A stretch of 49,960 bases of DNA. It comes from an uncultured Oscillospiraceae bacterium (GTDB lineage Bacteria > Bacillota > Clostridia > Oscillospirales > Ruminococcaceae). Position 1 is the first letter of the stretch. Every line of letters begins with the position of its first letter. The stretch lies in assembly GCA_949298535.1 (NCBI GenBank), contig CASFXA010000174.1, positions 1 through 49,960 on the forward strand, written 5' to 3'. A program made the position numbers and the translations under genes. Positions 1 through 49,960 of this stretch are shown here, piece by piece. Below the pieces are notes generated by a model. It had not been told where the DNA came from. It was given only the letters and a program-made list of their open reading frames with translations, and searched no databases.

Positions 1-879
1 TCCAGCACCCCCGGACAGGGAAGCCTCTTCACTGTGGAATTACCTTTGGGACGGGTGCCGGAGGAAGATTCTGAGGATATTCTTCCCCTGGAGGAGGATT
101 TATCCGTACTGGTGGTGGACGATGACCCCGCCATGTGCCAATATACCGTTCACCTGCTGACCCTGATGAAAGTACATAGCGAGTGGGTCACTTCCGGGCA
201 ACAGGCTCTGGAACAGATCCAGCTGCGTCAGCAGCAGGGGAAGCCTTATAACGTGGCCCTGGTGGACTGGAAAATGCCGGAGATGGACGGATTGACCACC
301 GTACAGCACATTCAGCGCCTCTCCAAAAAAATCAAAATCATTATGATGTCCTCCTATGATTGGAGCGACATTGAAGCCGAAGTCCAGCAGGCGGGAATTT
401 CTCACTTTATCCCTAAGCCCATTTTTCCGGACACCCTCCGCAGCGTTCTGTGCAGCAAGATCAAATCTTCCGCCGAAGCGGAAACCGCTGAACAAAACAT
501 CTTTAACGGCCAGCGGGTGCTGCTGGTGGAGGACAATCAGCTGAATCTGGAAATTGCTCAAACCCTCCTGGAAATGAAAAACATCATTGTGGAGACGGCG
601 GAAAATGGACAGTTGGGGGTGGACCGTTTCTGCGCTGCTCCTTCCGGATGGTTCCGGGCGGTGCTAATGGATATTCGGATGCCAGTGATGGATGGCTTGG
701 AGGCTGCAAGGCAAATCCGCCGGAAGGACTCAAAGGTTCCCATTATCGCCATGACAGCCAACGCCTTTCAAAACGAGGAGTATGAGGCCCGTCAGGCAGG
801 CATGAACGGCTATCTCACCAAACCTGTAGACGCCCAGAGGCTTTACGATACTCTGGAGGAAATTTTCTCCCGCTCATAA
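1..879 (+). CDS. Hybrid sensor histidine kinase, C-terminal part (cut by window start)
   Basis: The reading frame is open from base 1, and its first residues (STPGQGSLFTVELPL) match the G2-box end of a histidine-kinase ATPase domain. The visible 292 residues are therefore the tail of a hybrid kinase, not a free regulator starting at the GTG at 34. Two receiver domains follow. REC1 (about bases 100-460) has an acidic DDD pocket, phospho-acceptor Asp in LVDWKMPEMDG (codon 265-267) and Lys in IPKP. REC2 (about 520-870) has VEDN, Asp in LMDIRMPVMDG (670-672) and Lys in LTKP. Both keep the residues needed for phosphotransfer. Input domains and partner lie outside the window. A terminator follows at once, so the gene ends its transcription unit. 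Confidence 0.9.
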   Translation, partial: SSTPGQGSLFTVELPLGRVPEEDSEDILPLEEDLSVLVVDDDPAMCQYTVHLLTLMKVHSEWVTSGQQALEQIQLRQQQGKPYNVALVDWKMPEMDGLTTVQHIQRLSKKIKIIMMSSYDWSDIEAEVQQAGISHFIPKPIFPDTLRSVLCSKIKSSAEAETAEQNIFNGQRVLLVEDNQLNLEIAQTLLEMKNIIVETAENGQLGVDRFCAAPSGWFRAVLMDIRMPVMDGLEAARQIRRKDSKVPIIAMTANAFQNEEYEARQAGMNGYLTKPVDAQRLYDTLEEIFSRS

Positions 880-885
880 CGGGCT

Positions 886-929
886 GGGGCTCTCCTTTGC
901 CGATTCATAGGAGGGCCCCTTTTTATTTT
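886..929 (+). terminator. Rho-independent terminator after hybrid kinase
   Basis: Stem GGGGCTCTCC (886-895) pairs with GGAGGGCCCC (910-919) with one G-U pair, and is followed by CTTTTTATTTT. It begins 7 bases after the kinase stop codon. Confidence 0.85.
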
Positions 930-936
930 CCAACTA

Positions 937-1347
937 CTTTCGATGGAGAAAATGATGTGGTATAATACCTTCAGTGTACAAGGCGCAAATCTGTTCTCCT
1001 AAATCGGATGGAAAGGGAAAACGGAAGCCGTCAAGGCCCTCGGAATGAAGATGAGCTGGCATTGGATTGGGCAGGCCTGGGGACACAGACCGTCCCTTCT
1101 TCTCCGCCTCTTTCTCCTTCCGTTCCCCGAGAGGGCGCCCAAAAGAGGAACCATTCCGCTGTCCCATCGGGCAACTTTATTCTTTGCGGCGTTGGGCTTT
1201 TTACAAAATCTCTCCTGCTCCTTGCCCTCCCGCTTCATGCCTGTTTCTATGGGACAGCTTCCTGCCAAGGTTTTCAGAAAAATACCTTCCCCGTCCGATT
1301 GCCCGGCTTTTCCGGGACTATTTTTAATTTCACGAAAGGTGACAAAG
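937..1347 (+). other. Long pyrimidine-rich leader of the dCMP deaminase operon
   Basis: No recognisable gene lies between 880 and 1347. A TATAAT at 961-966 with a poor -35 could start a transcript of about 375 bases ahead of the deaminase. A hairpin CCCGG-CTTTT-CCGGG (about 1303-1317) followed by ACTATTTTTAATTT looks like a terminator 20-30 bases before the ribosome site. This suggests either attenuation or a short untranslated RNA. I found no match to RNase P, tmRNA, SRP, T-box or riboswitch signatures. The frame open upstream of the deaminase start is judged chance. Confidence 0.35.
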
Positions 1348-1827
1348 ATGAAACGACAAGATTATATTTCCTGGGACGAATATTTTATGGGCATCGCTCT
1401 GCTGTCCGCTCAGCGCAGCAAGGACAACAATTCTCAGGTGGGCGCCTGTATCGTCAGCCCCGACCACAAAATCCTCTCCATGGGATACAATGGGATGCCC
1501 ATCGGCTGCGACGATGACGAGATGCCCTGGGACCGGGAGGGAGATCCCCTCAACACCAAGTATGTCTATGTTTGCCACGCAGAGCTGAACGCCATTCTCA
1601 ACTATGCCGGCGGCTCCCTCAAAGGCGCCACCCTTTACGGCACCCTCTTTCCCTGCAACGAATGTGCCAAAGCGATTATTCAGAGCGGTATCCGGCGGGT
1701 GGTTTACCTCAGCGACAAATACGCCGACACCGAATCGGTCCGCGCCTCCAAGCGGATGTTTGACATGGTGGGGGTGGAGTATGTCCCCTACCAGCCCTCC
1801 GGAAAAGCCCTGACCCTGGAGCTGTAA
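1348..1827 (+). CDS. dCMP/cytidine deaminase family protein (ComEB-like)
   Basis: A 159-residue cytoplasmic zinc deaminase. It most likely converts dCMP to dUMP, feeding thymidylate synthesis. The zinc site is clear: CHAELNA supplies the His ligand and catalytic Glu, and FPCNECAKA supplies the two Cys ligands. Its opening, RQDYISWDEYFMGIALLSAQRS, is typical of the ComEB/dCMP deaminase family, and so is its length. The start at 1348 is chosen because AAAGGTG sits 7 bases upstream and because the family begins here. The frame stays open to 1045, but that stretch is low-complexity and unlike any family member. mutY follows after only 2 bases, so the two are probably co-translated. Confidence 0.93.
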   Translation: MKRQDYISWDEYFMGIALLSAQRSKDNNSQVGACIVSPDHKILSMGYNGMPIGCDDDEMPWDREGDPLNTKYVYVCHAELNAILNYAGGSLKGATLYGTLFPCNECAKAIIQSGIRRVVYLSDKYADTESVRASKRMFDMVGVEYVPYQPSGKALTLEL

Positions 1828-1829
1828 CC

Positions 1830-2903
1830 ATGGACGCCGTGCGTCTCCAGGCAATGGTCTCCCCTTTGCTTGATTGGTACGATCAAAACGCCAGGGTCCT
1901 TCCCTGGCGCAGTCAGCCCACCCCCTATCGGGTATTGGTTTCGGAAATTATGTTGCAACAAACGCGGGTAGACGCGGTCAAGCCCTATTTCGCCCGCTTT
2001 ATGGAGGCCCTGCCCAATCTGGAAAGTCTGGCGGCGGCCCAGGAACAAACCCTTTTAAAATTGTGGGAAGGGCTGGGATACTACAACCGGGTGCGGAATC
2101 TGCAAAAAGCGGCTCAGATAGTTGTGAGGGATTACGGCGGAACGTTGCCCCGCGATCCGGAGAAATTAAAACAGCTGCCGGGAATAGGGGATTATTGCGC
2201 CGGATCCATCAGCTCCATCGCCTACAATGTTCCCTGCCCCGCCGTGGACGGCAACGTTTTGCGGGTTATCACCAGGCTGACAGGGGATTTTTCCGATATT
2301 GCCGCTCCAGCTACCAAAAAAGCCATCACCCAACAGCTGCGGCAAATCATCCCTTCCCGCGCCGGAGATTTTAATCAGGCATTGATGGAGCTGGGCGCTC
2401 TGGTGTGTCTGCCAAACGGAGCCCCTCTGTGCGATCAGTGTCCGCTGAAAGGACTTTGTACCGCCCGGGAAAAAGGGCTCATCCATCAAATTCCGGTTAA
2501 ATCCCCCAAAGTGGCCAGAAAGAGGGAAGAAAAGACAGTATTTCTGCTGCTGTTTCAGGGGACTGTGGCCCTGGTGCAACGACCGGAAAAGGGACTGCTG
2601 GCAGGTTTATGGGAATTCCCCTCCTCCCCCGGAAAGCTGAAAAAAACCGAAGCCGCAGACTGGCTCCTGCAGCAGGGAATGGCGCCTGGAGCCCTGGAAA
2701 AACTTCCCGCGGCCCGCCATATTTTCACTCATCTGGAATGGCTGATGACCGGATACCTGGCACGACTGAAAGAACCGCCTGCCAAAAACGTTTTTTGCTG
2801 GGCGCCGGTGGACAAACTGCGAGAAGAATACCCGATCCCATCCGCTTATCAGTGTTATCGTCAGCGCCTGGAAGAGGAAAAGGAGATGACGCCCCATGGA
2901 TGA
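1830..2903 (+). CDS. mutY: A/G-specific adenine DNA glycosylase MutY
   Basis: A 357-residue repair enzyme that removes adenine mispaired with 8-oxoguanine. Visible: catalytic Glu39 in SEIMLQQTRV, the helix-hairpin-helix LPGIGDYCAGS near 116-126, catalytic Asp140 in AVDGNV, and a 4Fe-4S loop with Cys193, Cys201, Cys204 and Cys210. The first Cys gap is seven residues, one longer than in the E. coli enzyme; I treat this as lineage variation. Residues about 230-350 form the NUDIX-like domain that recognises 8-oxoG (FLLLFQGTVALVQRPEKG, then GLWEFPS). The gene starts 2 bases after the deaminase stop and overlaps the next gene by 8 bases. Confidence 0.96.
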   Translation: MDAVRLQAMVSPLLDWYDQNARVLPWRSQPTPYRVLVSEIMLQQTRVDAVKPYFARFMEALPNLESLAAAQEQTLLKLWEGLGYYNRVRNLQKAAQIVVRDYGGTLPRDPEKLKQLPGIGDYCAGSISSIAYNVPCPAVDGNVLRVITRLTGDFSDIAAPATKKAITQQLRQIIPSRAGDFNQALMELGALVCLPNGAPLCDQCPLKGLCTAREKGLIHQIPVKSPKVARKREEKTVFLLLFQGTVALVQRPEKGLLAGLWEFPSSPGKLKKTEAADWLLQQGMAPGALEKLPAARHIFTHLEWLMTGYLARLKEPPAKNVFCWAPVDKLREEYPIPSAYQCYRQRLEEEKEMTPHG

Positions 2904-3663
2904 CCAGCAGCTGCTGGATCTGGCCGGAGATCTGGGCTTTGCGCTGCTCAAAAGCGGCGGAGAAATCTATCGGGTGGAGGAATCCATCCGCCGGATCTTC
3001 CTGGCTTATGGACGGGATACCGGGGATGCCTTTGTGATCCCTTCCGTTATCATCGTCTCCTTTACCACGCCGCAAGGACGTTCCTACACAAAAATGCTTC
3101 GGGTCCGGGGGCAAACCGTGGACTTGGAACAGGTGGACCGTCTCAATTCCCTCTGCCGCAAAATTTGCCTGCATCCCATGACCCCTGAGCAAATCCGCCA
3201 GGAACTGGAGAGAATTCAGCAGCTGCCCCGTTATAATCTCTCCTGGCGGATCGCCGCTTACGCCATGGTGGCTTTTTTCTTCACGCTGCTCTTTGAGGGA
3301 AGCTGGGGAGATGCCGTTGTCGCCGGTGTCTGCGGCGTAGCCACCTGTATCGCCTGCGGTCAGATGAACCGATTCCATACCAACCCCTTTTTTGTCAACA
3401 CCATTGCCAGCGCCCTTATTGCCGCCATGGCTCTATCCTCAGTTGCGTTGGGGATGGGGGCACACTATGACCGGATTATCATCGGCGCTTTGATGAACCT
3501 GGTACCAGGAGTCATGATTACCAATTTCATGCGGGATATCATCGCCGGAGATTTGCTGGCGGGGCTGATTAAGCTGACAGAATCTCTGCTGGTGGCAACC
3601 GCCATCGCTTTAGGCGCTGGTATTGTGCTTACCGCCGCCCGCCTGCTCTGGGGACTGGGCTGA
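2896..3663 (+). CDS. Threonine/serine exporter family protein, cytoplasmic-plus-membrane half (ThrE, DUF1212)
   Basis: A 255-residue protein matching the DUF1212 half of ThrE-type exporters. The N-terminal cytoplasmic part carries the family motif GGEIYRVEESIRRI near residues 20-33 and VSFTTPQG near 55. About five hydrophobic segments follow (for example LIAAMALSSVALGMG and LMNLVPGVMITNF). ThrE proteins export threonine or serine across the membrane; in many Firmicutes the protein is split in two, as here with the next gene. Substrate is inferred from the family only. The start overlaps the end of mutY, indicating translational coupling. Confidence 0.9.
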   Translation: MDDQQLLDLAGDLGFALLKSGGEIYRVEESIRRIFLAYGRDTGDAFVIPSVIIVSFTTPQGRSYTKMLRVRGQTVDLEQVDRLNSLCRKICLHPMTPEQIRQELERIQQLPRYNLSWRIAAYAMVAFFFTLLFEGSWGDAVVAGVCGVATCIACGQMNRFHTNPFFVNTIASALIAAMALSSVALGMGAHYDRIIIGALMNLVPGVMITNFMRDIIAGDLLAGLIKLTESLLVATAIALGAGIVLTAARLLWGLG

Positions 3664-3676
3664 AAGGAGGATCCGC

Positions 3677-4126
3677 ATGATAAAAGACTTCTTTCTCCCC
3701 TGCCTGTATGCCATCCTGGCCAGCACCGGCTTTTGCATCATTTTTAATATCCGGCAACCCAAACGAATCCTTTTCGCCTCGTTGGGAGGAGGTTTGGCAT
3801 GGGCCATCTATCTTCTGGCGGCCCCCAGCGGCAGCGATCTGTTCTGCTATTTCGCCGCCACCATCGGTCTGTCTGTCTACGCGGAAGTGATGGCCCGCTT
3901 GTTCAAATGCCCTGCCACGGAATTTTTGCTGGTGGCCCTGATCCCTCTGGTTCCGGGGGGAGGCATCTACCATACTATGGAATACTGCATCCAGGGAGAT
4001 ACAGCCGCTTTCCTGGAAACCGGTCTGCACACCCTGGGGATCGCCGCCTCCCTGGCGGTGGGGATTCTGCTGGTTTCCTCCGTAGTACGCCTCTACCGAA
4101 TGGTCAGGCTCCCCAAAAATCATTGA
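3677..4126 (+). CDS. Threonine/serine exporter family protein, second half (ThrE_2, DUF3815)
   Basis: A 149-residue integral membrane protein with four or five hydrophobic helices, matching the small second subunit of split ThrE exporters. Motifs such as EVMARLFKCPATEFLLVALIPLVPGG are typical of that half. AAAGGAGG at 3663-3670, 6 bases before ATG 3677, fixes the start and rules out the longer frame from 3623. It lies 13 bases behind the DUF1212 half, and the pair should form one transporter. A strong terminator follows. Confidence 0.9.
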   Translation: MIKDFFLPCLYAILASTGFCIIFNIRQPKRILFASLGGGLAWAIYLLAAPSGSDLFCYFAATIGLSVYAEVMARLFKCPATEFLLVALIPLVPGGGIYHTMEYCIQGDTAAFLETGLHTLGIAASLAVGILLVSSVVRLYRMVRLPKNH

Positions 4127-4161
4127 GAAACAAAAAAGCCGCCCACACAGGCGATCCAAAA

Positions 4162-4214
4162 CAAAGCCTTTCCGCTGAAGTATCCTGACCAGCGGAAGGG
4201 CTTTGCTCTTTTTT
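4162..4214 (+). terminator. Strong terminator after the mutY-thrE operon
   Basis: A 15-base arm CAAAGCCTTTCCGCT (4162-4176) pairs perfectly with AGCGGAAGGGCTTTG (4191-4205), followed by CTCTTTTTT. Between here and the converging peptidase T terminator (4215-4464) I see no gene. Confidence 0.95.
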
Positions 4215-4464
4215 CATCCGGCTTGCCCGCCCCATTGGGAGAGAAAATGCTGGCATTTTCCCATCCATTTCTTCTTGATGTTCCATTTTCTCAGGGAAGG
4301 GAGAAAAGAAAGATTCTCTGGCCGGACAGGCACCGGGATTGCTCTTCTGCTTGTTTTCCAGAAGAAAAGGGAAACCGATGTTTCAGCGCATCCATCGTCA
4401 GCAAAATCCAGGGCCCATTTGTTAATCCAAATTTCCTCAGGAGCGCATCTCCCCCGGAAACAGC

Positions 4465-4505
4465 AAAAGGGGCGGACTATGCTCCCCAAAAGGAGCCGTC
4501 CGCCC
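4465..4505 (-). terminator. Terminator after pepT (minus strand)
   Basis: Read on the minus strand, GGGCGGAC (4505-4498) pairs with GTCCGCCCC (4477-4469), followed by TTTT and GCTG. It lies about 35 bases beyond the pepT stop. Confidence 0.7.
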
Positions 4506-4537
4506 TCTGCGCTGTTTTTCGTCTGTGGAATATCCGC

Positions 4538-5758
4538 TTAGCCGGCATAGCGTTTTGCCAACTCCACCAGTAATTCTACCACCTTTTCCATCGCCTGAAT
4601 GGAGATGTATTCATACCGGCCATGGAAATTTTCTCCTCCTGTGCAGAGATTGGGACAGGGCAGCCCCATATAGGACAGGCGGCACCCGTCCGTCCCTCCC
4701 CGGATGGGGGTGATCACCGGCGTCACACCAATGGACTCCATAGCGGCTTTGGCATTGTCAATCAAATGGAAATGTGGCAGAACCTGCTCCTTCATGTTAT
4801 AATAGCTGTCCTTCAGCTCCAGTTCCACCGTCCCGGCGCCATACTTCCCATTGAGATAATCACAGATGGCTGTGATCCGTTCCTTTTTTTGATTGAATTT
4901 TTCCCTGTCGTGATCCCGGATAATATAATCCATCTGAGCCTGCTCCACATCCCCGGACATCCCGTCCAGGTGGAAAAAACCCTCATAGCCGGAAGTACAG
5001 ATCGGGTTTTCAAACATCGGCAGCATTTGATGCAGCTCCATAGCGATGAGCAGGGCGTTTTTCATCTTTCCTTTGGCCGAACCGGTATGGGTGCTTCTGC
5101 CATGGAGCCTGACCCTGGCGCTGGCGGCGTTGAAGTTTTCATACTCCATCTCCCCCAAATAGCCCCCGTCTACGGTATAGGCGTAATCGGCCCCGAAGCC
5201 CGTAACATCAAAATTGTTGACGCCGCACCCCACCTCTTCATCGGGGGTGAAGGCAATCCGCAGCTCTCCATGGGGAATCTCCGGATGGGTCAGCAGCGTC
5301 TCCGCCATGGTCATAATTTCCGCCACACCGGCTTTGTCGTCCGCTCCCAGCAACGTGGTGCCATCGGTTACAATCAGATCCTGTCCCACATAGCGCTGGA
5401 GGCTGTCAAAGTCAGCGGGGGAAAGGACGATTCCCTTTTCCTCATGAAGCAGGATGTCCCCTCCATCGTAATGCCGCACAATCCGTGGGGTCACATGAGC
5501 GCCGCTGACCCCGGGAACTGTATCCATATGGGCAATAAAGCCTAAAACCGCCTTTCCCGGAGCTGTGGCAGGAATGGAGGCATAAACATAGCAAAATTTA
5601 TCCACCCGCACATTCTCTGCTCCCATCTGACGCAGCTCCTCCGCCAGCTGATTGGCCAGGTCAAACTGTTTTTCGCTGCTGGGATTGCACGGCATATCCG
5701 GCACCGACTGGGTATCAAACGCCACATAACGAAGAAATTTTTCCGCCACTGTACTCAT
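4538..5758 (-). CDS. pepT: Peptidase T (tripeptide aminopeptidase, M20B)
   Basis: A 406-residue cytosolic dizinc exopeptidase that releases the N-terminal residue of tripeptides. Hallmarks in order: [13 protein letters not shown] at the N terminus, HMDTVPG (metal His), [10 protein letters not shown] (bridging Asp), TPDEEVGCG (catalytic and metal Glu pair), YTVDGG and the C-terminal GGTDGCRLS and [10 protein letters not shown]. Two ATGs (5761 and 5758) follow AAAGGGTGG; I use 5758, eight bases away, because homologues begin MSTVxEKF. It lies 41 bases behind pilT on the same strand and may be read from the pilus operon, with which it has no obvious functional link. Confidence 0.94.
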
Positions 5759-5799
5759 CATTGATTCCACCCTTTCTTTCATCCGGACTCATTTGATTC

Positions 5800-6870
5800 T
5801 TAAAGAGGCAAATTCAATTTTTTTGCCATGATCTCCGGGGAAGCACTGGCTGCCAGGGCATTTTTAGGCGCGATTTTTCCTTCCTTAACCAAATTCAGCA
5901 GACTGGTATCCATCGTTATCATCCCATCTGCGGCGGAAGACGCAATCACTGTATCAATCTGATGAATTTTGGATTCCCGGATCATGTTTCTGATGGCCGG
6001 GGTAACCGTCATAATCTCAAAAGCAGGCACCACCCCACCATCCACCGTAGGAATCAGCTGCTGGGAAATCACCGCCTGAAGCACCATGGCCAGCTGTACC
6101 CTGGTCTGGGCCTGCTGATTGGGCGGGAAGGCATCCACAATCCGGTCAATGGTGTTGGCCGCTCCCACTGTGTGGAGGGTGGAAATAATCAGATGGCCGG
6201 TTTCCGCTGCGGTCATAGCGGTGCTGATGGTCTCATAATCCCGCATCTCCCCCAGCAGGATCACATCGGGAGCCTGACGGAGAGACGCTCTCAGCGCAGT
6301 GACATAGCTGAGCGTATCGGAAGAAATTTCCCGCTGACTTACTGCCGACAGTTTATGGCTGTGGAGATATTCGATGGGATCTTCCAGCGTAATAATATGG
6401 GAGGTTCGGCTGCGGTTGATCCGATCAATCATGCAGGCCAGCGTTGTGGACTTTCCGCTGCCTGCCGGACCTGTCACCAGCACCAGGCCCCGCACCCGGT
6501 CTGCCTGACGCAGCACCAGCTCCGGAATTCCCAGCTTTCCGGGATCAGGCAGATCAAAGGTAACCACCCGGATCACCGCCGCCAGAGAACCTCTCTGACG
6601 GTAGGCGCTGACCCGGAAGCGGGAAACCCCCGGCAGGGAGAAGGAAAAATCGTCATCCCCCTCTTCCAGCAGCCGCTGAATCGTTCTGCCTTTGGCCAAG
6701 CCATAAATTTCCTGCACCAACTTCTCGGTCATATCCGGCGTCAGTCTCTCCGGGTCCTGGGTTTTGATGGTGTTGTGAATTTTAAAGGCCAGCGGGAGTC
6801 CGGCAATGATAAAAATATCCGAGGTTTCCTGTTCTACCGCACTTTTCAAAATTTCTGCCAGACCAGTCAT
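5800..6870 (-). CDS. pilT: Type IV pilus retraction ATPase PilT
   Basis: A 356-residue hexameric secretion ATPase of the PilT class, which depolymerises pilins at the cytoplasmic face of the membrane. Walker A GPAGSGKST is near residues 134-142. The Asp box, Walker B LLGEMRDYETI and His box IISTLHT follow, with the PilT-type C terminus. The first possible ATG (6927) has no ribosome site and would overlap the previous stop. ATG 6870 has AAAGGAG upstream (12 bases, somewhat long) and starts the protein where the family starts. It is the last gene of the pilus-like cluster, and no extension ATPase (PilB) is encoded here. Confidence 0.92.
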   Translation of the reverse strand: MTGLAEILKSAVEQETSDIFIIAGLPLAFKIHNTIKTQDPERLTPDMTEKLVQEIYGLAKGRTIQRLLEEGDDDFSFSLPGVSRFRVSAYRQRGSLAAVIRVVTFDLPDPGKLGIPELVLRQADRVRGLVLVTGPAGSGKSTTLACMIDRINRSRTSHIITLEDPIEYLHSHKLSAVSQREISSDTLSYVTALRASLRQAPDVILLGEMRDYETISTAMTAAETGHLIISTLHTVGAANTIDRIVDAFPPNQQAQTRVQLAMVLQAVISQQLIPTVDGGVVPAFEIMTVTPAIRNMIRESKIHQIDTVIASSAADGMITMDTSLLNLVKEGKIAPKNALAASASPEIMAKKLNLPL

Positions 6871-6927
6871 AAAATCTCTTCTCTCCTTTATCGTCAGCGC
6901 CGCTCCGTTGGCGGCACAGGTTTTCAT

Positions 6928-7467
6928 TCAGCTTCCAATAATCTGCATCCCGTCTTCTTCTCCCTCAATTGGCGCCACCACCAATTTCCAGCAGAGCCGC
7001 TGCAGATCCCCCTCCCTGCTTTGCAGACGGGAGGAAGCGTCCACCAGTATTTCCAGCGTACGTCTGTCGTCGATCTGCAGCGTCCAGCCTATCAGCAGCT
7101 TCTCCTCTTCCTCTTCCACGGTGAGGGATACCTGGGCATCCTCCAGCATGGGCAGCTGTTCCAACAAGCTCTGACGATAACCTTGTTCCTCCTGAGACTC
7201 CCCTTGGTTCTGATCCCACAAGCGCTCCAGTTCCTCATCCAATTTCGCCAGCAATCTTTCCCCATAGCTGTCCGCGGCATAATAATCCACCAGCACTGTC
7301 ATGGCCTGATCGCTCAACCGTTTTTCCGCTCCGGCAGAGGCCAGGGATAACGTTGCCAGAGCCACCAAAGCCAGAATCACAAACACCACCAGAATGGAAG
7401 CCCCTCCAATTCCCATGGAAAAGCTGCCGCCCCTTTCCCGGCGTCTGGAACTGCTGTCATCCCCCAT
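6928..7467 (-). CDS. Single-pass membrane protein of the pilus cluster
   Basis: A 179-residue protein, not assigned to a named family. A short polar, Arg-rich N terminus is followed by one hydrophobic helix (about residues 18-45) containing GASILVVFVILALVALATLSLASA, then a soluble, helical, Glu-rich domain. The layout resembles minor pilus-assembly proteins (PilX or TadE-like) inserted by one N-terminal helix. GGAGGTG lies 7 bases before ATG 7467, and the gene overlaps the upstream gene by 11 bases, so translation is coupled. Role in pilus assembly is inferred from location and layout. Confidence 0.75.
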   Translation of the reverse strand: MGDDSSSRRRERGGSFSMGIGGASILVVFVILALVALATLSLASAGAEKRLSDQAMTVLVDYYAADSYGERLLAKLDEELERLWDQNQGESQEEQGYRQSLLEQLPMLEDAQVSLTVEEEEEKLLIGWTLQIDDRRTLEILVDASSRLQSREGDLQRLCWKLVVAPIEGEEDGMQIIGS

Positions 7468-7882
7468 AACTGCACACCTCCAGACGAATCAGCTCCACAG
7501 GACGGACCAATCGCTCCACAGCCACCGTTCCTTCCTGAATCTTTTCCTTTTCCTCCGATGAAAAACACAGGCGATACCGGGCCGACTGCTGATCGCAAGG
7601 CTGCCATTGGTCGTCAAAATACGCCACAAATCCAGCCTCCTCCACCGCCCCCTGAGGGAACAGATTTTCCAGAGACGACAGCTTTCCGGAGCCCGCTTTA
7701 TAACACTCCGCCGCGCTTTGCGCCAGACGAAGCGCCTGGGTGCAATCCTCGCTGTCCTGGCTCATCAGCCGGGCCTGGACAAATAATGAGACGCAGATGG
7801 CGCTGGAAATGGCAAAAAACACAATGGCCACCAGCATTTCCAGCAAAAACAAGCTGGCACCCGAGCCTTTTCGCACCGCCAT
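7457..7882 (-). CDS. Pseudopilin-like protein
   Basis: A 141-residue protein with a type IV prepilin-like start: a short basic leader MAVRKGSGAS, then LFLLEMLVAI with Glu at mature position 5 if cleaved after Ser10, and a long hydrophobic helix. The cleavage residue is not the usual Gly, so processing is uncertain. ATG 7882 follows AGGTGAAGAGG; the GTG at 7921 has no ribosome site and would give a leader atypically long for the class. The remainder is a small globular domain. It probably acts as a minor pilin or pseudopilin in the assembly machine. Confidence 0.72.
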   Translation of the reverse strand: MAVRKGSGASLFLLEMLVAIVFFAISSAICVSLFVQARLMSQDSEDCTQALRLAQSAAECYKAGSGKLSSLENLFPQGAVEEAGFVAYFDDQWQPCDQQSARYRLCFSSEEKEKIQEGTVAVERLVRPVELIRLEVCSYGG

Positions 7883-7970
7883 CCTCTTCACCTGCTTTCC
7901 TGAAAAATTGGTTTCCGCCACGTCAATTCAAGACGGCTCTCTGCAACAAATCCCTCTGCTTTTCCTGGGA

Positions 7971-8510
7971 TCACGCGGATCCTTCCGTTTCCGCCGTCTC
8001 CATCCCGGAGGAAGACTGCCCCTGGCCGCATCTGGGGAAGAGACAAAAGCTGGTTTCTGTTCCATCAGTTCCCAACAGCGTGACATCAATCAATCCGCCG
8101 TCCTGCTCCAGGCTCATCCCCTGCAGCTCCAGGATCATCTGCCCATCGGTGGCCTTCACCTCCCGGCCAGCCTTAATCAAAACTTCCCGAAGCATCCCCT
8201 GATAGGTATAGATCCAGGTTTCATACTGGGCGCCATTATAGGTTTCACACAGCACCAGCGCATTCCACTCCCCGGGACCATCCCCCAACTGCCCCAATCG
8301 CACCGCCCCCTGCGTATCGCATTGACGCAGCTTTTGAGTCAGGTAAAAAGAACAGGTTCGGCTCTCATAGTTGCGATCCATGGTGGAAACCACTGTCTTG
8401 TAGCTTTTTGCTCCCATCAGCACCACCAACAGAGCGGAAGCTGCAAAAACACAGAACAACGCCAGGGTAAAAAGGAAATCCACCACATGATTTTGTTTCT
8501 GTTCCTTCAC
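7971..8510 (-). CDS. DUF4860-type membrane protein of the pilus cluster
   Basis: About 179 residues with one N-terminal membrane helix (FLFTLALFCVFAASALLVV) and an extracytoplasmic domain containing two Cys near SFYLTQ and LCETYNG. It resembles DUF4860 proteins that recur in clostridial type IV pilus loci; function unknown. The start is uncertain. A GTG at 8519 directly abuts GGAGAGGA, whereas the GTG at 8510 lies about 7 bases from it, and I prefer the latter. It sits between two other pseudopilin-like genes on the same strand, so it is probably part of the same envelope complex. Confidence 0.7.
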   Translation of the reverse strand: MKEQKQNHVVDFLFTLALFCVFAASALLVVLMGAKSYKTVVSTMDRNYESRTCSFYLTQKLRQCDTQGAVRLGQLGDGPGEWNALVLCETYNGAQYETWIYTYQGMLREVLIKAGREVKATDGQMILELQGMSLEQDGGLIDVTLLGTDGTETSFCLFPRCGQGQSSSGMETAETEGSA

Positions 8511-8554
8511 CGCCGCCACTCCTCTCCATCAGGATTGTCACAGGGAAATTCCCC

Positions 8555-8893
8555 TCAGGATTCCCCTTCAATAGAAAACACCGCAATTTCCGGCATCAAA
8601 TTTCCTCCGGTATAGCGGTAGTGAACCACATACTTTTCCCGATCCACCGACAACCCATATCGCTGCTCCAGGTAGGTGATACTGGGGGGATACTGTCCTT
8701 CCAGGGCATAGCACTGGACCGCCGCCCGGCGCACCGCGTCCCGGGCAATTTCCAGCTGCTGTTCTCCCGTTCCGCCTGCCACACCGCTGACAGCCTGTAC
8801 AAAAATTCCCAGCACCGCAGCAAAAAAAAGCCCCGGTACCGCCAGATTGGTCCATCCGGAGCTTCTTTTTCGGTTGCTGCCAAAATGCGCCAT
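8555..8893 (-). CDS. Small pseudopilin-like membrane protein
   Basis: A 112-residue protein with one hydrophobic helix (AVPGLFFAAVLGIFVQAVSG), then a helix (EIARDAVRRAAVQCYALEGQYPP) and a short beta-rich tail. The helix-then-'EGxYPP' pattern is characteristic of pseudopilin soluble domains, but the canonical prepilin cleavage site is missing. GGAGAG lies just upstream of ATG 8893. It starts 22 bases after the pilC stop, so it is co-transcribed. Confidence 0.72.
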   Translation of the reverse strand: MAHFGSNRKRSSGWTNLAVPGLFFAAVLGIFVQAVSGVAGGTGEQQLEIARDAVRRAAVQCYALEGQYPPSITYLEQRYGLSVDREKYVVHYRYTGGNLMPEIAVFSIEGES

Positions 8894-8915
8894 GGCTCTC
8901 TCCGTCCTTTCCCGG

Positions 8916-9980
8916 TCAACCGATGGATGACATAATCCCCATCAGCGGCAACATTACCGATAAGAGAATCATCCCCACAATCACCGAAAGCACCGCCACC
9001 AAGGTGGGCTCCAACATGGAAACCAAGGTTCCCAGCGACTGATCGATCTCCTCCTGATACCGGTCCGCCACCCGGGTCATCACATCCTCTGAGCGGCCAG
9101 TGCGGAACCCCACGGCCAGCATCGTGGCATAAACGCCGGAAAACAAGCCTGCCTCCCCCACCGCCTGGGCAAAGGGCATCCCGTCGCTCATCTCCCGGCG
9201 CATCTGACCAATCCGCCGGCGGGTTTTTTCGCCGGTCATCAGTTTCTCGGTCATCTCCAGGGACTCATCCAAATCCAATCCGCTGGAAAGCATCATGGAC
9301 ATTGCCGACGCGAAACGCTGGGCCTCCACCTTTTGATACAAGCCTCTGGTGAGAGGAAAGCTATGGAGAAAAGAGGAAAAACGCTGTTTTGCCGCCGGGG
9401 TCCTGGACAGCAGAAAAATGCCCAAAACAATTACAGCCGCCCCGCCTAAAATCCAGCCGGCGTTTCGGCTCAAGGCGCCTCCAAACTCCATCATGCTTCT
9501 GGTGAAAGGAGAGAGCTCCCCTCCCAACTGCCGGAATACCTGGTCAAAAATCGGCAGCACCTTCACCAGCAAAACTGAAATCACCGCCGCCATCATCAGC
9601 ACCATCACCGCGGGATACCCCACAGCGGAACGAATACTTCTGGACAGGGCGTCGCTCCGGTCATAATACAGGGTCAGGGCGGACATCACCTCATCCAAAC
9701 GTCCCGCCTGTTCCCCAATGCGCATCATCTGCACGCTATAGGCAGGGAAACGGCCGCTGCGGGCCACCGCCTCGGAAAACTGCTCTCCTTCCTCCAGCGT
9801 TCCCTTCAGCTGCTCCAGCAGTTTACGATCACTGCCCTCCCCGCTGTCCTCCAGCAAAGCGTCAATTCCGTCGCCGGCGGTAATGCCCGCTTGAAACAAC
9901 AGCGCCATCTGACTGCAAAAATCAGAAAGCTCCCGGGAGGTCAACTGCCGGGGACCCTGCGTTTTTCCTTTCCCTCTCAT
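8916..9980 (-). CDS. pilC: Type IV pilus inner-membrane platform protein PilC/GspF
   Basis: A 354-residue polytopic protein with two GspF repeats: one opens with LTSRELSDFCSQMALLFQAG near residue 14, the second with FSSFLHSFPLTRGLYQKVEAQRFASAMSMML after a pair of membrane helices. A final C-terminal membrane pair ends at SSIG. PilC/GspF anchors the cytoplasmic ATPase and moves pilins into the fibre. ATG 9980 is chosen because GGGGAGGAG lies 7 bases upstream; longer in-frame starts lack a site. It is the first gene of the visible cluster. The 193 bases upstream (9981-10173) show no convincing promoter. Confidence 0.93.
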   Translation of the reverse strand: MRGKGKTQGPRQLTSRELSDFCSQMALLFQAGITAGDGIDALLEDSGEGSDRKLLEQLKGTLEEGEQFSEAVARSGRFPAYSVQMMRIGEQAGRLDEVMSALTLYYDRSDALSRSIRSAVGYPAVMVLMMAAVISVLLVKVLPIFDQVFRQLGGELSPFTRSMMEFGGALSRNAGWILGGAAVIVLGIFLLSRTPAAKQRFSSFLHSFPLTRGLYQKVEAQRFASAMSMMLSSGLDLDESLEMTEKLMTGEKTRRRIGQMRREMSDGMPFAQAVGEAGLFSGVYATMLAVGFRTGRSEDVMTRVADRYQEEIDQSLGTLVSMLEPTLVAVLSVIVGMILLSVMLPLMGIMSSIG

Positions 9981-10173
9981 CCTGCGTCTCCTCCCCAAAA
10001 CGATCCTGTCCGTCATCTTCCGGGCCTGGTGCCGGTATGGTGACAGACATCCCCGTACCGGCGGGCAGATCACCATCCGGATCAAAGCCCGCCAGCAGGA
10101 AATTCTCAGACAAACCTCATCTCAAACTATCCGGCGGCAATCAGCAGGGCAATGCCCCGCTTTTGCAGCGCTG

Positions 10174-11343
10174 TCAGTATACATACATGGTATTATAGTT
10201 GGCGCCGTTGCCGATATAGGCCATAATGTCGGAGCTGCTGTTGCCGCTGGAAGCAAAGGTGGGATCCATTCTCTTCCAGGTCTGGCCATCAAAATAGATA
10301 ATTCCGTTGACCCAACCCACTTCCTTGAGGTAGACGCTGATCCAGGCGTGATAAATGCTGCCGGCATAGCCCACATCCAAACGGGTGGGAATTCCCTGGG
10401 TGCGGAGCATTGCCGCCATTACCGCGCCGTAGTCGAAGCAAATCCCCTTTTTGGTGGAGATAATGGTATCCACGTTGGGCAGGTAGCCAAAGCTGCTGTT
10501 CTCCGCCTTATAAAAATCGTAGCTGATATTTTTGATGACCCAGTTATAAATATTAGCCACCACCGTCAGCTCATCAGGAGCCCCTGCCGCCAGCTGGGCC
10601 CCCAGTTCCGCCGTTTTGCAACCGGGCCAGAAATTGACATACTGGTTTGGATAGAGGAAGGGCAGGGTGGAACTGCGCAGCTGAACATTCAGGTGCTGAC
10701 CCAGCTCCAAAGAATACCGGTTGCCGCCAACATTCTCCAGAATATTGACTGTATAACCTCCGCTGCCCTGAGAAAACGGCAACACGTCAAATTCCCCGTC
10801 GTTATCCAGGGCATAGGTATAGGGGGTGCCGCCATCCTTGGTCACCTGGACGCGGATCTTGTTATTGCTGCCGCTGTAACGGACCATCACATAGCCTTCA
10901 GAGGTATTGGAAGCATCAATCTCCGCGCTGCCGCCGGTATAAACCACCTCGCCGGAGGCTTTCGGCACCAGCGCCACATAGCTGCCAGAGGCGGAACCGG
11001 TGCTGACGCTTTCTTCACTGGGGCCGGACTGCTGTTCCTCCACAATGGCCTTTCCTTCCTCCGTACCGGGAGAGTCGCTGGCCGGCACCTCTTCGTCCTC
11101 CAAATACAGATCTTCGAAAGGAACCTGGGGAACCTCCTGTTCCCCCTCTTCCTCCTGCGCTTGCTGTTGCTCCTCCGAAGACTCCTCTTCCGCAACGGAT
11201 GCGGGTTCGCTGTCCGCTTGTGGAACGGAGGAAGAACTGGGGGCTTGAGAGGCCGCGCTGCTGCTGCCGCAGGCCCCCATCATCACAACCATCATGACGG
11301 CCAGCAGCAAAGCCATCAGCTTGTTGCCTGTTAATTTCTTCAT
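10174..11343 (-). CDS. Transglutaminase-like lipoprotein
   Basis: A 389-residue exported protein. A lipoprotein signal ends at Cys25 (MMGAC), followed by a Ser/Glu-rich, low-complexity linker to about residue 115, a beta-rich middle region, and a transglutaminase-like domain. The catalytic triad is visible: Cys302 in KKGICFDYG, His332 in IYHAW and Asp360 in RMDPT. Such domains act as cysteine proteases, amidases or cross-linkers on surface proteins or the wall; substrate unknown. Of two close ATGs, 11343 lies 8 bases from AAAGG and is preferred over 11352. The gene follows a sortase by 58 bases on the same strand. Confidence 0.88.
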   Translation of the reverse strand: MKKLTGNKLMALLLAVMMVVMMGACGSSSAASQAPSSSSVPQADSEPASVAEEESSEEQQQAQEEEGEQEVPQVPFEDLYLEDEEVPASDSPGTEEGKAIVEEQQSGPSEESVSTGSASGSYVALVPKASGEVVYTGGSAEIDASNTSEGYVMVRYSGSNNKIRVQVTKDGGTPYTYALDNDGEFDVLPFSQGSGGYTVNILENVGGNRYSLELGQHLNVQLRSSTLPFLYPNQYVNFWPGCKTAELGAQLAAGAPDELTVVANIYNWVIKNISYDFYKAENSSFGYLPNVDTIISTKKGICFDYGAVMAAMLRTQGIPTRLDVGYAGSIYHAWISVYLKEVGWVNGIIYFDGQTWKRMDPTFASSGNSSSDIMAYIGNGANYNTMYVY

Positions 11344-11401
11344 TTCATTCACCTTTCTTTACTTGGATGAATTTCAATTTCCTTGTTTCCATATCCGCGT
11401 C

Positions 11402-12112
11402 TTATTCCAATCGGGGCCAAATTTCCCGCTGTTCCGGATGGTTTTTACAAGCGGGGAAATCAAAATTCTTCTCCCATACCACGTCCGTCAAAACACCGGT
11501 TACAATAATCCGGTTCCAGGAGGTGCCGATCGGATCGCAAGAGGTGAGGGTAAGCAGGGATTCCTCCCCGGAATAGATGGGAGACCAGTCATTGGCCTTG
11601 ACAATCTTTGTCTGCTGATATGTGTAAATATACACTTTCTCCTGCCATACCAGATAAAGATAATCCCCGTCTGTCAGTTTGTCAATATAATAAAACGGAG
11701 AGCCATGGATGTCTCTGTGCCCCGCGATGCTCACATTGGGATTTCCCCAACCGGGCAGCTGCGCGTAATCATACAGACCGGGGCCCTTATTGAGGGAAAC
11801 TTCATCCACCCCGTTTTCCACAGGAAGGTCCAATGAAAGAACCGGGATGACCAGCCGCAGGTCCCCTCCCTGATATTCCATCCTTCCATTGGTGATAAAA
11901 AGCTGATCGGTGGGATATTCATAATATTCCACCTTTGGAGGTTCTGGCTCCGGCTCCGGCTCTGACACCAACGAAACGGGCACCGACTCCGCTTGGCTGG
12001 AGGAAGACGGAACGGGAGTTTGGCGTTCCCACCAGGGCAACAGCAAACAGCCGGCGGTCAAAAGCATACATCCCGCTGCAACAACAGCCCATCCCCATGC
12101 TTTTTTTCTCAA
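11402..12112 (-). CDS. Sortase family protein (class D/E-like)
   Basis: A 236-residue membrane-anchored transpeptidase, the type that attaches sorted proteins to wall or pilus subunits. One N-terminal helix (WAVVAAGCMLLTAGCLLL) is followed by a Ser/Pro/Glu-rich stalk and the sortase fold. Catalytic residues: His132 in AGHRD, Cys192 in LTLTSCDP and Arg201 in WNRIIV. The TLTSC signature and the small size point to class D or E. Translation starts at TTG 12112, 7 bases after GGAGGAGG. No LPXTG substrate is encoded within this window; the neighbouring lipoprotein lacks a sorting signal. Confidence 0.88.
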   Translation of the reverse strand: MRKKAWGWAVVAAGCMLLTAGCLLLPWWERQTPVPSSSSQAESVPVSLVSEPEPEPEPPKVEYYEYPTDQLFITNGRMEYQGGDLRLVIPVLSLDLPVENGVDEVSLNKGPGLYDYAQLPGWGNPNVSIAGHRDIHGSPFYYIDKLTDGDYLYLVWQEKVYIYTYQQTKIVKANDWSPIYSGEESLLTLTSCDPIGTSWNRIIVTGVLTDVVWEKNFDFPACKNHPEQREIWPRLE

Positions 12113-12178
12113 CTCTGCGCCTCCTCCGTTTCAAACGCTGCACAGCAAACAGGAAAAATCTATCTGCTATTTTTTCAC

Positions 12179-12184
12179 ATTATA
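12179..12184 (-). promoter_or_regulatory. Extended -10 promoter for the sortase gene
   Basis: On the minus strand TGATATAAT gives an extended -10 (hexamer 12184-12179) about 70 bases before the TTG start; no good -35. The 455-base gap between the divergent sortase and SARP genes (12113-12567) is AT-rich and holds only these two promoters. Confidence 0.5.
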
Positions 12185-12446
12185 TCAGATTTTTCTGTAA
12201 AAAGATAGTGTTGTTTTACGCTGGGGTTTCCTGTGGAAAACGATTTTTGCTGCTGATGGATTCTGTGTCTTGAGGGACCCTTCTCATTTTTCTTTTTCGT
12301 TTTGTAAGGAAAATTTTCCAAAATTGTCATTGCTTTTGGATAAATATGTCTTATTTCAAGCGATCTATGACTATTTTTTATAGGATTTTTCAATTCAACA
12401 GGCAAAAATCTCCAAAAAAGTATGGAAAAGGCATCGTTCTCCATGC

Positions 12447-12452
12447 TATAAT
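12447..12452 (+). promoter_or_regulatory. Extended -10 promoter for the SARP-like regulator
   Basis: TGCTATAAT provides a perfect extended -10 (hexamer 12447-12452) with no recognisable -35. It lies 115 bases before the ATG at 12568, which excludes starts further upstream. Confidence 0.55.
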
Positions 12453-12567
12453 AAGTAAACATACAAGATATGTGACGTTTGACTGGCATCTGAAATTTCA
12501 TTCAACCTCGCCCATTGCCGGTCCAAAATTTGCGGGAGTTTTCCCCAAAAGAAAAGGAGGCAGAACC

Positions 12568-13797
12568 ATGGCAAATGCAAAAGAATCTGCCGCTTTTGCC
12601 GAACCCGAGATTATTTATGTATCAATGCTGGGGCGTTTTGAATTGCGTGTGGGCGAAAACACAGTAACGGATAACACCAATCGGGCTCATCAGCTGTGGA
12701 ATCTGTTGGAATATTTAGTTGCTTTCCGCAACCGGGATGTTTCCCATGAAGAGCTGATTGCCGCTCTGTGGCCAGAAGAAAGCAGCGATAATCCCGCCAG
12801 CGCGTTAAAAAATCTCATCTACCGGATCCGTTCCATTCTCGCTTCCAGCGGTATTGCTTGCGGAAAGGATTTGATCGTACACAAGCGGGGCACCTACTCC
12901 TGGAATAACCGGTTTCACTGCGTAGTGGATACAGAAGAGTTTGAGCGCCTGGCCCGGGAAGCATCTGATCTTTCCCTGCCTGTTCAGGAACGGATTGAGC
13001 GCTATTTGCAGGCTTTGGAATACTATAAGGGGGATTTTTTACCCAAGTCCGCCTTTGAAGAATGGGTTGTTCCTCTTTCCACCTATTATCACGGATTGTA
13101 CATCCGTTGTGTAACCGATGTCATTGAGCTGCTGATGGAAACCAAACGGTATGAGATCATTGTTAACGTTTGCGAGCAGGCTATCCTGATCGATCAGTTT
13201 GAGGAACCCTTCCATGAAGCGCTCATTAAGGCGCTGGTCGCCCAGGGGAAACAGCAGAAAGCCATGGCCCATTATGAACAGGTCACTTCCCTCTTCTACC
13301 GGGAACTGGGCGTTCGTCCCTCCGAAAACCTCCGGGGGCTTTACCGGGAGATCATCAAAAATGTCCATCACGTTCAAACCGATTTGGAAATGATTAAGGA
13401 GGATCTTCAGGAAGCCAGCCGAGCCGAGGGCGCCTTTTTCTGCGAATATGAAGTGTTCAAAAATATGTATCAGCTGGAAGCCCGTTCCGCAGCCCGTACT
13501 GGACAGGCCATGTTTGTGGGACTGTTGACGATGACCAACCTTTCCGGCGAGGTTCCCGATCTGAAAATGTTGGACAGCTGCATGGAAAAACTTCAAAACT
13601 GCGTGCGGGTCAGTCTGCGCCGGGGAGATGTTGTTTCCCGTTTCAGCCCTACTCAGTTTGTGCTGATGCTTCCCACCCTCACCTTTGAAAACGGACAGAT
13701 GGTGATGGAACGGATTGTCAAACGCTTCCGCCGTGATTTTCCCCGGCTTCAGGTGATGGTTCAAACCAATTTGCAGCCTCTGGATCCCGTGATGTAA
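12568..13797 (+). CDS. SARP/BTAD-family transcriptional regulator with degenerate GGDEF-like C terminus
   Basis: A 409-residue probable DNA-binding regulator. Residues about 17-110 form an OmpR-like winged helix (SMLGRFELRVGE, LWNLLEYLVAFRNRDVSHEELIAALWP, LKNLIYRIRSIL). Residues about 120-275 form the all-helical bacterial transcriptional activator domain (YYKGDFLPKSAFEEW through MAHYEQVTSLFYRELGVRPSE). The C-terminal third (GDVVSRFSPTQFVLMLP, MERIVKRFRRDF) aligns in pattern with a GGDEF domain but lacks the GG(D/E)EF motif, so it should be sensory or structural and not a cyclase. AAAGGAGG lies 7 bases before ATG 12568. The next gene, a WQG-family protein on the same strand, is a plausible target or partner. 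Confidence 0.85.
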   Translation: MANAKESAAFAEPEIIYVSMLGRFELRVGENTVTDNTNRAHQLWNLLEYLVAFRNRDVSHEELIAALWPEESSDNPASALKNLIYRIRSILASSGIACGKDLIVHKRGTYSWNNRFHCVVDTEEFERLAREASDLSLPVQERIERYLQALEYYKGDFLPKSAFEEWVVPLSTYYHGLYIRCVTDVIELLMETKRYEIIVNVCEQAILIDQFEEPFHEALIKALVAQGKQQKAMAHYEQVTSLFYRELGVRPSENLRGLYREIIKNVHHVQTDLEMIKEDLQEASRAEGAFFCEYEVFKNMYQLEARSAARTGQAMFVGLLTMTNLSGEVPDLKMLDSCMEKLQNCVRVSLRRGDVVSRFSPTQFVLMLPTLTFENGQMVMERIVKRFRRDFPRLQVMVQTNLQPLDPVM

Positions 13798-13886
13798 AAG
13801 TTCCCTGCTCTCTGGGAAAAAGAACATATTATTTTTACTTTTACATTTCAAAAATTTTCAAAAACAGTGCATTTTGTTACCGCGGT

Positions 13887-13916
13887 GTGACCGAGATATG
13901 GCATAATAAGCATAAT
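13887..13916 (+). promoter_or_regulatory. Candidate promoter for the first WQG-family gene
   Basis: Two overlapping options: TGGCATAAT, an extended -10 with hexamer at 13902-13907, or GTGACC (13887-13892) with CATAAT (13911-13916) at 18-base spacing. Either would start transcription shortly before the ribosome site at 13930. Confidence 0.4.
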
Positions 13917-13947
13917 GATAATTGCTTTAAGGGGGGAGGCACCGCCT

Positions 13948-14457
13948 ATGGTTAAAAATACTGCGCCAGTGCAGCTTGGCAGCAATGTCTCAAAAACCCT
14001 TGTGGCCGTTTCCAATGACGAGTATGGAGAACTCTCTGGTGTTTACTGCAATCCGTTTTTACCTGCGCCACAAAATTTTGGCGGATTGACAGAACTGATT
14101 GGCGGCTTAGATCGTTTTTTCAATTGGCTTGGGTTTCCGCAGGCCTTTAATGAATGTCGCTCTTTCCAAAAAGATCACAGTGAGACGCCCCATCGCGCCC
14201 AGCCACAGGAGGTTAAAAAATATATGGACGACAGCATCTTTGAAACAAAATTGGGAGAAAAAGCAACCTTCGTCATACAAGTTCAATTCCGTCAAAACTC
14301 CAGCTGGCAAGGTACGATTACCTGGACGGAGAAAAGAAAAACGCAAAAATTCCGCAGCACTTTGGAAATGATTCGTCTGATGGACAGCGCCCTGTCTGAA
14401 TGTGCCGGTGAAAAAGAAATTGCGCCTCCGGTCTCCACTTGGGGAGATGTGGAATAA
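13948..14457 (+). CDS. Uncharacterised two-part protein with C-terminal WQGTITW domain
   Basis: A 169-residue protein of unknown function, with no signal peptide or membrane helix. The N-terminal half contains GVYCNPFLPAPQNFGGLTELI and FNWLGFPQAFNECRSF. The C-terminal ~50 residues (FVIQVQFRQNSSWQGTITW, KTQKFRSTLEMIRLMDSAL) are clearly homologous to the product at 17004-17207. I recognise this architecture as a recurring clostridial hypothetical but know of no assigned role. GGGGGGAGG lies 9 bases before ATG 13948. It follows the SARP-like regulator by 150 bases with its own candidate promoter. Confidence 0.8.
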   Translation: MVKNTAPVQLGSNVSKTLVAVSNDEYGELSGVYCNPFLPAPQNFGGLTELIGGLDRFFNWLGFPQAFNECRSFQKDHSETPHRAQPQEVKKYMDDSIFETKLGEKATFVIQVQFRQNSSWQGTITWTEKRKTQKFRSTLEMIRLMDSALSECAGEKEIAPPVSTWGDVE

Positions 14458-14531
14458 TTTCTCCTCCAAAGATATGAAATGGGTAAAAAAGATCTTTCTT
14501 GTTTTAAAAGCAATTGGATGCTGAAATAATT

Positions 14532-14583
14532 CCCCCTGTCGTCAAAAAGGACATCCTTTGACGCAGGGGGATGATTTTTTTAT
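14532..14583 (+). terminator. Terminator after the first WQG-family gene
   Basis: CCCCCTG with GTCAAA pairs with TTTGAC and CAGGGGG (arms about 14532-14546 and 14557-14570), followed by ATGATTTTTTTATTTTT. Confidence 0.9.
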
Positions 14584-14585
14584 TT

Positions 14586-14886
14586 TTCTTTCCCGCTTTT
14601 TCTTTCTGGCCAGAGGTCATCCTTCGCTCGCCTTCAAGCAGTGGGGATTGATCCCCTGACCTGCTTTTTTACGAAATCAACAGTTTCCTTTATCTGCGCG
14701 GAAGCATCCCCGATATTCTCCGCTGCCACAGATAGCCGGACCATGGGCCACATCCCTTTCGGGGAGGATAGAACCTGGGCAAAAGTTTTTCCACTCCAGC
14801 TTTTCATGGTGATCGCCACCAAAATCATATATTTTCTCTCCGGGTCCGTCCTTCTCCAGCCATTTCCTTATCCCAGTCCAAAGCTC
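14586..14886. other. Gene-free stretch, possibly a decayed gene
   Basis: No confident gene. On the minus strand two overlapping frames look protein-like but incomplete: one near 14937-14780 reads FELWTGIRKWLEKD and IYDFGGDHHEKLEW, and another near 14800-14634 reads LSVAAENIGDASAQIKETVDFVKKQ. A frameshifted remnant read from the minus strand would explain this; chance would too. Confidence 0.25.
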
Positions 14887-14931
14887 AAAAGGAACCGGAC
14901 GCCCTTCAAAATGGCCTCCGGTTCCTTTTTG
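14887..14931. terminator. Bidirectional terminator
   Basis: AAAAGGAACCGGA (14887-14899) pairs perfectly with TCCGGTTCCTTTT (14917-14929), with T-runs on both strands. It mainly serves the DUF362 gene, whose minus-strand stop is 28 bases away. Confidence 0.9.
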
Positions 14932-14958
14932 CACCAAAATTATTTTTCTCTCGCGCCC

Positions 14959-16053
14959 TTATGACTCCAGCGCTCTTTCCAAATACTCCACAATATCCGA
15001 AGCCCGGGGCGGACATCCCGCCACACAATGGGTAAAATTTTTGCAGCAGCTGCCGATTCCCACCTGATCCAACGCTTTCTCCCGATAATCCTGGCCAATA
15101 TACAACGGCTCGCCCAAGCGCTCCAGCAGTCCTCTGTCCTCCAGACGCGCCAGGCTGTGGATCAGCGCGGCATAGCAGGCGGAACAGGCGGAGGAGGCGC
15201 GGACCATCCGCTCCAAACGCCTCACCCTGCGGCTGGAAACCATCCCCTGACCCTGCTGACTGTGGTTCAGTTCCAATACCAACAGCTGAGAAAGATCGCA
15301 GCAGCCGCATCCCAGCTTCGCCGCCAGTGGAATATAGGGAATCTCCTCCGGTTGGTACCCCAACAGGGAAGCTCCATAGGCATCCAGCAAAACGCTGTCC
15401 TTTCCACAGTACATTCGTCCAGCAGCTACCGGCGTTCCTCCTTCTTCAAAATCCAAATCTCCGCACAGCCCATCCACCACCGTCAGCTGACAGGGCAGCG
15501 CCTTGGCAAGCGCTGCAATGGGACGATGAAGCCCCTGCAAATGAAATTGTCTCTTGGAACGGTCGGAGATGCAGCCCTTCATATTTTTCAGCGCGCAGGT
15601 GATTCCTGTTTGACAATGACCTTTCAGGACGGGAAAATTGATGATATAATCCGCCGACAGGGCGGTTTTGGAAATCTGGATGGAAATTCCATCCACCGTG
15701 CGGGTTTCATAAGCATCCCTTTTCACATCCACCAGTTCCACGCCATAAAAACGGGCAACGCTTTCATAACCGCAAATGCGAAAGGCCTCCTGCGTATTGT
15801 CCCCAATCCAGGAGCTTTCCAAAATGATTATCTGATAGTCTCCCTTTTCCCGCAGGTACCGGATCGTTTCTCCCACAATGGCCGGGTGAGTGGTAGCGCC
15901 GGAATCCGCCGGCTTGGATACCGCCAGATTAGGCTTGAGAACCACCAGTCCCCCCGACGGAATCTCTTTCTCCGGCCGGGCCGCCTCCAGCAGCTGCCGC
16001 GTCATTTCTCCGGGATCGTTGCCATATACCACAAAGACTTCTCTTTTGTCCAT
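14959..16053 (-). CDS. DUF362-domain protein with Cys-rich C terminus
   Basis: A 364-residue cytoplasmic protein. The family core is visible: GLVVLKPNLAVSKPADSGATTHP near residues 34-56, ILESSWIG, INFPVLKGHCQTGITCALKNMKG, and DGLCGDLDFEEGGTP. DUF362 proteins often carry 4Fe-4S centres; here the tail has clustered cysteines (LGCGCCDLS, SSACSACYA, GSCCKNFTHCVAGCPP), consistent with at least one iron-sulfur cluster, although the spacing is not the standard ferredoxin pattern. Biochemical role unknown. Ribosome site AAAGGGA precedes ATG 16053. It follows the rhomboid-like gene by 12 bases in one operon. Confidence 0.85.
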   Translation of the reverse strand: MDKREVFVVYGNDPGEMTRQLLEAARPEKEIPSGGLVVLKPNLAVSKPADSGATTHPAIVGETIRYLREKGDYQIIILESSWIGDNTQEAFRICGYESVARFYGVELVDVKRDAYETRTVDGISIQISKTALSADYIINFPVLKGHCQTGITCALKNMKGCISDRSKRQFHLQGLHRPIAALAKALPCQLTVVDGLCGDLDFEEGGTPVAAGRMYCGKDSVLLDAYGASLLGYQPEEIPYIPLAAKLGCGCCDLSQLLVLELNHSQQGQGMVSSRRVRRLERMVRASSACSACYAALIHSLARLEDRGLLERLGEPLYIGQDYREKALDQVGIGSCCKNFTHCVAGCPPRASDIVEYLERALES

Positions 16054-16065
16054 CCCTTCGTCCCT

Positions 16066-16734
16066 TTACCAGGGGTTTCTGCCCCCTCCCCGCATATTTT
16101 TCCGAAAGTTTTTCCGTGTACCCCGATAGTGGAAATAGGTGCGGATAGAATCAATAAAGTCCTTTCCGAAAAACAGGAAAAAGTTGGCCACGGCAAAAAG
16201 GATCGTCACCCGGGAGGGCCAGCCTCCAGACAGGAAGCCCCAGGCGAACAGCGCCCAGTCTACCATCGCCAGATATTTCGCCTTTACCGGAAGAACAAAA
16301 AAGATCAAAAATTCCATATCCGGAAACAGTTGCGCGAAAGCCAAAAAGAGGGAAAGGTTCAGCCACTGATTGCTGCCATATCCTGTGATAAGGGCGGCGG
16401 CGACAGTAAATAACATTCCAAAGAGATAATAGATGTTAAATCGGAAGGAACCCCAGGCGCCTTCCAGAGAATTACCGATAAAATAATAAAAATAGAGGCT
16501 CACCAGCAACCAGAAAGGGCTGTTGCTGGGAGGGATAAAAATAAAGGTAATCAACCGCCAAACCTGCCCCTGAAGCAAATCGCTTCGGCTCAAATCCAAC
16601 CAGGAGATCACCGGGATATAAAGCATATACTGGAGAAAATAAACCGCCAGCATGGTGCTGCACACATACATCATCAAATTCCGGATGGCATAGCGGCCAA
16701 AGCGCAGCTGCCAACGGTTGAGCAACCTGTTCAT
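16066..16734 (-). CDS. Rhomboid-like membrane protein lacking catalytic residues
   Basis: A 222-residue protein with six likely membrane helices and a basic C-terminal tail (YRGTRKNFRKNMRGGGR). The segment QVWRLITFIFIPPSNSPFWLL, then YYFIGNSLEGAWGSFRFNIYYLFG, has the rhomboid L1/helix-2 pattern (WR and GxxxE). The active-site GxSG serine motif and the His of active rhomboids are absent, so it is probably a pseudoprotease, nearer to derlin or DUF1751-type proteins. AAAGGAG lies 7 bases before ATG 16734. It shares a transcript with the DUF362 gene, which is an unexplained pairing. Confidence 0.8.
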   Translation of the reverse strand: MNRLLNRWQLRFGRYAIRNLMMYVCSTMLAVYFLQYMLYIPVISWLDLSRSDLLQGQVWRLITFIFIPPSNSPFWLLVSLYFYYFIGNSLEGAWGSFRFNIYYLFGMLFTVAAALITGYGSNQWLNLSLFLAFAQLFPDMEFLIFFVLPVKAKYLAMVDWALFAWGFLSGGWPSRVTILFAVANFFLFFGKDFIDSIRTYFHYRGTRKNFRKNMRGGGRNPW

Positions 16735-16773
16735 GGGAACGCTCCTTTCTTCTGTTTACAAAACCTCAGTATC

Positions 16774-16802
16774 AGTATATCATCAACGAATCAGGTTGGA
16801 AA
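16774..16802 (-). promoter_or_regulatory. Promoter of the rhomboid-like/DUF362 operon
   Basis: Minus strand: TTTCCA (16802-16797), 17-base spacer, TATACT (16779-16774), about 40 bases before ATG 16734. Confidence 0.6.
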
Positions 16803-16941
16803 GTATGTCCAAAATAAATTTTCACTCCCATCACACTTTTGTCATCATAGCAGATAATTTTTACTTATTTTGTCTTATTGTGGAAGAAATTTCGTTTTAA
16901 GGAAAAGAGGTGCGGTCAGGGCGTAAAATTGCGATTTTTTC

Positions 16942-16970
16942 GTGACTTTTTTCGCCGATTCTGGTATACT
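16942..16970 (+). promoter_or_regulatory. Promoter of the second WQG-family gene
   Basis: GTGACT (16942-16947), 17-base spacer, TATACT (16965-16970) with a TGG extension. The predicted start (about 16977) lies after the upstream in-frame codons, supporting the short gene beginning at 17004. Confidence 0.65.
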
Positions 16971-17003
16971 GGAGCCAAGTTCTTGAATAATGGGAGCCGT
17001 ACA

Positions 17004-17207
17004 ATGGGGAAAACTATGGGAAAAATGCAAACCGCTCGCTTTGTCGTTCAGATTAAATTCCAACGCCATTCCAGCTGGCAGGGCACCATCACCTGGCTGA
17101 ACACCAAAAAGACGCAGGAATTTCGCAGCGAAGTGGAGTTGATTCATTTGATGGACGAAGCAATCCAAACCTGCCAATTGCAAACCAGCCCAGAACCGGA
17201 AGATTAG
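17004..17207 (+). CDS. Small WQGTITW-family protein (paralogue of the 13948 gene)
   Basis: A 67-residue protein made of little more than one copy of the C-terminal domain of the 13948 product: FVVQIKFQRHSSWQGTITW, KTQEFRS, then a helix ELIHLMDEAI. Roughly 26 of 46 aligned positions are identical. There is no membrane segment. GGGAG lies 7 bases before ATG 17004; ATG 17016 is an alternative. It has its own promoter and terminator, so it is a single-gene unit. Function unknown; the conserved Trp-rich beta segment followed by an amphipathic helix suggests a compact binding domain (inference). Confidence 0.78.
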   Translation: MGKTMGKMQTARFVVQIKFQRHSSWQGTITWLNTKKTQEFRSEVELIHLMDEAIQTCQLQTSPEPED

Positions 17208-17286
17208 TTTCCCCGATCACGGGGGCTGCTTTGCGGGCTTGTTAAAGCTGTTTTTAAATGTTTCTCTCCAATCCCATCAGAATATA

Positions 17287-17316
17287 AAAGGCCAGGCTGG
17301 GCAGCCTGGCTTTTTA
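17287..17316 (+). terminator. Terminator after the second WQG-family gene
   Basis: GCCAGGCT (17291-17298) pairs with AGCCTGGC (17303-17310), followed by TTTTTA. A weaker CCCCG-ATCA-CGGGG hairpin precedes it at 17211-17224. Confidence 0.85.
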
Positions 17317-17531
17317 TGTTGAAACTCTATCTGAATAAAGGGGCAAGGCGCTGATGTTTTCAGAAGATGGGGCTCGTTCCCCATAAAATCAACGCTGTTT
17401 TTTTCCGGAAGTCAGGAGGATGCCGCTGAGAATCTTTTTCTCCTTCTTCACTGCGGGCATCCTGTTTTGAAGCCGCCGTTCAGTATCCCTTTCGCCTGTC
17501 AGCATAAAAGGAGCGTTTCAAAAATTTCAGA

Positions 17532-19142
17532 TCAGTTGCGGCTAAACTCCGCCAGCACCAAGTCCTTATTCCGCTCCACTGCCCAGTCAATGTTCCACCG
17601 GTCCACAAACAGCAAAAGCTGGTTTCCTTTAAAGTCCTGGACCACCTTGGTGCCGGAGCTGAGGTTCAGGGTTTTCACATCCAGCTCCTTGTTCTCAATC
17701 CAGCGGATATACTGGAACGGCAATCCCTCCAGGGCAATTTCCACATTGTATTCGCTTTTCAGCCGGTACTGGAGAACATCAAATTGAAGGGTGCCCACCA
17801 CCCCCACAATCACTTCTTCCATACCGGAATAAGGCTCATGAAAGATCTGAATGGCGCCCTCCTGGGCAATCTGCTGGGTGCCCTTGACAAACTGCTTCCG
17901 CTTGAGGGTATCCAGCTGACGCACCCGGGCAAAATGCTCCGGCGCAAAGGTGGGGATTCCCTCAAACTGGAACTTGTGACCAGGAGTGCAGATGGTGTCG
18001 CCAATGGAGTAGATGCCCGGATCAAAGACGCCGATAATGTCGCCGGCATAGGCTTCCTCAATCACTTCCCGCTCCTGAGCCATCATCTGCTGGGGCTGGG
18101 AAAGTTTCAGCTTTTTGTCCCCCTGGACGTGAAAAACCTCCATATTTTTCTCAAACCGTCCGGAACAGATGCGCATAAAAGCAATGCGGTCCCGATGGGC
18201 CTTGTTCATATTGGCCTGAATCTTGAAAACAAAGGCGGAAAAAACGTCGCTGAAAGGATCGATCTCCCCTTCGGAGGATTTCCGGGGCAACGGAGAAGTG
18301 GTCATCTTCAAAAAGTCCCGGAGGAAAGGCTCTACACCAAAATTGGTCAGAGCGGAGCCAAAGAAAACCGGCGTCAGCTTGCCATGGCGCACCTGATCCT
18401 GGTCAAATTCATAGCTGGCTCCATCCAGCAGCTCCACGTCATCCTTGAGGGTGTTATAGTTTTCTTCCCCGATGAGGCTGGAAAGACGGGGATCGTTCAG
18501 CTCCACTTCGGTGGCCTCCACCTCCCGCTGGCCGTTGTTCGCGGTGAAGGAGATGATTTCCCGGCGGTGGCGGTCATAAACCCCCTTAAATTCCTTGCCG
18601 CAGCCGATGGGCCAGTTGACCGGATAGGTCTGGATCCCCAGCTCCTTTTCAATCTCCTCCATCAGGTCGAAAGGGTTGCGGGCCTCCCGGTCCATCTTAT
18701 TGATAAAGGTAAAGATGGGAATATCCCGCAGCATACAGACCTTAAAAAGCTTCCGGGTCTGCCGCTCCACACCTTTGGAGGCGTCGATGACCATAACTGC
18801 AGAATCCGCCGCCATCAGCGTCCGGTAGGTATCCTCAGAGAAATCCTGATGTCCGGGGGTGTCCAGAATATTGATGCAATAACCGTCATAGTTAAACTGA
18901 AGCACCGAGGAGGTGACGGAAATACCTCTCTGTTTCTCAATCTCCATCCAGTCGGAAACCGCGTGGCGAGCGGTCTTTTTCCCCTTGACGGAACCTGCCA
19001 GGGCAATGGCCCCGCCGTAAAGGAGGAACTTCTCGGTCAGGGTGGTTTTGCCTGCGTCAGGATGGGAGATGATGGCGAAGGTTCTGCGTTTTTCGATCAG
19101 CTGATGATAGTCGGCCAAAAATAATTCCTCCATTGCTTCCAT
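17532..19142 (-). CDS. prfC: Peptide chain release factor 3
   Basis: A 536-residue translational GTPase that recycles RF1/RF2 from the ribosome after termination. GTPase motifs: SHPDAGKTTLTEK (G1, near 26-38), RGISVTSS (G2), DTPGHQDFSEDTYR (G3; the latter half is RF3-specific) and NKMD (G4). Domain II and the RF3 C-terminal domain follow (EGIPTFAPEHFARVRQLD, VGVVGTLQFDVLQYRLKSEY). Length is standard. ATG 19142 is preceded by GGGAG. Monocistronic, with a strong promoter; the ribosome site lies in a leader hairpin. Confidence 0.97.
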   Translation of the reverse strand: MEAMEELFLADYHQLIEKRRTFAIISHPDAGKTTLTEKFLLYGGAIALAGSVKGKKTARHAVSDWMEIEKQRGISVTSSVLQFNYDGYCINILDTPGHQDFSEDTYRTLMAADSAVMVIDASKGVERQTRKLFKVCMLRDIPIFTFINKMDREARNPFDLMEEIEKELGIQTYPVNWPIGCGKEFKGVYDRHRREIISFTANNGQREVEATEVELNDPRLSSLIGEENYNTLKDDVELLDGASYEFDQDQVRHGKLTPVFFGSALTNFGVEPFLRDFLKMTTSPLPRKSSEGEIDPFSDVFSAFVFKIQANMNKAHRDRIAFMRICSGRFEKNMEVFHVQGDKKLKLSQPQQMMAQEREVIEEAYAGDIIGVFDPGIYSIGDTICTPGHKFQFEGIPTFAPEHFARVRQLDTLKRKQFVKGTQQIAQEGAIQIFHEPYSGMEEVIVGVVGTLQFDVLQYRLKSEYNVEIALEGLPFQYIRWIENKELDVKTLNLSSGTKVVQDFKGNQLLLFVDRWNIDWAVERNKDLVLAEFSRN

Positions 19143-19145
19143 AAT

Positions 19146-19176
19146 GCTCTCCCGCCTGTAAAACCGCGCGGAGAGC
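19146..19176 (-). promoter_or_regulatory. Leader hairpin covering the prfC ribosome site
   Basis: On the minus strand GCTCTCCGC (19176-19168) can pair with GCGGGAGAGC (19155-19146) with one bulged base. The second arm contains the GGGAG ribosome site of prfC. No U-tract follows, so translational control is more likely than termination. Confidence 0.45.
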
Positions 19177-19196
19177 CTCTTTACTCACAAATGTTA

Positions 19197-19225
19197 AGTA
19201 TAATACAGGGATGGGAGAATGTCAA
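19197..19225 (-). promoter_or_regulatory. prfC promoter
   Basis: Minus strand TTGACA (19225-19220), 17-base spacer, TATACT (19202-19197): a near-consensus sigma-A promoter about 55 bases before the start codon. Confidence 0.85.
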
Positions 19226-19292
19226 ACGATTTGCCCGCCCGGATTGATTTTCTTCCCTGTACCGAAAAGTTTGTTTTCCTCCCGGACAAATC

Positions 19293-19322
19293 TTGACAAA
19301 TCCCGGTCTGCCGCGCTAGGAT
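19293..19322 (+). promoter_or_regulatory. Promoter of the AEC transporter gene
   Basis: TTGACA (19293-19298), 18-base spacer, TAGGAT (19317-19322). Predicted start near 19329, which excludes the in-frame ATG at 19321. Confidence 0.7.
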
Positions 19323-19380
19323 GAAATGGAACAAACGGCCGGGAGGCCCTCCTCCGCCGGAATACAGACAGGAGCTTTTT

Positions 19381-20328
19381 ATGGTCATCAATGCACTGCA
19401 AAGCGTTTTAATGCTGCTGACGCTGATTCTCACCGGCTGCTTTGTCGCATCCAGACCTTGGTTTGGAGAGGCAGGCAGCAATCTTTTTTCCAAATTTACC
19501 GTTCAAATCGCCATCCCCTGCTATATGTTCTATAATGTATGGAACACCTGCGGCAGCGCCGAAGAACTGCTGAGAATGTTTTCTCAGCTTCCCATCCCCT
19601 TCTGCATCATTTTGGCGGGGTTGGCGATGGGTTTCCTGTTGTCCCGGCTGTGCAGGATTCCTCTGGCCAGAAAAGGGGTTTTCGTCAACGCCGTGGCCTT
19701 GTCCAACACCGTTATTATCGGCTTCCCGGTGATTGAAGCGCTGTTCGGAGAGGAAGGATTGCCGGAAGGAATGGTCTATTACCTGGCCAATACCCTGCTG
19801 TTCTGGACTGTGGGGGTTTTTCTCCTCCATAAGGATCACGACCCCTCTGCCCGGCTGTTCTCTCTTGCGGGCCTGCGTTCCATCCTGGCTCCCCCTCTGA
19901 TCGGGATGCTGCTGGGTGTAGCGACTGTGCTGGGAGGCGTACGGCCTCCGGAATTTCTGATGTCCGCCATCACCATGCTCAAACAGCTGGCCACTCCCAT
20001 GGCTATGATTTTTATCGGCTCCATGCTCTACCGGGGCGGGATCAAGTCCTTCCGCCCCAGCAAAGAGCTGCTGCTGGTGCTGCTCTCCCGCTTTGTTCTG
20101 ACGCCTCTGCTGGTATTGCTGGTGTGTTTGCCCAGCGGGCTCGCTCCCACCACCCTGCAGATTTTCTTTATTCTGGCCACTATGCCCGCCATGACCCAAC
20201 TGGGGATCATGGCCAATGAGGCGGGGAGCGACAGCGCCTTTGCCTCGGTTGTCATCACCACCACCACCATTGTCAGCCTGGCGGCCATTCCCCTCTATGT
20301 GCTGCTGCTACAGCGGCTGCTGTTTTAA
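19381..20328 (+). CDS. AEC (auxin efflux carrier) family transporter
   Basis: A 315-residue membrane protein with about ten hydrophobic helices in two inverted halves. Family features: KFTVQIAIPCYMFYNV near residue 40, the half-helix VALSNTVIIGFPVIEALFG, and TMPAMTQLGIMANEAGSD in the second half. AEC members move organic anions such as malate or amino-acid derivatives; the substrate here is unknown. AGGAG lies 6 bases before ATG 19381 and agrees with the promoter at 19293. Single-gene unit ending in a strong terminator. Confidence 0.9.
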   Translation: MVINALQSVLMLLTLILTGCFVASRPWFGEAGSNLFSKFTVQIAIPCYMFYNVWNTCGSAEELLRMFSQLPIPFCIILAGLAMGFLLSRLCRIPLARKGVFVNAVALSNTVIIGFPVIEALFGEEGLPEGMVYYLANTLLFWTVGVFLLHKDHDPSARLFSLAGLRSILAPPLIGMLLGVATVLGGVRPPEFLMSAITMLKQLATPMAMIFIGSMLYRGGIKSFRPSKELLLVLLSRFVLTPLLVLLVCLPSGLAPTTLQIFFILATMPAMTQLGIMANEAGSDSAFASVVITTTTIVSLAAIPLYVLLLQRLLF

Positions 20329-20352
20329 ATTGATGCTTTCCTTGAGCATATC

Positions 20353-20400
20353 AAAAATAGGCGTCCCTTTGCCAAAATGGCAGAGGGACGCCTATTTTTG
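20353..20400. terminator. Strong bidirectional terminator
   Basis: AAAAATAGGCGTCCCTTTGCC pairs with GGC(A)GAGGGACGCCTATTTTT over about 20 pairs. It ends the AEC gene (plus) and the cotJC 3' part (minus). Confidence 0.95.
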
Positions 20401-20445
20401 GGGGAGGAACACCGCCAAAGTGCCGGCGCCCGATCCCCAGACCGA

Positions 20446-20886
20446 TTATTTCTTATTCTGCTCCTGGCAGCCGCACCCTCTGTCGAAAGAGGGATTGATG
20501 GCATAAAAGTTTTTGCTGTCCAAATGTTCTCTGGCAATATCCAGCGCTTCGCCAAACCGCTGATAGTGGACGATCTCCCGCTCCCGCAGGAAACGGATGG
20601 GATCCAACACGTCAGGATCATCTACCAGGCGAAGGATATTGTCATAGGTGGTGCGCGCCTTCTGCTCCGCCGCCATATCTTCATGAAGATCCGTCAGCAC
20701 GTCTCCCTTGCAGGCAAAGGCAGAGGCTGTAAAAGGCGTTCCTGAGGCCGCCTGGGTCCAAACCCCCACAGTGTGGTCCACAAAGTAAGGTTCAAATCCG
20801 CAGCGGCGGATCTCCTCCAGGGACAAGTCTCTGGTCAGCTGATGAACGATGGCCCCGATCATTTCCAGGTGGGCCAATTCTTCTGT
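20446..20886 (-). CDS. cotJC: Spore-coat protein CotJC, 3' part (gene split by a 9.2 kb element)
   Basis: The last 146 codons of cotJC, a manganese-catalase-family protein of the spore coat. They begin exactly at the element border: TEELAHLEMIGAIVHQL, then FTASAFACKGDVLTDLHEDMAAEQKARTTY, REREIVHYQRF and a Cys-containing tail DRGCGCQEQNKK. The conserved metal ligands EELAH (ExxH), AAEQKA and EREIVH are all in this part, while the first Glu (DGELGAS) is in the 5' part at 30094-30279, so neither half can form the dimanganese site. No start codon with a ribosome site precedes this part. Removal of 20887-30093 makes one 208-residue frame with normal family sequence through the join. Confidence 0.95.
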   Translation of the reverse strand, partial: TEELAHLEMIGAIVHQLTRDLSLEEIRRCGFEPYFVDHTVGVWTQAASGTPFTASAFACKGDVLTDLHEDMAAEQKARTTYDNILRLVDDPDVLDPIRFLREREIVHYQRFGEALDIAREHLDSKNFYAINPSFDRGCGCQEQNKK

Positions 20887-20897
20887 ACCTAGATCGG
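20886..20897 (-). other. Recombination site at the left border (core GGTA)
   Basis: Minus strand reads CCGATCTA then GGTA then CAGAAG (cotJC codons 63 onward). The GGTA core (20889-20886) is the only contiguous identity with the other border at 30096-30093. CCGATCTA (20897-20890) is the element-side arm. Confidence 0.85.
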
Positions 20898-20906
20898 CAT
20901 CGGTAA

Positions 20907-20933
20907 AGCCCCCCGGGATCTTCCCGGGAGGCT
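20907..20933 (-). terminator. Terminator of the element's catabolic operon, at the element edge
   Basis: Minus strand GCCTCCCGGGA pairs with CCCGGGGGGC, followed by TTTACC. It lies between the aspartate-dehydrogenase-like gene and the border, so cargo transcription stops before entering cotJC. Its 3' arm overlaps the outer part of the recombination arm. Confidence 0.75.
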
Positions 20934-20953
20934 GACCATTCTGAAACGATGAT

Positions 20954-21760
20954 TTAAAACTGAAAGGGAGAGGCCAGATTCTCCAGCAGCGCTACTACGC
21001 TCCAGGCCGCCAACGTGCTGCTTCGGGGATTGGCGGGATCCGGCAACGACGCCGTTTCCAGCGTCACCCGCACCGAGGCGTTTTGGCCGTGGATGCAATG
21101 GGTGTTCTCCTCCAAGCCGGGCACGCTGACGATTTCCACCGTAGTATTCTCCGGACCAATACCGGAAAGGGCAGCCGCTACCGCCACATTGACATTTTTC
21201 GGGAAGCTGCGGATAGCCTCCATAGCGGTGCCGGAAAAGACCAGCTCCTCCTGCTGCTGAGAAAGCTGCCGGCCAGCCAATCCAGGAGCTCCTGCCAGGC
21301 TGTGGGGGGCTTTTCGGTTCTCCACCCGGACCTTCATTCCATCCCCCATCAGGCGCATTGCCCGGAGGACATCCAGACCGCCAATGGCTCCGGAAGGAAG
21401 GTAAATTTTTCTTCCTGTCTCCTCTGCCGCGGCAGCCAGCTGACTGCGGAGCGCCTCCTCTGCCAGCGCCCCCACAGACAGTAAAATCAAATCGCTGCCG
21501 CCGGAAAGCAGCTGACAGCCATACTGCCGCACCGCTTCCCCTCCTGCCGCCTCCACCACATAATCAGGGCGGTCCTCCAGCAGCTGTTGGAAGCTGCCAT
21601 AGGGGCGTCCGCCTGCTTTTTCAGCCAGTTCCATCGGTTCTTCCGGCGTCAGACCCAGCATCCCCACAAGCGTATAATGATCTTTCAGTCGTTCCGCTAC
21701 ACCTTGGGCGATCGTACCGCCCAAAGCGCCGCATCCAATGATCGCAACCGTTTTTTTCAT
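20954..21760 (-). CDS. Aspartate dehydrogenase-like protein (NadX family)
   Basis: A 268-residue NAD(P)-dependent oxidoreductase. The Rossmann motif is IIGCGALGGTIAQGVAE near residue 7. Family motifs follow: VVEAAGGEAVRQYG, LPSGAIGGLDVLRA (catalytic region), FPKNVNVAVAAALSGIG, and NPRSSTLAAWSVVALL at the C terminus. Known members convert L-aspartate to iminoaspartate, either for NAD synthesis or in catabolism. No nadA/nadB/nadC neighbours are present, so a catabolic or amino-acid-interconverting role with the other cargo enzymes is more likely (inference). AAGGAG lies 8 bases before ATG 21760. It is the last cargo gene. Confidence 0.88.
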   Translation of the reverse strand: MKKTVAIIGCGALGGTIAQGVAERLKDHYTLVGMLGLTPEEPMELAEKAGGRPYGSFQQLLEDRPDYVVEAAGGEAVRQYGCQLLSGGSDLILLSVGALAEEALRSQLAAAAEETGRKIYLPSGAIGGLDVLRAMRLMGDGMKVRVENRKAPHSLAGAPGLAGRQLSQQQEELVFSGTAMEAIRSFPKNVNVAVAAALSGIGPENTTVEIVSVPGLEENTHCIHGQNASVRVTLETASLPDPANPRSSTLAAWSVVALLENLASPFQF

Positions 21761-21782
21761 CAGGGTTCTCCTTCTGTCCTTT

Positions 21783-22424
21783 TTATTTTTTGTCCCGCAC
21801 CTCGTCGATGTAGCTGTAAACTGTCACCCGGGAAATACCCATCCGGCTGCCCACCTGATCCACAGCACCTTTCATCAGGAAGATGCCCCGCTGATCCATA
21901 AACCGGATCAGCTCCAGCTTCTCCTCCCGGCGCAGCCTGGACACATCCTTGTCCCCGATAATCTTATCAATCAGGTCGGTGACCACCTCGCTGACATGAG
22001 TCACCTCCTCGGGGACTTCCTCCGTCGTCGAGGCGTTCTCTTCTGCCCCAGGCATCAGGCTCTGGAGCCATTCAATCTGTCCGCTGATTTTGCTGGTATC
22101 AATATTGATGCACAGCGCCCCCACCACCTTGCCGTCAAAATCCTTGAGCAAAGCGGTGGAAGATTTGATAAGCCTGCCTTCTGCCGTCCGGAAATAATAG
22201 TTGGTGACAATATCATGGTCCAGCTTTTCCGAAAGGATCACCTGAGGCACCAGATGGTCAAAACTTTGTCCCACCTGCCGCCCGGTCACCCGGTTGTTGA
22301 CAGTATAAACCACAGACTGCTGAGGGTTCTCCAGATCATGCAGCACCACTTCGCAGTCGTCTCCAATGGTTTGGGCGATCATATGAGCTATGGGGATATA
22401 CTGGGCCAAAATGGGCTTAATCAT
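21783..22424 (-). CDS. YheO/DauR-like transcriptional regulator
   Basis: A 213-residue regulator: an N-terminal YheO-type PAS-like ligand domain (YIPIAHMIAQTIGDDCEVVLHDL, VTGRQVG, LIKSSTALLKDFDGKVVGALCINID) and a C-terminal helix-turn-helix (FLMKGAVDQVGSRMGISRVTVYSYIDEVR). The DauR relative controls D-amino-acid catabolism in Pseudomonas, which fits the D-amino-acid-type enzyme upstream. ATG 22424 is used because the promoter at 22504-22532 lies inside the longer frame; its ribosome site is weak (AGGA). It is the likely local controller of the cargo operon. Confidence 0.85.
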   Translation of the reverse strand: MIKPILAQYIPIAHMIAQTIGDDCEVVLHDLENPQQSVVYTVNNRVTGRQVGQSFDHLVPQVILSEKLDHDIVTNYYFRTAEGRLIKSSTALLKDFDGKVVGALCINIDTSKISGQIEWLQSLMPGAEENASTTEEVPEEVTHVSEVVTDLIDKIIGDKDVSRLRREEKLELIRFMDQRGIFLMKGAVDQVGSRMGISRVTVYSYIDEVRDKK

Positions 22425-22503
22425 TGATCCTAAGCGCCGTCCCAGAGAACACGGCGCCTTCCTCCTCTCTTTCTTGTCCGGGCAATATGGCAGTATGGTT
22501 GTT

Positions 22504-22532
22504 ATCATAACACGTTTCAAAACATGGTGCAA
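22504..22532 (-). promoter_or_regulatory. Internal promoter for the YheO-like regulator
   Basis: Minus strand TTGCAC (22532-22527), 17-base spacer, TATGAT (22509-22504) with a TG extension. It allows regulator and dehydrogenase expression independent of the upstream genes. Confidence 0.6.
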
Positions 22533-22595
22533 TCATCTGTTTTCCATTTATAGGGTCGCAGGGCGCAGAAAGCTCCCTCAAAAAAGGGCGCAAAG

Positions 22596-22644
22596 GGCAG
22601 CGGAAAGCACCCACCCTTCATGGGCGAGCTTTCTTTCCGCTGCC
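22596..22644 (-). terminator. Terminator after the M20 amidohydrolase gene
   Basis: Minus strand GGCAGCGGAAAG (22644-22633) pairs with CTTTCCGCTGCC (22607-22596), with TTTTTT about ten bases further on (22585-22580). The distant U-run makes it weaker than usual, so partial read-through is possible. Confidence 0.55.
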
Positions 22645-22652
22645 GGAAATGT

Positions 22653-23981
22653 TCAGTCTTTGTACTGGAGGGTCTGCTCCAGGGAGAACAGCAGTTGGAT
22701 ATACTCCTCCTTGGTCATCTGGGCCTTAAAGTTTTCCTTGACCCGGGCGGCTCCGGAGGCTCCGTCCGCCAGCAGATCGATGACGGTGCAGGCCAGCATC
22801 TTCACCGGTGTGATAAAGGCGTCCTCCAAGTCGATAATCCGGTAATCCTTGGAGTGAAGCCCTCCCTCCACACCGGAGGTGATGCAGTGCAGCACCGGCA
22901 TGAACAGGGAAAGGTCTCCCATATCAAAGGAGGCGGTACTTTCCATGCAGGGCAGAATCTTTTCCTGGGGATAGAAACGCAGGGCGTTTTCCCTGAAGAT
23001 TTCCGCCATGGTTTCATCCGCAGCCAGGGGCATCTGTCCAGGACTGTCCTCCACTGTAGCGCTGCCGCCCATAGCGATGGCCGCGCCGCGGATGCAGCGG
23101 TTCACCTTGTCGTTGGCGTCTTTAAGGGCAACCAGGTTCCGGGCCCGAACGGTGGTTTCCAGTTCCACGTCATCCGGAACAGCGTTGACAATGTCGCCGC
23201 CCCGGTTGATGATCTGATGGATCCGTACACAATCCTTATCCTTGAAGGTTTCCCGCTGTGCGTGCATACTGTTGATGGCGATGGTGGCCATATTCAGGGC
23301 GTTGACGCCATCCCAGGGAGCCGCCCCGGCGTGGGACTGCTTGCCCAGGAAATGAGTCTTTTTGCCGATAAAGCCGTTGCCGGTGTTCATGGGGGCACAT
23401 TTGTAGCCGTCCGCTTCGATGGGGAAATTATGGGCCATCATGCACATATCCACATCGTCATACGCGCCTCTGTAGGCAAGCTCCGGTTTTCCGGCATAGA
23501 ACCGGATCTTCCCTTCATCCCGCAGACTCTTGCGATAATCCAACTCAATATATTCCTCTGCCGGCACCGCCATAAAATCCACGCTGCCGTCCAGCTGTTC
23601 CATCACGCCGGAATGGATGAGGGCCGCTGCCACACCGTACATCACCGACACCTGGATGTTGTGACCGCAGGCGTGCATCGCGCCGGTGCTCGGGTCGCAA
23701 TCAGGATGGTTGTGGCAAACCACCGAATCCAGCTCTCCCATCACCGCGATCTTGGGTCCCTGTTTGCCCTTGTTGCCATAACCGCGGCAGCCGGTGTAGG
23801 CGATATTCCGATCCACCGGCAGCCCCAGGTCTTCCAACGCCTTGGCCAGGGTCTCGGTGGTGCGAAACTCACGGTAGCCCGTCTCGGGATGCTGATAAAT
23901 TTCCTTACCCAGAGCCAGGATGGCGTCCCGGTCCTTATCCACTTGACGGATCACCAGCTGCTTCATTTGTTCCTTATCCAT
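22653..23981 (-). CDS. M20-family amidohydrolase (AbgB-like)
   Basis: A 442-residue metal-dependent amidohydrolase or peptidase. N-terminal IYQHPETGYREFRT, MGELDSVVCHNHPDCDP, the metal-binding MHACGHNIQ, VPAEEYIELDY, the dimer-interface region HFLGKQSHAGAAPWDGVNALN, and C-terminal STASFDMGDLS with TSGVEGGLHSKDY are visible. The family cleaves N-acyl amino acids, aminobenzoyl-glutamate and similar amides in the cytoplasm. A role in releasing an amino acid from an imported N-acyl conjugate fits the transporter next door, but the substrate is unknown. Its start follows a purine-rich GGAGGCAG site. Confidence 0.9.
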   Translation of the reverse strand: MDKEQMKQLVIRQVDKDRDAILALGKEIYQHPETGYREFRTTETLAKALEDLGLPVDRNIAYTGCRGYGNKGKQGPKIAVMGELDSVVCHNHPDCDPSTGAMHACGHNIQVSVMYGVAAALIHSGVMEQLDGSVDFMAVPAEEYIELDYRKSLRDEGKIRFYAGKPELAYRGAYDDVDMCMMAHNFPIEADGYKCAPMNTGNGFIGKKTHFLGKQSHAGAAPWDGVNALNMATIAINSMHAQRETFKDKDCVRIHQIINRGGDIVNAVPDDVELETTVRARNLVALKDANDKVNRCIRGAAIAMGGSATVEDSPGQMPLAADETMAEIFRENALRFYPQEKILPCMESTASFDMGDLSLFMPVLHCITSGVEGGLHSKDYRIIDLEDAFITPVKMLACTVIDLLADGASGAARVKENFKAQMTKEEYIQLLFSLEQTLQYKD

Positions 23982-24021
23982 AGGACACTGCCTCCTTTTT
24001 TCTTTTAAGGGCCTGGAAGGA

Positions 24022-24486
24022 TCAGATAATCCCCTGGAGCTTCAGGATTCCCTGAGCGATGAGAGCGGAGCCGAAGAAGGTGCCGCAGAACACCACAATA
24101 GCCACCAGGATCATCTTCCAGCTCAGACGCTTGATGTCATCCAGTTTGGTACCGATGGAGATACCAGCCACCGCCAGAATAACCGTACCAACCTGGCCGG
24201 AGGAGATCTGGGCAGTCAGATCCAGCAGCGTATCCGCCACCGGAGACCAGGGAGTGGTCAGCAGCAGCGCCAGCAGCGAAGCCCAGGCAAAGGCCGGAAT
24301 TTTCCAGGGGATTAGTTCCTTGATTTTCAGCGCCAACATACAAATAACGATGATGCAAAGCATACCGATGCAGGCCTTGCCCACTTCCAAAACCGTGCCG
24401 CCTCTCATCAGATTGACCCATTGGGTCACCAGCACAACGGCGCCGCACAGTACCAAAGCCTTGAATTGATTGAGAGTCTTTGTCAT
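24022..24486 (-). CDS. Small integral membrane protein, probable transporter subunit
   Basis: A 154-residue hydrophobic protein with about four or five membrane helices (FKALVLCGAVVLVTQW, ACIGMLCIIVICMLAL, FAWASLLALLLTTPW, VGTVILAVAGISIGTKL, MILVAIVVFCGTFFG). I do not recognise a named family. It sits 35 bases behind the DUF3100 membrane protein and 40 bases ahead of the amidohydrolase, all on one strand. The pairing suggests a two-part permease importing the amidohydrolase substrate (inference). Confidence 0.72.
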   Translation of the reverse strand: MTKTLNQFKALVLCGAVVLVTQWVNLMRGGTVLEVGKACIGMLCIIVICMLALKIKELIPWKIPAFAWASLLALLLTTPWSPVADTLLDLTAQISSGQVGTVILAVAGISIGTKLDDIKRLSWKMILVAIVVFCGTFFGSALIAQGILKLQGII

Positions 24487-24521
24487 AGCGATATTCCTCC
24501 TCTTTATATGACCCAGCGGCC

Positions 24522-25400
24522 TCAGGCCTTGGCCTTGTCTCTGCCCATAGCCTTGGACAACTTTTTATAGATAAAGTTGGCCGCCGGCAAGGCGATAAAC
24601 AGCTCCATATACAAGCCGTCCACGTTGGTGCAGATATTGGAGGTTGCGGCAAAGGCCAGCACCTCGTCCGCCATCTCCGGAACGGTAGCCGCCAGCGCCT
24701 GGGAAGCGGCGGTCATCATGGAACCGGAGCCCATGCCGCAGGCCATGCCCAGGGCATAGGGATGAATCCCGGTGAGAACGCCGAAGGAACCCAGCAGGCC
24801 GAAGAAGATGGTTCCAAAGAGGTTACCTACCATATAGGTGCCCATAACGCCGATGCCCTCGGGGGAATCGATGCCATAGATCTCGGAGACGAGGCCCAGG
24901 GTAGGCTCACGGCAGATAGACAGGGTCGCGCCCACCGCTTCCCGGCGCATCCCCAGCAGCATTGCCACAGGCAGTCCGATGACCATGGTGCCCAGGTTGC
25001 CGAACTCCTGGAGAATCAGAGCGGGGCCGGCTTCCACTACCTTGAGAATGTTGGGGCCGGCAGACATTCCCAGCTTGACGCCCAGAATCAGCAGCACCAG
25101 CATCATGATGTCTTCCGAGAGCTTGACTTCCTTTTCGCTGCAAATCTTCTTGAGGGCCTCGATCTTTCTGCCCAGGGCGTCAGGGGTGACCAGCACTGCG
25201 AGGATCATGGCGAAGATCATGGGCAGTACGATCAGATTGCCCGGGCCCACGGGAATGGTGATGGTTCCGATAACCTCACCGATTGCCGCTGCGATGCCGC
25301 AAACCACAAAGAGCTTGATGAACACGGGCCAGCGGCCTTTGGTGGACAGATTGTCCTCCTGGGGATTGGCGGGTTGGTTTTTCTCCACTTGGTTTGACAT
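24522..25400 (-). CDS. DUF3100-family membrane protein, putative permease
   Basis: A 292-residue membrane protein with eight or so hydrophobic segments after a polar N-terminal tail. Gly-rich helix motifs include ILGVKLGMSAGPN, GMRREAVGATLSICREPTLG and ALGMACGMGSGSMMTAASQAL. DUF3100 proteins are recurrently found with M20 amidohydrolases, and I infer a transport function; no direct evidence identifies the substrate. It is followed by the smaller membrane protein, with which it probably forms one transporter. Confidence 0.82.
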   Translation of the reverse strand: MSNQVEKNQPANPQEDNLSTKGRWPVFIKLFVVCGIAAAIGEVIGTITIPVGPGNLIVLPMIFAMILAVLVTPDALGRKIEALKKICSEKEVKLSEDIMMLVLLILGVKLGMSAGPNILKVVEAGPALILQEFGNLGTMVIGLPVAMLLGMRREAVGATLSICREPTLGLVSEIYGIDSPEGIGVMGTYMVGNLFGTIFFGLLGSFGVLTGIHPYALGMACGMGSGSMMTAASQALAATVPEMADEVLAFAATSNICTNVDGLYMELFIALPAANFIYKKLSKAMGRDKAKA

Positions 25401-25449
25401 GAATACTCTCCTCCTGTCAAAATATCAATCTATGACACACACCAACGGT

Positions 25450-26283
25450 TCAGCGGTTTTCCGTCAATGTGTAGACATCTTTGCGGCGATGAGCCAGCAG
25501 CGGCAGCTCCCGGCGCACCTGTTCCACCCGGTCCAGTTCCAGGGTGGACAGCAGAATTCCTTCCTCTGCTCCCAGCCGTCCCAGCACATCTCCCCAGGGA
25601 GATACAATAATGGAATTGCCATAGGAGGTATAGCCGGAAGAGGCGTCCCGGGCCGGCGCCGCCCCCCGGGCAAAAACCTGGTTATCCAGCGCCCTGGCGC
25701 GGAACAAGATCTCCCAATGGGCCGGTCCGGTGGTCATATTGAAAGCGGCAGGCACCAAAATCACCCTGGCTCCCCGGTCCACCATCAGGCGGCTCAGCTC
25801 GGGGAAACGGAAATCATAGCAGATACACAGCCCCATCACCCCCCACTCCGTCTCGAAGGTGGTCACGCTGTCTCCGGCAGTAAGGGTATCCGATTCCCGG
25901 AAGGATTGTCCTCCTGTCACGTCGATGTCAAACAGGTGCATCTTCCGGTGCCTGGCGATCTGCCGACCCTGCCGGTCAAAGACATAAGCGGTGTTGTAGA
26001 TCTTTCCCGCCTCATCCCGCTCCGGTACCGAGCCGGCAGCCAGAATGAGGTTGTACTGCCTGGCCATCCGGGACAGCTCCTGCCATACCGCCTCTCCTTC
26101 CGCCTGGGCGTAAACAGGAAAGTTTTTCGTTTGGTAGGGGCAGCAAAACATCTCCGGCAGCAAAACCAAATCCGTTCCCTGGGACGCGGCCTCTCTGAGA
26201 AAGGATTCCGCTCTGGACAGGCTGTCGCTGGTCTGAGTTTGTACCTGCATCTGAACCAGGGCAACTTTTAATGTCGCAGACAT
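25450..26283 (-). CDS. Nitrilase-superfamily amidase, omega-amidase (Nit2)-like
   Basis: A 277-residue C-N hydrolase. The catalytic triad is complete: Glu44 in LLPEMF, Lys113 in HRKMHLFDID and Cys154 in LCICYDFRF. The sequence around KMHLFDIDVTGGQSFRESDTLT is the signature of the Nit2/omega-amidase branch, which hydrolyses alpha-ketoglutaramate and alpha-ketosuccinamate to 2-oxo acids. That would give oxaloacetate or 2-oxoglutarate from asparagine- or glutamine-derived keto-amides, compatible with the aspartate dehydrogenase-like enzyme in the same operon. It begins 12 bases after the upstream PLP-enzyme stop. Confidence 0.88.
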   Translation of the reverse strand: MSATLKVALVQMQVQTQTSDSLSRAESFLREAASQGTDLVLLPEMFCCPYQTKNFPVYAQAEGEAVWQELSRMARQYNLILAAGSVPERDEAGKIYNTAYVFDRQGRQIARHRKMHLFDIDVTGGQSFRESDTLTAGDSVTTFETEWGVMGLCICYDFRFPELSRLMVDRGARVILVPAAFNMTTGPAHWEILFRARALDNQVFARGAAPARDASSGYTSYGNSIIVSPWGDVLGRLGAEEGILLSTLELDRVEQVRRELPLLAHRRKDVYTLTENR

Positions 26284-26295
26284 AGCCCGTCCTCC

Positions 26296-27405
26296 TTATT
26301 GCAGGCGCCCGCGGCAAAGAATGGGGATCTCCTCCACCACCTCGCCGTTGGAGACCAGCATCGCCTTTTCATACAGATTGCAGACCGGACAGATATGGAC
26401 GGGATAAAACTCCACTTTATCCCCCACCCGGACCTCATCCCGGAAGGCTTTATGATAGATAATGGCGTGCTCGTCATAGACATCAAAGATGTGGACATCC
26501 TCGTGTCCCTTCACCGTTCCCAGGCCGGGAGTGGCGCAGATCCCCTTTTGGCGGGTCTGGGCGGTGAGGCCCTTGGCTCCCACATCGGTGATTACCCGCT
26601 GGGCGGTGGGACGGCTGATGACAGTGGTCAGCACGGTGGCGGCGCAGCGGTCCAAAGTTCCAATGGCGTGGCCCTGGCTGGCATCCATCAGCACATAGGT
26701 GCCGGGACGAATTTCGGTGACGCCGGGAAGGATGTCAAAGCCGTTCATCAGCGACGGGGTGGAACCGATGCTCACCACCTGGGGAGCCATTCCCAAGTCC
26801 CGGGCCAGGCGGGCGAAGGAAAGGGTCCGCTCCTGGCTGGTGATAAATTTTTCATGGCAATCCTCAATGCTGTCGGCATTGTAGCAATGGCCCTCGTGGG
26901 AGAAAATCCCCACAAACTCTACATGGGGGCACCGGCGGATGGTCTCCATTAAGGCGACAAAATCTCCCTCATGGATGATGCCGGAGCGTTCCTCCCCCAC
27001 CTCGATCTCAATAAGAACCCGGGCGGGGATCTCCTCCCCTCCGAACACCTCATTGGCCGCTTCCACCTGGCAGGGAGTATCCACCGCGAAGCTGATGGTC
27101 ACTCCCGCGCGGCTCAGGGCGCGAATTCGCTCCAGTTTCTGTTTGCCTACAATCTCATTGGCGATAAAAATATCCTTCAGGCCGTTTTCCGCCATCACCT
27201 CAGCCTCGCCCACCTTGGCCACAGTGATGCCCTTCGCTCCCAGCTGTTCCTGGAGTTTGGCGATTGCCGGCATTTTATGGGTCTTGGTATGGGGGCGCAG
27301 CGCCACCCCCTGCCGGTCCGCATAATCCTGCATAAAATGCAGGTTGTTCATCATCCGCTCCCGGTCAATCAACAGCGCCGGGGTGTCCAATTCCTTGTAA
27401 TTCAT
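26296..27405 (-). CDS. D-threonine aldolase / D-serine dehydratase-like PLP enzyme
   Basis: A 369-residue fold-type III PLP enzyme. The PLP lysine motif RPHTKTHK is at residues 37-44 and the phosphate-binding VVSIGSTPS near 210. The C-terminal metal site HICPVCN (His337, Cys339) is the hallmark of the D-serine dehydratase/D-threonine aldolase group. Activities in this group include D-threonine aldolase, 3-hydroxy-D-aspartate aldolase and D-serine dehydratase; the sequence alone does not choose among them. Enamine or imine products would justify the RidA gene beside it. It starts 12 bases after ridA. Confidence 0.9.
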   Translation of the reverse strand: MNYKELDTPALLIDRERMMNNLHFMQDYADRQGVALRPHTKTHKMPAIAKLQEQLGAKGITVAKVGEAEVMAENGLKDIFIANEIVGKQKLERIRALSRAGVTISFAVDTPCQVEAANEVFGGEEIPARVLIEIEVGEERSGIIHEGDFVALMETIRRCPHVEFVGIFSHEGHCYNADSIEDCHEKFITSQERTLSFARLARDLGMAPQVVSIGSTPSLMNGFDILPGVTEIRPGTYVLMDASQGHAIGTLDRCAATVLTTVISRPTAQRVITDVGAKGLTAQTRQKGICATPGLGTVKGHEDVHIFDVYDEHAIIYHKAFRDEVRVGDKVEFYPVHICPVCNLYEKAMLVSNGEVVEEIPILCRGRLQ

Positions 27406-27417
27406 GGGAAAACCTCC

Positions 27418-27795
27418 TTACTGCTTCAGCTGAGCCACAGCCTCTACTTCCACCAGGCACCCGCCATAAAGATGATTGGTGGGCACTACAATCCGGGCTG
27501 GCTTATGATCGCCAAAGAAGCGGGCGTACTCCTCGTTGAGATCAGGCCAATAGGCTACGTCCGGCAGATAAACCCGGCACATCACCACATCCTCCCGGGC
27601 CGCTCCTGCTGCGGACAGGACGGTGTCCAAATTTTGCAGGGCCTGAGCCGCCTGAGCCCGGATGCCCTCCGGCGCCTTCCCCGTCTCCGGATTGATGGAA
27701 AGCTGTCCGGAAACATAAAGCGTACCATTATAAATCATACCCGGACTGTAATGTCCCCCATCCCGCACGGAATACCGGGTTTCGATCTTTTCCAT
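27418..27795 (-). CDS. RidA-family enamine/imine deaminase
   Basis: A 125-residue trimeric cytosolic protein that hydrolyses reactive enamines or imines formed by PLP enzymes. YVSGQLSINPETG and KPARIVVP with substrate-binding Arg101 are present; VEVEAVAQL ends the fold. AAAGGAG lies 13 bases before the ATG, longer than usual. As first gene of the cargo operon, it likely protects against or drives forward the dehydratase/aldolase step encoded next. Confidence 0.9.
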   Translation of the reverse strand: MEKIETRYSVRDGGHYSPGMIYNGTLYVSGQLSINPETGKAPEGIRAQAAQALQNLDTVLSAAGAAREDVVMCRVYLPDVAYWPDLNEEYARFFGDHKPARIVVPTNHLYGGCLVEVEAVAQLKQ

Positions 27796-27846
27796 TTGAG
27801 GTTGACAACTCCTTTTGGATAACTTTCCTTCCAGATAAAACCGGAA

Positions 27847-27938
27847 GATTTAACCTCATAATATAGAAAAAAATATATAAAGTCAATACATTTTTCTATA
27901 TTCATATAATTTTATCTTTATGAACAGGATTTAACCTC
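27847..27938. repeat. Direct repeat GATTTAACCTC flanking the cargo promoter
   Basis: Identical 11-mers at 27847-27857 and 27928-27938, in direct orientation 81 bp (about eight helical turns) apart. One overlaps the -10/+1 region and the other lies about 45 bp upstream of the -35. This arrangement fits a repressor or looping operator pair. Confidence 0.6.
27858..27886 (-). promoter_or_regulatory. Promoter of the cargo catabolic operon
   Basis: Minus strand TTGACT (27886-27881), 17-base spacer, TATTAT (27863-27858): five of six matches in both hexamers, in a strongly AT-rich stretch. It drives the ridA-first operon during vegetative growth. Confidence 0.85.
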
Positions 27939-28076
27939 TTTATTTGTGCAAGATTTGAGCAAAATCCTTTTTGCTTCGAAAGGTTTTTTCATTCTTTTTT
28001 CGTGTTTCGCCTGCAAGACGTATAAAAAAGTCTATTACCCTTTCTTTTTGCTGTTCCGAAAGTCCTTTCGCTTTTC

Positions 28077-28105
28077 TCATACCGCCACAGCTCTTTTCAT
28101 ATAAA
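28077..28105 (+). promoter_or_regulatory. Sigma-E-like promoter ahead of the recombinase genes
   Basis: TCATACC (28077-28083), 14-base spacer, CATATAAA (28098-28105). Against the Bacillus sigma-E pattern KMATATT-N14-CATACAMT this matches 5 of 7 and 6 of 8 positions at the correct spacing. For sigma-A, TATAAA has no usable -35. The leader that follows (to 28307) is GC-rich with hairpins, for example GGCAGG-N7-CCTGCC near 28214-28232. The stretch 27939-28076 shows nothing else I recognise. Confidence 0.5.
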
Positions 28106-28307
28106 AATAAAAATCAGTATTCCCCGGGAAACAAGGGGTGAAGCGGCTCGCAAGAGAACACAGAGGAGCAAAGGCCGGACAGCGAAGGCGGAGCGACGTT
28201 TGCCGGCGGCCAAGGCAGGAACAGCGCCTGCCTTCTTCCGCTCCTGGGATTCCCTTCTTGTATCCTTCTGAGGGGGGCTTTTCATCTTTCAAGGGAGGCG
28301 GACAACC

Positions 28308-28505
28308 GTGACGCACCGTTCCATTTCTTTTCCTCTCAAGCCAGAACAGCAAAAGGCTTTTTCCCGACAGCTTCAGCTGGCGCTGCTGGAATCCTTTGCA
28401 CAGGAAGGAAAATTAACGCTGGCGCAATATGACCGCTGTTGCCAAATTCTGGGGCTCTCCCTTCGGGGCGACCCCGCAAGCGGCTCTCAAAGGAGGGAGG
28501 TGTAG
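28308..28505 (+). CDS. Small protein translated ahead of the serine recombinase (SHOCT-like)
   Basis: A 65-residue basic, helical protein starting at GTG 28308, with AAGGGAGGCGG 6 bases upstream. Its centre, LLESFAQEGKLTLAQYDRCCQIL, resembles the short SHOCT-type helix pair found in small proteins that often precede serine recombinases on clostridial elements. It ends 4 bases before the recombinase ATG, so they are co-expressed. It is a candidate accessory or recombination-directionality factor (inference only). Confidence 0.7.
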   Translation: MTHRSISFPLKPEQQKAFSRQLQLALLESFAQEGKLTLAQYDRCCQILGLSLRGDPASGSQRREV

Positions 28506-28509
28506 AAAA

Positions 28510-30069
28510 ATGCTTCAGGTGGCGGCATATTGCAGAGTTTCCACCGATCAGGAGGACCAACTTCATTCCCTGGAGAGTCAACGTTCCTATTTTGAGGCTT
28601 ACATCCACCGCAATCCCCAATGGCAGCTGGCCGGAATTTATGCCGACGAAGGGATCTCCGGTACCAGTGTCCGGAAAAGGCTGGCCTTCCAGCAGATGAT
28701 CTCCGATGCCCGGCAAGGCCGTTTTCAATTGCTGCTGACCAAGGAAATCAGCCGCTTTGCCCGCAATACCCTGGACAGCATCTATTACACCCGTCAACTG
28801 AAGCAATGGGGGGTCGGGGTCCTTTTTCTCCAGGACAACATCAACACCCTGGACCCGGACGCCGAATTGCGGCTGACCATCCTGGCCTCCATCGCCCAGG
28901 AGGAAAGCCGCAAAACCTCTGACCGGGTGAAATGGGGACAAAAACGGAGAATGGAACAGGGGGTGGTTTTTGGCCGCAGTATGCTGGGTTACGATGTCCG
29001 CGAGGGACAGCTGCTGCTCAATGAAAAAGGGGCCCAAACCGTCCGGTTGATCTTCCATCTGTTTGTTGTGGAGGGGATGGGAACCCACGCCATCGCCCGC
29101 CAGTTGCAGCAGCAAGGGATTCCCACCTGCCGGGGGCTGCCTCAATGGTCCAACACCGCCGTTCTCCGGACGCTGCGGAATGAAAAATATTGCGGAGACT
29201 TGGTGCAGAAAAAGACCTTCACCCCCGATTACCTCACCCACCAGAAAAAAAGGAATCAGGGACAGGAAGAACTGGTGATTCTGCGGAATCATCATCCGCC
29301 TATCGTCCCCCGAGAGCTGTGGGAACAGGCTCAGGAAGAACTGGCCCGGCGGGAAGCCCTCGCCCGCAGGAAAAAAAGCCGTCATTCCGGACGCTGCGGC
29401 CTGTCAGGGAAAATATTCTGCGGATTTTGCGGCGCTCCTTTTATCTGCCGCAGCTGTCCCCGGAAAAGCGGCGAACTCTATCGGGCTTGGCGCTGCCGGG
29501 AAGCCGCCCGCCATGGCCGGCTCCGTTTCAATCAGGAAGGCCCGCCTTCCGGCTGCCTCTGCCGCCAGGTGAATCACCTTTTCTTATTAAAAATAATTGC
29601 CAAAACTGCATCGATCCTGGCTACAAATCGGGCTGCCATCACCCAGCAGCTGCTTCAGGTTTTGAGGCAGGTGCTGGAGGATCGCCGTCAGGAGCTGCCT
29701 CTGCCCGATGATAATTGGTCAAGGCTGAAACAACGGCAGCTTCGTCTGGTGGAGGCTTATTTGGACGGAGAAGTGTGTCGGGAGGACTATCTTCTCCTTT
29801 CCAAACAGTATGACCGGCAGCTGGCTTGTCCGAATTCTCCAAAGCCGGAAAATGTCTCCCCCTCCGGTCTTTTGGAAACCCTCTCCCAGGAGATTCATGC
29901 CGCTCTTTGGGAGGGAAAAGGCTCGGAAATCTTTTGCGGAGCGCTGCTGGATCATATCGTTATTTATGAAAAGGAGAGAATGGACCTTTATTTTAGGGGA
30001 TTGGATTTTCCCCTTCATCTGACCGCCTCTCTGCTGATGGAGGAGCTTGTTCCGGAGACGGCAGACTGA
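28510..30069 (+). CDS. Large serine recombinase (site-specific, SpoIVCA-like role)
   Basis: A 519-residue enzyme that cuts and joins DNA through a serine-phosphate intermediate. The resolvase-type catalytic domain begins MLQVAAYCRVSTDQEDQ with catalytic Ser11, followed by GISGTSVRKRLAFQQM, LLTKEISRFARNTLD and TILASIAQEESR. The recombinase domain (GYDVREGQLLLNEKGAQTVRLIF, LRNEKYCGDL) precedes a zinc-ribbon region with paired Cys (IFCGFCGAPFICRSC, and CRE with CLC). ATG 28510 is 9 bases from AAAGGAGGGAGG; the upstream in-frame ATG at 28429 lies inside the previous gene. It ends 25 bp from the right border of the element, as integrase genes usually do. It is the presumed excisase/integrase of the cotJC element. 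Confidence 0.95.
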   Translation: MLQVAAYCRVSTDQEDQLHSLESQRSYFEAYIHRNPQWQLAGIYADEGISGTSVRKRLAFQQMISDARQGRFQLLLTKEISRFARNTLDSIYYTRQLKQWGVGVLFLQDNINTLDPDAELRLTILASIAQEESRKTSDRVKWGQKRRMEQGVVFGRSMLGYDVREGQLLLNEKGAQTVRLIFHLFVVEGMGTHAIARQLQQQGIPTCRGLPQWSNTAVLRTLRNEKYCGDLVQKKTFTPDYLTHQKKRNQGQEELVILRNHHPPIVPRELWEQAQEELARREALARRKKSRHSGRCGLSGKIFCGFCGAPFICRSCPRKSGELYRAWRCREAARHGRLRFNQEGPPSGCLCRQVNHLFLLKIIAKTASILATNRAAITQQLLQVLRQVLEDRRQELPLPDDNWSRLKQRQLRLVEAYLDGEVCREDYLLLSKQYDRQLACPNSPKPENVSPSGLLETLSQEIHAALWEGKGSEIFCGALLDHIVIYEKERMDLYFRGLDFPLHLTASLLMEELVPETAD

Positions 30070-30086
30070 ACAGGGCTCCGACGAAA

Positions 30087-30096
30087 CCGATCTACC
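30087..30096 (-). other. Recombination site at the right border (core GGTA)
   Basis: Minus strand reads GACATC (cotJC codons 60-61), GGTA (30096-30093), GATCGG. TAGATCGG (30094-30087) is the element-side arm and is the exact reverse complement of the left border's CCGATCTA. Confidence 0.85.
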
Positions 30097-30279
30097 GATG
30101 TCGGTTAAAAGCCCCGCCAGCTGGGGACAGGGCATGGTGTAGCGCTGTGACAAATACCGCAGGGAAGCGCCCAGCTCTCCGTCCGGTCCGCCATATTGAC
30201 TGAGAATAATCTGAGCCGCCTTGGCATTGGGGCGGGTGATCTTCACCGGATATTGCAATCTTTTTTCATAACCCCACAT
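30094..30279 (-). CDS. cotJC: Spore-coat protein CotJC, 5' part (gene split by a 9.2 kb element)
   Basis: The first 62 codons of cotJC: MWGYEKRLQYPVKI, ILSQYGGPDGELGASLRYLSQRYTMP and AGLLTDIG, all matching the conserved CotJC start. At codon 62 (GGT) the frame enters the element and continues as unrelated sequence to a stop at 29719, so unexcised DNA would give a truncated 186-residue chimera. AAAGGAG precedes ATG 30279, which lies 3 bases beyond the cotJB stop. The missing 146 codons are at 20446-20886. Confidence 0.95.
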
Positions 30280-30282
30280 GGC

Positions 30283-30546
30283 TCAGCATCTCCTTTCCCA
30301 AGGCCAGGGGCCTTCCCCCCAGGCCCAGCTGCCGGAAACCACGCCGCTGCCGCCGGATGTAAGGGGACCGAATTGTTCTGTGTATGCCGCGATGGCCTGG
30401 GCCGCCAGGGTCTGATACCGCTGCATCTCTGCCAGCGCCTTGGGGTCGCAGGGATGGGTATCCAGATACAGCCTGGTTTCATCTGCGGCAAAACAGGCCT
30501 GCTGGACCCGCAGCATCATGCACTCCCGCTCATTTCTTCCATTCAT
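30283..30546 (-). CDS. cotJB: Spore-coat protein CotJB
   Basis: An 87-residue spore-coat component. LRVQQACFAADETRLYLDTHPCDPKALAEM is the family signature, followed by a helix and a Gly/Trp-rich tail (GSWAWGEGPWPW). ATG 30546 overlaps the cotJA stop (ATGA) with GGGAGG 8 bases upstream. CotJ proteins are made in the mother cell and assemble into the inner coat; the cotJA-cotJB-cotJC order is conserved here apart from the insertion. Confidence 0.93.
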   Translation of the reverse strand: MNGRNERECMMLRVQQACFAADETRLYLDTHPCDPKALAEMQRYQTLAAQAIAAYTEQFGPLTSGGSGVVSGSWAWGEGPWPWERRC

Positions 30547-30770
30547 GTGCAGCGCCTCCCGCAAAATGGTTTATTCAGCTCTGGGAACAGGGTGCCTTCC
30601 GCCAGCGCCTGCTCCAGAGAATAAACGGTATTCCACCGCTGCCGGGGGACATATGCCATCGCCAGGGGCAGCTCCACCGCAGCGGGACGTTCTGTCTGCT
30701 GCACCGGTGCAGGACGCTCCTGACGCCGCGCTCCGGAATACATAGAGCTGGGGGACATTTGATTTCTCAT
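30543..30770 (-). CDS. cotJA: Spore-coat associated protein CotJA
   Basis: A 75-residue protein with the diagnostic LAMAYVPRQRWNTVYSLEQALAEGTLFPELNKPF. ATG 30770 follows AGGTGG by 6 bases. It is the first gene of the cotJABC operon. I see no strong sigma-A promoter upstream; CATAGG-type -10 options exist but no good sigma-E -35, so its mother-cell promoter remains unassigned. Confidence 0.94.
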   Translation of the reverse strand: MRNQMSPSSMYSGARRQERPAPVQQTERPAAVELPLAMAYVPRQRWNTVYSLEQALAEGTLFPELNKPFCGRRCT

Positions 30771-30868
30771 CAAGTTCCACCTCTCCTTTCTTGTTCTCGC
30801 CTATGGATTTCACAGGCTCAATGCCATGCTATGCGTCCGCCCCTGCCCCTGTTCCTTCTCAATCCTTC

Positions 30869-30897
30869 TTGTCAGCGCAGCGAGAATGGAGTATACT
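30869..30897 (+). promoter_or_regulatory. Promoter of the flavin reductase-like/thioesterase operon
   Basis: TTGTCA (30869-30874), 17-base spacer, TATACT (30892-30897). Start near 30904, leaving a 70-base leader. Confidence 0.75.
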
Positions 30898-30976
30898 GGG
30901 AAAAGTCATCAGAAACTGGGCCTTTCCGGCGGCAAAAGGTCTCTTATTCCGGAAAGGGGAACGGAGTAAAAAAATT

Positions 30977-31576
30977 ATGAGCAAAATCCAATGGAAGGGC
31001 AGTACCCTCCTGGGCCCCATCCCCCCCACCATGGTCACCTGCGGCACCATGGAACATCCCAACGTTCTCACCGTGGCCTGGACCGGTATTCTCAATACCA
31101 TTCCCCCCAAAACTTATATCTCTCTGCGGCCGGAGCGCTTCTCCTACAACCTGGTGAAGGAGAGCGGCGAGTTTGTTATCAATCTCACCACCCGGCAGCT
31201 GATTCGGGCAGCGGATTTCTGCGGGGTCCGTTCAGGCAGGGAGCTGGATAAGTTCGCCGCGATGGGGCTTCATCCTGTCCCCGCCTTTCAGCTGTCCTGT
31301 CCCCTTCTGGAGGAAAGCCCCGTCAACCTGGAATGTCGGGTAAGCGATGTGGTCCACCTGGGGTCCCATGATATGTTCCTGGCGGATATTGTGGCAGTGG
31401 ATGTGGAGGAAGCGCTGCTGGACAAAAATGGGAAACTTTGTCTGGAACGGTGCCAACTGGCCGCATTCGCCCATGGGGAATATTTTTCTTTGGGAGAAAG
31501 TTTGGGCACCTTCGGCTTTTCGGTACGAAAGAAACCGAAAGGCAAGGCTGTCCGTTCCAAAAAACGGCAAAAGTAA
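30977..31576 (+). CDS. Flavin reductase-like FMN-binding protein
   Basis: A 199-residue split-barrel flavoprotein. STLLGPIPPTMVTCGTMEHPNVLTVAWTG and PPKTYISLRPERFSYNLVKESGEFVINL are the FMN-binding signature of the flavin reductase-like family; a basic tail (KKPKGKAVRSKKRQK) is unusual. Members reduce free flavin or use bound FMN in anaerobic redox reactions; the partner is unknown. ATG 30977 follows ACGGAG by 10 bases and fits the promoter at 30869. The thioesterase gene follows 22 bases later. Confidence 0.88.
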   Translation: MSKIQWKGSTLLGPIPPTMVTCGTMEHPNVLTVAWTGILNTIPPKTYISLRPERFSYNLVKESGEFVINLTTRQLIRAADFCGVRSGRELDKFAAMGLHPVPAFQLSCPLLEESPVNLECRVSDVVHLGSHDMFLADIVAVDVEEALLDKNGKLCLERCQLAAFAHGEYFSLGESLGTFGFSVRKKPKGKAVRSKKRQK

Positions 31577-31598
31577 GGAAGAGAAAGGGGTTTTTATC

Positions 31599-32024
31599 AT
31601 GACTTCCGTCACCGCCATCACGGTGCGCTATAACGAAACAGACCGGATGGGGATCACCCATCACGCGGTTTATCCGGTGTGGTACGAACAGGCCCGCACC
31701 GAATTCATCAAAAAGCTGGGGATCTCCTACAGCCAGGTGGAACAGCTGGGAGTGATGCTGCCGCTGGTGGATCTCAGCTGCCATTACGCCGGCAGCTGCA
31801 CCTATGAAGACCAACTTGAGGTATCGGTGAAGGTGACACAGCTGACTCCCGCCCGGATTCGTTTTTTCTATGCCATTACCAAAAAGGGAGAGGAAAAGCC
31901 CTTCCACACCGGTTCCACCACCCACGCCTGGGTGGACAGCGCTTCTTTCCGGGTGATTAATCTGAAAAAGCGTCTGCCGGAGCTGTATGAAAAAATAGCC
32001 TCCGCGGTGGAACCGGAGGAATAA
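31599..32024 (+). CDS. Acyl-CoA thioesterase (4-hydroxybenzoyl-CoA thioesterase type)
   Basis: A 141-residue hotdog-fold thioesterase. YNETDRMGITHHAVYPVWYEQARTEFI carries the catalytic Asp/Tyr region of the YbgC/4-HBT group, with DLSCHYAGSCTYEDQLEV in the core strand. It hydrolyses an acyl-CoA in the cytoplasm; chain length is not predictable. GAAAGGGG lies 8 bases before ATG 31599. It is adjacent, in converging orientation, to an acyl-CoA synthetase gene, so the two might form an opposing pair on related substrates (inference). Confidence 0.88.
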   Translation: MTSVTAITVRYNETDRMGITHHAVYPVWYEQARTEFIKKLGISYSQVEQLGVMLPLVDLSCHYAGSCTYEDQLEVSVKVTQLTPARIRFFYAITKKGEEKPFHTGSTTHAWVDSASFRVINLKKRLPELYEKIASAVEPEE

Positions 32025-32148
32025 TCGTTTCCCGGCGGAACAGAAGCACACATCTTGTTTCCCCTTCCCGGAAGCCCGAAAGGAGAAGACCGAATTCTCT
32101 ATTCCAGAAAAAACGACCCGTTGTTCCCAGAGAAAGGGCTTGAAAGCG

Positions 32149-32197
32149 AAAAACACCGGAAGTCTCTCCCCCTTTGGAGAAACTCCGGTGTTTTTTT
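32149..32197. terminator. Bidirectional terminator between converging genes
   Basis: AAAAACACCGGA (32149-32160) pairs with TCCGGTGTTTTTTT (32184-32197). Serves the thioesterase gene (plus) and the acyl-CoA synthetase gene (minus). Confidence 0.9.
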
Positions 32198-32229
32198 GCC
32201 GTCAAAACGGCCATTTCAATTTTTTCTTC

Positions 32230-33894
32230 TTATTGCTGGCTCTGAGCCATGGAACGGGCTTTGATCTCCACCCGGCGGATTTTGCCGCTGATGGTCTTGG
32301 GCAGTTCGTCGACATACTCCACAATCCGGGGATATTTATAAGGAGCAGTCTGATGCTTGACATAGTTTTGCAGCTCCTTGGTCAGCTCCTCGCTGGGCTT
32401 ATAATCCATGGTAAGGACGATGGTGGCTTTGACCACAGTGCCCCGAATGGGATCCGGCGCGCCGGTGACGGCACACTCCAGTACAGCGGGATGCTCCATC
32501 AGCACGCTTTCAATCTCGAAGGGCCCAATCCGGTAGCCGGAGGCCTTGATAACGTCGTCGGTACGGCCCACATACCAGAAGTAGCCGTCCTCATCCCGCC
32601 AGGCAGTGTCGCCGGTGTGATAATAACCATCGTGCCAAGCCTCTTTGGTGCGGGCGTCGTCGTTGACATAGCCGCGGAACAGTCCCGCCTGAGGGCCGTC
32701 CGCCTTCACCACAATTTCGCCCACATCACCGGTGAGGGTGTCCCTTCCCTCCTCATCAATGATATGGACATCAAACAGCGGAGAAGGTTTGCCCATAGAA
32801 CCAGGCTTGCTGGTGGTGCCCACCAGATTGGCCAGCAGCACCGTGGTTTCAGTCTGGCCAAAGGCTTCCATCAGGTTCAGACCGGTATATTCCTTGAAGC
32901 GATTGTATACCTCAGGGTTGAGGGCCTCTCCGGCAGTGGTGGCATAGGTGAGGCTGCTCAGATCGAAGCCTTCCATCCCCTCCTTGATGAAGAAACGGTA
33001 GATGGTGGGAGGAGCGCAGAAGGTGGTGATGCGGTACTGCTCAATCTTGTGGAGCAGGTCACTGGGATGGAATTTATCAAAATCATAGACAAAAATCGCC
33101 GCTCCGCAGAACCACTGCCCATACAGCTTGCCCCACAGCGCTTTGCCCCAACCGGTGTCCGAAACGGTGAGGTGGAGGCCGTCCGGCTGAACGTTGTGCC
33201 AGTATTTCGCGGTGATGATATGGCCGATGGCATAAGCGCAGTCGTGGGCCACCATCTTAGGATAGCCGGTGGTGCCGGAGGTGAAGAAGATGACCATGGT
33301 GTCGGAGGATTTCCCGGGCTGACGCTCCAGCTGATCGGAGGCGGCGGCAACCTCTTTGTCAAAATCGATCCAGCCCTCCCGGCATCCTCTGGCCATAATC
33401 CGCAGCACCGGCCACTGGATCTCCTGGCAGGCCTCTTCCACCGCTCCGGGCACCTCTCCGTCGGCGGTGCAGACCACAGCGACGGCATGGGCCGCCTCCA
33501 CCCGGTAAACCACATCCTTTTTGGTCAGCAGATGGGTGGCGGGGATGATGGTGGCGCCGATCTTGTGGAGGGCCAGAATGGTGAACCAAAACTGATAATG
33601 ACGCTTGAGGATCACCAGCACCCGATCCCCCCGCTTGATGCCCTGGCTCATCAGGAAATTGGCGGTGCGATTGGATTGACGGCGGATGTCGTCAAAGGTA
33701 AAGAAACGTTCCTCTCCCTTGTCGTTGCACCAGACCATCGCCCGGCGTTCCGGTTCCAGATCCGCAATGGTATCCACCACATCATAGGCAAAATTAAAGT
33801 TTTCGGGGACCACCGGTTCCCAGGTTTTCAGAACCCCCTTCTCGTCGAAGGTTTCCCTGCAATATTTCTGATATAAAAGCTCTACTTTTTCCAA
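32230..33894 (-). CDS. AMP-forming acyl-CoA synthetase (medium-chain/aryl type)
   Basis: A 554-residue adenylate-forming ligase that activates a carboxylic acid to its CoA thioester. The P-loop is [16 protein letters not shown]; further motifs are [55 protein letters not shown] and the adenylation lysine in [10 protein letters not shown]. It resembles the medium-chain or aromatic acyl-CoA synthetase branch more than acetyl-CoA synthetase. TTG 33894 lies 7 bases after AAAGGAAG; the ATG at 33936 has no usable site. It is second gene in a T-box-controlled operon, so an aromatic acid linked to phenylalanine metabolism is a possible substrate (inference). Confidence 0.9.
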
Positions 33895-33939
33895 GCTCGA
33901 TCTTCCTTTCCCAACAAATGGAGCATCTGCGCCCATCCT

Positions 33940-34524
33940 TTAAAATGTTTCCCGTCCTTCTTCTTTCATAATGACCGCCAGAAAGACGCAGTCCTCGCCG
34001 CCGGTGGCGATCATGCCGTGACCGTGGCCGGAATCATAATACACGCAATCCCCCTGGTACAGGGTTTCGGTGTGATCCTCAAAGGCCATTTTCAGGCTGC
34101 CCTTGAGAATAAAGTCAAACTCCTGCCCGTCATGATAGGACAGATGAATGGGCGCGCTCTGCTCCTCCTCGGAATAAGGGGCGGTGACCAGGAAAGGCTC
34201 GCACTTCTTATCCTTGAACAGATACCCCAGATGCTGATAGGTAAAGCCTTTGCGGCGCTTGATGGGCAGGCCCCGGCCCCGGCGCACCACGCTGTAGAAG
34301 GTCAGGCGGGGCTCCTCTCCGGTGACCAGCTCGATCATATCCACCCCCAGCACCTCGGCGCATTTGAGGAGGAAGGAGAAGGAGAAATCTTCGCTGCCCG
34401 CTTCCTTTTCCCGGTACTGTTCCACTGTCATCCCGCAGGCCCTGGCCATTTCTTCCTCGCTGATGTCCAAAATATCCCGTAAGCAGCGAATTCGCTCGGC
34501 AATTTCCTTGAGTCTGACTTCCAT
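33940..34524 (-). CDS. XRE-family regulator with C-terminal cupin domain
   Basis: A 194-residue regulator: a helix-turn-helix at residues about 5-65 (IAERIRCLRDILDISEEEMARACGMTVEQYREKE), a linker, then a cupin fold (HDGQEFDFILKGSLKMAFEDHTETLYQGDCVYYDSGHGHGM). Such HTH-cupin proteins sense small ligands and often control neighbouring acyl-CoA or amine genes. AGGAGG lies 9 bases before ATG 34524; the longer frame would run into the T-box and is rejected. It ends 45 bases before the acyl-CoA synthetase TTG and heads the same transcript. Confidence 0.9.
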   Translation of the reverse strand: MEVRLKEIAERIRCLRDILDISEEEMARACGMTVEQYREKEAGSEDFSFSFLLKCAEVLGVDMIELVTGEEPRLTFYSVVRRGRGLPIKRRKGFTYQHLGYLFKDKKCEPFLVTAPYSEEEQSAPIHLSYHDGQEFDFILKGSLKMAFEDHTETLYQGDCVYYDSGHGHGMIATGGEDCVFLAVIMKEEGRETF

Positions 34525-34577
34525 AACTGACAACCTCCTGTTTCTTCTGCCCCTGGGGGCGGGTTTGTGTTGATGCA

Positions 34578-34865
34578 ACAAAAAAACCGCCCCTTGGCAA
34601 AACTGCTGAGGGACGGGCAAAAAATTCTGCTCGCGGTACCACCCTGATTGCCTCCTGAACCGGAGACCACTCAAAAGAATCTGACAATTCCGACCGGGTA
34701 ACGGCGGTCAGCCGGGAAAGCCCTACTGAATTCAGGCCTCCTGCTCCGAGGTGATGGGAAAAACATCGCCGTTTATATGCTTGCACCAACCGCATACTCT
34801 CTGGAAACGGAGAAGGACATTTTTCCGTCCTCATCATCGCTTTTCTGGGGCGTTTTTAATTGTTA
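34578..34865 (-). promoter_or_regulatory. T-box riboswitch, probable UUC (Phe) specifier
   Basis: On the minus strand: Stem I with AGAGAG and GGTTGGTGCAAGC, then CTGAA-TTC-AGTAGG where TTC occupies the specifier position, the closing CCGTTA, the T-box AGGGTGGTACCGCG (34645-34632), and a terminator CCGTCCCT...AGGGGCGGTTTTTTT (to 34579). Uncharged tRNA binding should favour the antiterminator and allow transcription of the XRE-cupin and acyl-CoA synthetase genes. The element is certain; the specifier assignment is by position next to AGTAG. Confidence 0.93.
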
Positions 34866-34871
34866 TTTCAG

Positions 34872-34900
34872 ATCATATACCTTTCCCGCCCAAATGTCAA
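34872..34900 (-). promoter_or_regulatory. Promoter of the T-box operon
   Basis: Minus strand TTGACA (34900-34895), 17-base spacer, TATGAT (34877-34872). Start about 34865, immediately before Stem I. Confidence 0.9.
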
Positions 34901-34928
34901 TGATTTTTTTGGAGGAAAGAGAAAATTT

Positions 34929-35591
34929 TTATGGTTCCGGCTCCTCCGCCGCCTCCAGAATCAGACGTTCCAGCTCCGGCACAGTATGGGCGATCATGTC
35001 AGCGCCGGTGCGCCGCAGCAAGGGTTCCTCCTTCATCCCCCAGGTGACGCCGATGGTGTAAAATCCTCCGTTTTTTCCCGTCTCCATATCCACCTCGGAA
35101 TCCCCGGTGTAGCTGATACAGCGGCCCCCCAGCTTTTCCAGCACCTGAAGCACCGTCTGGGGATCCGGCTTGAGGGGACCGCCCTCCCGCTGTCCCTGAG
35201 CCAGATCCAGCAGGGTTCCAAAACTGCTTTGGACCACAGCCCTGGTCTGATTGTGAGGCTTGTTGGATACCGCCGCCGTCAGAATATCATGGCGATGCAG
35301 CTCCTCCAGCATCTCAGACACGCCGGGAAAAAGAGGACAGCCCTGGGCGCAGACATCACAATAAATGGTGTCATAGTCGCTGCGCACCTGACGAAAAATC
35401 TCCTCGTCCGCCTCCTCCGGCAGCGCCCGGCGGATCAGTTTATCCATACCATTGCCTATAAAGGTCCGGTACCGCTCCACCTCATGCTCCGGCAGTCCCG
35501 AAAGGCGCAGCGCCGCATTGCAGGCCAAAGCAATCCCTTGCAAAGAATCAATGAGGGTGCCGTCCAGATCAAATACCGCTACTTTTTTCAT
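34929..35591 (-). CDS. HAD-family phosphatase (phosphoglycolate phosphatase-like)
   Basis: A 220-residue haloacid-dehalogenase hydrolase. Motif I VFDLDGTLIDS with nucleophile Asp, helical cap (residues ~15-80), motif II AAVSNKPH, motif III Lys with GPLKPDPQTV, motif IV YTGDSEVD. This is the Gph/PGMB-like subclass that dephosphorylates small phospho-metabolites; substrate unknown. Its promoter at 35759-35787 gives a leader of about 160 bases with nothing recognisable. It ends about 30 bases before the T-box promoter, on the same strand. Confidence 0.88.
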   Translation of the reverse strand: MKKVAVFDLDGTLIDSLQGIALACNAALRLSGLPEHEVERYRTFIGNGMDKLIRRALPEEADEEIFRQVRSDYDTIYCDVCAQGCPLFPGVSEMLEELHRHDILTAAVSNKPHNQTRAVVQSSFGTLLDLAQGQREGGPLKPDPQTVLQVLEKLGGRCISYTGDSEVDMETGKNGGFYTIGVTWGMKEEPLLRRTGADMIAHTVPELERLILEAAEEPEP

Positions 35592-35758
35592 CTGTCAGTA
35601 GTCCTTTCCCATTCCTTCCCCGGAGGCGCTCCCTGCCCTCAACATTCCTGATACCGGGGATTCTTTTGGTCGCGCCACTGCCGCTTTTCCCTTCTCCCCC
35701 TGCGGGACAAAAACCCTTTTTCACCGGCAAAACAGTCCGGGGAGCTTTCAACAGGCCC

Positions 35759-35787
35759 ATTATAAAGGCTTGGGAACTCGATTGCAA
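35759..35787 (-). promoter_or_regulatory. Promoter of the HAD phosphatase gene
   Basis: Minus strand TTGCAA (35787-35782), 17-base spacer, TATAAT (35764-35759). Divergent from the thiT promoter 40 bp away. Confidence 0.8.
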
Positions 35788-35826
35788 CTGATTTGATTCT
35801 GCAGTGGAATTTTCTGACGATTTTTG

Positions 35827-35855
35827 TTGACATTTGATAAATTTGCGATTATACT
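35827..35855 (+). promoter_or_regulatory. Promoter of the TPP riboswitch/thiT transcript
   Basis: TTGACA (35827-35832), 17-base spacer, TATACT (35850-35855); start just before the aptamer. Confidence 0.9.
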
Positions 35856-35867
35856 GAGGGCACAATC

Positions 35868-36007
35868 AACAGGGGAGCCCGGATTCGCGGGCTGAGATTT
35901 GAGGCGTTTCCTCATGACCCTTCGACCTGATCTGGATCATGCCAGCGTAGGGAGTGACATTATCGCAGCCTTTCCCAAGGACGTCTGGTTTTCAGGCGTC
36001 CTTTTTT
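35868..36007 (+). promoter_or_regulatory. TPP riboswitch with terminator
   Basis: The aptamer (about 35870-35957) has the THI-box pieces GGGGAGCCCG, GGGCTGAGA, GACCCTTCGACCTGATCTGG and GCCAGCGTAGGGA. The expression platform is GGACGTCTG (35979-35987) pairing with CAGGCGTCC (35993-36001) before TTTTTT. Thiamine pyrophosphate should cause premature termination ahead of thiT. Confidence 0.97.
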
Positions 36008-36050
36008 GCGGCATTCACAGCAGGCGACAAAAAGAAAGGAAGAATCAACC

Positions 36051-36611
36051 ATGAACCGCAGTTCCAAAACCTTCGTCCTGGTCAAATGCGCCCTTTTGGT
36101 GGCTTTGGCCGTAGCCCTGAACTTTGTTAAAATTGCCCCCTGGCCCAACGGCGGCTCCATCACCGCGGCGGCTATGGCGCCCATCGTTGTGGCAGGCCTG
36201 ATGTTCGGCCCCAAGTGGGGGCTTCTCACCGGCTTCACCTACAGTCTGCTTCAGATGCTGCTGGACGGCATCAGCGCTCCGCCAGTGGAAACGGTCTTCT
36301 GGTACGCTCTGGTGGTGATGCTGGATTATGTGGTGGCTTTCACCGTGCTGGGCCTTGCCGGTGTGGTCGCCAAACCATTCTCCAGCCCGGTGAAGGGGGC
36401 TGTGGCCGGTACCGTGGCTGTCACCGCCGTCCGGTACCTTTGTCACTTTCTGAGCGGGATCCTCATCTGGGGCGTCTACGCGCCGGAGGGAACCCCTGTC
36501 TGGCTCTATTCCCTGCTGTATAACGGCTCCTACATGATTCCGGAAATGCTGATTACCACCGCTATGGTCAGCTTTTTTGTAAAAGGCATCTCCGGCAGGC
36601 GCCCCCTTTAA
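36051..36611 (+). CDS. thiT: Thiamine ECF transporter substrate-binding subunit ThiT
   Basis: A 186-residue membrane protein with six helices, the S component that captures thiamine for an energy-coupling-factor transporter whose ATPases and T subunit lie elsewhere. NFVKIAPWPNGGSITAAAMAPIV and GLLTGFTYSLLQMLLDG are the N-terminal family motifs. LYSLLYNGSYMIPEMLIT is the conserved thiamine-site segment. GAAAGGAAG precedes ATG 36051. The TPP riboswitch just upstream independently confirms the substrate. Confidence 0.96.
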   Translation: MNRSSKTFVLVKCALLVALAVALNFVKIAPWPNGGSITAAAMAPIVVAGLMFGPKWGLLTGFTYSLLQMLLDGISAPPVETVFWYALVVMLDYVVAFTVLGLAGVVAKPFSSPVKGAVAGTVAVTAVRYLCHFLSGILIWGVYAPEGTPVWLYSLLYNGSYMIPEMLITTAMVSFFVKGISGRRPL

Positions 36612-36741
36612 CTGATCCCTCCTTCTTTTCACCCCAAACAGCTCAAATAAAAGCTGGTCCTCCGGTTTTTCCTTTCCAAAAGCACAGAGGGAAAAGACCA
36701 CATCTCATCTTGTTGGGAAAAGAATATTTTCAGACAAAAAA

Positions 36742-36771
36742 TTGTTCTTTTTCGCCGATTTATGCTATAAT
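36742..36771 (+). promoter_or_regulatory. Promoter of the DivIVA-like gene
   Basis: TTGTTC (36742-36747), 18-base spacer, TGCTATAAT with hexamer 36766-36771. The spacer contains TTTTTCGCCGATT, also present in the spacer of the 16942-16970 promoter. Confidence 0.7.
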
Positions 36772-36842
36772 GGCCCTATCAGCGGCGGAATACCCACCAG
36801 ACGTTCCGCCCCAGCCGAGGAAGAAGAAGGAGAATCCGCCCT

Positions 36843-37511
36843 ATGAGCAAAAATGATTTGTTTAAATCCGCCGTCATGGGCTATGACAAGGAGGAAGTGA
36901 CCTCCTGCATCAACCGTATGAAGGAGACCGCCCAACAGGAAAAAGAAGATCTGACTGCCCGGCTGGAAGCCGCGGAGAAGGAAAAGGAGGAGCTGGCCCA
37001 GCAGTTGGCTGCCAGTGAAAAGACCCGGGGAGAAATGCAGACCGCCATGGATACCGCCCAGGAGTATATCACCACTCTGGTCAACAAGGGAAAGGCTTTG
37101 GAGCGGGAGCTGGATGACGCCCGGGCCAAGGTTGCCCTTTATCTGGAGCGGCAGGACGCCATTTCCCGGCTGCTGGCCGATACTCAGACCCGCTGCGGTC
37201 AGCTGATCGAGGAGGCCCAGAGCCACGGAGAAACCATCCGCCGGCAGGCTCAGGAGGAACGGCAGCAGATCCTGGAGAACGCCAGAGCAACCGCTCAAAC
37301 CATTATCCAGGATTCCAAAACAGACGCGGACAAAATTCAGAACGGGATGCTGGAGCAGTGCCACACTATGACCATGGCCATGGGGCGGATGCGTCAGCTG
37401 TTGGCTCAGATGGCCGGATGCGTGCAAACCGCTCATGAAATCGCTCAGGATCCTTATTCCTATTGCTACAGCGACAGCGCCTCTCCGGAGGATCTGCCGG
37501 CGGAAAAATAA
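36843..37511 (+). CDS. DivIVA-like coiled-coil protein
   Basis: A 222-residue cytoplasmic protein. The N-terminal LFKSAVMGYDKEEVTSCINRMKE resembles the DivIVA/GpsB lipid-binding segment, followed by a long coiled coil (residues about 25-195, rich in Glu, Gln and Ala heptads) and an acidic tail. DivIVA-type proteins mark curved membrane at poles or septa and recruit partners; the partner here is unknown. No division genes adjoin it. AAGGAG lies 10 bases before ATG 36843; it is a single-gene unit with its own promoter and terminator. Confidence 0.82.
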   Translation: MSKNDLFKSAVMGYDKEEVTSCINRMKETAQQEKEDLTARLEAAEKEKEELAQQLAASEKTRGEMQTAMDTAQEYITTLVNKGKALERELDDARAKVALYLERQDAISRLLADTQTRCGQLIEEAQSHGETIRRQAQEERQQILENARATAQTIIQDSKTDADKIQNGMLEQCHTMTMAMGRMRQLLAQMAGCVQTAHEIAQDPYSYCYSDSASPEDLPAEK

Positions 37512-37569
37512 TCTCTGCGCAAAACAATCGCCCCTTTTCCGGGAGCGATGAGCGTTTCATCAAAAAATC

Positions 37570-37614
37570 ATGCGGCACAGTCCTTTTCTTCGGGATTGTG
37601 CCGCATTGTTTTTT
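37570..37614. terminator. Bidirectional terminator
   Basis: ATGCGGCACA (37570-37579) pairs with TGTGCCGCAT (37597-37606), followed by TGTTTTTTG; T-rich on the minus strand as well. It separates the converging DivIVA-like and GH13 genes. Confidence 0.9.
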
Positions 37615-37647
37615 GCAATTTTAGAAACTTCTTTGGAAGCGTCGCTT

Positions 37648-38955
37648 TTACTGGGCCAACCAATATTCCACACTGTAGGGCGGAAGCTCCAGCGCGCCCT
37701 CCAGCCGTGTTTCTCCCCCCGAGAGCAGTCCGCGGACCAAGTCCCCCTGACCGTCAAAACGGGCGGTATAAGGTTTCTCGTCAGCGTTGATGGCGCAATA
37801 GACCCGCTGGCCCTGAAACTCCCGGCGGAACACCACCTGCCGGTTGGTCAGCGCCATGCTGCGAAAGTCTCCGTGACACAGGGCAGGGGTCTGCCGATGG
37901 GCTGCGGCACAGCGGGCGATCCACTCCGTCAGATCATTCCACTGGGGATTCGGCAGCGCAGGCCGAAGAGCGCCATCCCCCTGGGATTTCTCCCCTTTCA
38001 CTCCCCACTCGCTGCCATAGTAGAGGCAGGGAATCCCCGGCATGGCAAAGAGCAGCCCGTAAATCAGGGGCAGGTGCCGCTGATCCTTGAGGATACTGGC
38101 CACACGGGTGACGTCGTGATTGTCCACAAAGGACAACAGATGCTTGCCTTTGTACAGCGTCCAGTTTTCCGGTCCGAACTGCCGCAGCAGGGAATGGGTG
38201 ATCTCAAAAAGATTCAGAGAATTAAAACTGGAATAAAGCCCTTTATAACATTCATAGTTGGTGACGCTGTGAAGCATCTGGTCGTTCATCACGCCGTTAT
38301 AGTCTCCGTGGAGCATCTCCCCCACCAAAAACAGCTCCCGCCCCAGGCAGTCGCAAAAGCTGCGGAGGCTGCGGAGAAAATCCCGATCCAGGCAGTAGGC
38401 CACATCCAGCCGGATGCCGTCGATTTCAAACTCCTCCGCCCACATCTGCACCGTTTCCAGCAGGTAACGCACGACCGCCGGATTGCGGAGATTCAATTTG
38501 ACCAGCTCGTAATGGCCCTCCCAGCCCTCATACCAGAAACCATCATTGTAGCAGCTGTTGCCGCCGAAATTCAAATGGAACCAATCCCGATAGGGGGATG
38601 CTTCCCGGTTTTTCCGCACATCTTCAAAGGCCCAGAATCCCCGTCCCACATGGTTGAACACTCCGTCCAGCACCACCCGGATTCCACTTTGATGAAATTG
38701 GCGGCACAGCCGGCGAAAGTCCTCATTGCTGCCCAAGCGGCAGTCGATGGTCCGATAATCCCGGGTATCATAGCCGTGGCGGTCCGACTCAAAGACGGGA
38801 CAAAAATAAACGGCGTCCACCCCCAGCTTTTGCAGATGGGGAAGATATTGTTCCAACGCCAGAATCCGGTGAGACAAAACCCCATTGTTCTCCGCCGGCG
38901 CCCCGCAGAGGCCCAGGGGATAAATCTGATAAAAAACACTGTCATAGGCCCACAT
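37648..38955 (-). CDS. GH13 alpha-amylase-family glycosidase, intracellular
   Basis: A 435-residue (beta/alpha)8 glycoside hydrolase with no signal peptide, acting on alpha-glucans or maltodextrins in the cytoplasm. The four GH13 regions are present: LDGVFNHVG, DGIRLDVAY (nucleophile Asp), LVGEMLHGDY (acid/base Glu) and FVDNHD. It starts MWAYDSVFYQIYPLG like neopullulanase/maltogenic enzymes, but the usual CBM34 N-terminal domain is missing. ATG 38955 follows AGGAGG by 9 bases; the longer frame to 39369 runs through non-coding sequence. It probably works with glycogen metabolism, as does glgB at 45.3 kb. Confidence 0.92.
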   Translation of the reverse strand: MWAYDSVFYQIYPLGLCGAPAENNGVLSHRILALEQYLPHLQKLGVDAVYFCPVFESDRHGYDTRDYRTIDCRLGSNEDFRRLCRQFHQSGIRVVLDGVFNHVGRGFWAFEDVRKNREASPYRDWFHLNFGGNSCYNDGFWYEGWEGHYELVKLNLRNPAVVRYLLETVQMWAEEFEIDGIRLDVAYCLDRDFLRSLRSFCDCLGRELFLVGEMLHGDYNGVMNDQMLHSVTNYECYKGLYSSFNSLNLFEITHSLLRQFGPENWTLYKGKHLLSFVDNHDVTRVASILKDQRHLPLIYGLLFAMPGIPCLYYGSEWGVKGEKSQGDGALRPALPNPQWNDLTEWIARCAAAHRQTPALCHGDFRSMALTNRQVVFRREFQGQRVYCAINADEKPYTARFDGQGDLVRGLLSGGETRLEGALELPPYSVEYWLAQ

Positions 38956-39766
38956 GAGATAAGTCCTCCTGTTTTGAATGATCACTTTGGCAAAGACCGC
39001 CCGGATAAAAAAGCCGGGGCTTCCGCCAGATGAGCGCAGATGGATCCTCCCGAAATCAGCGGAGGTTTGCCTATTCCAACCAATTTTTGCAAAGACGAAC
39101 AGGTCCCTTACCGCGGGATCTTTTCTCTTCTTTTCTGCAAGGTTCTTGTGGAGAACATACAAAATCCATCCCCATCTGACCGGGATAGTATACCATATTT
39201 TAACCAAAAATGCCACTACTTTCAGGATTTTCTGACGATTGGAAAAAAGGGAAATTCCGGGAATCTGCCTTTTCCAGAGAAGGATACCCTCAGCAGATGA
39301 GGGGCAACACCGTTTTCCGAACAACCGGACGGGAAAGCAAAACAGAATAGGACGACGTCCGGCTGACACCCGCCAAGGACCAGAACCCAGACGGAGCCGA
39401 TTTTACTCCCCCGCTGGCGCTTTCAACCTTCGTTCGTTGTTTTCGACCAGGTTTTGGACGGTCTCCTTCTCCCTGTCCGGTGGAAAGAAAGCGATGCCAT
39501 CAGCCGCACCCGGGGGCGTCCCCTCTCCCAACAATTCCTGAAAATCAAATAAAAAACGCAGGGAGGCTTTAAAACAAAGGCAGAACCTTTCTGGTGGAAA
39601 ACAACCTCCCTGCCGCGTTTGTTTCTTATTCTGTTCGGCTCTTTGTCCTTTTCTTTTTTAATGGAAAAATTCACGACCATTGATTCTTTTTCCCCTCTTT
39701 TTAAAAGTGGGAGGGGATCGATGGAACGATCTTTCTGAACAATTTTTAAACACCAGAGGAAGAGTC
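38956..39766. other. Gene-poor region with GH13 promoter and a large hairpin
   Basis: About 800 bases without a supportable gene. An extended -10, TGGTATACT on the minus strand (hexamer 39192-39187), probably starts the GH13 transcript with a ~225-base leader. At 39558-39613 GCAGGGAGG pairs with CCTCCCTGC across a 38-base loop, with GCGTTTTTTATTTG on the minus-strand side; it looks like a minus-strand terminator although no minus-strand gene lies upstream of it. Weak open frames here show no protein-like composition. Confidence 0.5.
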
Positions 39767-39796
39767 TTGACAGCCTGCGTCCACAGAACGTATAAT
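39767..39796 (+). promoter_or_regulatory. Promoter of the MarR gene
   Basis: TTGACA (39767-39772), 18-base spacer, TATAAT (39791-39796): both hexamers are perfect. Confidence 0.9.
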
Positions 39797-39807
39797 CACA
39801 ACCGGAA

Positions 39808-39825
39808 TAGTTTATATGTAAACTA
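39808..39825 (+). promoter_or_regulatory. Palindromic operator TAGTTTA-TATG-TAAACTA
   Basis: A perfect 7-bp inverted repeat with a 4-bp centre, starting about 5 bases past the transcription start. Position and form fit autorepression by the adjacent MarR-type regulator. Confidence 0.8.
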
Positions 39826-39881
39826 AATTTCCTGGTCGGCATCCGTCAACCAGAAAAACAGCAAAAGGTGGGGACAGAAGA

Positions 39882-40364
39882 TTGAACTTGGAAAAGTTTG
39901 ACCGAAAATGGACCGCGGAAGGCAGAAATCTATTTTTAAGGATGCAGCGGCTGCTGGAGCAGGTGCAGGAGGACTGCGGCATAACCCTGGCTCAGTCCTT
40001 TGTACTGGGAGAACTGGTCCGTTCAGGCGAAATGCCAATGAGCGCTCTCAGTCAACGCCTTCATATGACCAAAGGGAATTTGTCCTCTTTGTGCAATAGG
40101 ATGGAAAAACAGGGTCTCGTTCAGCGAAAACGAAGTGCGGAGGACGAGAGGGTCGTTTACATAGATGTAACCCCCTGTGGTCGGGCATTGATTCACCATG
40201 TTGAGCAGGAACATGACCGATTCTATCGCTTCCGGGGAAACGACACGCCCCCTCAGCTCCAGCAAAAGGTGCTGGATGGATTGCAGGCGATGGACCAATA
40301 TTTGCACATTTGTGAAAAGCAATACCATCTTTTTTCAAAAACCGGCAACCTTGTGAAGAAGTAA
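39882..40364 (+). CDS. MarR-family transcriptional regulator
   Basis: A 160-residue dimeric winged-helix regulator. VLGELVRSGEMPMSALSQRLHMTKGNLSSLCNRMEKQGLVQRKRSAEDERVVYIDVTPCG covers the helix-turn-helix and the beta wing with the family DxR motif (EDER). Translation starts at TTG 39882 after AAAGGTGGGG (10 bases). The operator at 39808 suggests autoregulation, and the RND efflux genes 150 bases downstream are the likely targets, responding to a drug or toxic small molecule. Confidence 0.9.
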   Translation: MNLEKFDRKWTAEGRNLFLRMQRLLEQVQEDCGITLAQSFVLGELVRSGEMPMSALSQRLHMTKGNLSSLCNRMEKQGLVQRKRSAEDERVVYIDVTPCGRALIHHVEQEHDRFYRFRGNDTPPQLQQKVLDGLQAMDQYLHICEKQYHLFSKTGNLVKK

Positions 40365-40383
40365 AAACTGAAAAGTTTTTCAC

Positions 40384-40411
40384 TTGACATCGGCAATGGA
40401 TGTAGTAAGAT
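40384..40411 (+). promoter_or_regulatory. Promoter and possible operator of the efflux operon
   Basis: TTGACA (40384-40389), 16-base spacer, TAAGAT (40406-40411). The -10 region lies in TAGTA-N12-TACTA and next to CATTG-N8-CAATG, loosely related to the palindrome before the MarR gene; MarR binding here is plausible but unproven. Confidence 0.55.
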
Positions 40412-40515
40412 TTACATTGTACTAATGCAATGGTACAGAAACGACAGGGCTCTGCCCTTTCGCGTCAGGGAAACAGTTCTTTCTCTGGCAGGTTGATATT
40501 GGGAGGATACGAGGA

Positions 40516-41820
40516 ATGAACAGAAATGTTGCGAGAATGATGGCGCTGGCAGCAGCGGGAGCCATGGTCCTGGCAGCGGCGGGCTGCTCTGGAAATTCAG
40601 GGGAAGCCGTCGCCGCCTCCACCGAAGAAACGTCTGTCATATTGGTTTCGGTGGAGCCCGCTTCCAGAGGAAACCTGGAGCTGAACACCTCCTTTGTGGG
40701 AACGGTGCAGCCGGATCAGATGGTCTCTGTGATTCCCAAGGTGTCCGGTACAGTGGAAAAGGTCAACTTCCAGCCGGGAGACACCGTAAAAAAAGGCGAG
40801 CTGCTGTTCCAGATCAGCACAGAGGATCTGATGACCTCTGTCCGGCAGGCTCAGGCAGCCTATCGTTCTGCCGCGGCCCAGGTGGACCAGATGACCGGCA
40901 GCAGCTACAAATCCAGCCTCCAGCAGCTGGATACCGCCTTTGATACCGCTTATGAAAACTATCAGGACGCTTCCGACGCGGTGGACGAGTGCGAAGACGC
41001 CATCCGGGAGCTGAAAAAGCAAATTGCGGAGCTGCCGGTGGGCGCCAGCAGCGCGGAACTGGAGGCACAGCTTGCTCAGCTTCAGGCACAGCTTTCCGGG
41101 CTGAAGAGTACGGAAGACTACCTCCGCAAAACCTACAACAACGCCAAAAATTCCTACAACATCACCATGCTGGAAGGGAAGGAGGAACTGGACGAAGTAG
41201 CCGCCGCCACCTTGGAACAGGCACAGGTGGCTCTGGACGCCGCTATGGAGACTCTGGATCACACCAAGCTCTATGCGCCCATCGACGGCGTGGTGGAAAG
41301 CGTCTCTGTTACGGAAATGAATATGGCCTCCACCGGTTCCCCCGCTTTTATCATTTCCAATAAAAGCGCCATGACCATTACCTTTGACGTTTCCTCCGAC
41401 GCGGTGATGACCATGAAGATCGGAGATTCCGTTGCCGTGGAAAAGAGCGGCAAGGAGTATGAGGCGGTGGTCACCGAGGTGGGCACCATGGTCAACGGGC
41501 AAACCGGCTTGTTTACTGTCAAGGCGACCCTCACCCAGGAGGCCCCGGAGCTGCTCACCGGTCTGACTGTGAAGGTGACCGCTCCCACCCAAAAAGCGGA
41601 CGATGCGCTGCTGGTATCTCAGGACGCGGTTTATTATGAGGATGGCGACGCATACCTCTATCTGCTGAAGGACGGCGTCGTTACCCGCGTCGATGTGGAA
41701 ACCGGTATTTCCAATGAGGAGCAGGTGGAGATCCTTTCCGGCATCACAGACGGAGATCCGGTCATCACATCCTGGAATCCCAACATGGTGGATGGCGTAT
41801 CCGCCGTTGCAGCCCAGTAA
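40516..41820 (+). CDS. RND efflux periplasmic-adaptor-type lipoprotein (MFP/HlyD)
   Basis: A 434-residue membrane-fusion protein. A lipoprotein signal ends at AAAGC (Cys near residue 24). Barrel-sandwich segments flank a coiled coil: VSVIPKVSGTVEKVNFQPGDTVKKGELLF before, and LYAPIDGVVESVSVTEMNM after a long Gln/Ala-rich hairpin (residues ~110-240). A beta-barrel domain follows. It couples the RND pump to the cell exterior; in a Gram-positive cell it is tethered to the outer face of the membrane. The pump gene starts 15 bases later. Confidence 0.93.
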   Translation: MNRNVARMMALAAAGAMVLAAAGCSGNSGEAVAASTEETSVILVSVEPASRGNLELNTSFVGTVQPDQMVSVIPKVSGTVEKVNFQPGDTVKKGELLFQISTEDLMTSVRQAQAAYRSAAAQVDQMTGSSYKSSLQQLDTAFDTAYENYQDASDAVDECEDAIRELKKQIAELPVGASSAELEAQLAQLQAQLSGLKSTEDYLRKTYNNAKNSYNITMLEGKEELDEVAAATLEQAQVALDAAMETLDHTKLYAPIDGVVESVSVTEMNMASTGSPAFIISNKSAMTITFDVSSDAVMTMKIGDSVAVEKSGKEYEAVVTEVGTMVNGQTGLFTVKATLTQEAPELLTGLTVKVTAPTQKADDALLVSQDAVYYEDGDAYLYLLKDGVVTRVDVETGISNEEQVEILSGITDGDPVITSWNPNMVDGVSAVAAQ

Positions 41821-41835
41821 CAGGAGGAAAAAACG

Positions 41836-44800
41836 GTGAACTTGACAAAACTTACCATGAGGCGTCCGGTCTCGGTGTTCATCATCCTGCTGGCGCTCAT
41901 CGTGTTTGGCATCCAGGCGATGTTGGGCGCTCCCCTGGAATTGATTCCTGAGATGGAAATGCCCATCATGATCGTCATGAGTTCTTATTCTGGCGCCGGT
42001 CCGGAAGAAGTGGAGGAAATGGTCACCAGCGTGCTGGAAAGCGCTGTTTCCACCTTGTCCGGCGTGGAGACCATTCAGTCCGTATCCCAAGAAGGAATGG
42101 CCATGCTGGCGCTGCAATTTTCCTATGGCACCGATATGGATGTCGCCCACATGGATCTGCAAAAGAAGCTGGATATGTATTCCGCCGCTTTGCCGGACAA
42201 CGCCAGCGATCCCACCATCATTGAAATGTCCATGGACGCCATGGCTACCATCACCCTGTCGGTAAAGGCCGCGGGCAATGTGGACCTGCTCAACTATGTG
42301 GAGGACAACATTGTTCCTGAATTTGAAAAAATCTCCGGCGTTGCGTCGGTGGACGTCTACGGCGGCCAGCAGGACTATATCAGCGTCTGCCTCCGGGAGG
42401 ACCAGCTGGACCAGTATGGTCTGGATATGAGCCAAATCGTTTCCGCTATGTCCTCGGCAGATTTCTCCCTCCCCGCAGGCACTGCGGACCGGGGAAGCGC
42501 GGAACTGACCCTGAGGGGCGGCGTTACATATGATTCCGTGGAGGGCCTGCGGCAGATGCCCATCTCCACCTCCACCGGCGCTGTTATTCACCTGAGCGAT
42601 GTGGCAGATATTTACCAGGCCAAACGTCCCGCCGAATCCATCAGCCGCTACAACGGTGAGGAAACGGTGACCCTCAGCATCACCAAGCGTCAGAGCGCCA
42701 GTACCCTGGATGTCAGCCGGGGAGCCATCAGCACCATGGAACGCCTTAATCAGCAGGGGATGGGCGTGGAGCTTTCGGTCATCAATGACAGCAGCGAACA
42801 GATTGTCAGCGCTATTCAGACCGTTATTTCCACGCTGATTTTGGGTATCGTTTTATCCATGGTGGTGCTGTTCATCTTTTTCGGCGAATGGCGGGCTTCC
42901 ATCATCGTAGGCAGCTCTATGCCCATTTCTGTGCTGACCACCATCATCCTCATGAACGCCATGGGCTTTTCCTTCAATATCATCTCCCTGGGCGGTCTGG
43001 TTATTGGCGTCGGTATGATGGTGGATAACTCCATCGTGGTACTGGAGAGCTGCTTCCGCCACCGGGAGCAGAAAATGCCCTTCCAGGAAGCCGCTTTGGA
43101 AGGCACCCGGGTGGTCACCAGCTCCATTATCGCCTCCACCATTACCACCATCGTGGTGTTCCTGCCCATTTCCATTATGCAGGGCATGACCGGGCAGCTG
43201 TTTAAACAGCTGGGCTTTACCATCATCTTCTCACTGGTGGCTTCCCTCATTTCCGCTTTGACCCTGGTGCCTTTGCTTTTCTGCCGTGTGGAGCCCCGGG
43301 AAAAGGAAGACATTTGGGCCACCAGGGCGCTTCGCCGTGTGGGCGAGGCCTATGGTCGTTTCCTGAAGCGGCTCTTCCCCCGCAAAAAACTGGTGGTCTT
43401 CATTGCTGTGGCGCTGCTGGTGATCTCCTTTGTGCTGCTGAGCTTCGTACCGATGGAACTGATTCCCTCCATCGATCAGGGCACCATTGACATCACGGTG
43501 GAAACCCGGCCAGGCTTGAAGCTGGAAAATGTTGACGCCATCGCTTCCTCCCTGGAGGAAATGATTCAGGCTCATCCTGATGTGGACCGTTACTCGGTCA
43601 GCGGCAGCAGCGGTTCCCTGAGCATTTCCGTCTACCTCAAAGGGGACCGGGCAATGACCACCGACCAGGTGGTGGACCAATGGCGTCAGGAAACCGCGGA
43701 TACTGTGGATTACACGGTCTCTGTCAGCTCCTACAATATGGCGGACGCCATGTCCGGCGGCGGCAGCGTCCAGCTTTATCTGGAGAGCACGGACCGGGAT
43801 CAGCTGAAAGAAGCTGCGGAACAGGTCCTGGCCATGATGCGGGAAAGCGACAGCATCATCAAAGCCTCTTCGGACCTGACTGACGGCAATCCTCAGGCGG
43901 AGATTGTGGTGGACCCCATCAAGGCCAGCGCAGTGGGGCTTTCCCCCTATCAGGTGGTCAGCACCGTCAGCAACGTCATGGATGGAAAAAACGCCATGAC
44001 CATCAGCCAGGATGGCAACCAGTATGACGTCTGGGTGGAATATCCGGAGGATCAGTACGAAACCATCAGCGATCTTTCCGGACTGACCATTCTCTCTGCC
44101 ACCGGCAAAAAGGTTCCCCTGCTGGACGTGGCGGAGATCACCTACTCCAACGCCCCCCAGAGCATTACCAAGATCGACAATATGTATGTCGTCACCATCA
44201 CCGGCCAGCCCACCACGGCGGCCCGCCTCACCGCCACGCAGGAAATCTACGGAAAAGTGGCGCAGATGGAGCTTCCCAACGGCGTTCAGATGCGCCAGGG
44301 CAGCACCATGGAGGCCATGAACGAAGAATTCTCCGCCATGGGCAGCGCTATTTTGTCCGCTGTGTTCCTGGTGTTCATGGTGATGGCGATGCAGTTTGAA
44401 TCCGCCCGGTTCTCCCTGGTGGTGATGCTGTGTATCCCCTTCTCCCTGATCGGATCCTTCGGCGCTTTGTTCCTCACCGGCGTCACCCTGAGTATGCCCT
44501 CCCTGATGGGCCTTCTGATGCTGGTGGGCATCGTGGTGAACAACGGTATCCTGTTCATTGACACCACCAACCAACTGCGCACCAGCATGGATGCGGAAAC
44601 AGCACTCATCTACGCCGGAAAAACCCGGATGCGCCCCATTCTGATGACCACCCTGACCACGGTGCTGTCCATGGTTCCCATGGCGCTGGGCATCGGCGAC
44701 GGCGCAGAGATCATGCAAGGTATGGCGGTTATCATCATCGGCGGATTGTGCGCTTCCACCCTCCTGACCCTGCTGCTGCTGCCCAACTTCTACCTGCTGA

Positions 44801-44988
44801 TGAATAAAAAAGATCCCCGGGACAAGAAGAAACGCAGAGGATTGTTCCGCCGCAAAGAAAAAGACGCTCCCCAAAAGGAGGAAGCGGATCCCCACAGATA
44901 CGGCGTATATGACAACGCTTTTGCGGAGCAGGAGGGGCTGCCTCCCCAACTGTTCTCCTCTGAGGAGGATGCCGATAAAAATTCCTGA
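41836..44988 (+). CDS. RND efflux pump permease (AcrB/SwrC-like)
   Basis: A 1050-residue proton-driven exporter with twelve membrane helices and two large extracytoplasmic loops. N-terminal MRRPVSVFIILLALIVFGIQAM, conserved LGGLVIGVGMMVDNSIVVLES (helix-4 region with the proton-relay Asp pair), VVFLPISIMQGMTGQLFKQ, and the second half LMGLLMLVGIVVNNGILFIDTTNQLR are diagnostic of the HAE/SwrC group. The tail is Lys-rich, then acidic. GTG start after CAGGAGG. Likely exports amphiphiles or drugs with the adaptor upstream; controlled by the MarR protein. Confidence 0.96.
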   Translation: MNLTKLTMRRPVSVFIILLALIVFGIQAMLGAPLELIPEMEMPIMIVMSSYSGAGPEEVEEMVTSVLESAVSTLSGVETIQSVSQEGMAMLALQFSYGTDMDVAHMDLQKKLDMYSAALPDNASDPTIIEMSMDAMATITLSVKAAGNVDLLNYVEDNIVPEFEKISGVASVDVYGGQQDYISVCLREDQLDQYGLDMSQIVSAMSSADFSLPAGTADRGSAELTLRGGVTYDSVEGLRQMPISTSTGAVIHLSDVADIYQAKRPAESISRYNGEETVTLSITKRQSASTLDVSRGAISTMERLNQQGMGVELSVINDSSEQIVSAIQTVISTLILGIVLSMVVLFIFFGEWRASIIVGSSMPISVLTTIILMNAMGFSFNIISLGGLVIGVGMMVDNSIVVLESCFRHREQKMPFQEAALEGTRVVTSSIIASTITTIVVFLPISIMQGMTGQLFKQLGFTIIFSLVASLISALTLVPLLFCRVEPREKEDIWATRALRRVGEAYGRFLKRLFPRKKLVVFIAVALLVISFVLLSFVPMELIPSIDQGTIDITVETRPGLKLENVDAIASSLEEMIQAHPDVDRYSVSGSSGSLSISVYLKGDRAMTTDQVVDQWRQETADTVDYTVSVSSYNMADAMSGGGSVQLYLESTDRDQLKEAAEQVLAMMRESDSIIKASSDLTDGNPQAEIVVDPIKASAVGLSPYQVVSTVSNVMDGKNAMTISQDGNQYDVWVEYPEDQYETISDLSGLTILSATGKKVPLLDVAEITYSNAPQSITKIDNMYVVTITGQPTTAARLTATQEIYGKVAQMELPNGVQMRQGSTMEAMNEEFSAMGSAILSAVFLVFMVMAMQFESARFSLVVMLCIPFSLIGSFGALFLTGVTLSMPSLMGLLMLVGIVVNNGILFIDTTNQLRTSMDAETALIYAGKTRMRPILMTTLTTVLSMVPMALGIGDGAEIMQGMAVIIIGGLCASTLLTLLLLPNFYLLMNKKDPRDKKKRRGLFRRKEKDAPQKEEADPHRYGVYDNAFAEQEGLPPQLFSSEEDADKNS

Positions 44989-45000
44989 TCCTTCCCCATA

Positions 45001-45050
45001 AAAAAACAGACCGGCATGATGGCATAGGCCAAATTGTCGGTCTGTTTTTC
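45001..45050 (+). terminator. Terminator of the efflux operon
   Basis: AAAAACAGACCG (about 45002-45012) pairs with CGGTCTGTTTTT (about 45038-45049). The following 245 bases to the glgB stop contain no gene I can support. Confidence 0.9.
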
Positions 45051-45294
45051 TGTCGCAAAACCGGAAAGAAATCTTGGATTTTCTTCTCCCGTCCGGATAT
45101 TTTTAAGCCCCTTCAGTCCCTTGGAGGATGGCGGAACCAAAATCTGTAGCCATTGTCCCTCCGCCTGCCAGATCCACAGAGGCGGAAGCAAAAGGCAGCC
45201 GCCCCTGTTATATCAATGATTTCCCCTTGCATATGAGGCCGCTCTCGTCAGGGGTTCTTCTGCCCGCAGCCTTTCAAAACTTCGGGAACGCTGC

Positions 45295-47220
45295 TCAATC
45301 TGTTGTTTTTGAGGGCTCTGCAGCAGCGCTGACAAGGTCCTGCCTCCGCTGCCTGCAGGAGGGGCCCTCCGCCTTTTCTTCCTCCGCTTCATCAGGCGCC
45401 TCTATCCGCAGCAGCAACCCGCCGAAGGGCGCCAAATCCAGCTGCAGCTCTCCCTGGCGGTTGGCCTGCAGCACCTGCGGCACCGGTCTGCCGCCGCCTC
45501 CCAGCTCCAAAGCGTCGGTGTTCAGAAGCAGCCTGCACACCGCCCGGGGCGGCAGTCCCCGAAGGGTATAATTCTCCCACAGATGTTCCGAAAAATTGAA
45601 GATCGCCGCCAGCCGGCTCTCCCCCAGGTCCCACCGTTCAAACGCGTAAACTGACCGGGTATAGTTATCCACATCCAGCCACCGCAGCCCCTGGGGATGA
45701 TAATCCCCTTTCCACAGAGCCGGTTCTTCCAGATAAAGATGATGGAGCTTTTGGAGATACCGGTGAAAGCAGTCATGAGCGGGATAGGTAAGCAGATTCC
45801 ATCCCAGGGCTTTGCTTTCATCCCACTCCTTAAATTCGCCCAAATCATTGCCCATAAAGTTCAATTTTTTCCCCGGATGGGTGAACATAAACAGATAGAG
45901 CGTGCGCAGTTGGGAAAACTTCTCCTCAAAGATGCCCCAGATTTTGTCGAGGATGGTCCGTTTGCCGTGGACCACTTCGTCATGGGAAAAGGGCAGCAGA
46001 AAGTTTTCGCTGTGAAAATAGCTCATGGCAAAGGTGAGCTTGTTGTAACTGCCGCTGCGATATTCAAAGGGCAAGGCCAGGTAATCCAGGGTGTCGTGCA
46101 TCCAGCCCATGGCCCACTTGTAATCAAAACCCAATCCCCCATATTCCACCGGAGCGGTAACCTTCGGGTAGGTGGAGGAATCCTCTGCGATGAGCATAAC
46201 GGAACAATGTGCCTGATGCAAAGCAAAGTTGGCGTTTTTTAAAAACCAGATTCCCGGCTCATTCAGCCCCCGATCCCTGTTGCCATCCCGGTAAACCAGA
46301 TTGGCCACCGCATCATAGCGGATGCCGTCGAAATGGTAAACACTCAGCCAGAAATCCAAAGCGGATTTGACAAAGCTGAGAACGTGAGGCTTTGTAAAAT
46401 CAAAGAGAGCCGTTCCCCACTGGGTATACCGCTCTTCCTCCCGGTCCGGCTCATACAGGCAGGAGCCGTCATACAGGTGCAGGGCGTAAAAATCCCGGAC
46501 AAAATGCAACGGAACAAAATCCAGCAGCACCCCGATTCCCGCCTGATGGCACCGGTCCACCAGCTCCATCAGCTCCCTGGGACTGCCATAGCGGCTGGTG
46601 GGGGCGAAATAGCCGGTCACCTGATAACCCCAGGAAGCATCCAAAGGATGCTCCATCAGGGGCATCAGTTCCAGATGGGTGTAGCCCATCTCCTGAAGAT
46701 AGGGCACCAATTCCTCCGCCAGCTGGCGGTAGGAGTAAAAATTGTTCTCCGCCTTTGGGTCATCCTCCCCAGGGGGATTGCGCTTCCAGGAGCCGGCATG
46801 AACCTCATAAATGTTCATGGGGCGGTCATGACAGCGGCTGCGCCGGGCCATCCAGTCTCCGTCTTTCCATTGGTATCCTTTTAAGCTGGTAACAATAGAC
46901 GCCGTATTGGGCCGCCGCTCACACCAAAAGGCGTAGGGATCTATCCGGTCATAGGTCTTCCCTTCCCCGGTGGTAACGCGATACTTGTACATCGCCCCCT
47001 CCAGGTTTCCCTCCAACCGCAACCGCCAAATCCCATGCTCATCCCGCTCCATAGGCAGCGGCTGCCAGTCCCGGGCGCTGCAAATAAGGCTCACTGACAC
47101 CGCAGCCGGGGCGTAAACAGTAAAAGTGGTATCCTCCGGGTCCGGATGGGCTCCAAACAACTCCCATCCCCGCAAGGAGGCTCCACGTAGATAATCCAGC
47201 ACTTTTTCTTCGTCTTTCAT
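45295..47220 (-). CDS. glgB: 1,4-alpha-glucan (glycogen) branching enzyme
   Basis: A 641-residue GH13 enzyme that makes alpha-1,6 branches in glycogen. N-terminal CBM48 (FTVYAPAAVSVSLICSARDW, AMYKYRV), then the barrel: LDFVPLHFV, DGIRYDAVANLVYRD (nucleophile Asp), LIAEDSSTYPKVT (Glu) and FSHDEVVHGK (transition-state Asp). GlgB-specific ELMPLMEHPLDASWGYQVTGYFAP and the all-beta C-terminal domain follow. ATG 47220 is used because the promoter TATAAT abuts the alternative ATG at 47265, which would be leaderless. No other glg genes are adjacent. Confidence 0.95.
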   Translation of the reverse strand: MKDEEKVLDYLRGASLRGWELFGAHPDPEDTTFTVYAPAAVSVSLICSARDWQPLPMERDEHGIWRLRLEGNLEGAMYKYRVTTGEGKTYDRIDPYAFWCERRPNTASIVTSLKGYQWKDGDWMARRSRCHDRPMNIYEVHAGSWKRNPPGEDDPKAENNFYSYRQLAEELVPYLQEMGYTHLELMPLMEHPLDASWGYQVTGYFAPTSRYGSPRELMELVDRCHQAGIGVLLDFVPLHFVRDFYALHLYDGSCLYEPDREEERYTQWGTALFDFTKPHVLSFVKSALDFWLSVYHFDGIRYDAVANLVYRDGNRDRGLNEPGIWFLKNANFALHQAHCSVMLIAEDSSTYPKVTAPVEYGGLGFDYKWAMGWMHDTLDYLALPFEYRSGSYNKLTFAMSYFHSENFLLPFSHDEVVHGKRTILDKIWGIFEEKFSQLRTLYLFMFTHPGKKLNFMGNDLGEFKEWDESKALGWNLLTYPAHDCFHRYLQKLHHLYLEEPALWKGDYHPQGLRWLDVDNYTRSVYAFERWDLGESRLAAIFNFSEHLWENYTLRGLPPRAVCRLLLNTDALELGGGGRPVPQVLQANRQGELQLDLAPFGGLLLRIEAPDEAEEEKAEGPSCRQRRQDLVSAAAEPSKTTD

Positions 47221-47273
47221 GGCTGTCGCCGCCTTTCCCGGGGCAGTTTCACCTGCGCCCGTCATCTTTCTTT

Positions 47274-47302
47274 ATTATAGCAAAGGGCTCCGCTCACAAC
47301 AA
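47274..47302 (-). promoter_or_regulatory. glgB promoter
   Basis: Minus strand TTGTTG (47302-47297), 17-base spacer, TGCTATAAT with hexamer 47279-47274. Confidence 0.6.
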
Positions 47303-47352
47303 GGCCGGGAATCCGACCTTTTTTCCCAGAGAAAATAAAGCGGAAAAGCCCA

Positions 47353-47381
47353 TTGACACAAACCACAAGATATAGTATGAT
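47353..47381 (+). promoter_or_regulatory. nrdD promoter
   Basis: TTGACA (47353-47358), 17-base spacer, TATGAT (47376-47381). The first NrdR box covers the spacer and touches the -10. Confidence 0.9.
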
Positions 47382-47419
47382 AATCGTGCAAACACAAAAA
47401 TATTAACCATATCTTGTGA
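47363..47419 (+). promoter_or_regulatory. Tandem NrdR boxes
   Basis: CCACAAGATATAGTAT (47363-47378) matches the NrdR consensus ACACWATATATWGTGT at 13 of 16 positions; TAACCATATCTTGTGA (47404-47419) matches at 11 of 16. They are 41 bp apart start to start, about four helical turns, as expected for cooperative NrdR binding. Occupation would block the promoter when (d)ATP signals sufficiency. Confidence 0.8.
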
Positions 47420-47423
47420 TACT

Positions 47424-47678
47424 GCATCGGTGCCTCTCCCTCTGTCGGGAGCTGGCCGAAAGAGGGAAGCGGGTGGAAATCCCGCGCGGTCCCGCCGCCG
47501 TATGGAACGAAACAGGCTTTTTCCTGTTCCCTGTCCGCCATCATGCCACTGGTTTTTTCCGGGAAGGCGCGGACAGCGGTCCAAAGCCGGAATACCTGCC
47601 GATGTATGCCGCCGCCACGGAGTATGGCGAGGAGCGGGCTAGCGATGCGCGTGCCTGTCCCGGGCCGCGCGTTTTTTG
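47424..47678 (+). promoter_or_regulatory. Cobalamin (B12) riboswitch with terminator
   Basis: ATCGGTGCC near 47424, then GGGAAGCGGGTGGAAATCCCGCGCGGTCCCGCCGCCGTA-type core at 47464-47502, including the B12 box GCGCGGTCCCGCCGCCGTA. A later hairpin GCGCG...CGCGC (47647-47670) followed by GTTTTTTG is the likely terminator. Cobalamin should switch off nrdD-nrdG, implying a B12-dependent (class II) reductase elsewhere in the genome. Confidence 0.92.
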
Positions 47679-47736
47679 TGTCCGGACACACAACAGCCGT
47701 CCTTCACAGGGTAGCCAGAGAAAGGAAGATGCTGTC

Positions 47737-49839
47737 ATGTCAACCATCCAATCCATCCGCAAACGCAGCGGTGAAGTGGTCCCCTTCACCCCGGAAAAAA
47801 TCACCAGAGCCATCTTCAAGGCGGCCAATGCCGTGGGAGGCAACGACTGGGAACGCTCGGAAGAGCTGTGCCGCCAGGTGGTAAAAATGGCCGAGGAACG
47901 CTATCCCCTGGGAACGGTGGAAGTGGAACAGATCCAGGACCTGGTGGAAAAGGTCCTCATTGAAAACGGACACGCCCGCACCGCAAAAGCCTACATCCTA
48001 TATCGGGAAAAGCGCCGGGGAGCCCGGGAGGCCAACGCCCTCATCGGCGCTACCATCGAGATGTTTTCCAGCTATATGGAGGATATGGACTGGCAGGTGA
48101 AGGAGAACGCCAACGCTCAAAAATCCATCAACGGCATGAACAACTACATCCGGGAGACCTTCACCAAACAATATTGGCTCCATGAGGTCTATCCGGAGGA
48201 AATCCGGAAAGCCCATCTCTCCGGGGACCTGCACCTCCACGATCTGGGTTTCTTTGGTCCCTACTGTGCCGGCTGGGATCTGCGGCAGCTGCTGATGCTG
48301 GGCTTCGGCGGCGTCCCGGGAAAGGTGGAATCCAAGCCCGCCAGGCATCTTCGCTCCTTCCTGGGGCAGATTGTGAATTCCACCTTCACCACTCAGGGGG
48401 AAACCGCCGGCGCTCAGGCCTGGTCCTCCTTCGACACCTACTGCGCCCCCTTCATCCGGTATGACAAGCTGGACTATACTGCCGTCAAACAGGCTCTCCA
48501 GGAGTTTGTCTTTAACCTCAACGTCCCCACCCGGGTGGGCTTCCAGTGCCCCTTTTCCAACCTCACCTTTGATCTGACGCCTCCCAGAACGCTCCGGGAT
48601 CAAAAGGTCATCATCGGCGGACAGGTAATGGCGGAGTGCTATGGGGATTTCCAGGCGGAAATGGATCTGCTGAACACCGCCTTCTGCGATGTGATGATGG
48701 AAGGGGATAAACAGGGCCGCGTCTTCACCTTCCCTATCCCCACCATCAACGTCACCAATGAGTTCCAGTGGGACAGCCCCGTTACCGATAAATTTATGGA
48801 GATCACCTGCAAATACGGGATCCCCTACTTTTCCAACTACGTCAACTCCGATCTCTCCCCGGAGGACGCTCTGTCCATGTGCTGCCGCCTGCGGCTGGAC
48901 ACCAAGGAACTGCGGAAGCGGGGCGGCGGGCTGTTCGGCTCCAATCCCCTCACCGGCTCCATCGGGGTGGTGACCCTCAATCTGCCCCGGGCAGCCTATC
49001 TGGCCAGGGACAAGGAGGACTACAAAGTCCGCCTCCGCAAACTGGTGGACATCGCCCGGAACAGCCTGGAGATCAAACGGAAAACCATCGAGGAGCAAAC
49101 CGTCAACGGGATGTATCCCTACTCCGCTCACTATCTGGAGGACGTAAAGGCCCGTACCGGCAGCTACTGGTACAACCACTTCAACACCATCGGTCTGGTG
49201 GGGATGAACGAAGCCTGCTTAAACTTTCTGGGCAAGGACCTGACCACCCCTGAGGGGCAGGCCTTTGGACTGGAGACCCTGGACTACCTCCGGGAACTGA
49301 TCGCTGCCATTCAGGAGGAAACCGGACACTTCTACAATCTGGAGGCCACCCCCGCCGAGGGCACCAGCTACCGCCTGGCCCAGCTGGACCGGGAGCGGTA
49401 CCCGGAGATCATCACCGCCGGGGAGGAGGTTCCCTACTATACCAACTCCTCCCAGCTGCCGGTGGGATTCACCGACGACATCTTTGAGACCCTGGACCTC
49501 CAGGATGAATTGCAGTGCAAATATACCGGAGGCACCGTCCTCCACCTCTATCTGGGGGAACAGATCCGGGACACCGAAGTGGCGAAAAAACTGCTGCGCC
49601 GGGCCTTCCAGAACTATAAACTGCCCTATCTCTCCCTGACCCCCACCTTCTCCGTCTGCCCGGAACACGGATACATCTCCGGAGAACATTTCACCTGCCC
49701 CACCTGCGGCCACGAAGCGGAGGTATGGACCCGGGTGGTGGGTTATCTGCGGCCGGTACAGAACTTCCACAAGGGCAAAGCGGAAGAATACCGCCTGCGG
49801 AAAAAGTATGTCCTCCCCTGGGAGGAGGAAGCGGTATGA
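47737..49839 (+). CDS. nrdD: Anaerobic (class III) ribonucleoside-triphosphate reductase
   Basis: A 700-residue glycyl-radical enzyme making deoxyribonucleotides without oxygen. N-terminal ATP-cone (IRKRSGEVVPFTPEKITRAIFKAANAVGG) for allosteric control, then the catalytic barrel (LHDLGFFGPYCAGWDLRQLL, NSTFTTQGETAGAQAWSSFD). Near the C terminus a zinc site, CPEHGYISGEHFTCPTCG, precedes the radical Gly669 in RVVGYLRPVQ. ATG 47737 follows AAAGGAAG by 8 bases; the frame is open further upstream only through the riboswitch. It overlaps nrdG (ATGA), its activase. Confidence 0.97.
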   Translation: MSTIQSIRKRSGEVVPFTPEKITRAIFKAANAVGGNDWERSEELCRQVVKMAEERYPLGTVEVEQIQDLVEKVLIENGHARTAKAYILYREKRRGAREANALIGATIEMFSSYMEDMDWQVKENANAQKSINGMNNYIRETFTKQYWLHEVYPEEIRKAHLSGDLHLHDLGFFGPYCAGWDLRQLLMLGFGGVPGKVESKPARHLRSFLGQIVNSTFTTQGETAGAQAWSSFDTYCAPFIRYDKLDYTAVKQALQEFVFNLNVPTRVGFQCPFSNLTFDLTPPRTLRDQKVIIGGQVMAECYGDFQAEMDLLNTAFCDVMMEGDKQGRVFTFPIPTINVTNEFQWDSPVTDKFMEITCKYGIPYFSNYVNSDLSPEDALSMCCRLRLDTKELRKRGGGLFGSNPLTGSIGVVTLNLPRAAYLARDKEDYKVRLRKLVDIARNSLEIKRKTIEEQTVNGMYPYSAHYLEDVKARTGSYWYNHFNTIGLVGMNEACLNFLGKDLTTPEGQAFGLETLDYLRELIAAIQEETGHFYNLEATPAEGTSYRLAQLDRERYPEIITAGEEVPYYTNSSQLPVGFTDDIFETLDLQDELQCKYTGGTVLHLYLGEQIRDTEVAKKLLRRAFQNYKLPYLSLTPTFSVCPEHGYISGEHFTCPTCGHEAEVWTRVVGYLRPVQNFHKGKAEEYRLRKKYVLPWEEEAV

Positions 49840-49960
49840 TCTTCGGCGGGCTGCAAAAGGTGAGCACCATTGATTTCCCGGGAAATCTCAGCTGCGTGGC
49901 CTTTGTGCGGGGATGCGATCTGGACTGCTTCTACTGCCACAATCGGGAGCTTCTCACCCC
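49836..49960 (+). CDS. nrdG: Anaerobic ribonucleotide reductase activating protein, N-terminal part (cut by window end)
   Basis: The first 41 codons of a radical-SAM activase that places the glycyl radical on NrdD. MIFGGLQKVSTIDFPG and GCDLDCFYCHN are visible; the latter is the Cx3Cx2C motif for the 4Fe-4S/S-adenosylmethionine site. ATG overlaps the nrdD stop. The rest lies outside the window. Confidence 0.93.
   Translation, partial: MIFGGLQKVSTIDFPGNLSCVAFVRGCDLDCFYCHNRELLT

Follow-up and report, generated by a model that had tools for sequence, protein, structure and literature searches.

The window analysed here, a stretch of 49,960 nucleotides from an uncultured Oscillospiraceae bacterium, encodes cotJC in two parts separated by a 9.2-kb insertion, which raises the question whether this gene is dead or is put back together at the DNA level. 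cotJC is the third gene of a cotJABC operon, with cotJB and cotJA directly upstream (Table 1). The first-pass annotation had described a 5′ part of 62 codons and a 3′ part of 146 codons in common orientation, and both are present, correct to the base, on one strand and free of stop codons. When searched alone, the 5′ half matches positions 1-63 of the Pfam Mn_catalase profile (E 6.5e-17) and the 3′ half positions 64-197 (E 5e-25). As these stretches adjoin each other, the break is seamless. It falls at identical GGTA cores, as annotated, and computed removal of 9,207 bp restores an open frame whose sequence is the same wherever within GGTA the crossover is placed. The reported length of 627 nt was also correct, but the accompanying count of 209 codons includes the stop, i.e. 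the product has 208 amino acids. Glu35, Glu65, His68, Glu136 and His169 of this product align with solved homologues, and we take the manganese ligands of the Lactobacillus enzyme to be Glu35, Glu66, His69, Glu148 and His181. Both the family match and the ligand residues identify the protein as a CotJC/dimanganese catalase. No intact cotJC was found in the organism's own assembly (86% complete, 180 contigs), where Mn_catalase had, apart from the halves themselves, a single match that was weak and distant.

Table 1. Features of the interrupted cotJC locus, in window coordinates.
Feature	Position	Strand	Remarks
cotJA	30543..30773	-	
cotJB	30283..30564	-	
cotJC 5′ part	30094..30279	-	codons 1-62, C-terminal end LLTDIG
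attL core GGTA	30093..30096	-	nt 184-187 of the gene; crossover predicted at GG, nt 184-185
Body of intervening element	20890..30092	.	9,207 bp including one core copy
Large serine recombinase	28429..30069	+	PF00239, PF07508, PF13408; PHROG integrase E 1e-117
65-aa ORF, candidate directionality factor	28308..28505	+	upstream of recombinase
Cargo: RidA-like (Ribonuc_L-PSP)	27418..27795	-	
Cargo: D-threonine/hydroxyaspartate aldolase-like	26296..27405	-	Ala_racemase_N and D-ser_dehydrat
Cargo: carbon-nitrogen hydrolase	25450..26283	-	
Cargo: DUF3100 protein	24522..25400	-	putative membrane protein
Cargo: 154-aa protein	24022..24486	-	no match in Pfam or PHROG
Cargo: M20 amidohydrolase	22653..23981	-	
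Cargo: YheO-like PAS/HTH regulator	21783..22532	-	
Cargo: aspartate dehydrogenase family	20954..21760	-	
attR core GGTA	20886..20889	-	
cotJC 3′ part	20446..20886	-	codons 63-208 and stop, N-terminal start TEELAHLEM

The two ends of the element form a perfect 8-bp inverted repeat flanking the dinucleotide GG (CCGATCTA-GG-TAGATCGG). A large serine recombinase, its 3′ end some 25 nt away from the 5′ core, has Resolvase, Recombinase and zinc ribbon domains and the catalytic Ser38 within an invariant RVST motif; its actual start is probably nearer position 28513. The locus shows two characteristics of a skin-like element: it interrupts a sporulation gene whose parts are both intact and in frame, and it has a site-specific recombinase accompanied by att sites whose cores are direct and whose arms are inverted. 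The 65-aa ORF belongs to a small-ORF family preceding recombinases of the cotJC site used in the window (S2, see below). In the G-series set members of this family (E<0.01) were found before 10 of 20 S2 recombinases and before none of 20 recombinases from other sites, and the window member ranked at the top of 1,273 ORFs (E 2.2e-6). Searches of the ten element proteins against Pfam and PHROGs revealed no phage structural or replication genes; the recombinase gave the only integrase-type match, and the nitrilase matched PHROGs of unknown or other function. By these searches the element is not a defective prophage, its cargo being a metabolic operon.

In a congener (G002) cotJC is broken at the identical site by an orthologous element with the same cargo order. 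Between the two species, dS was 0.45-1.15 for ten flanking genes, 0.78-1.92 for eight cargo genes, 0.68 for the cotJC 5′ half and 2.8, near saturation, for the 3′ half (10 of 31 ORF pairs were used; the remainder were duplicates, frames that overlap or are antisense, and the end of the recombinase). The matching dS and the shared cargo order indicate that the insertion appears to be older than the split of the two species. The corresponding dN/dS was 0.021 for the 5′ half and 0.008 for the 3′ half, the latter with its dS near saturation. Since synonymous divergence matches that of the flanks, yet dN/dS of both cotJC halves is around 0.02 or less, selection operated while the gene was interrupted. 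The first-pass annotation had argued that the join is under selection, and the low ratios in an element common to two species bear this out. We regard this purifying selection as the best evidence that the gene is restored.

The interruption is not confined to this pair of species. Across the order cotJC is broken at four fixed points (S1-S4), each beside a manganese-ligand motif and each with its own recombinase lineage or lineages, as seen in a tree of 38 recombinases that were not short and lay no further than 800 bp from the end of an att site. At all four sites inverted-repeat arms surround GG or GA dinucleotides, with mean arm matches of 14.8 (S1), 11.9 (S2), 13.6 (S3) and 10.7 (S4) out of 20, compared to 10.6, 9.0, 10.3 and 7.6, respectively, when arms were swapped between elements as a control. 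Paired breaks were present in 108 of 120 genomes, which had been chosen for several or weak matches out of 395 genomes (at least 341 of them matching); at least two sites were occupied in 27 and all four in one. Cultured carriers include Intestinibacillus massiliensis Marseille-P3216, which has more than one element, Flavonifractor sp. An10 and Anaerocolumna sp. AGMB13025. After removal of a spurious 3-nt join inside G434, all resolved joins (44/44) are open in frame, and in genes with up to five pieces every piece stays open; 5 of 79 same-contig breaks are non-collinear. For the top-ranking 80 among 562 recombinase relatives (named genomes), the neighbouring DNA contained a cotJC interrupted at codons 59-67 in 75 cases, in 69 of them within 1 kb. 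The proposed check for use of the same site in relatives thus yielded the identical break in G002 and four fixed sites in the others, and the stops and frameshifts that would have spoken against restoration were absent from the 44 joins. That cotJC is cut at fixed places in so many relatives suggests reassembly at spore formation. Its interruption at four sites in many genomes had been overlooked in the first-pass annotation.

We consider it quite likely, judging from sequence, that the insertion is a skin-like gene-intervening element excised by its own recombinase, most likely in the mother cell. The recombinase would act at the GG of codon 62 to recombine attL and attR, with the small upstream protein probably serving as directionality factor, and recombination would release a 9.2-kb circle and leave an intact cotJC. 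Excision would most likely take place in the mother cell during sporulation and, since the mother cell dies, the spore would keep the element together with its metabolic cargo. A sigma-E-like motif was detected within 60 bp upstream of the small ORF in 18 of 48 non-redundant upstream regions (61 thinned to <80% identity), as opposed to 8 of 784 control ORFs and a Markov expectation of 0.6. No significant sigma-E site was found before the window's own recombinase (shuffles as good, 0.30), in G002 (0.17) or before cotJA. Sigma-K promoters were not enriched in the 48 upstream regions (none with the strict pattern; three with the loose one, 1.0 expected). The genome encodes SigK-like and SigE/SigG-like genes, and an interrupted sigK was ruled out, the SigK-like match being a single unbroken frame. 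Searches of the organism's own genome with 23-base patterns, tolerating one mismatch, revealed neither a circle joint nor a restored joint, and an exact search of IMG/VR gave no circle joint either. Contigs C26 and C30 of genome G295, which end at the S2 point, were considered as a sign of a mixed population and dropped, as they share no k-mer overlap and prove nothing.

The same structure might be produced by a mobile element with lysogeny-like dynamics whose excision is infrequent and may occur at any time, with cotJC as its att site being rescued by chance and without developmental control. Consistent with this, each of the 43 viral-catalogue contigs that code for the 3′ part of cotJC starts precisely at a break (S1 in 21, S2 in 20, S3 in 2), so that phages or phage-like elements seem to be users of these sites too. 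Furthermore, C. botulinum was reported to contain excised yin at each time point (PMC10747680), and no significant sporulation promoter was found in the window. However, the target is always a sporulation gene, the sites have been kept across at least one species split, and sigma-E-like promoters precede related recombinases, which makes chance rescue unlikely in our view.

We regard it as very improbable that the insertion is dead or recent and sits in a dispensable gene whose halves are intact for want of time to decay, given its apparent age relative to the G002 split, the low dN/dS of both halves and the open frames in genes of up to five pieces. This explanation draws on the 5 of 18 named genomes with interrupted cotJC that also have an intact full-length copy, so that restoration is perhaps non-vital in some hosts, and on the CotJC profile scores. 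These were lower for interrupted (mean 2.83, n=31) than for intact copies (3.19, n=51; Mann-Whitney p 2e-9), in a comparison biased against interrupted copies by a profile trained on the intact set, itself chosen as best hits, and the score was set aside as a decay test. Also against the main explanation, spore yield in C. difficile was described as not requiring CotJC homologues (PMC9542656). Purifying selection on both halves would also fit two proteins that assemble without any joining of DNA. Yet the first in-frame ATG, GTG or TTG of the 3′ part is a TTG at codon 66, past the ligand Glu65, so that its separate production is unlikely, and where the gene is in three to five pieces, each internal one would have to be translated by itself; we give this explanation hardly any credence. 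A skin-like element whose removal restores cotJC, as first proposed, is well supported by the in-frame join, the recombinase, the att symmetry and the purifying selection on the halves in two species.

Sporulation-timed gene reassembly has so far been described element by element, in few genes and mostly in Bacilli and pathogenic Clostridia. The gin element, 28.6 kb with three recombinases, interrupts gerE in Bacillus cereus ATCC10987, and its excision in sporulation was shown (PMC5595907). As far as described there, it resembles the cotJC element in its serine recombinase, lack of phage genes, sporulation gene target and short direct repeat core, but it occupies a single site in another gene and host class, whereas the cotJC element carries a metabolic operon and the breaks comprise four sites in many genomes. 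In skinCd, located in sigK of Clostridioides difficile, the 72-aa directionality factor CD1234 is under control of sigma-E and SpoIIID (PMC5025042); the layout of large serine recombinase, small protein and sigma-E(-like) promoter is alike, but skinCd is described as prophage-like, and with a constitutive recombinase. For yin, in yabG of C. botulinum, a recombinase and both the circle and the restored joint were shown (PMC10747680). It likewise lies within a sporulation gene but, according to that report, is prophage-like and known from one strain and one gene. The same mode of action was proposed for SPbeta in spsM, skin in sigK and vfbin in spoVFB of Bacilli (PMC5595907, PMC10747680), which differ in target gene and prophage origin. 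Finally, the phi027 prophage of C. difficile R20291 has its attachment site adjoining cotG, a CotJC homologue, but is described as adjacent and not as splitting or restoring the gene (PMC11222575, PMC12122855). In agreement with the first-pass annotation, which knew of no such case, no description of an element of this kind in cotJC was found in the open-licence literature. As far as searched, the kind is known (skin-like), but the target gene and the multiplicity are new.

We are moderately confident that cotJC is a gene kept in DNA-level pieces, invaded at four fixed points beside its manganese-ligand codons by independent recombinase-bearing elements and, in some species, spread across 80 kb in as many as five pieces, so that several precise sporulation-timed excisions, in a few cases inversions or large-scale rearrangements, would be needed for one coat enzyme. 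A single coat gene is thus hit repeatedly in Clostridia from the gut and the environment, at four points, by several recombinase lineages and with up to four insertions per gene. The cotJC elements supply a set of large serine recombinases whose crossover dinucleotides are predicted, together with cultured strains for experiments, and allow comparisons of the ways in which mobile elements come to be linked to development.

The cotJC gene of the window, which follows cotJA and cotJB, is split as the first-pass annotation had described, and coordinates, orientation, core and reading frame all agreed: the gene breaks after codon 62 and picks up again 9,207 bp further. Both parts matched Mn_catalase, with abutting profile positions. 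In the window's own assembly (86% complete, 180 contigs), Mn_catalase matched both halves and, weakly, one distant place; no intact cotJC copy was found. The assembly also encodes SigK-like and SigE/SigG-like genes. No in-frame start was found in the 3' half before codon 66, so that separate translation would lose the presumed ligand Glu65.

Among congeners we found both uninterrupted alleles (one full-length cotJC match each in the fetched DNA of G001, G003, G004, G007 and G009) and, in G002, the same element at the window's point. The G008 gene lacked its first codons near S1, another of the break points in the Table, and no cotJC match was found in G005 and G006. The cargo, a metabolic operon, has identical gene order in G002 and the window, with 78-94% amino-acid identity (recombinase 62%); the G002 regulator, as cut for analysis, showed a stop in one frame. 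Synonymous divergence between the two was 0.45-1.15 for ten flanking host genes, 0.78-1.92 for eight cargo genes and, similarly, 0.68 for the cotJC 5' half; it was higher, 2.8 and near saturation, for the 3' half. Since the same element is in place in both and divergence is alike, the insertion most simply predates both species. The dN/dS of the cotJC halves since then (0.021 and 0.008) is at or below that of the ten flanking genes (0.026-0.122), which points to selection on both halves while the gene was interrupted. On a contig of G004, where cotJC is intact, the cargo operon occurs in the same gene order without a recombinase and is followed by a GNAT-like ORF (G004:C323, L257); cargo and element are thus separable.

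The large serine recombinase adjoins the 5' core and is oriented toward it. All three expected domains were found, and the catalytic serine sits within a motif invariant across 15 aligned relatives. The element ends, CCGATCTA-GG-TAGATCGG, form an inverted repeat flanking an asymmetric dinucleotide, as expected for a serine-recombinase attP. The remaining content is the operon plus regulator: aspartate dehydrogenase, a YheO-like regulator, M20 amidohydrolase, two membrane-type proteins, carbon-nitrogen hydrolase, an aldolase-like enzyme and RidA. No phage structural genes were recognised in it by PHROGs or Pfam.

Directly upstream of the recombinase lies a 65-aa ORF, a candidate directionality factor. 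A profile of 39 non-redundant small ORFs preceding related recombinases, with window and G002 left out, ranked it first (E 2.2e-6) and its G002 counterpart second (E 0.003) among 1,273 ORFs of both. Among the G-series elements, the profile detected a small ORF at E<0.01 before 10/20 S2 recombinases versus 0/20 at other sites, although some of these elements may come from the same genomes as the training loci, as is the case for Flavonifractor An10. A sigma-E-like motif, defined from the consensus before the sequences were inspected, occurred in the last 60 bp before the S2 small ORF in 18 of 48 non-redundant regions (0.6 expected; 8/784 control ORFs in the same loci); the best sites in window and G002 themselves were not significant. 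A second pattern, derived from these same sequences, aligned 22 sites as approximately GTTATATGGTACAA-N9-CTCATACATT, whose inner GTACAA/GGACAA recalls SpoIIID boxes. For C. difficile, the SpoIIID consensus is given as KRTAACARK, and skin excision there needs a factor of 72 aa that is controlled by sigma-E and SpoIIID (PMC5025042), a close parallel to the small ORF and motif here.

Across the order, a full-length cotJC query matched 341 of 395 evenly drawn genomes (at least 90% complete). We re-searched 120 of these, picked for several or weak matches, and counted pairs of pieces that abut at any of four points (S1-S4), with a tolerance of 24 codons because short alignments overrun. At least one such pair occurred in 108 of the 120: 43 genomes at S1, 52 at S2 (the window's site), 31 at S3 and 15 at S4, with two or more sites broken in 27 and three or four in five. 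Of 141 paired breaks, 79 have both pieces on the same contig (74 collinear and single-strand), and 62 span different contigs and may include assembly breaks; median distances were 9-27 kb. Genome G272 has all four sites occupied, with five pieces on one strand over ~83 kb; its S2 element, with two recombinases, could be a pair of elements. All 44 resolved joins are in frame and open, and 35 assembled frames are stop-free before codon 195 except that of G273 (stop at 180, S4 broken). The predicted crossovers lie near aligned positions 35, 65/68, 136 and 169, which we take to be ligand residues; insertion is thus into those stretches of cotJC that are most conserved. Small elements were also seen, namely a 3.1-kb S2 element (G278:C1 1228813-1232516, L091) with small ORF, recombinase and pyrimidine nucleoside phosphorylase gene, and S1 elements with cell-wall amidase-type genes (L108, L109).

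Table. Predicted crossover positions in cotJC
Site	Dinucleotide	Position (nt)	Codon	Elements with dinucleotide at both ends
S1	GG	91-92	31	8/8
S2	GG	184-185	62	19/21
S3	GA	406-407	136	9/9
S4	GA	523-524	175	6/6

In some genomes cotJC is scrambled, its pieces being misordered or differing in strand: G188:C1 (L284, L285), G247:C3 (L286, L287), G466:C1 (L288-L290), G359:C50 (L291-L293) and G407:C1 (L117). The pieces are 675 kb apart on the single contig of G188 and in opposite orientation, 108 kb apart, in G247; the 5' piece is still preceded by cotJA/cotJB. These arrangements may be misassembly, or some could be rejoined through site-specific recombination, by inversion or chromosome splitting. 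Two G295 contigs (C26:1-195 and C30:1-408; L273, L274) stop exactly at the S2 point without element sequence, which might be what an assembler leaves from a mixed population.

In a tree of 38 recombinases near att ends, those of S1 (8), S3 (9) and S4 (2) each formed a single, fully supported clade and those of S2 two (17 and 2); site labels changed three times, the minimum possible, versus 17.1 when shuffled. Deeper joins are unsure because of long branches. The S2 recombinase alignment was then used, without reference to cotJC, to scan named genomes. For the best 80 of 562 relatives, the fetched DNA of 75 contained a piece of cotJC with its break at codons 59-67 (median distance 72 bp; within 1 kb in 69), and that of five contained none. 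Carriers include Intestinibacillus massiliensis (three breaks), Flavonifractor sp. An10, Ruminiclostridium papyrosolvens, Caldicoprobacter algeriensis, Roseburia sp. 1XD42-69 and two complete Anaerocolumna genomes. An intact cotJC was additionally found in five of the 18 such genomes that were searched in full; in Anaerocolumna (L188, L200) intact and interrupted genes share one complete chromosome. Each of the 43 IMG/VR contigs encoding the cotJC 3' part begins at a break, and codon 1 is present in none of them; these viral-catalogue contigs (L208-L250) end in 3' parts at S1, S2 or S3. Five virome records also contain 3' parts.

Open-licence full-text literature without preprints yielded no description of an element within cotJC, in line with the first-pass annotation, which knew of none; further accounts may exist in subscription papers or preprints. 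The interrupted genes named in the sections considered are sigK, spsM, spoVFB, gerE and yabG (PMC5595907, PMC10747680), and C. difficile phi027 is described as adjoining a cotJC homologue in parts of PMC11222575 and PMC12122855. Judged by its sequence, the cotJC element is skin-like in its place inside a sporulation gene with both parts intact and in frame, in its recombinase and in its att sites, but not in prophage content; gin, the element in gerE, shows that the latter is not required. In all likelihood it functions like a skin element, with excision and its timing predicted. New here are the target gene cotJC and the metabolic cargo, and most of all that a single gene is interrupted repeatedly and at several sites.
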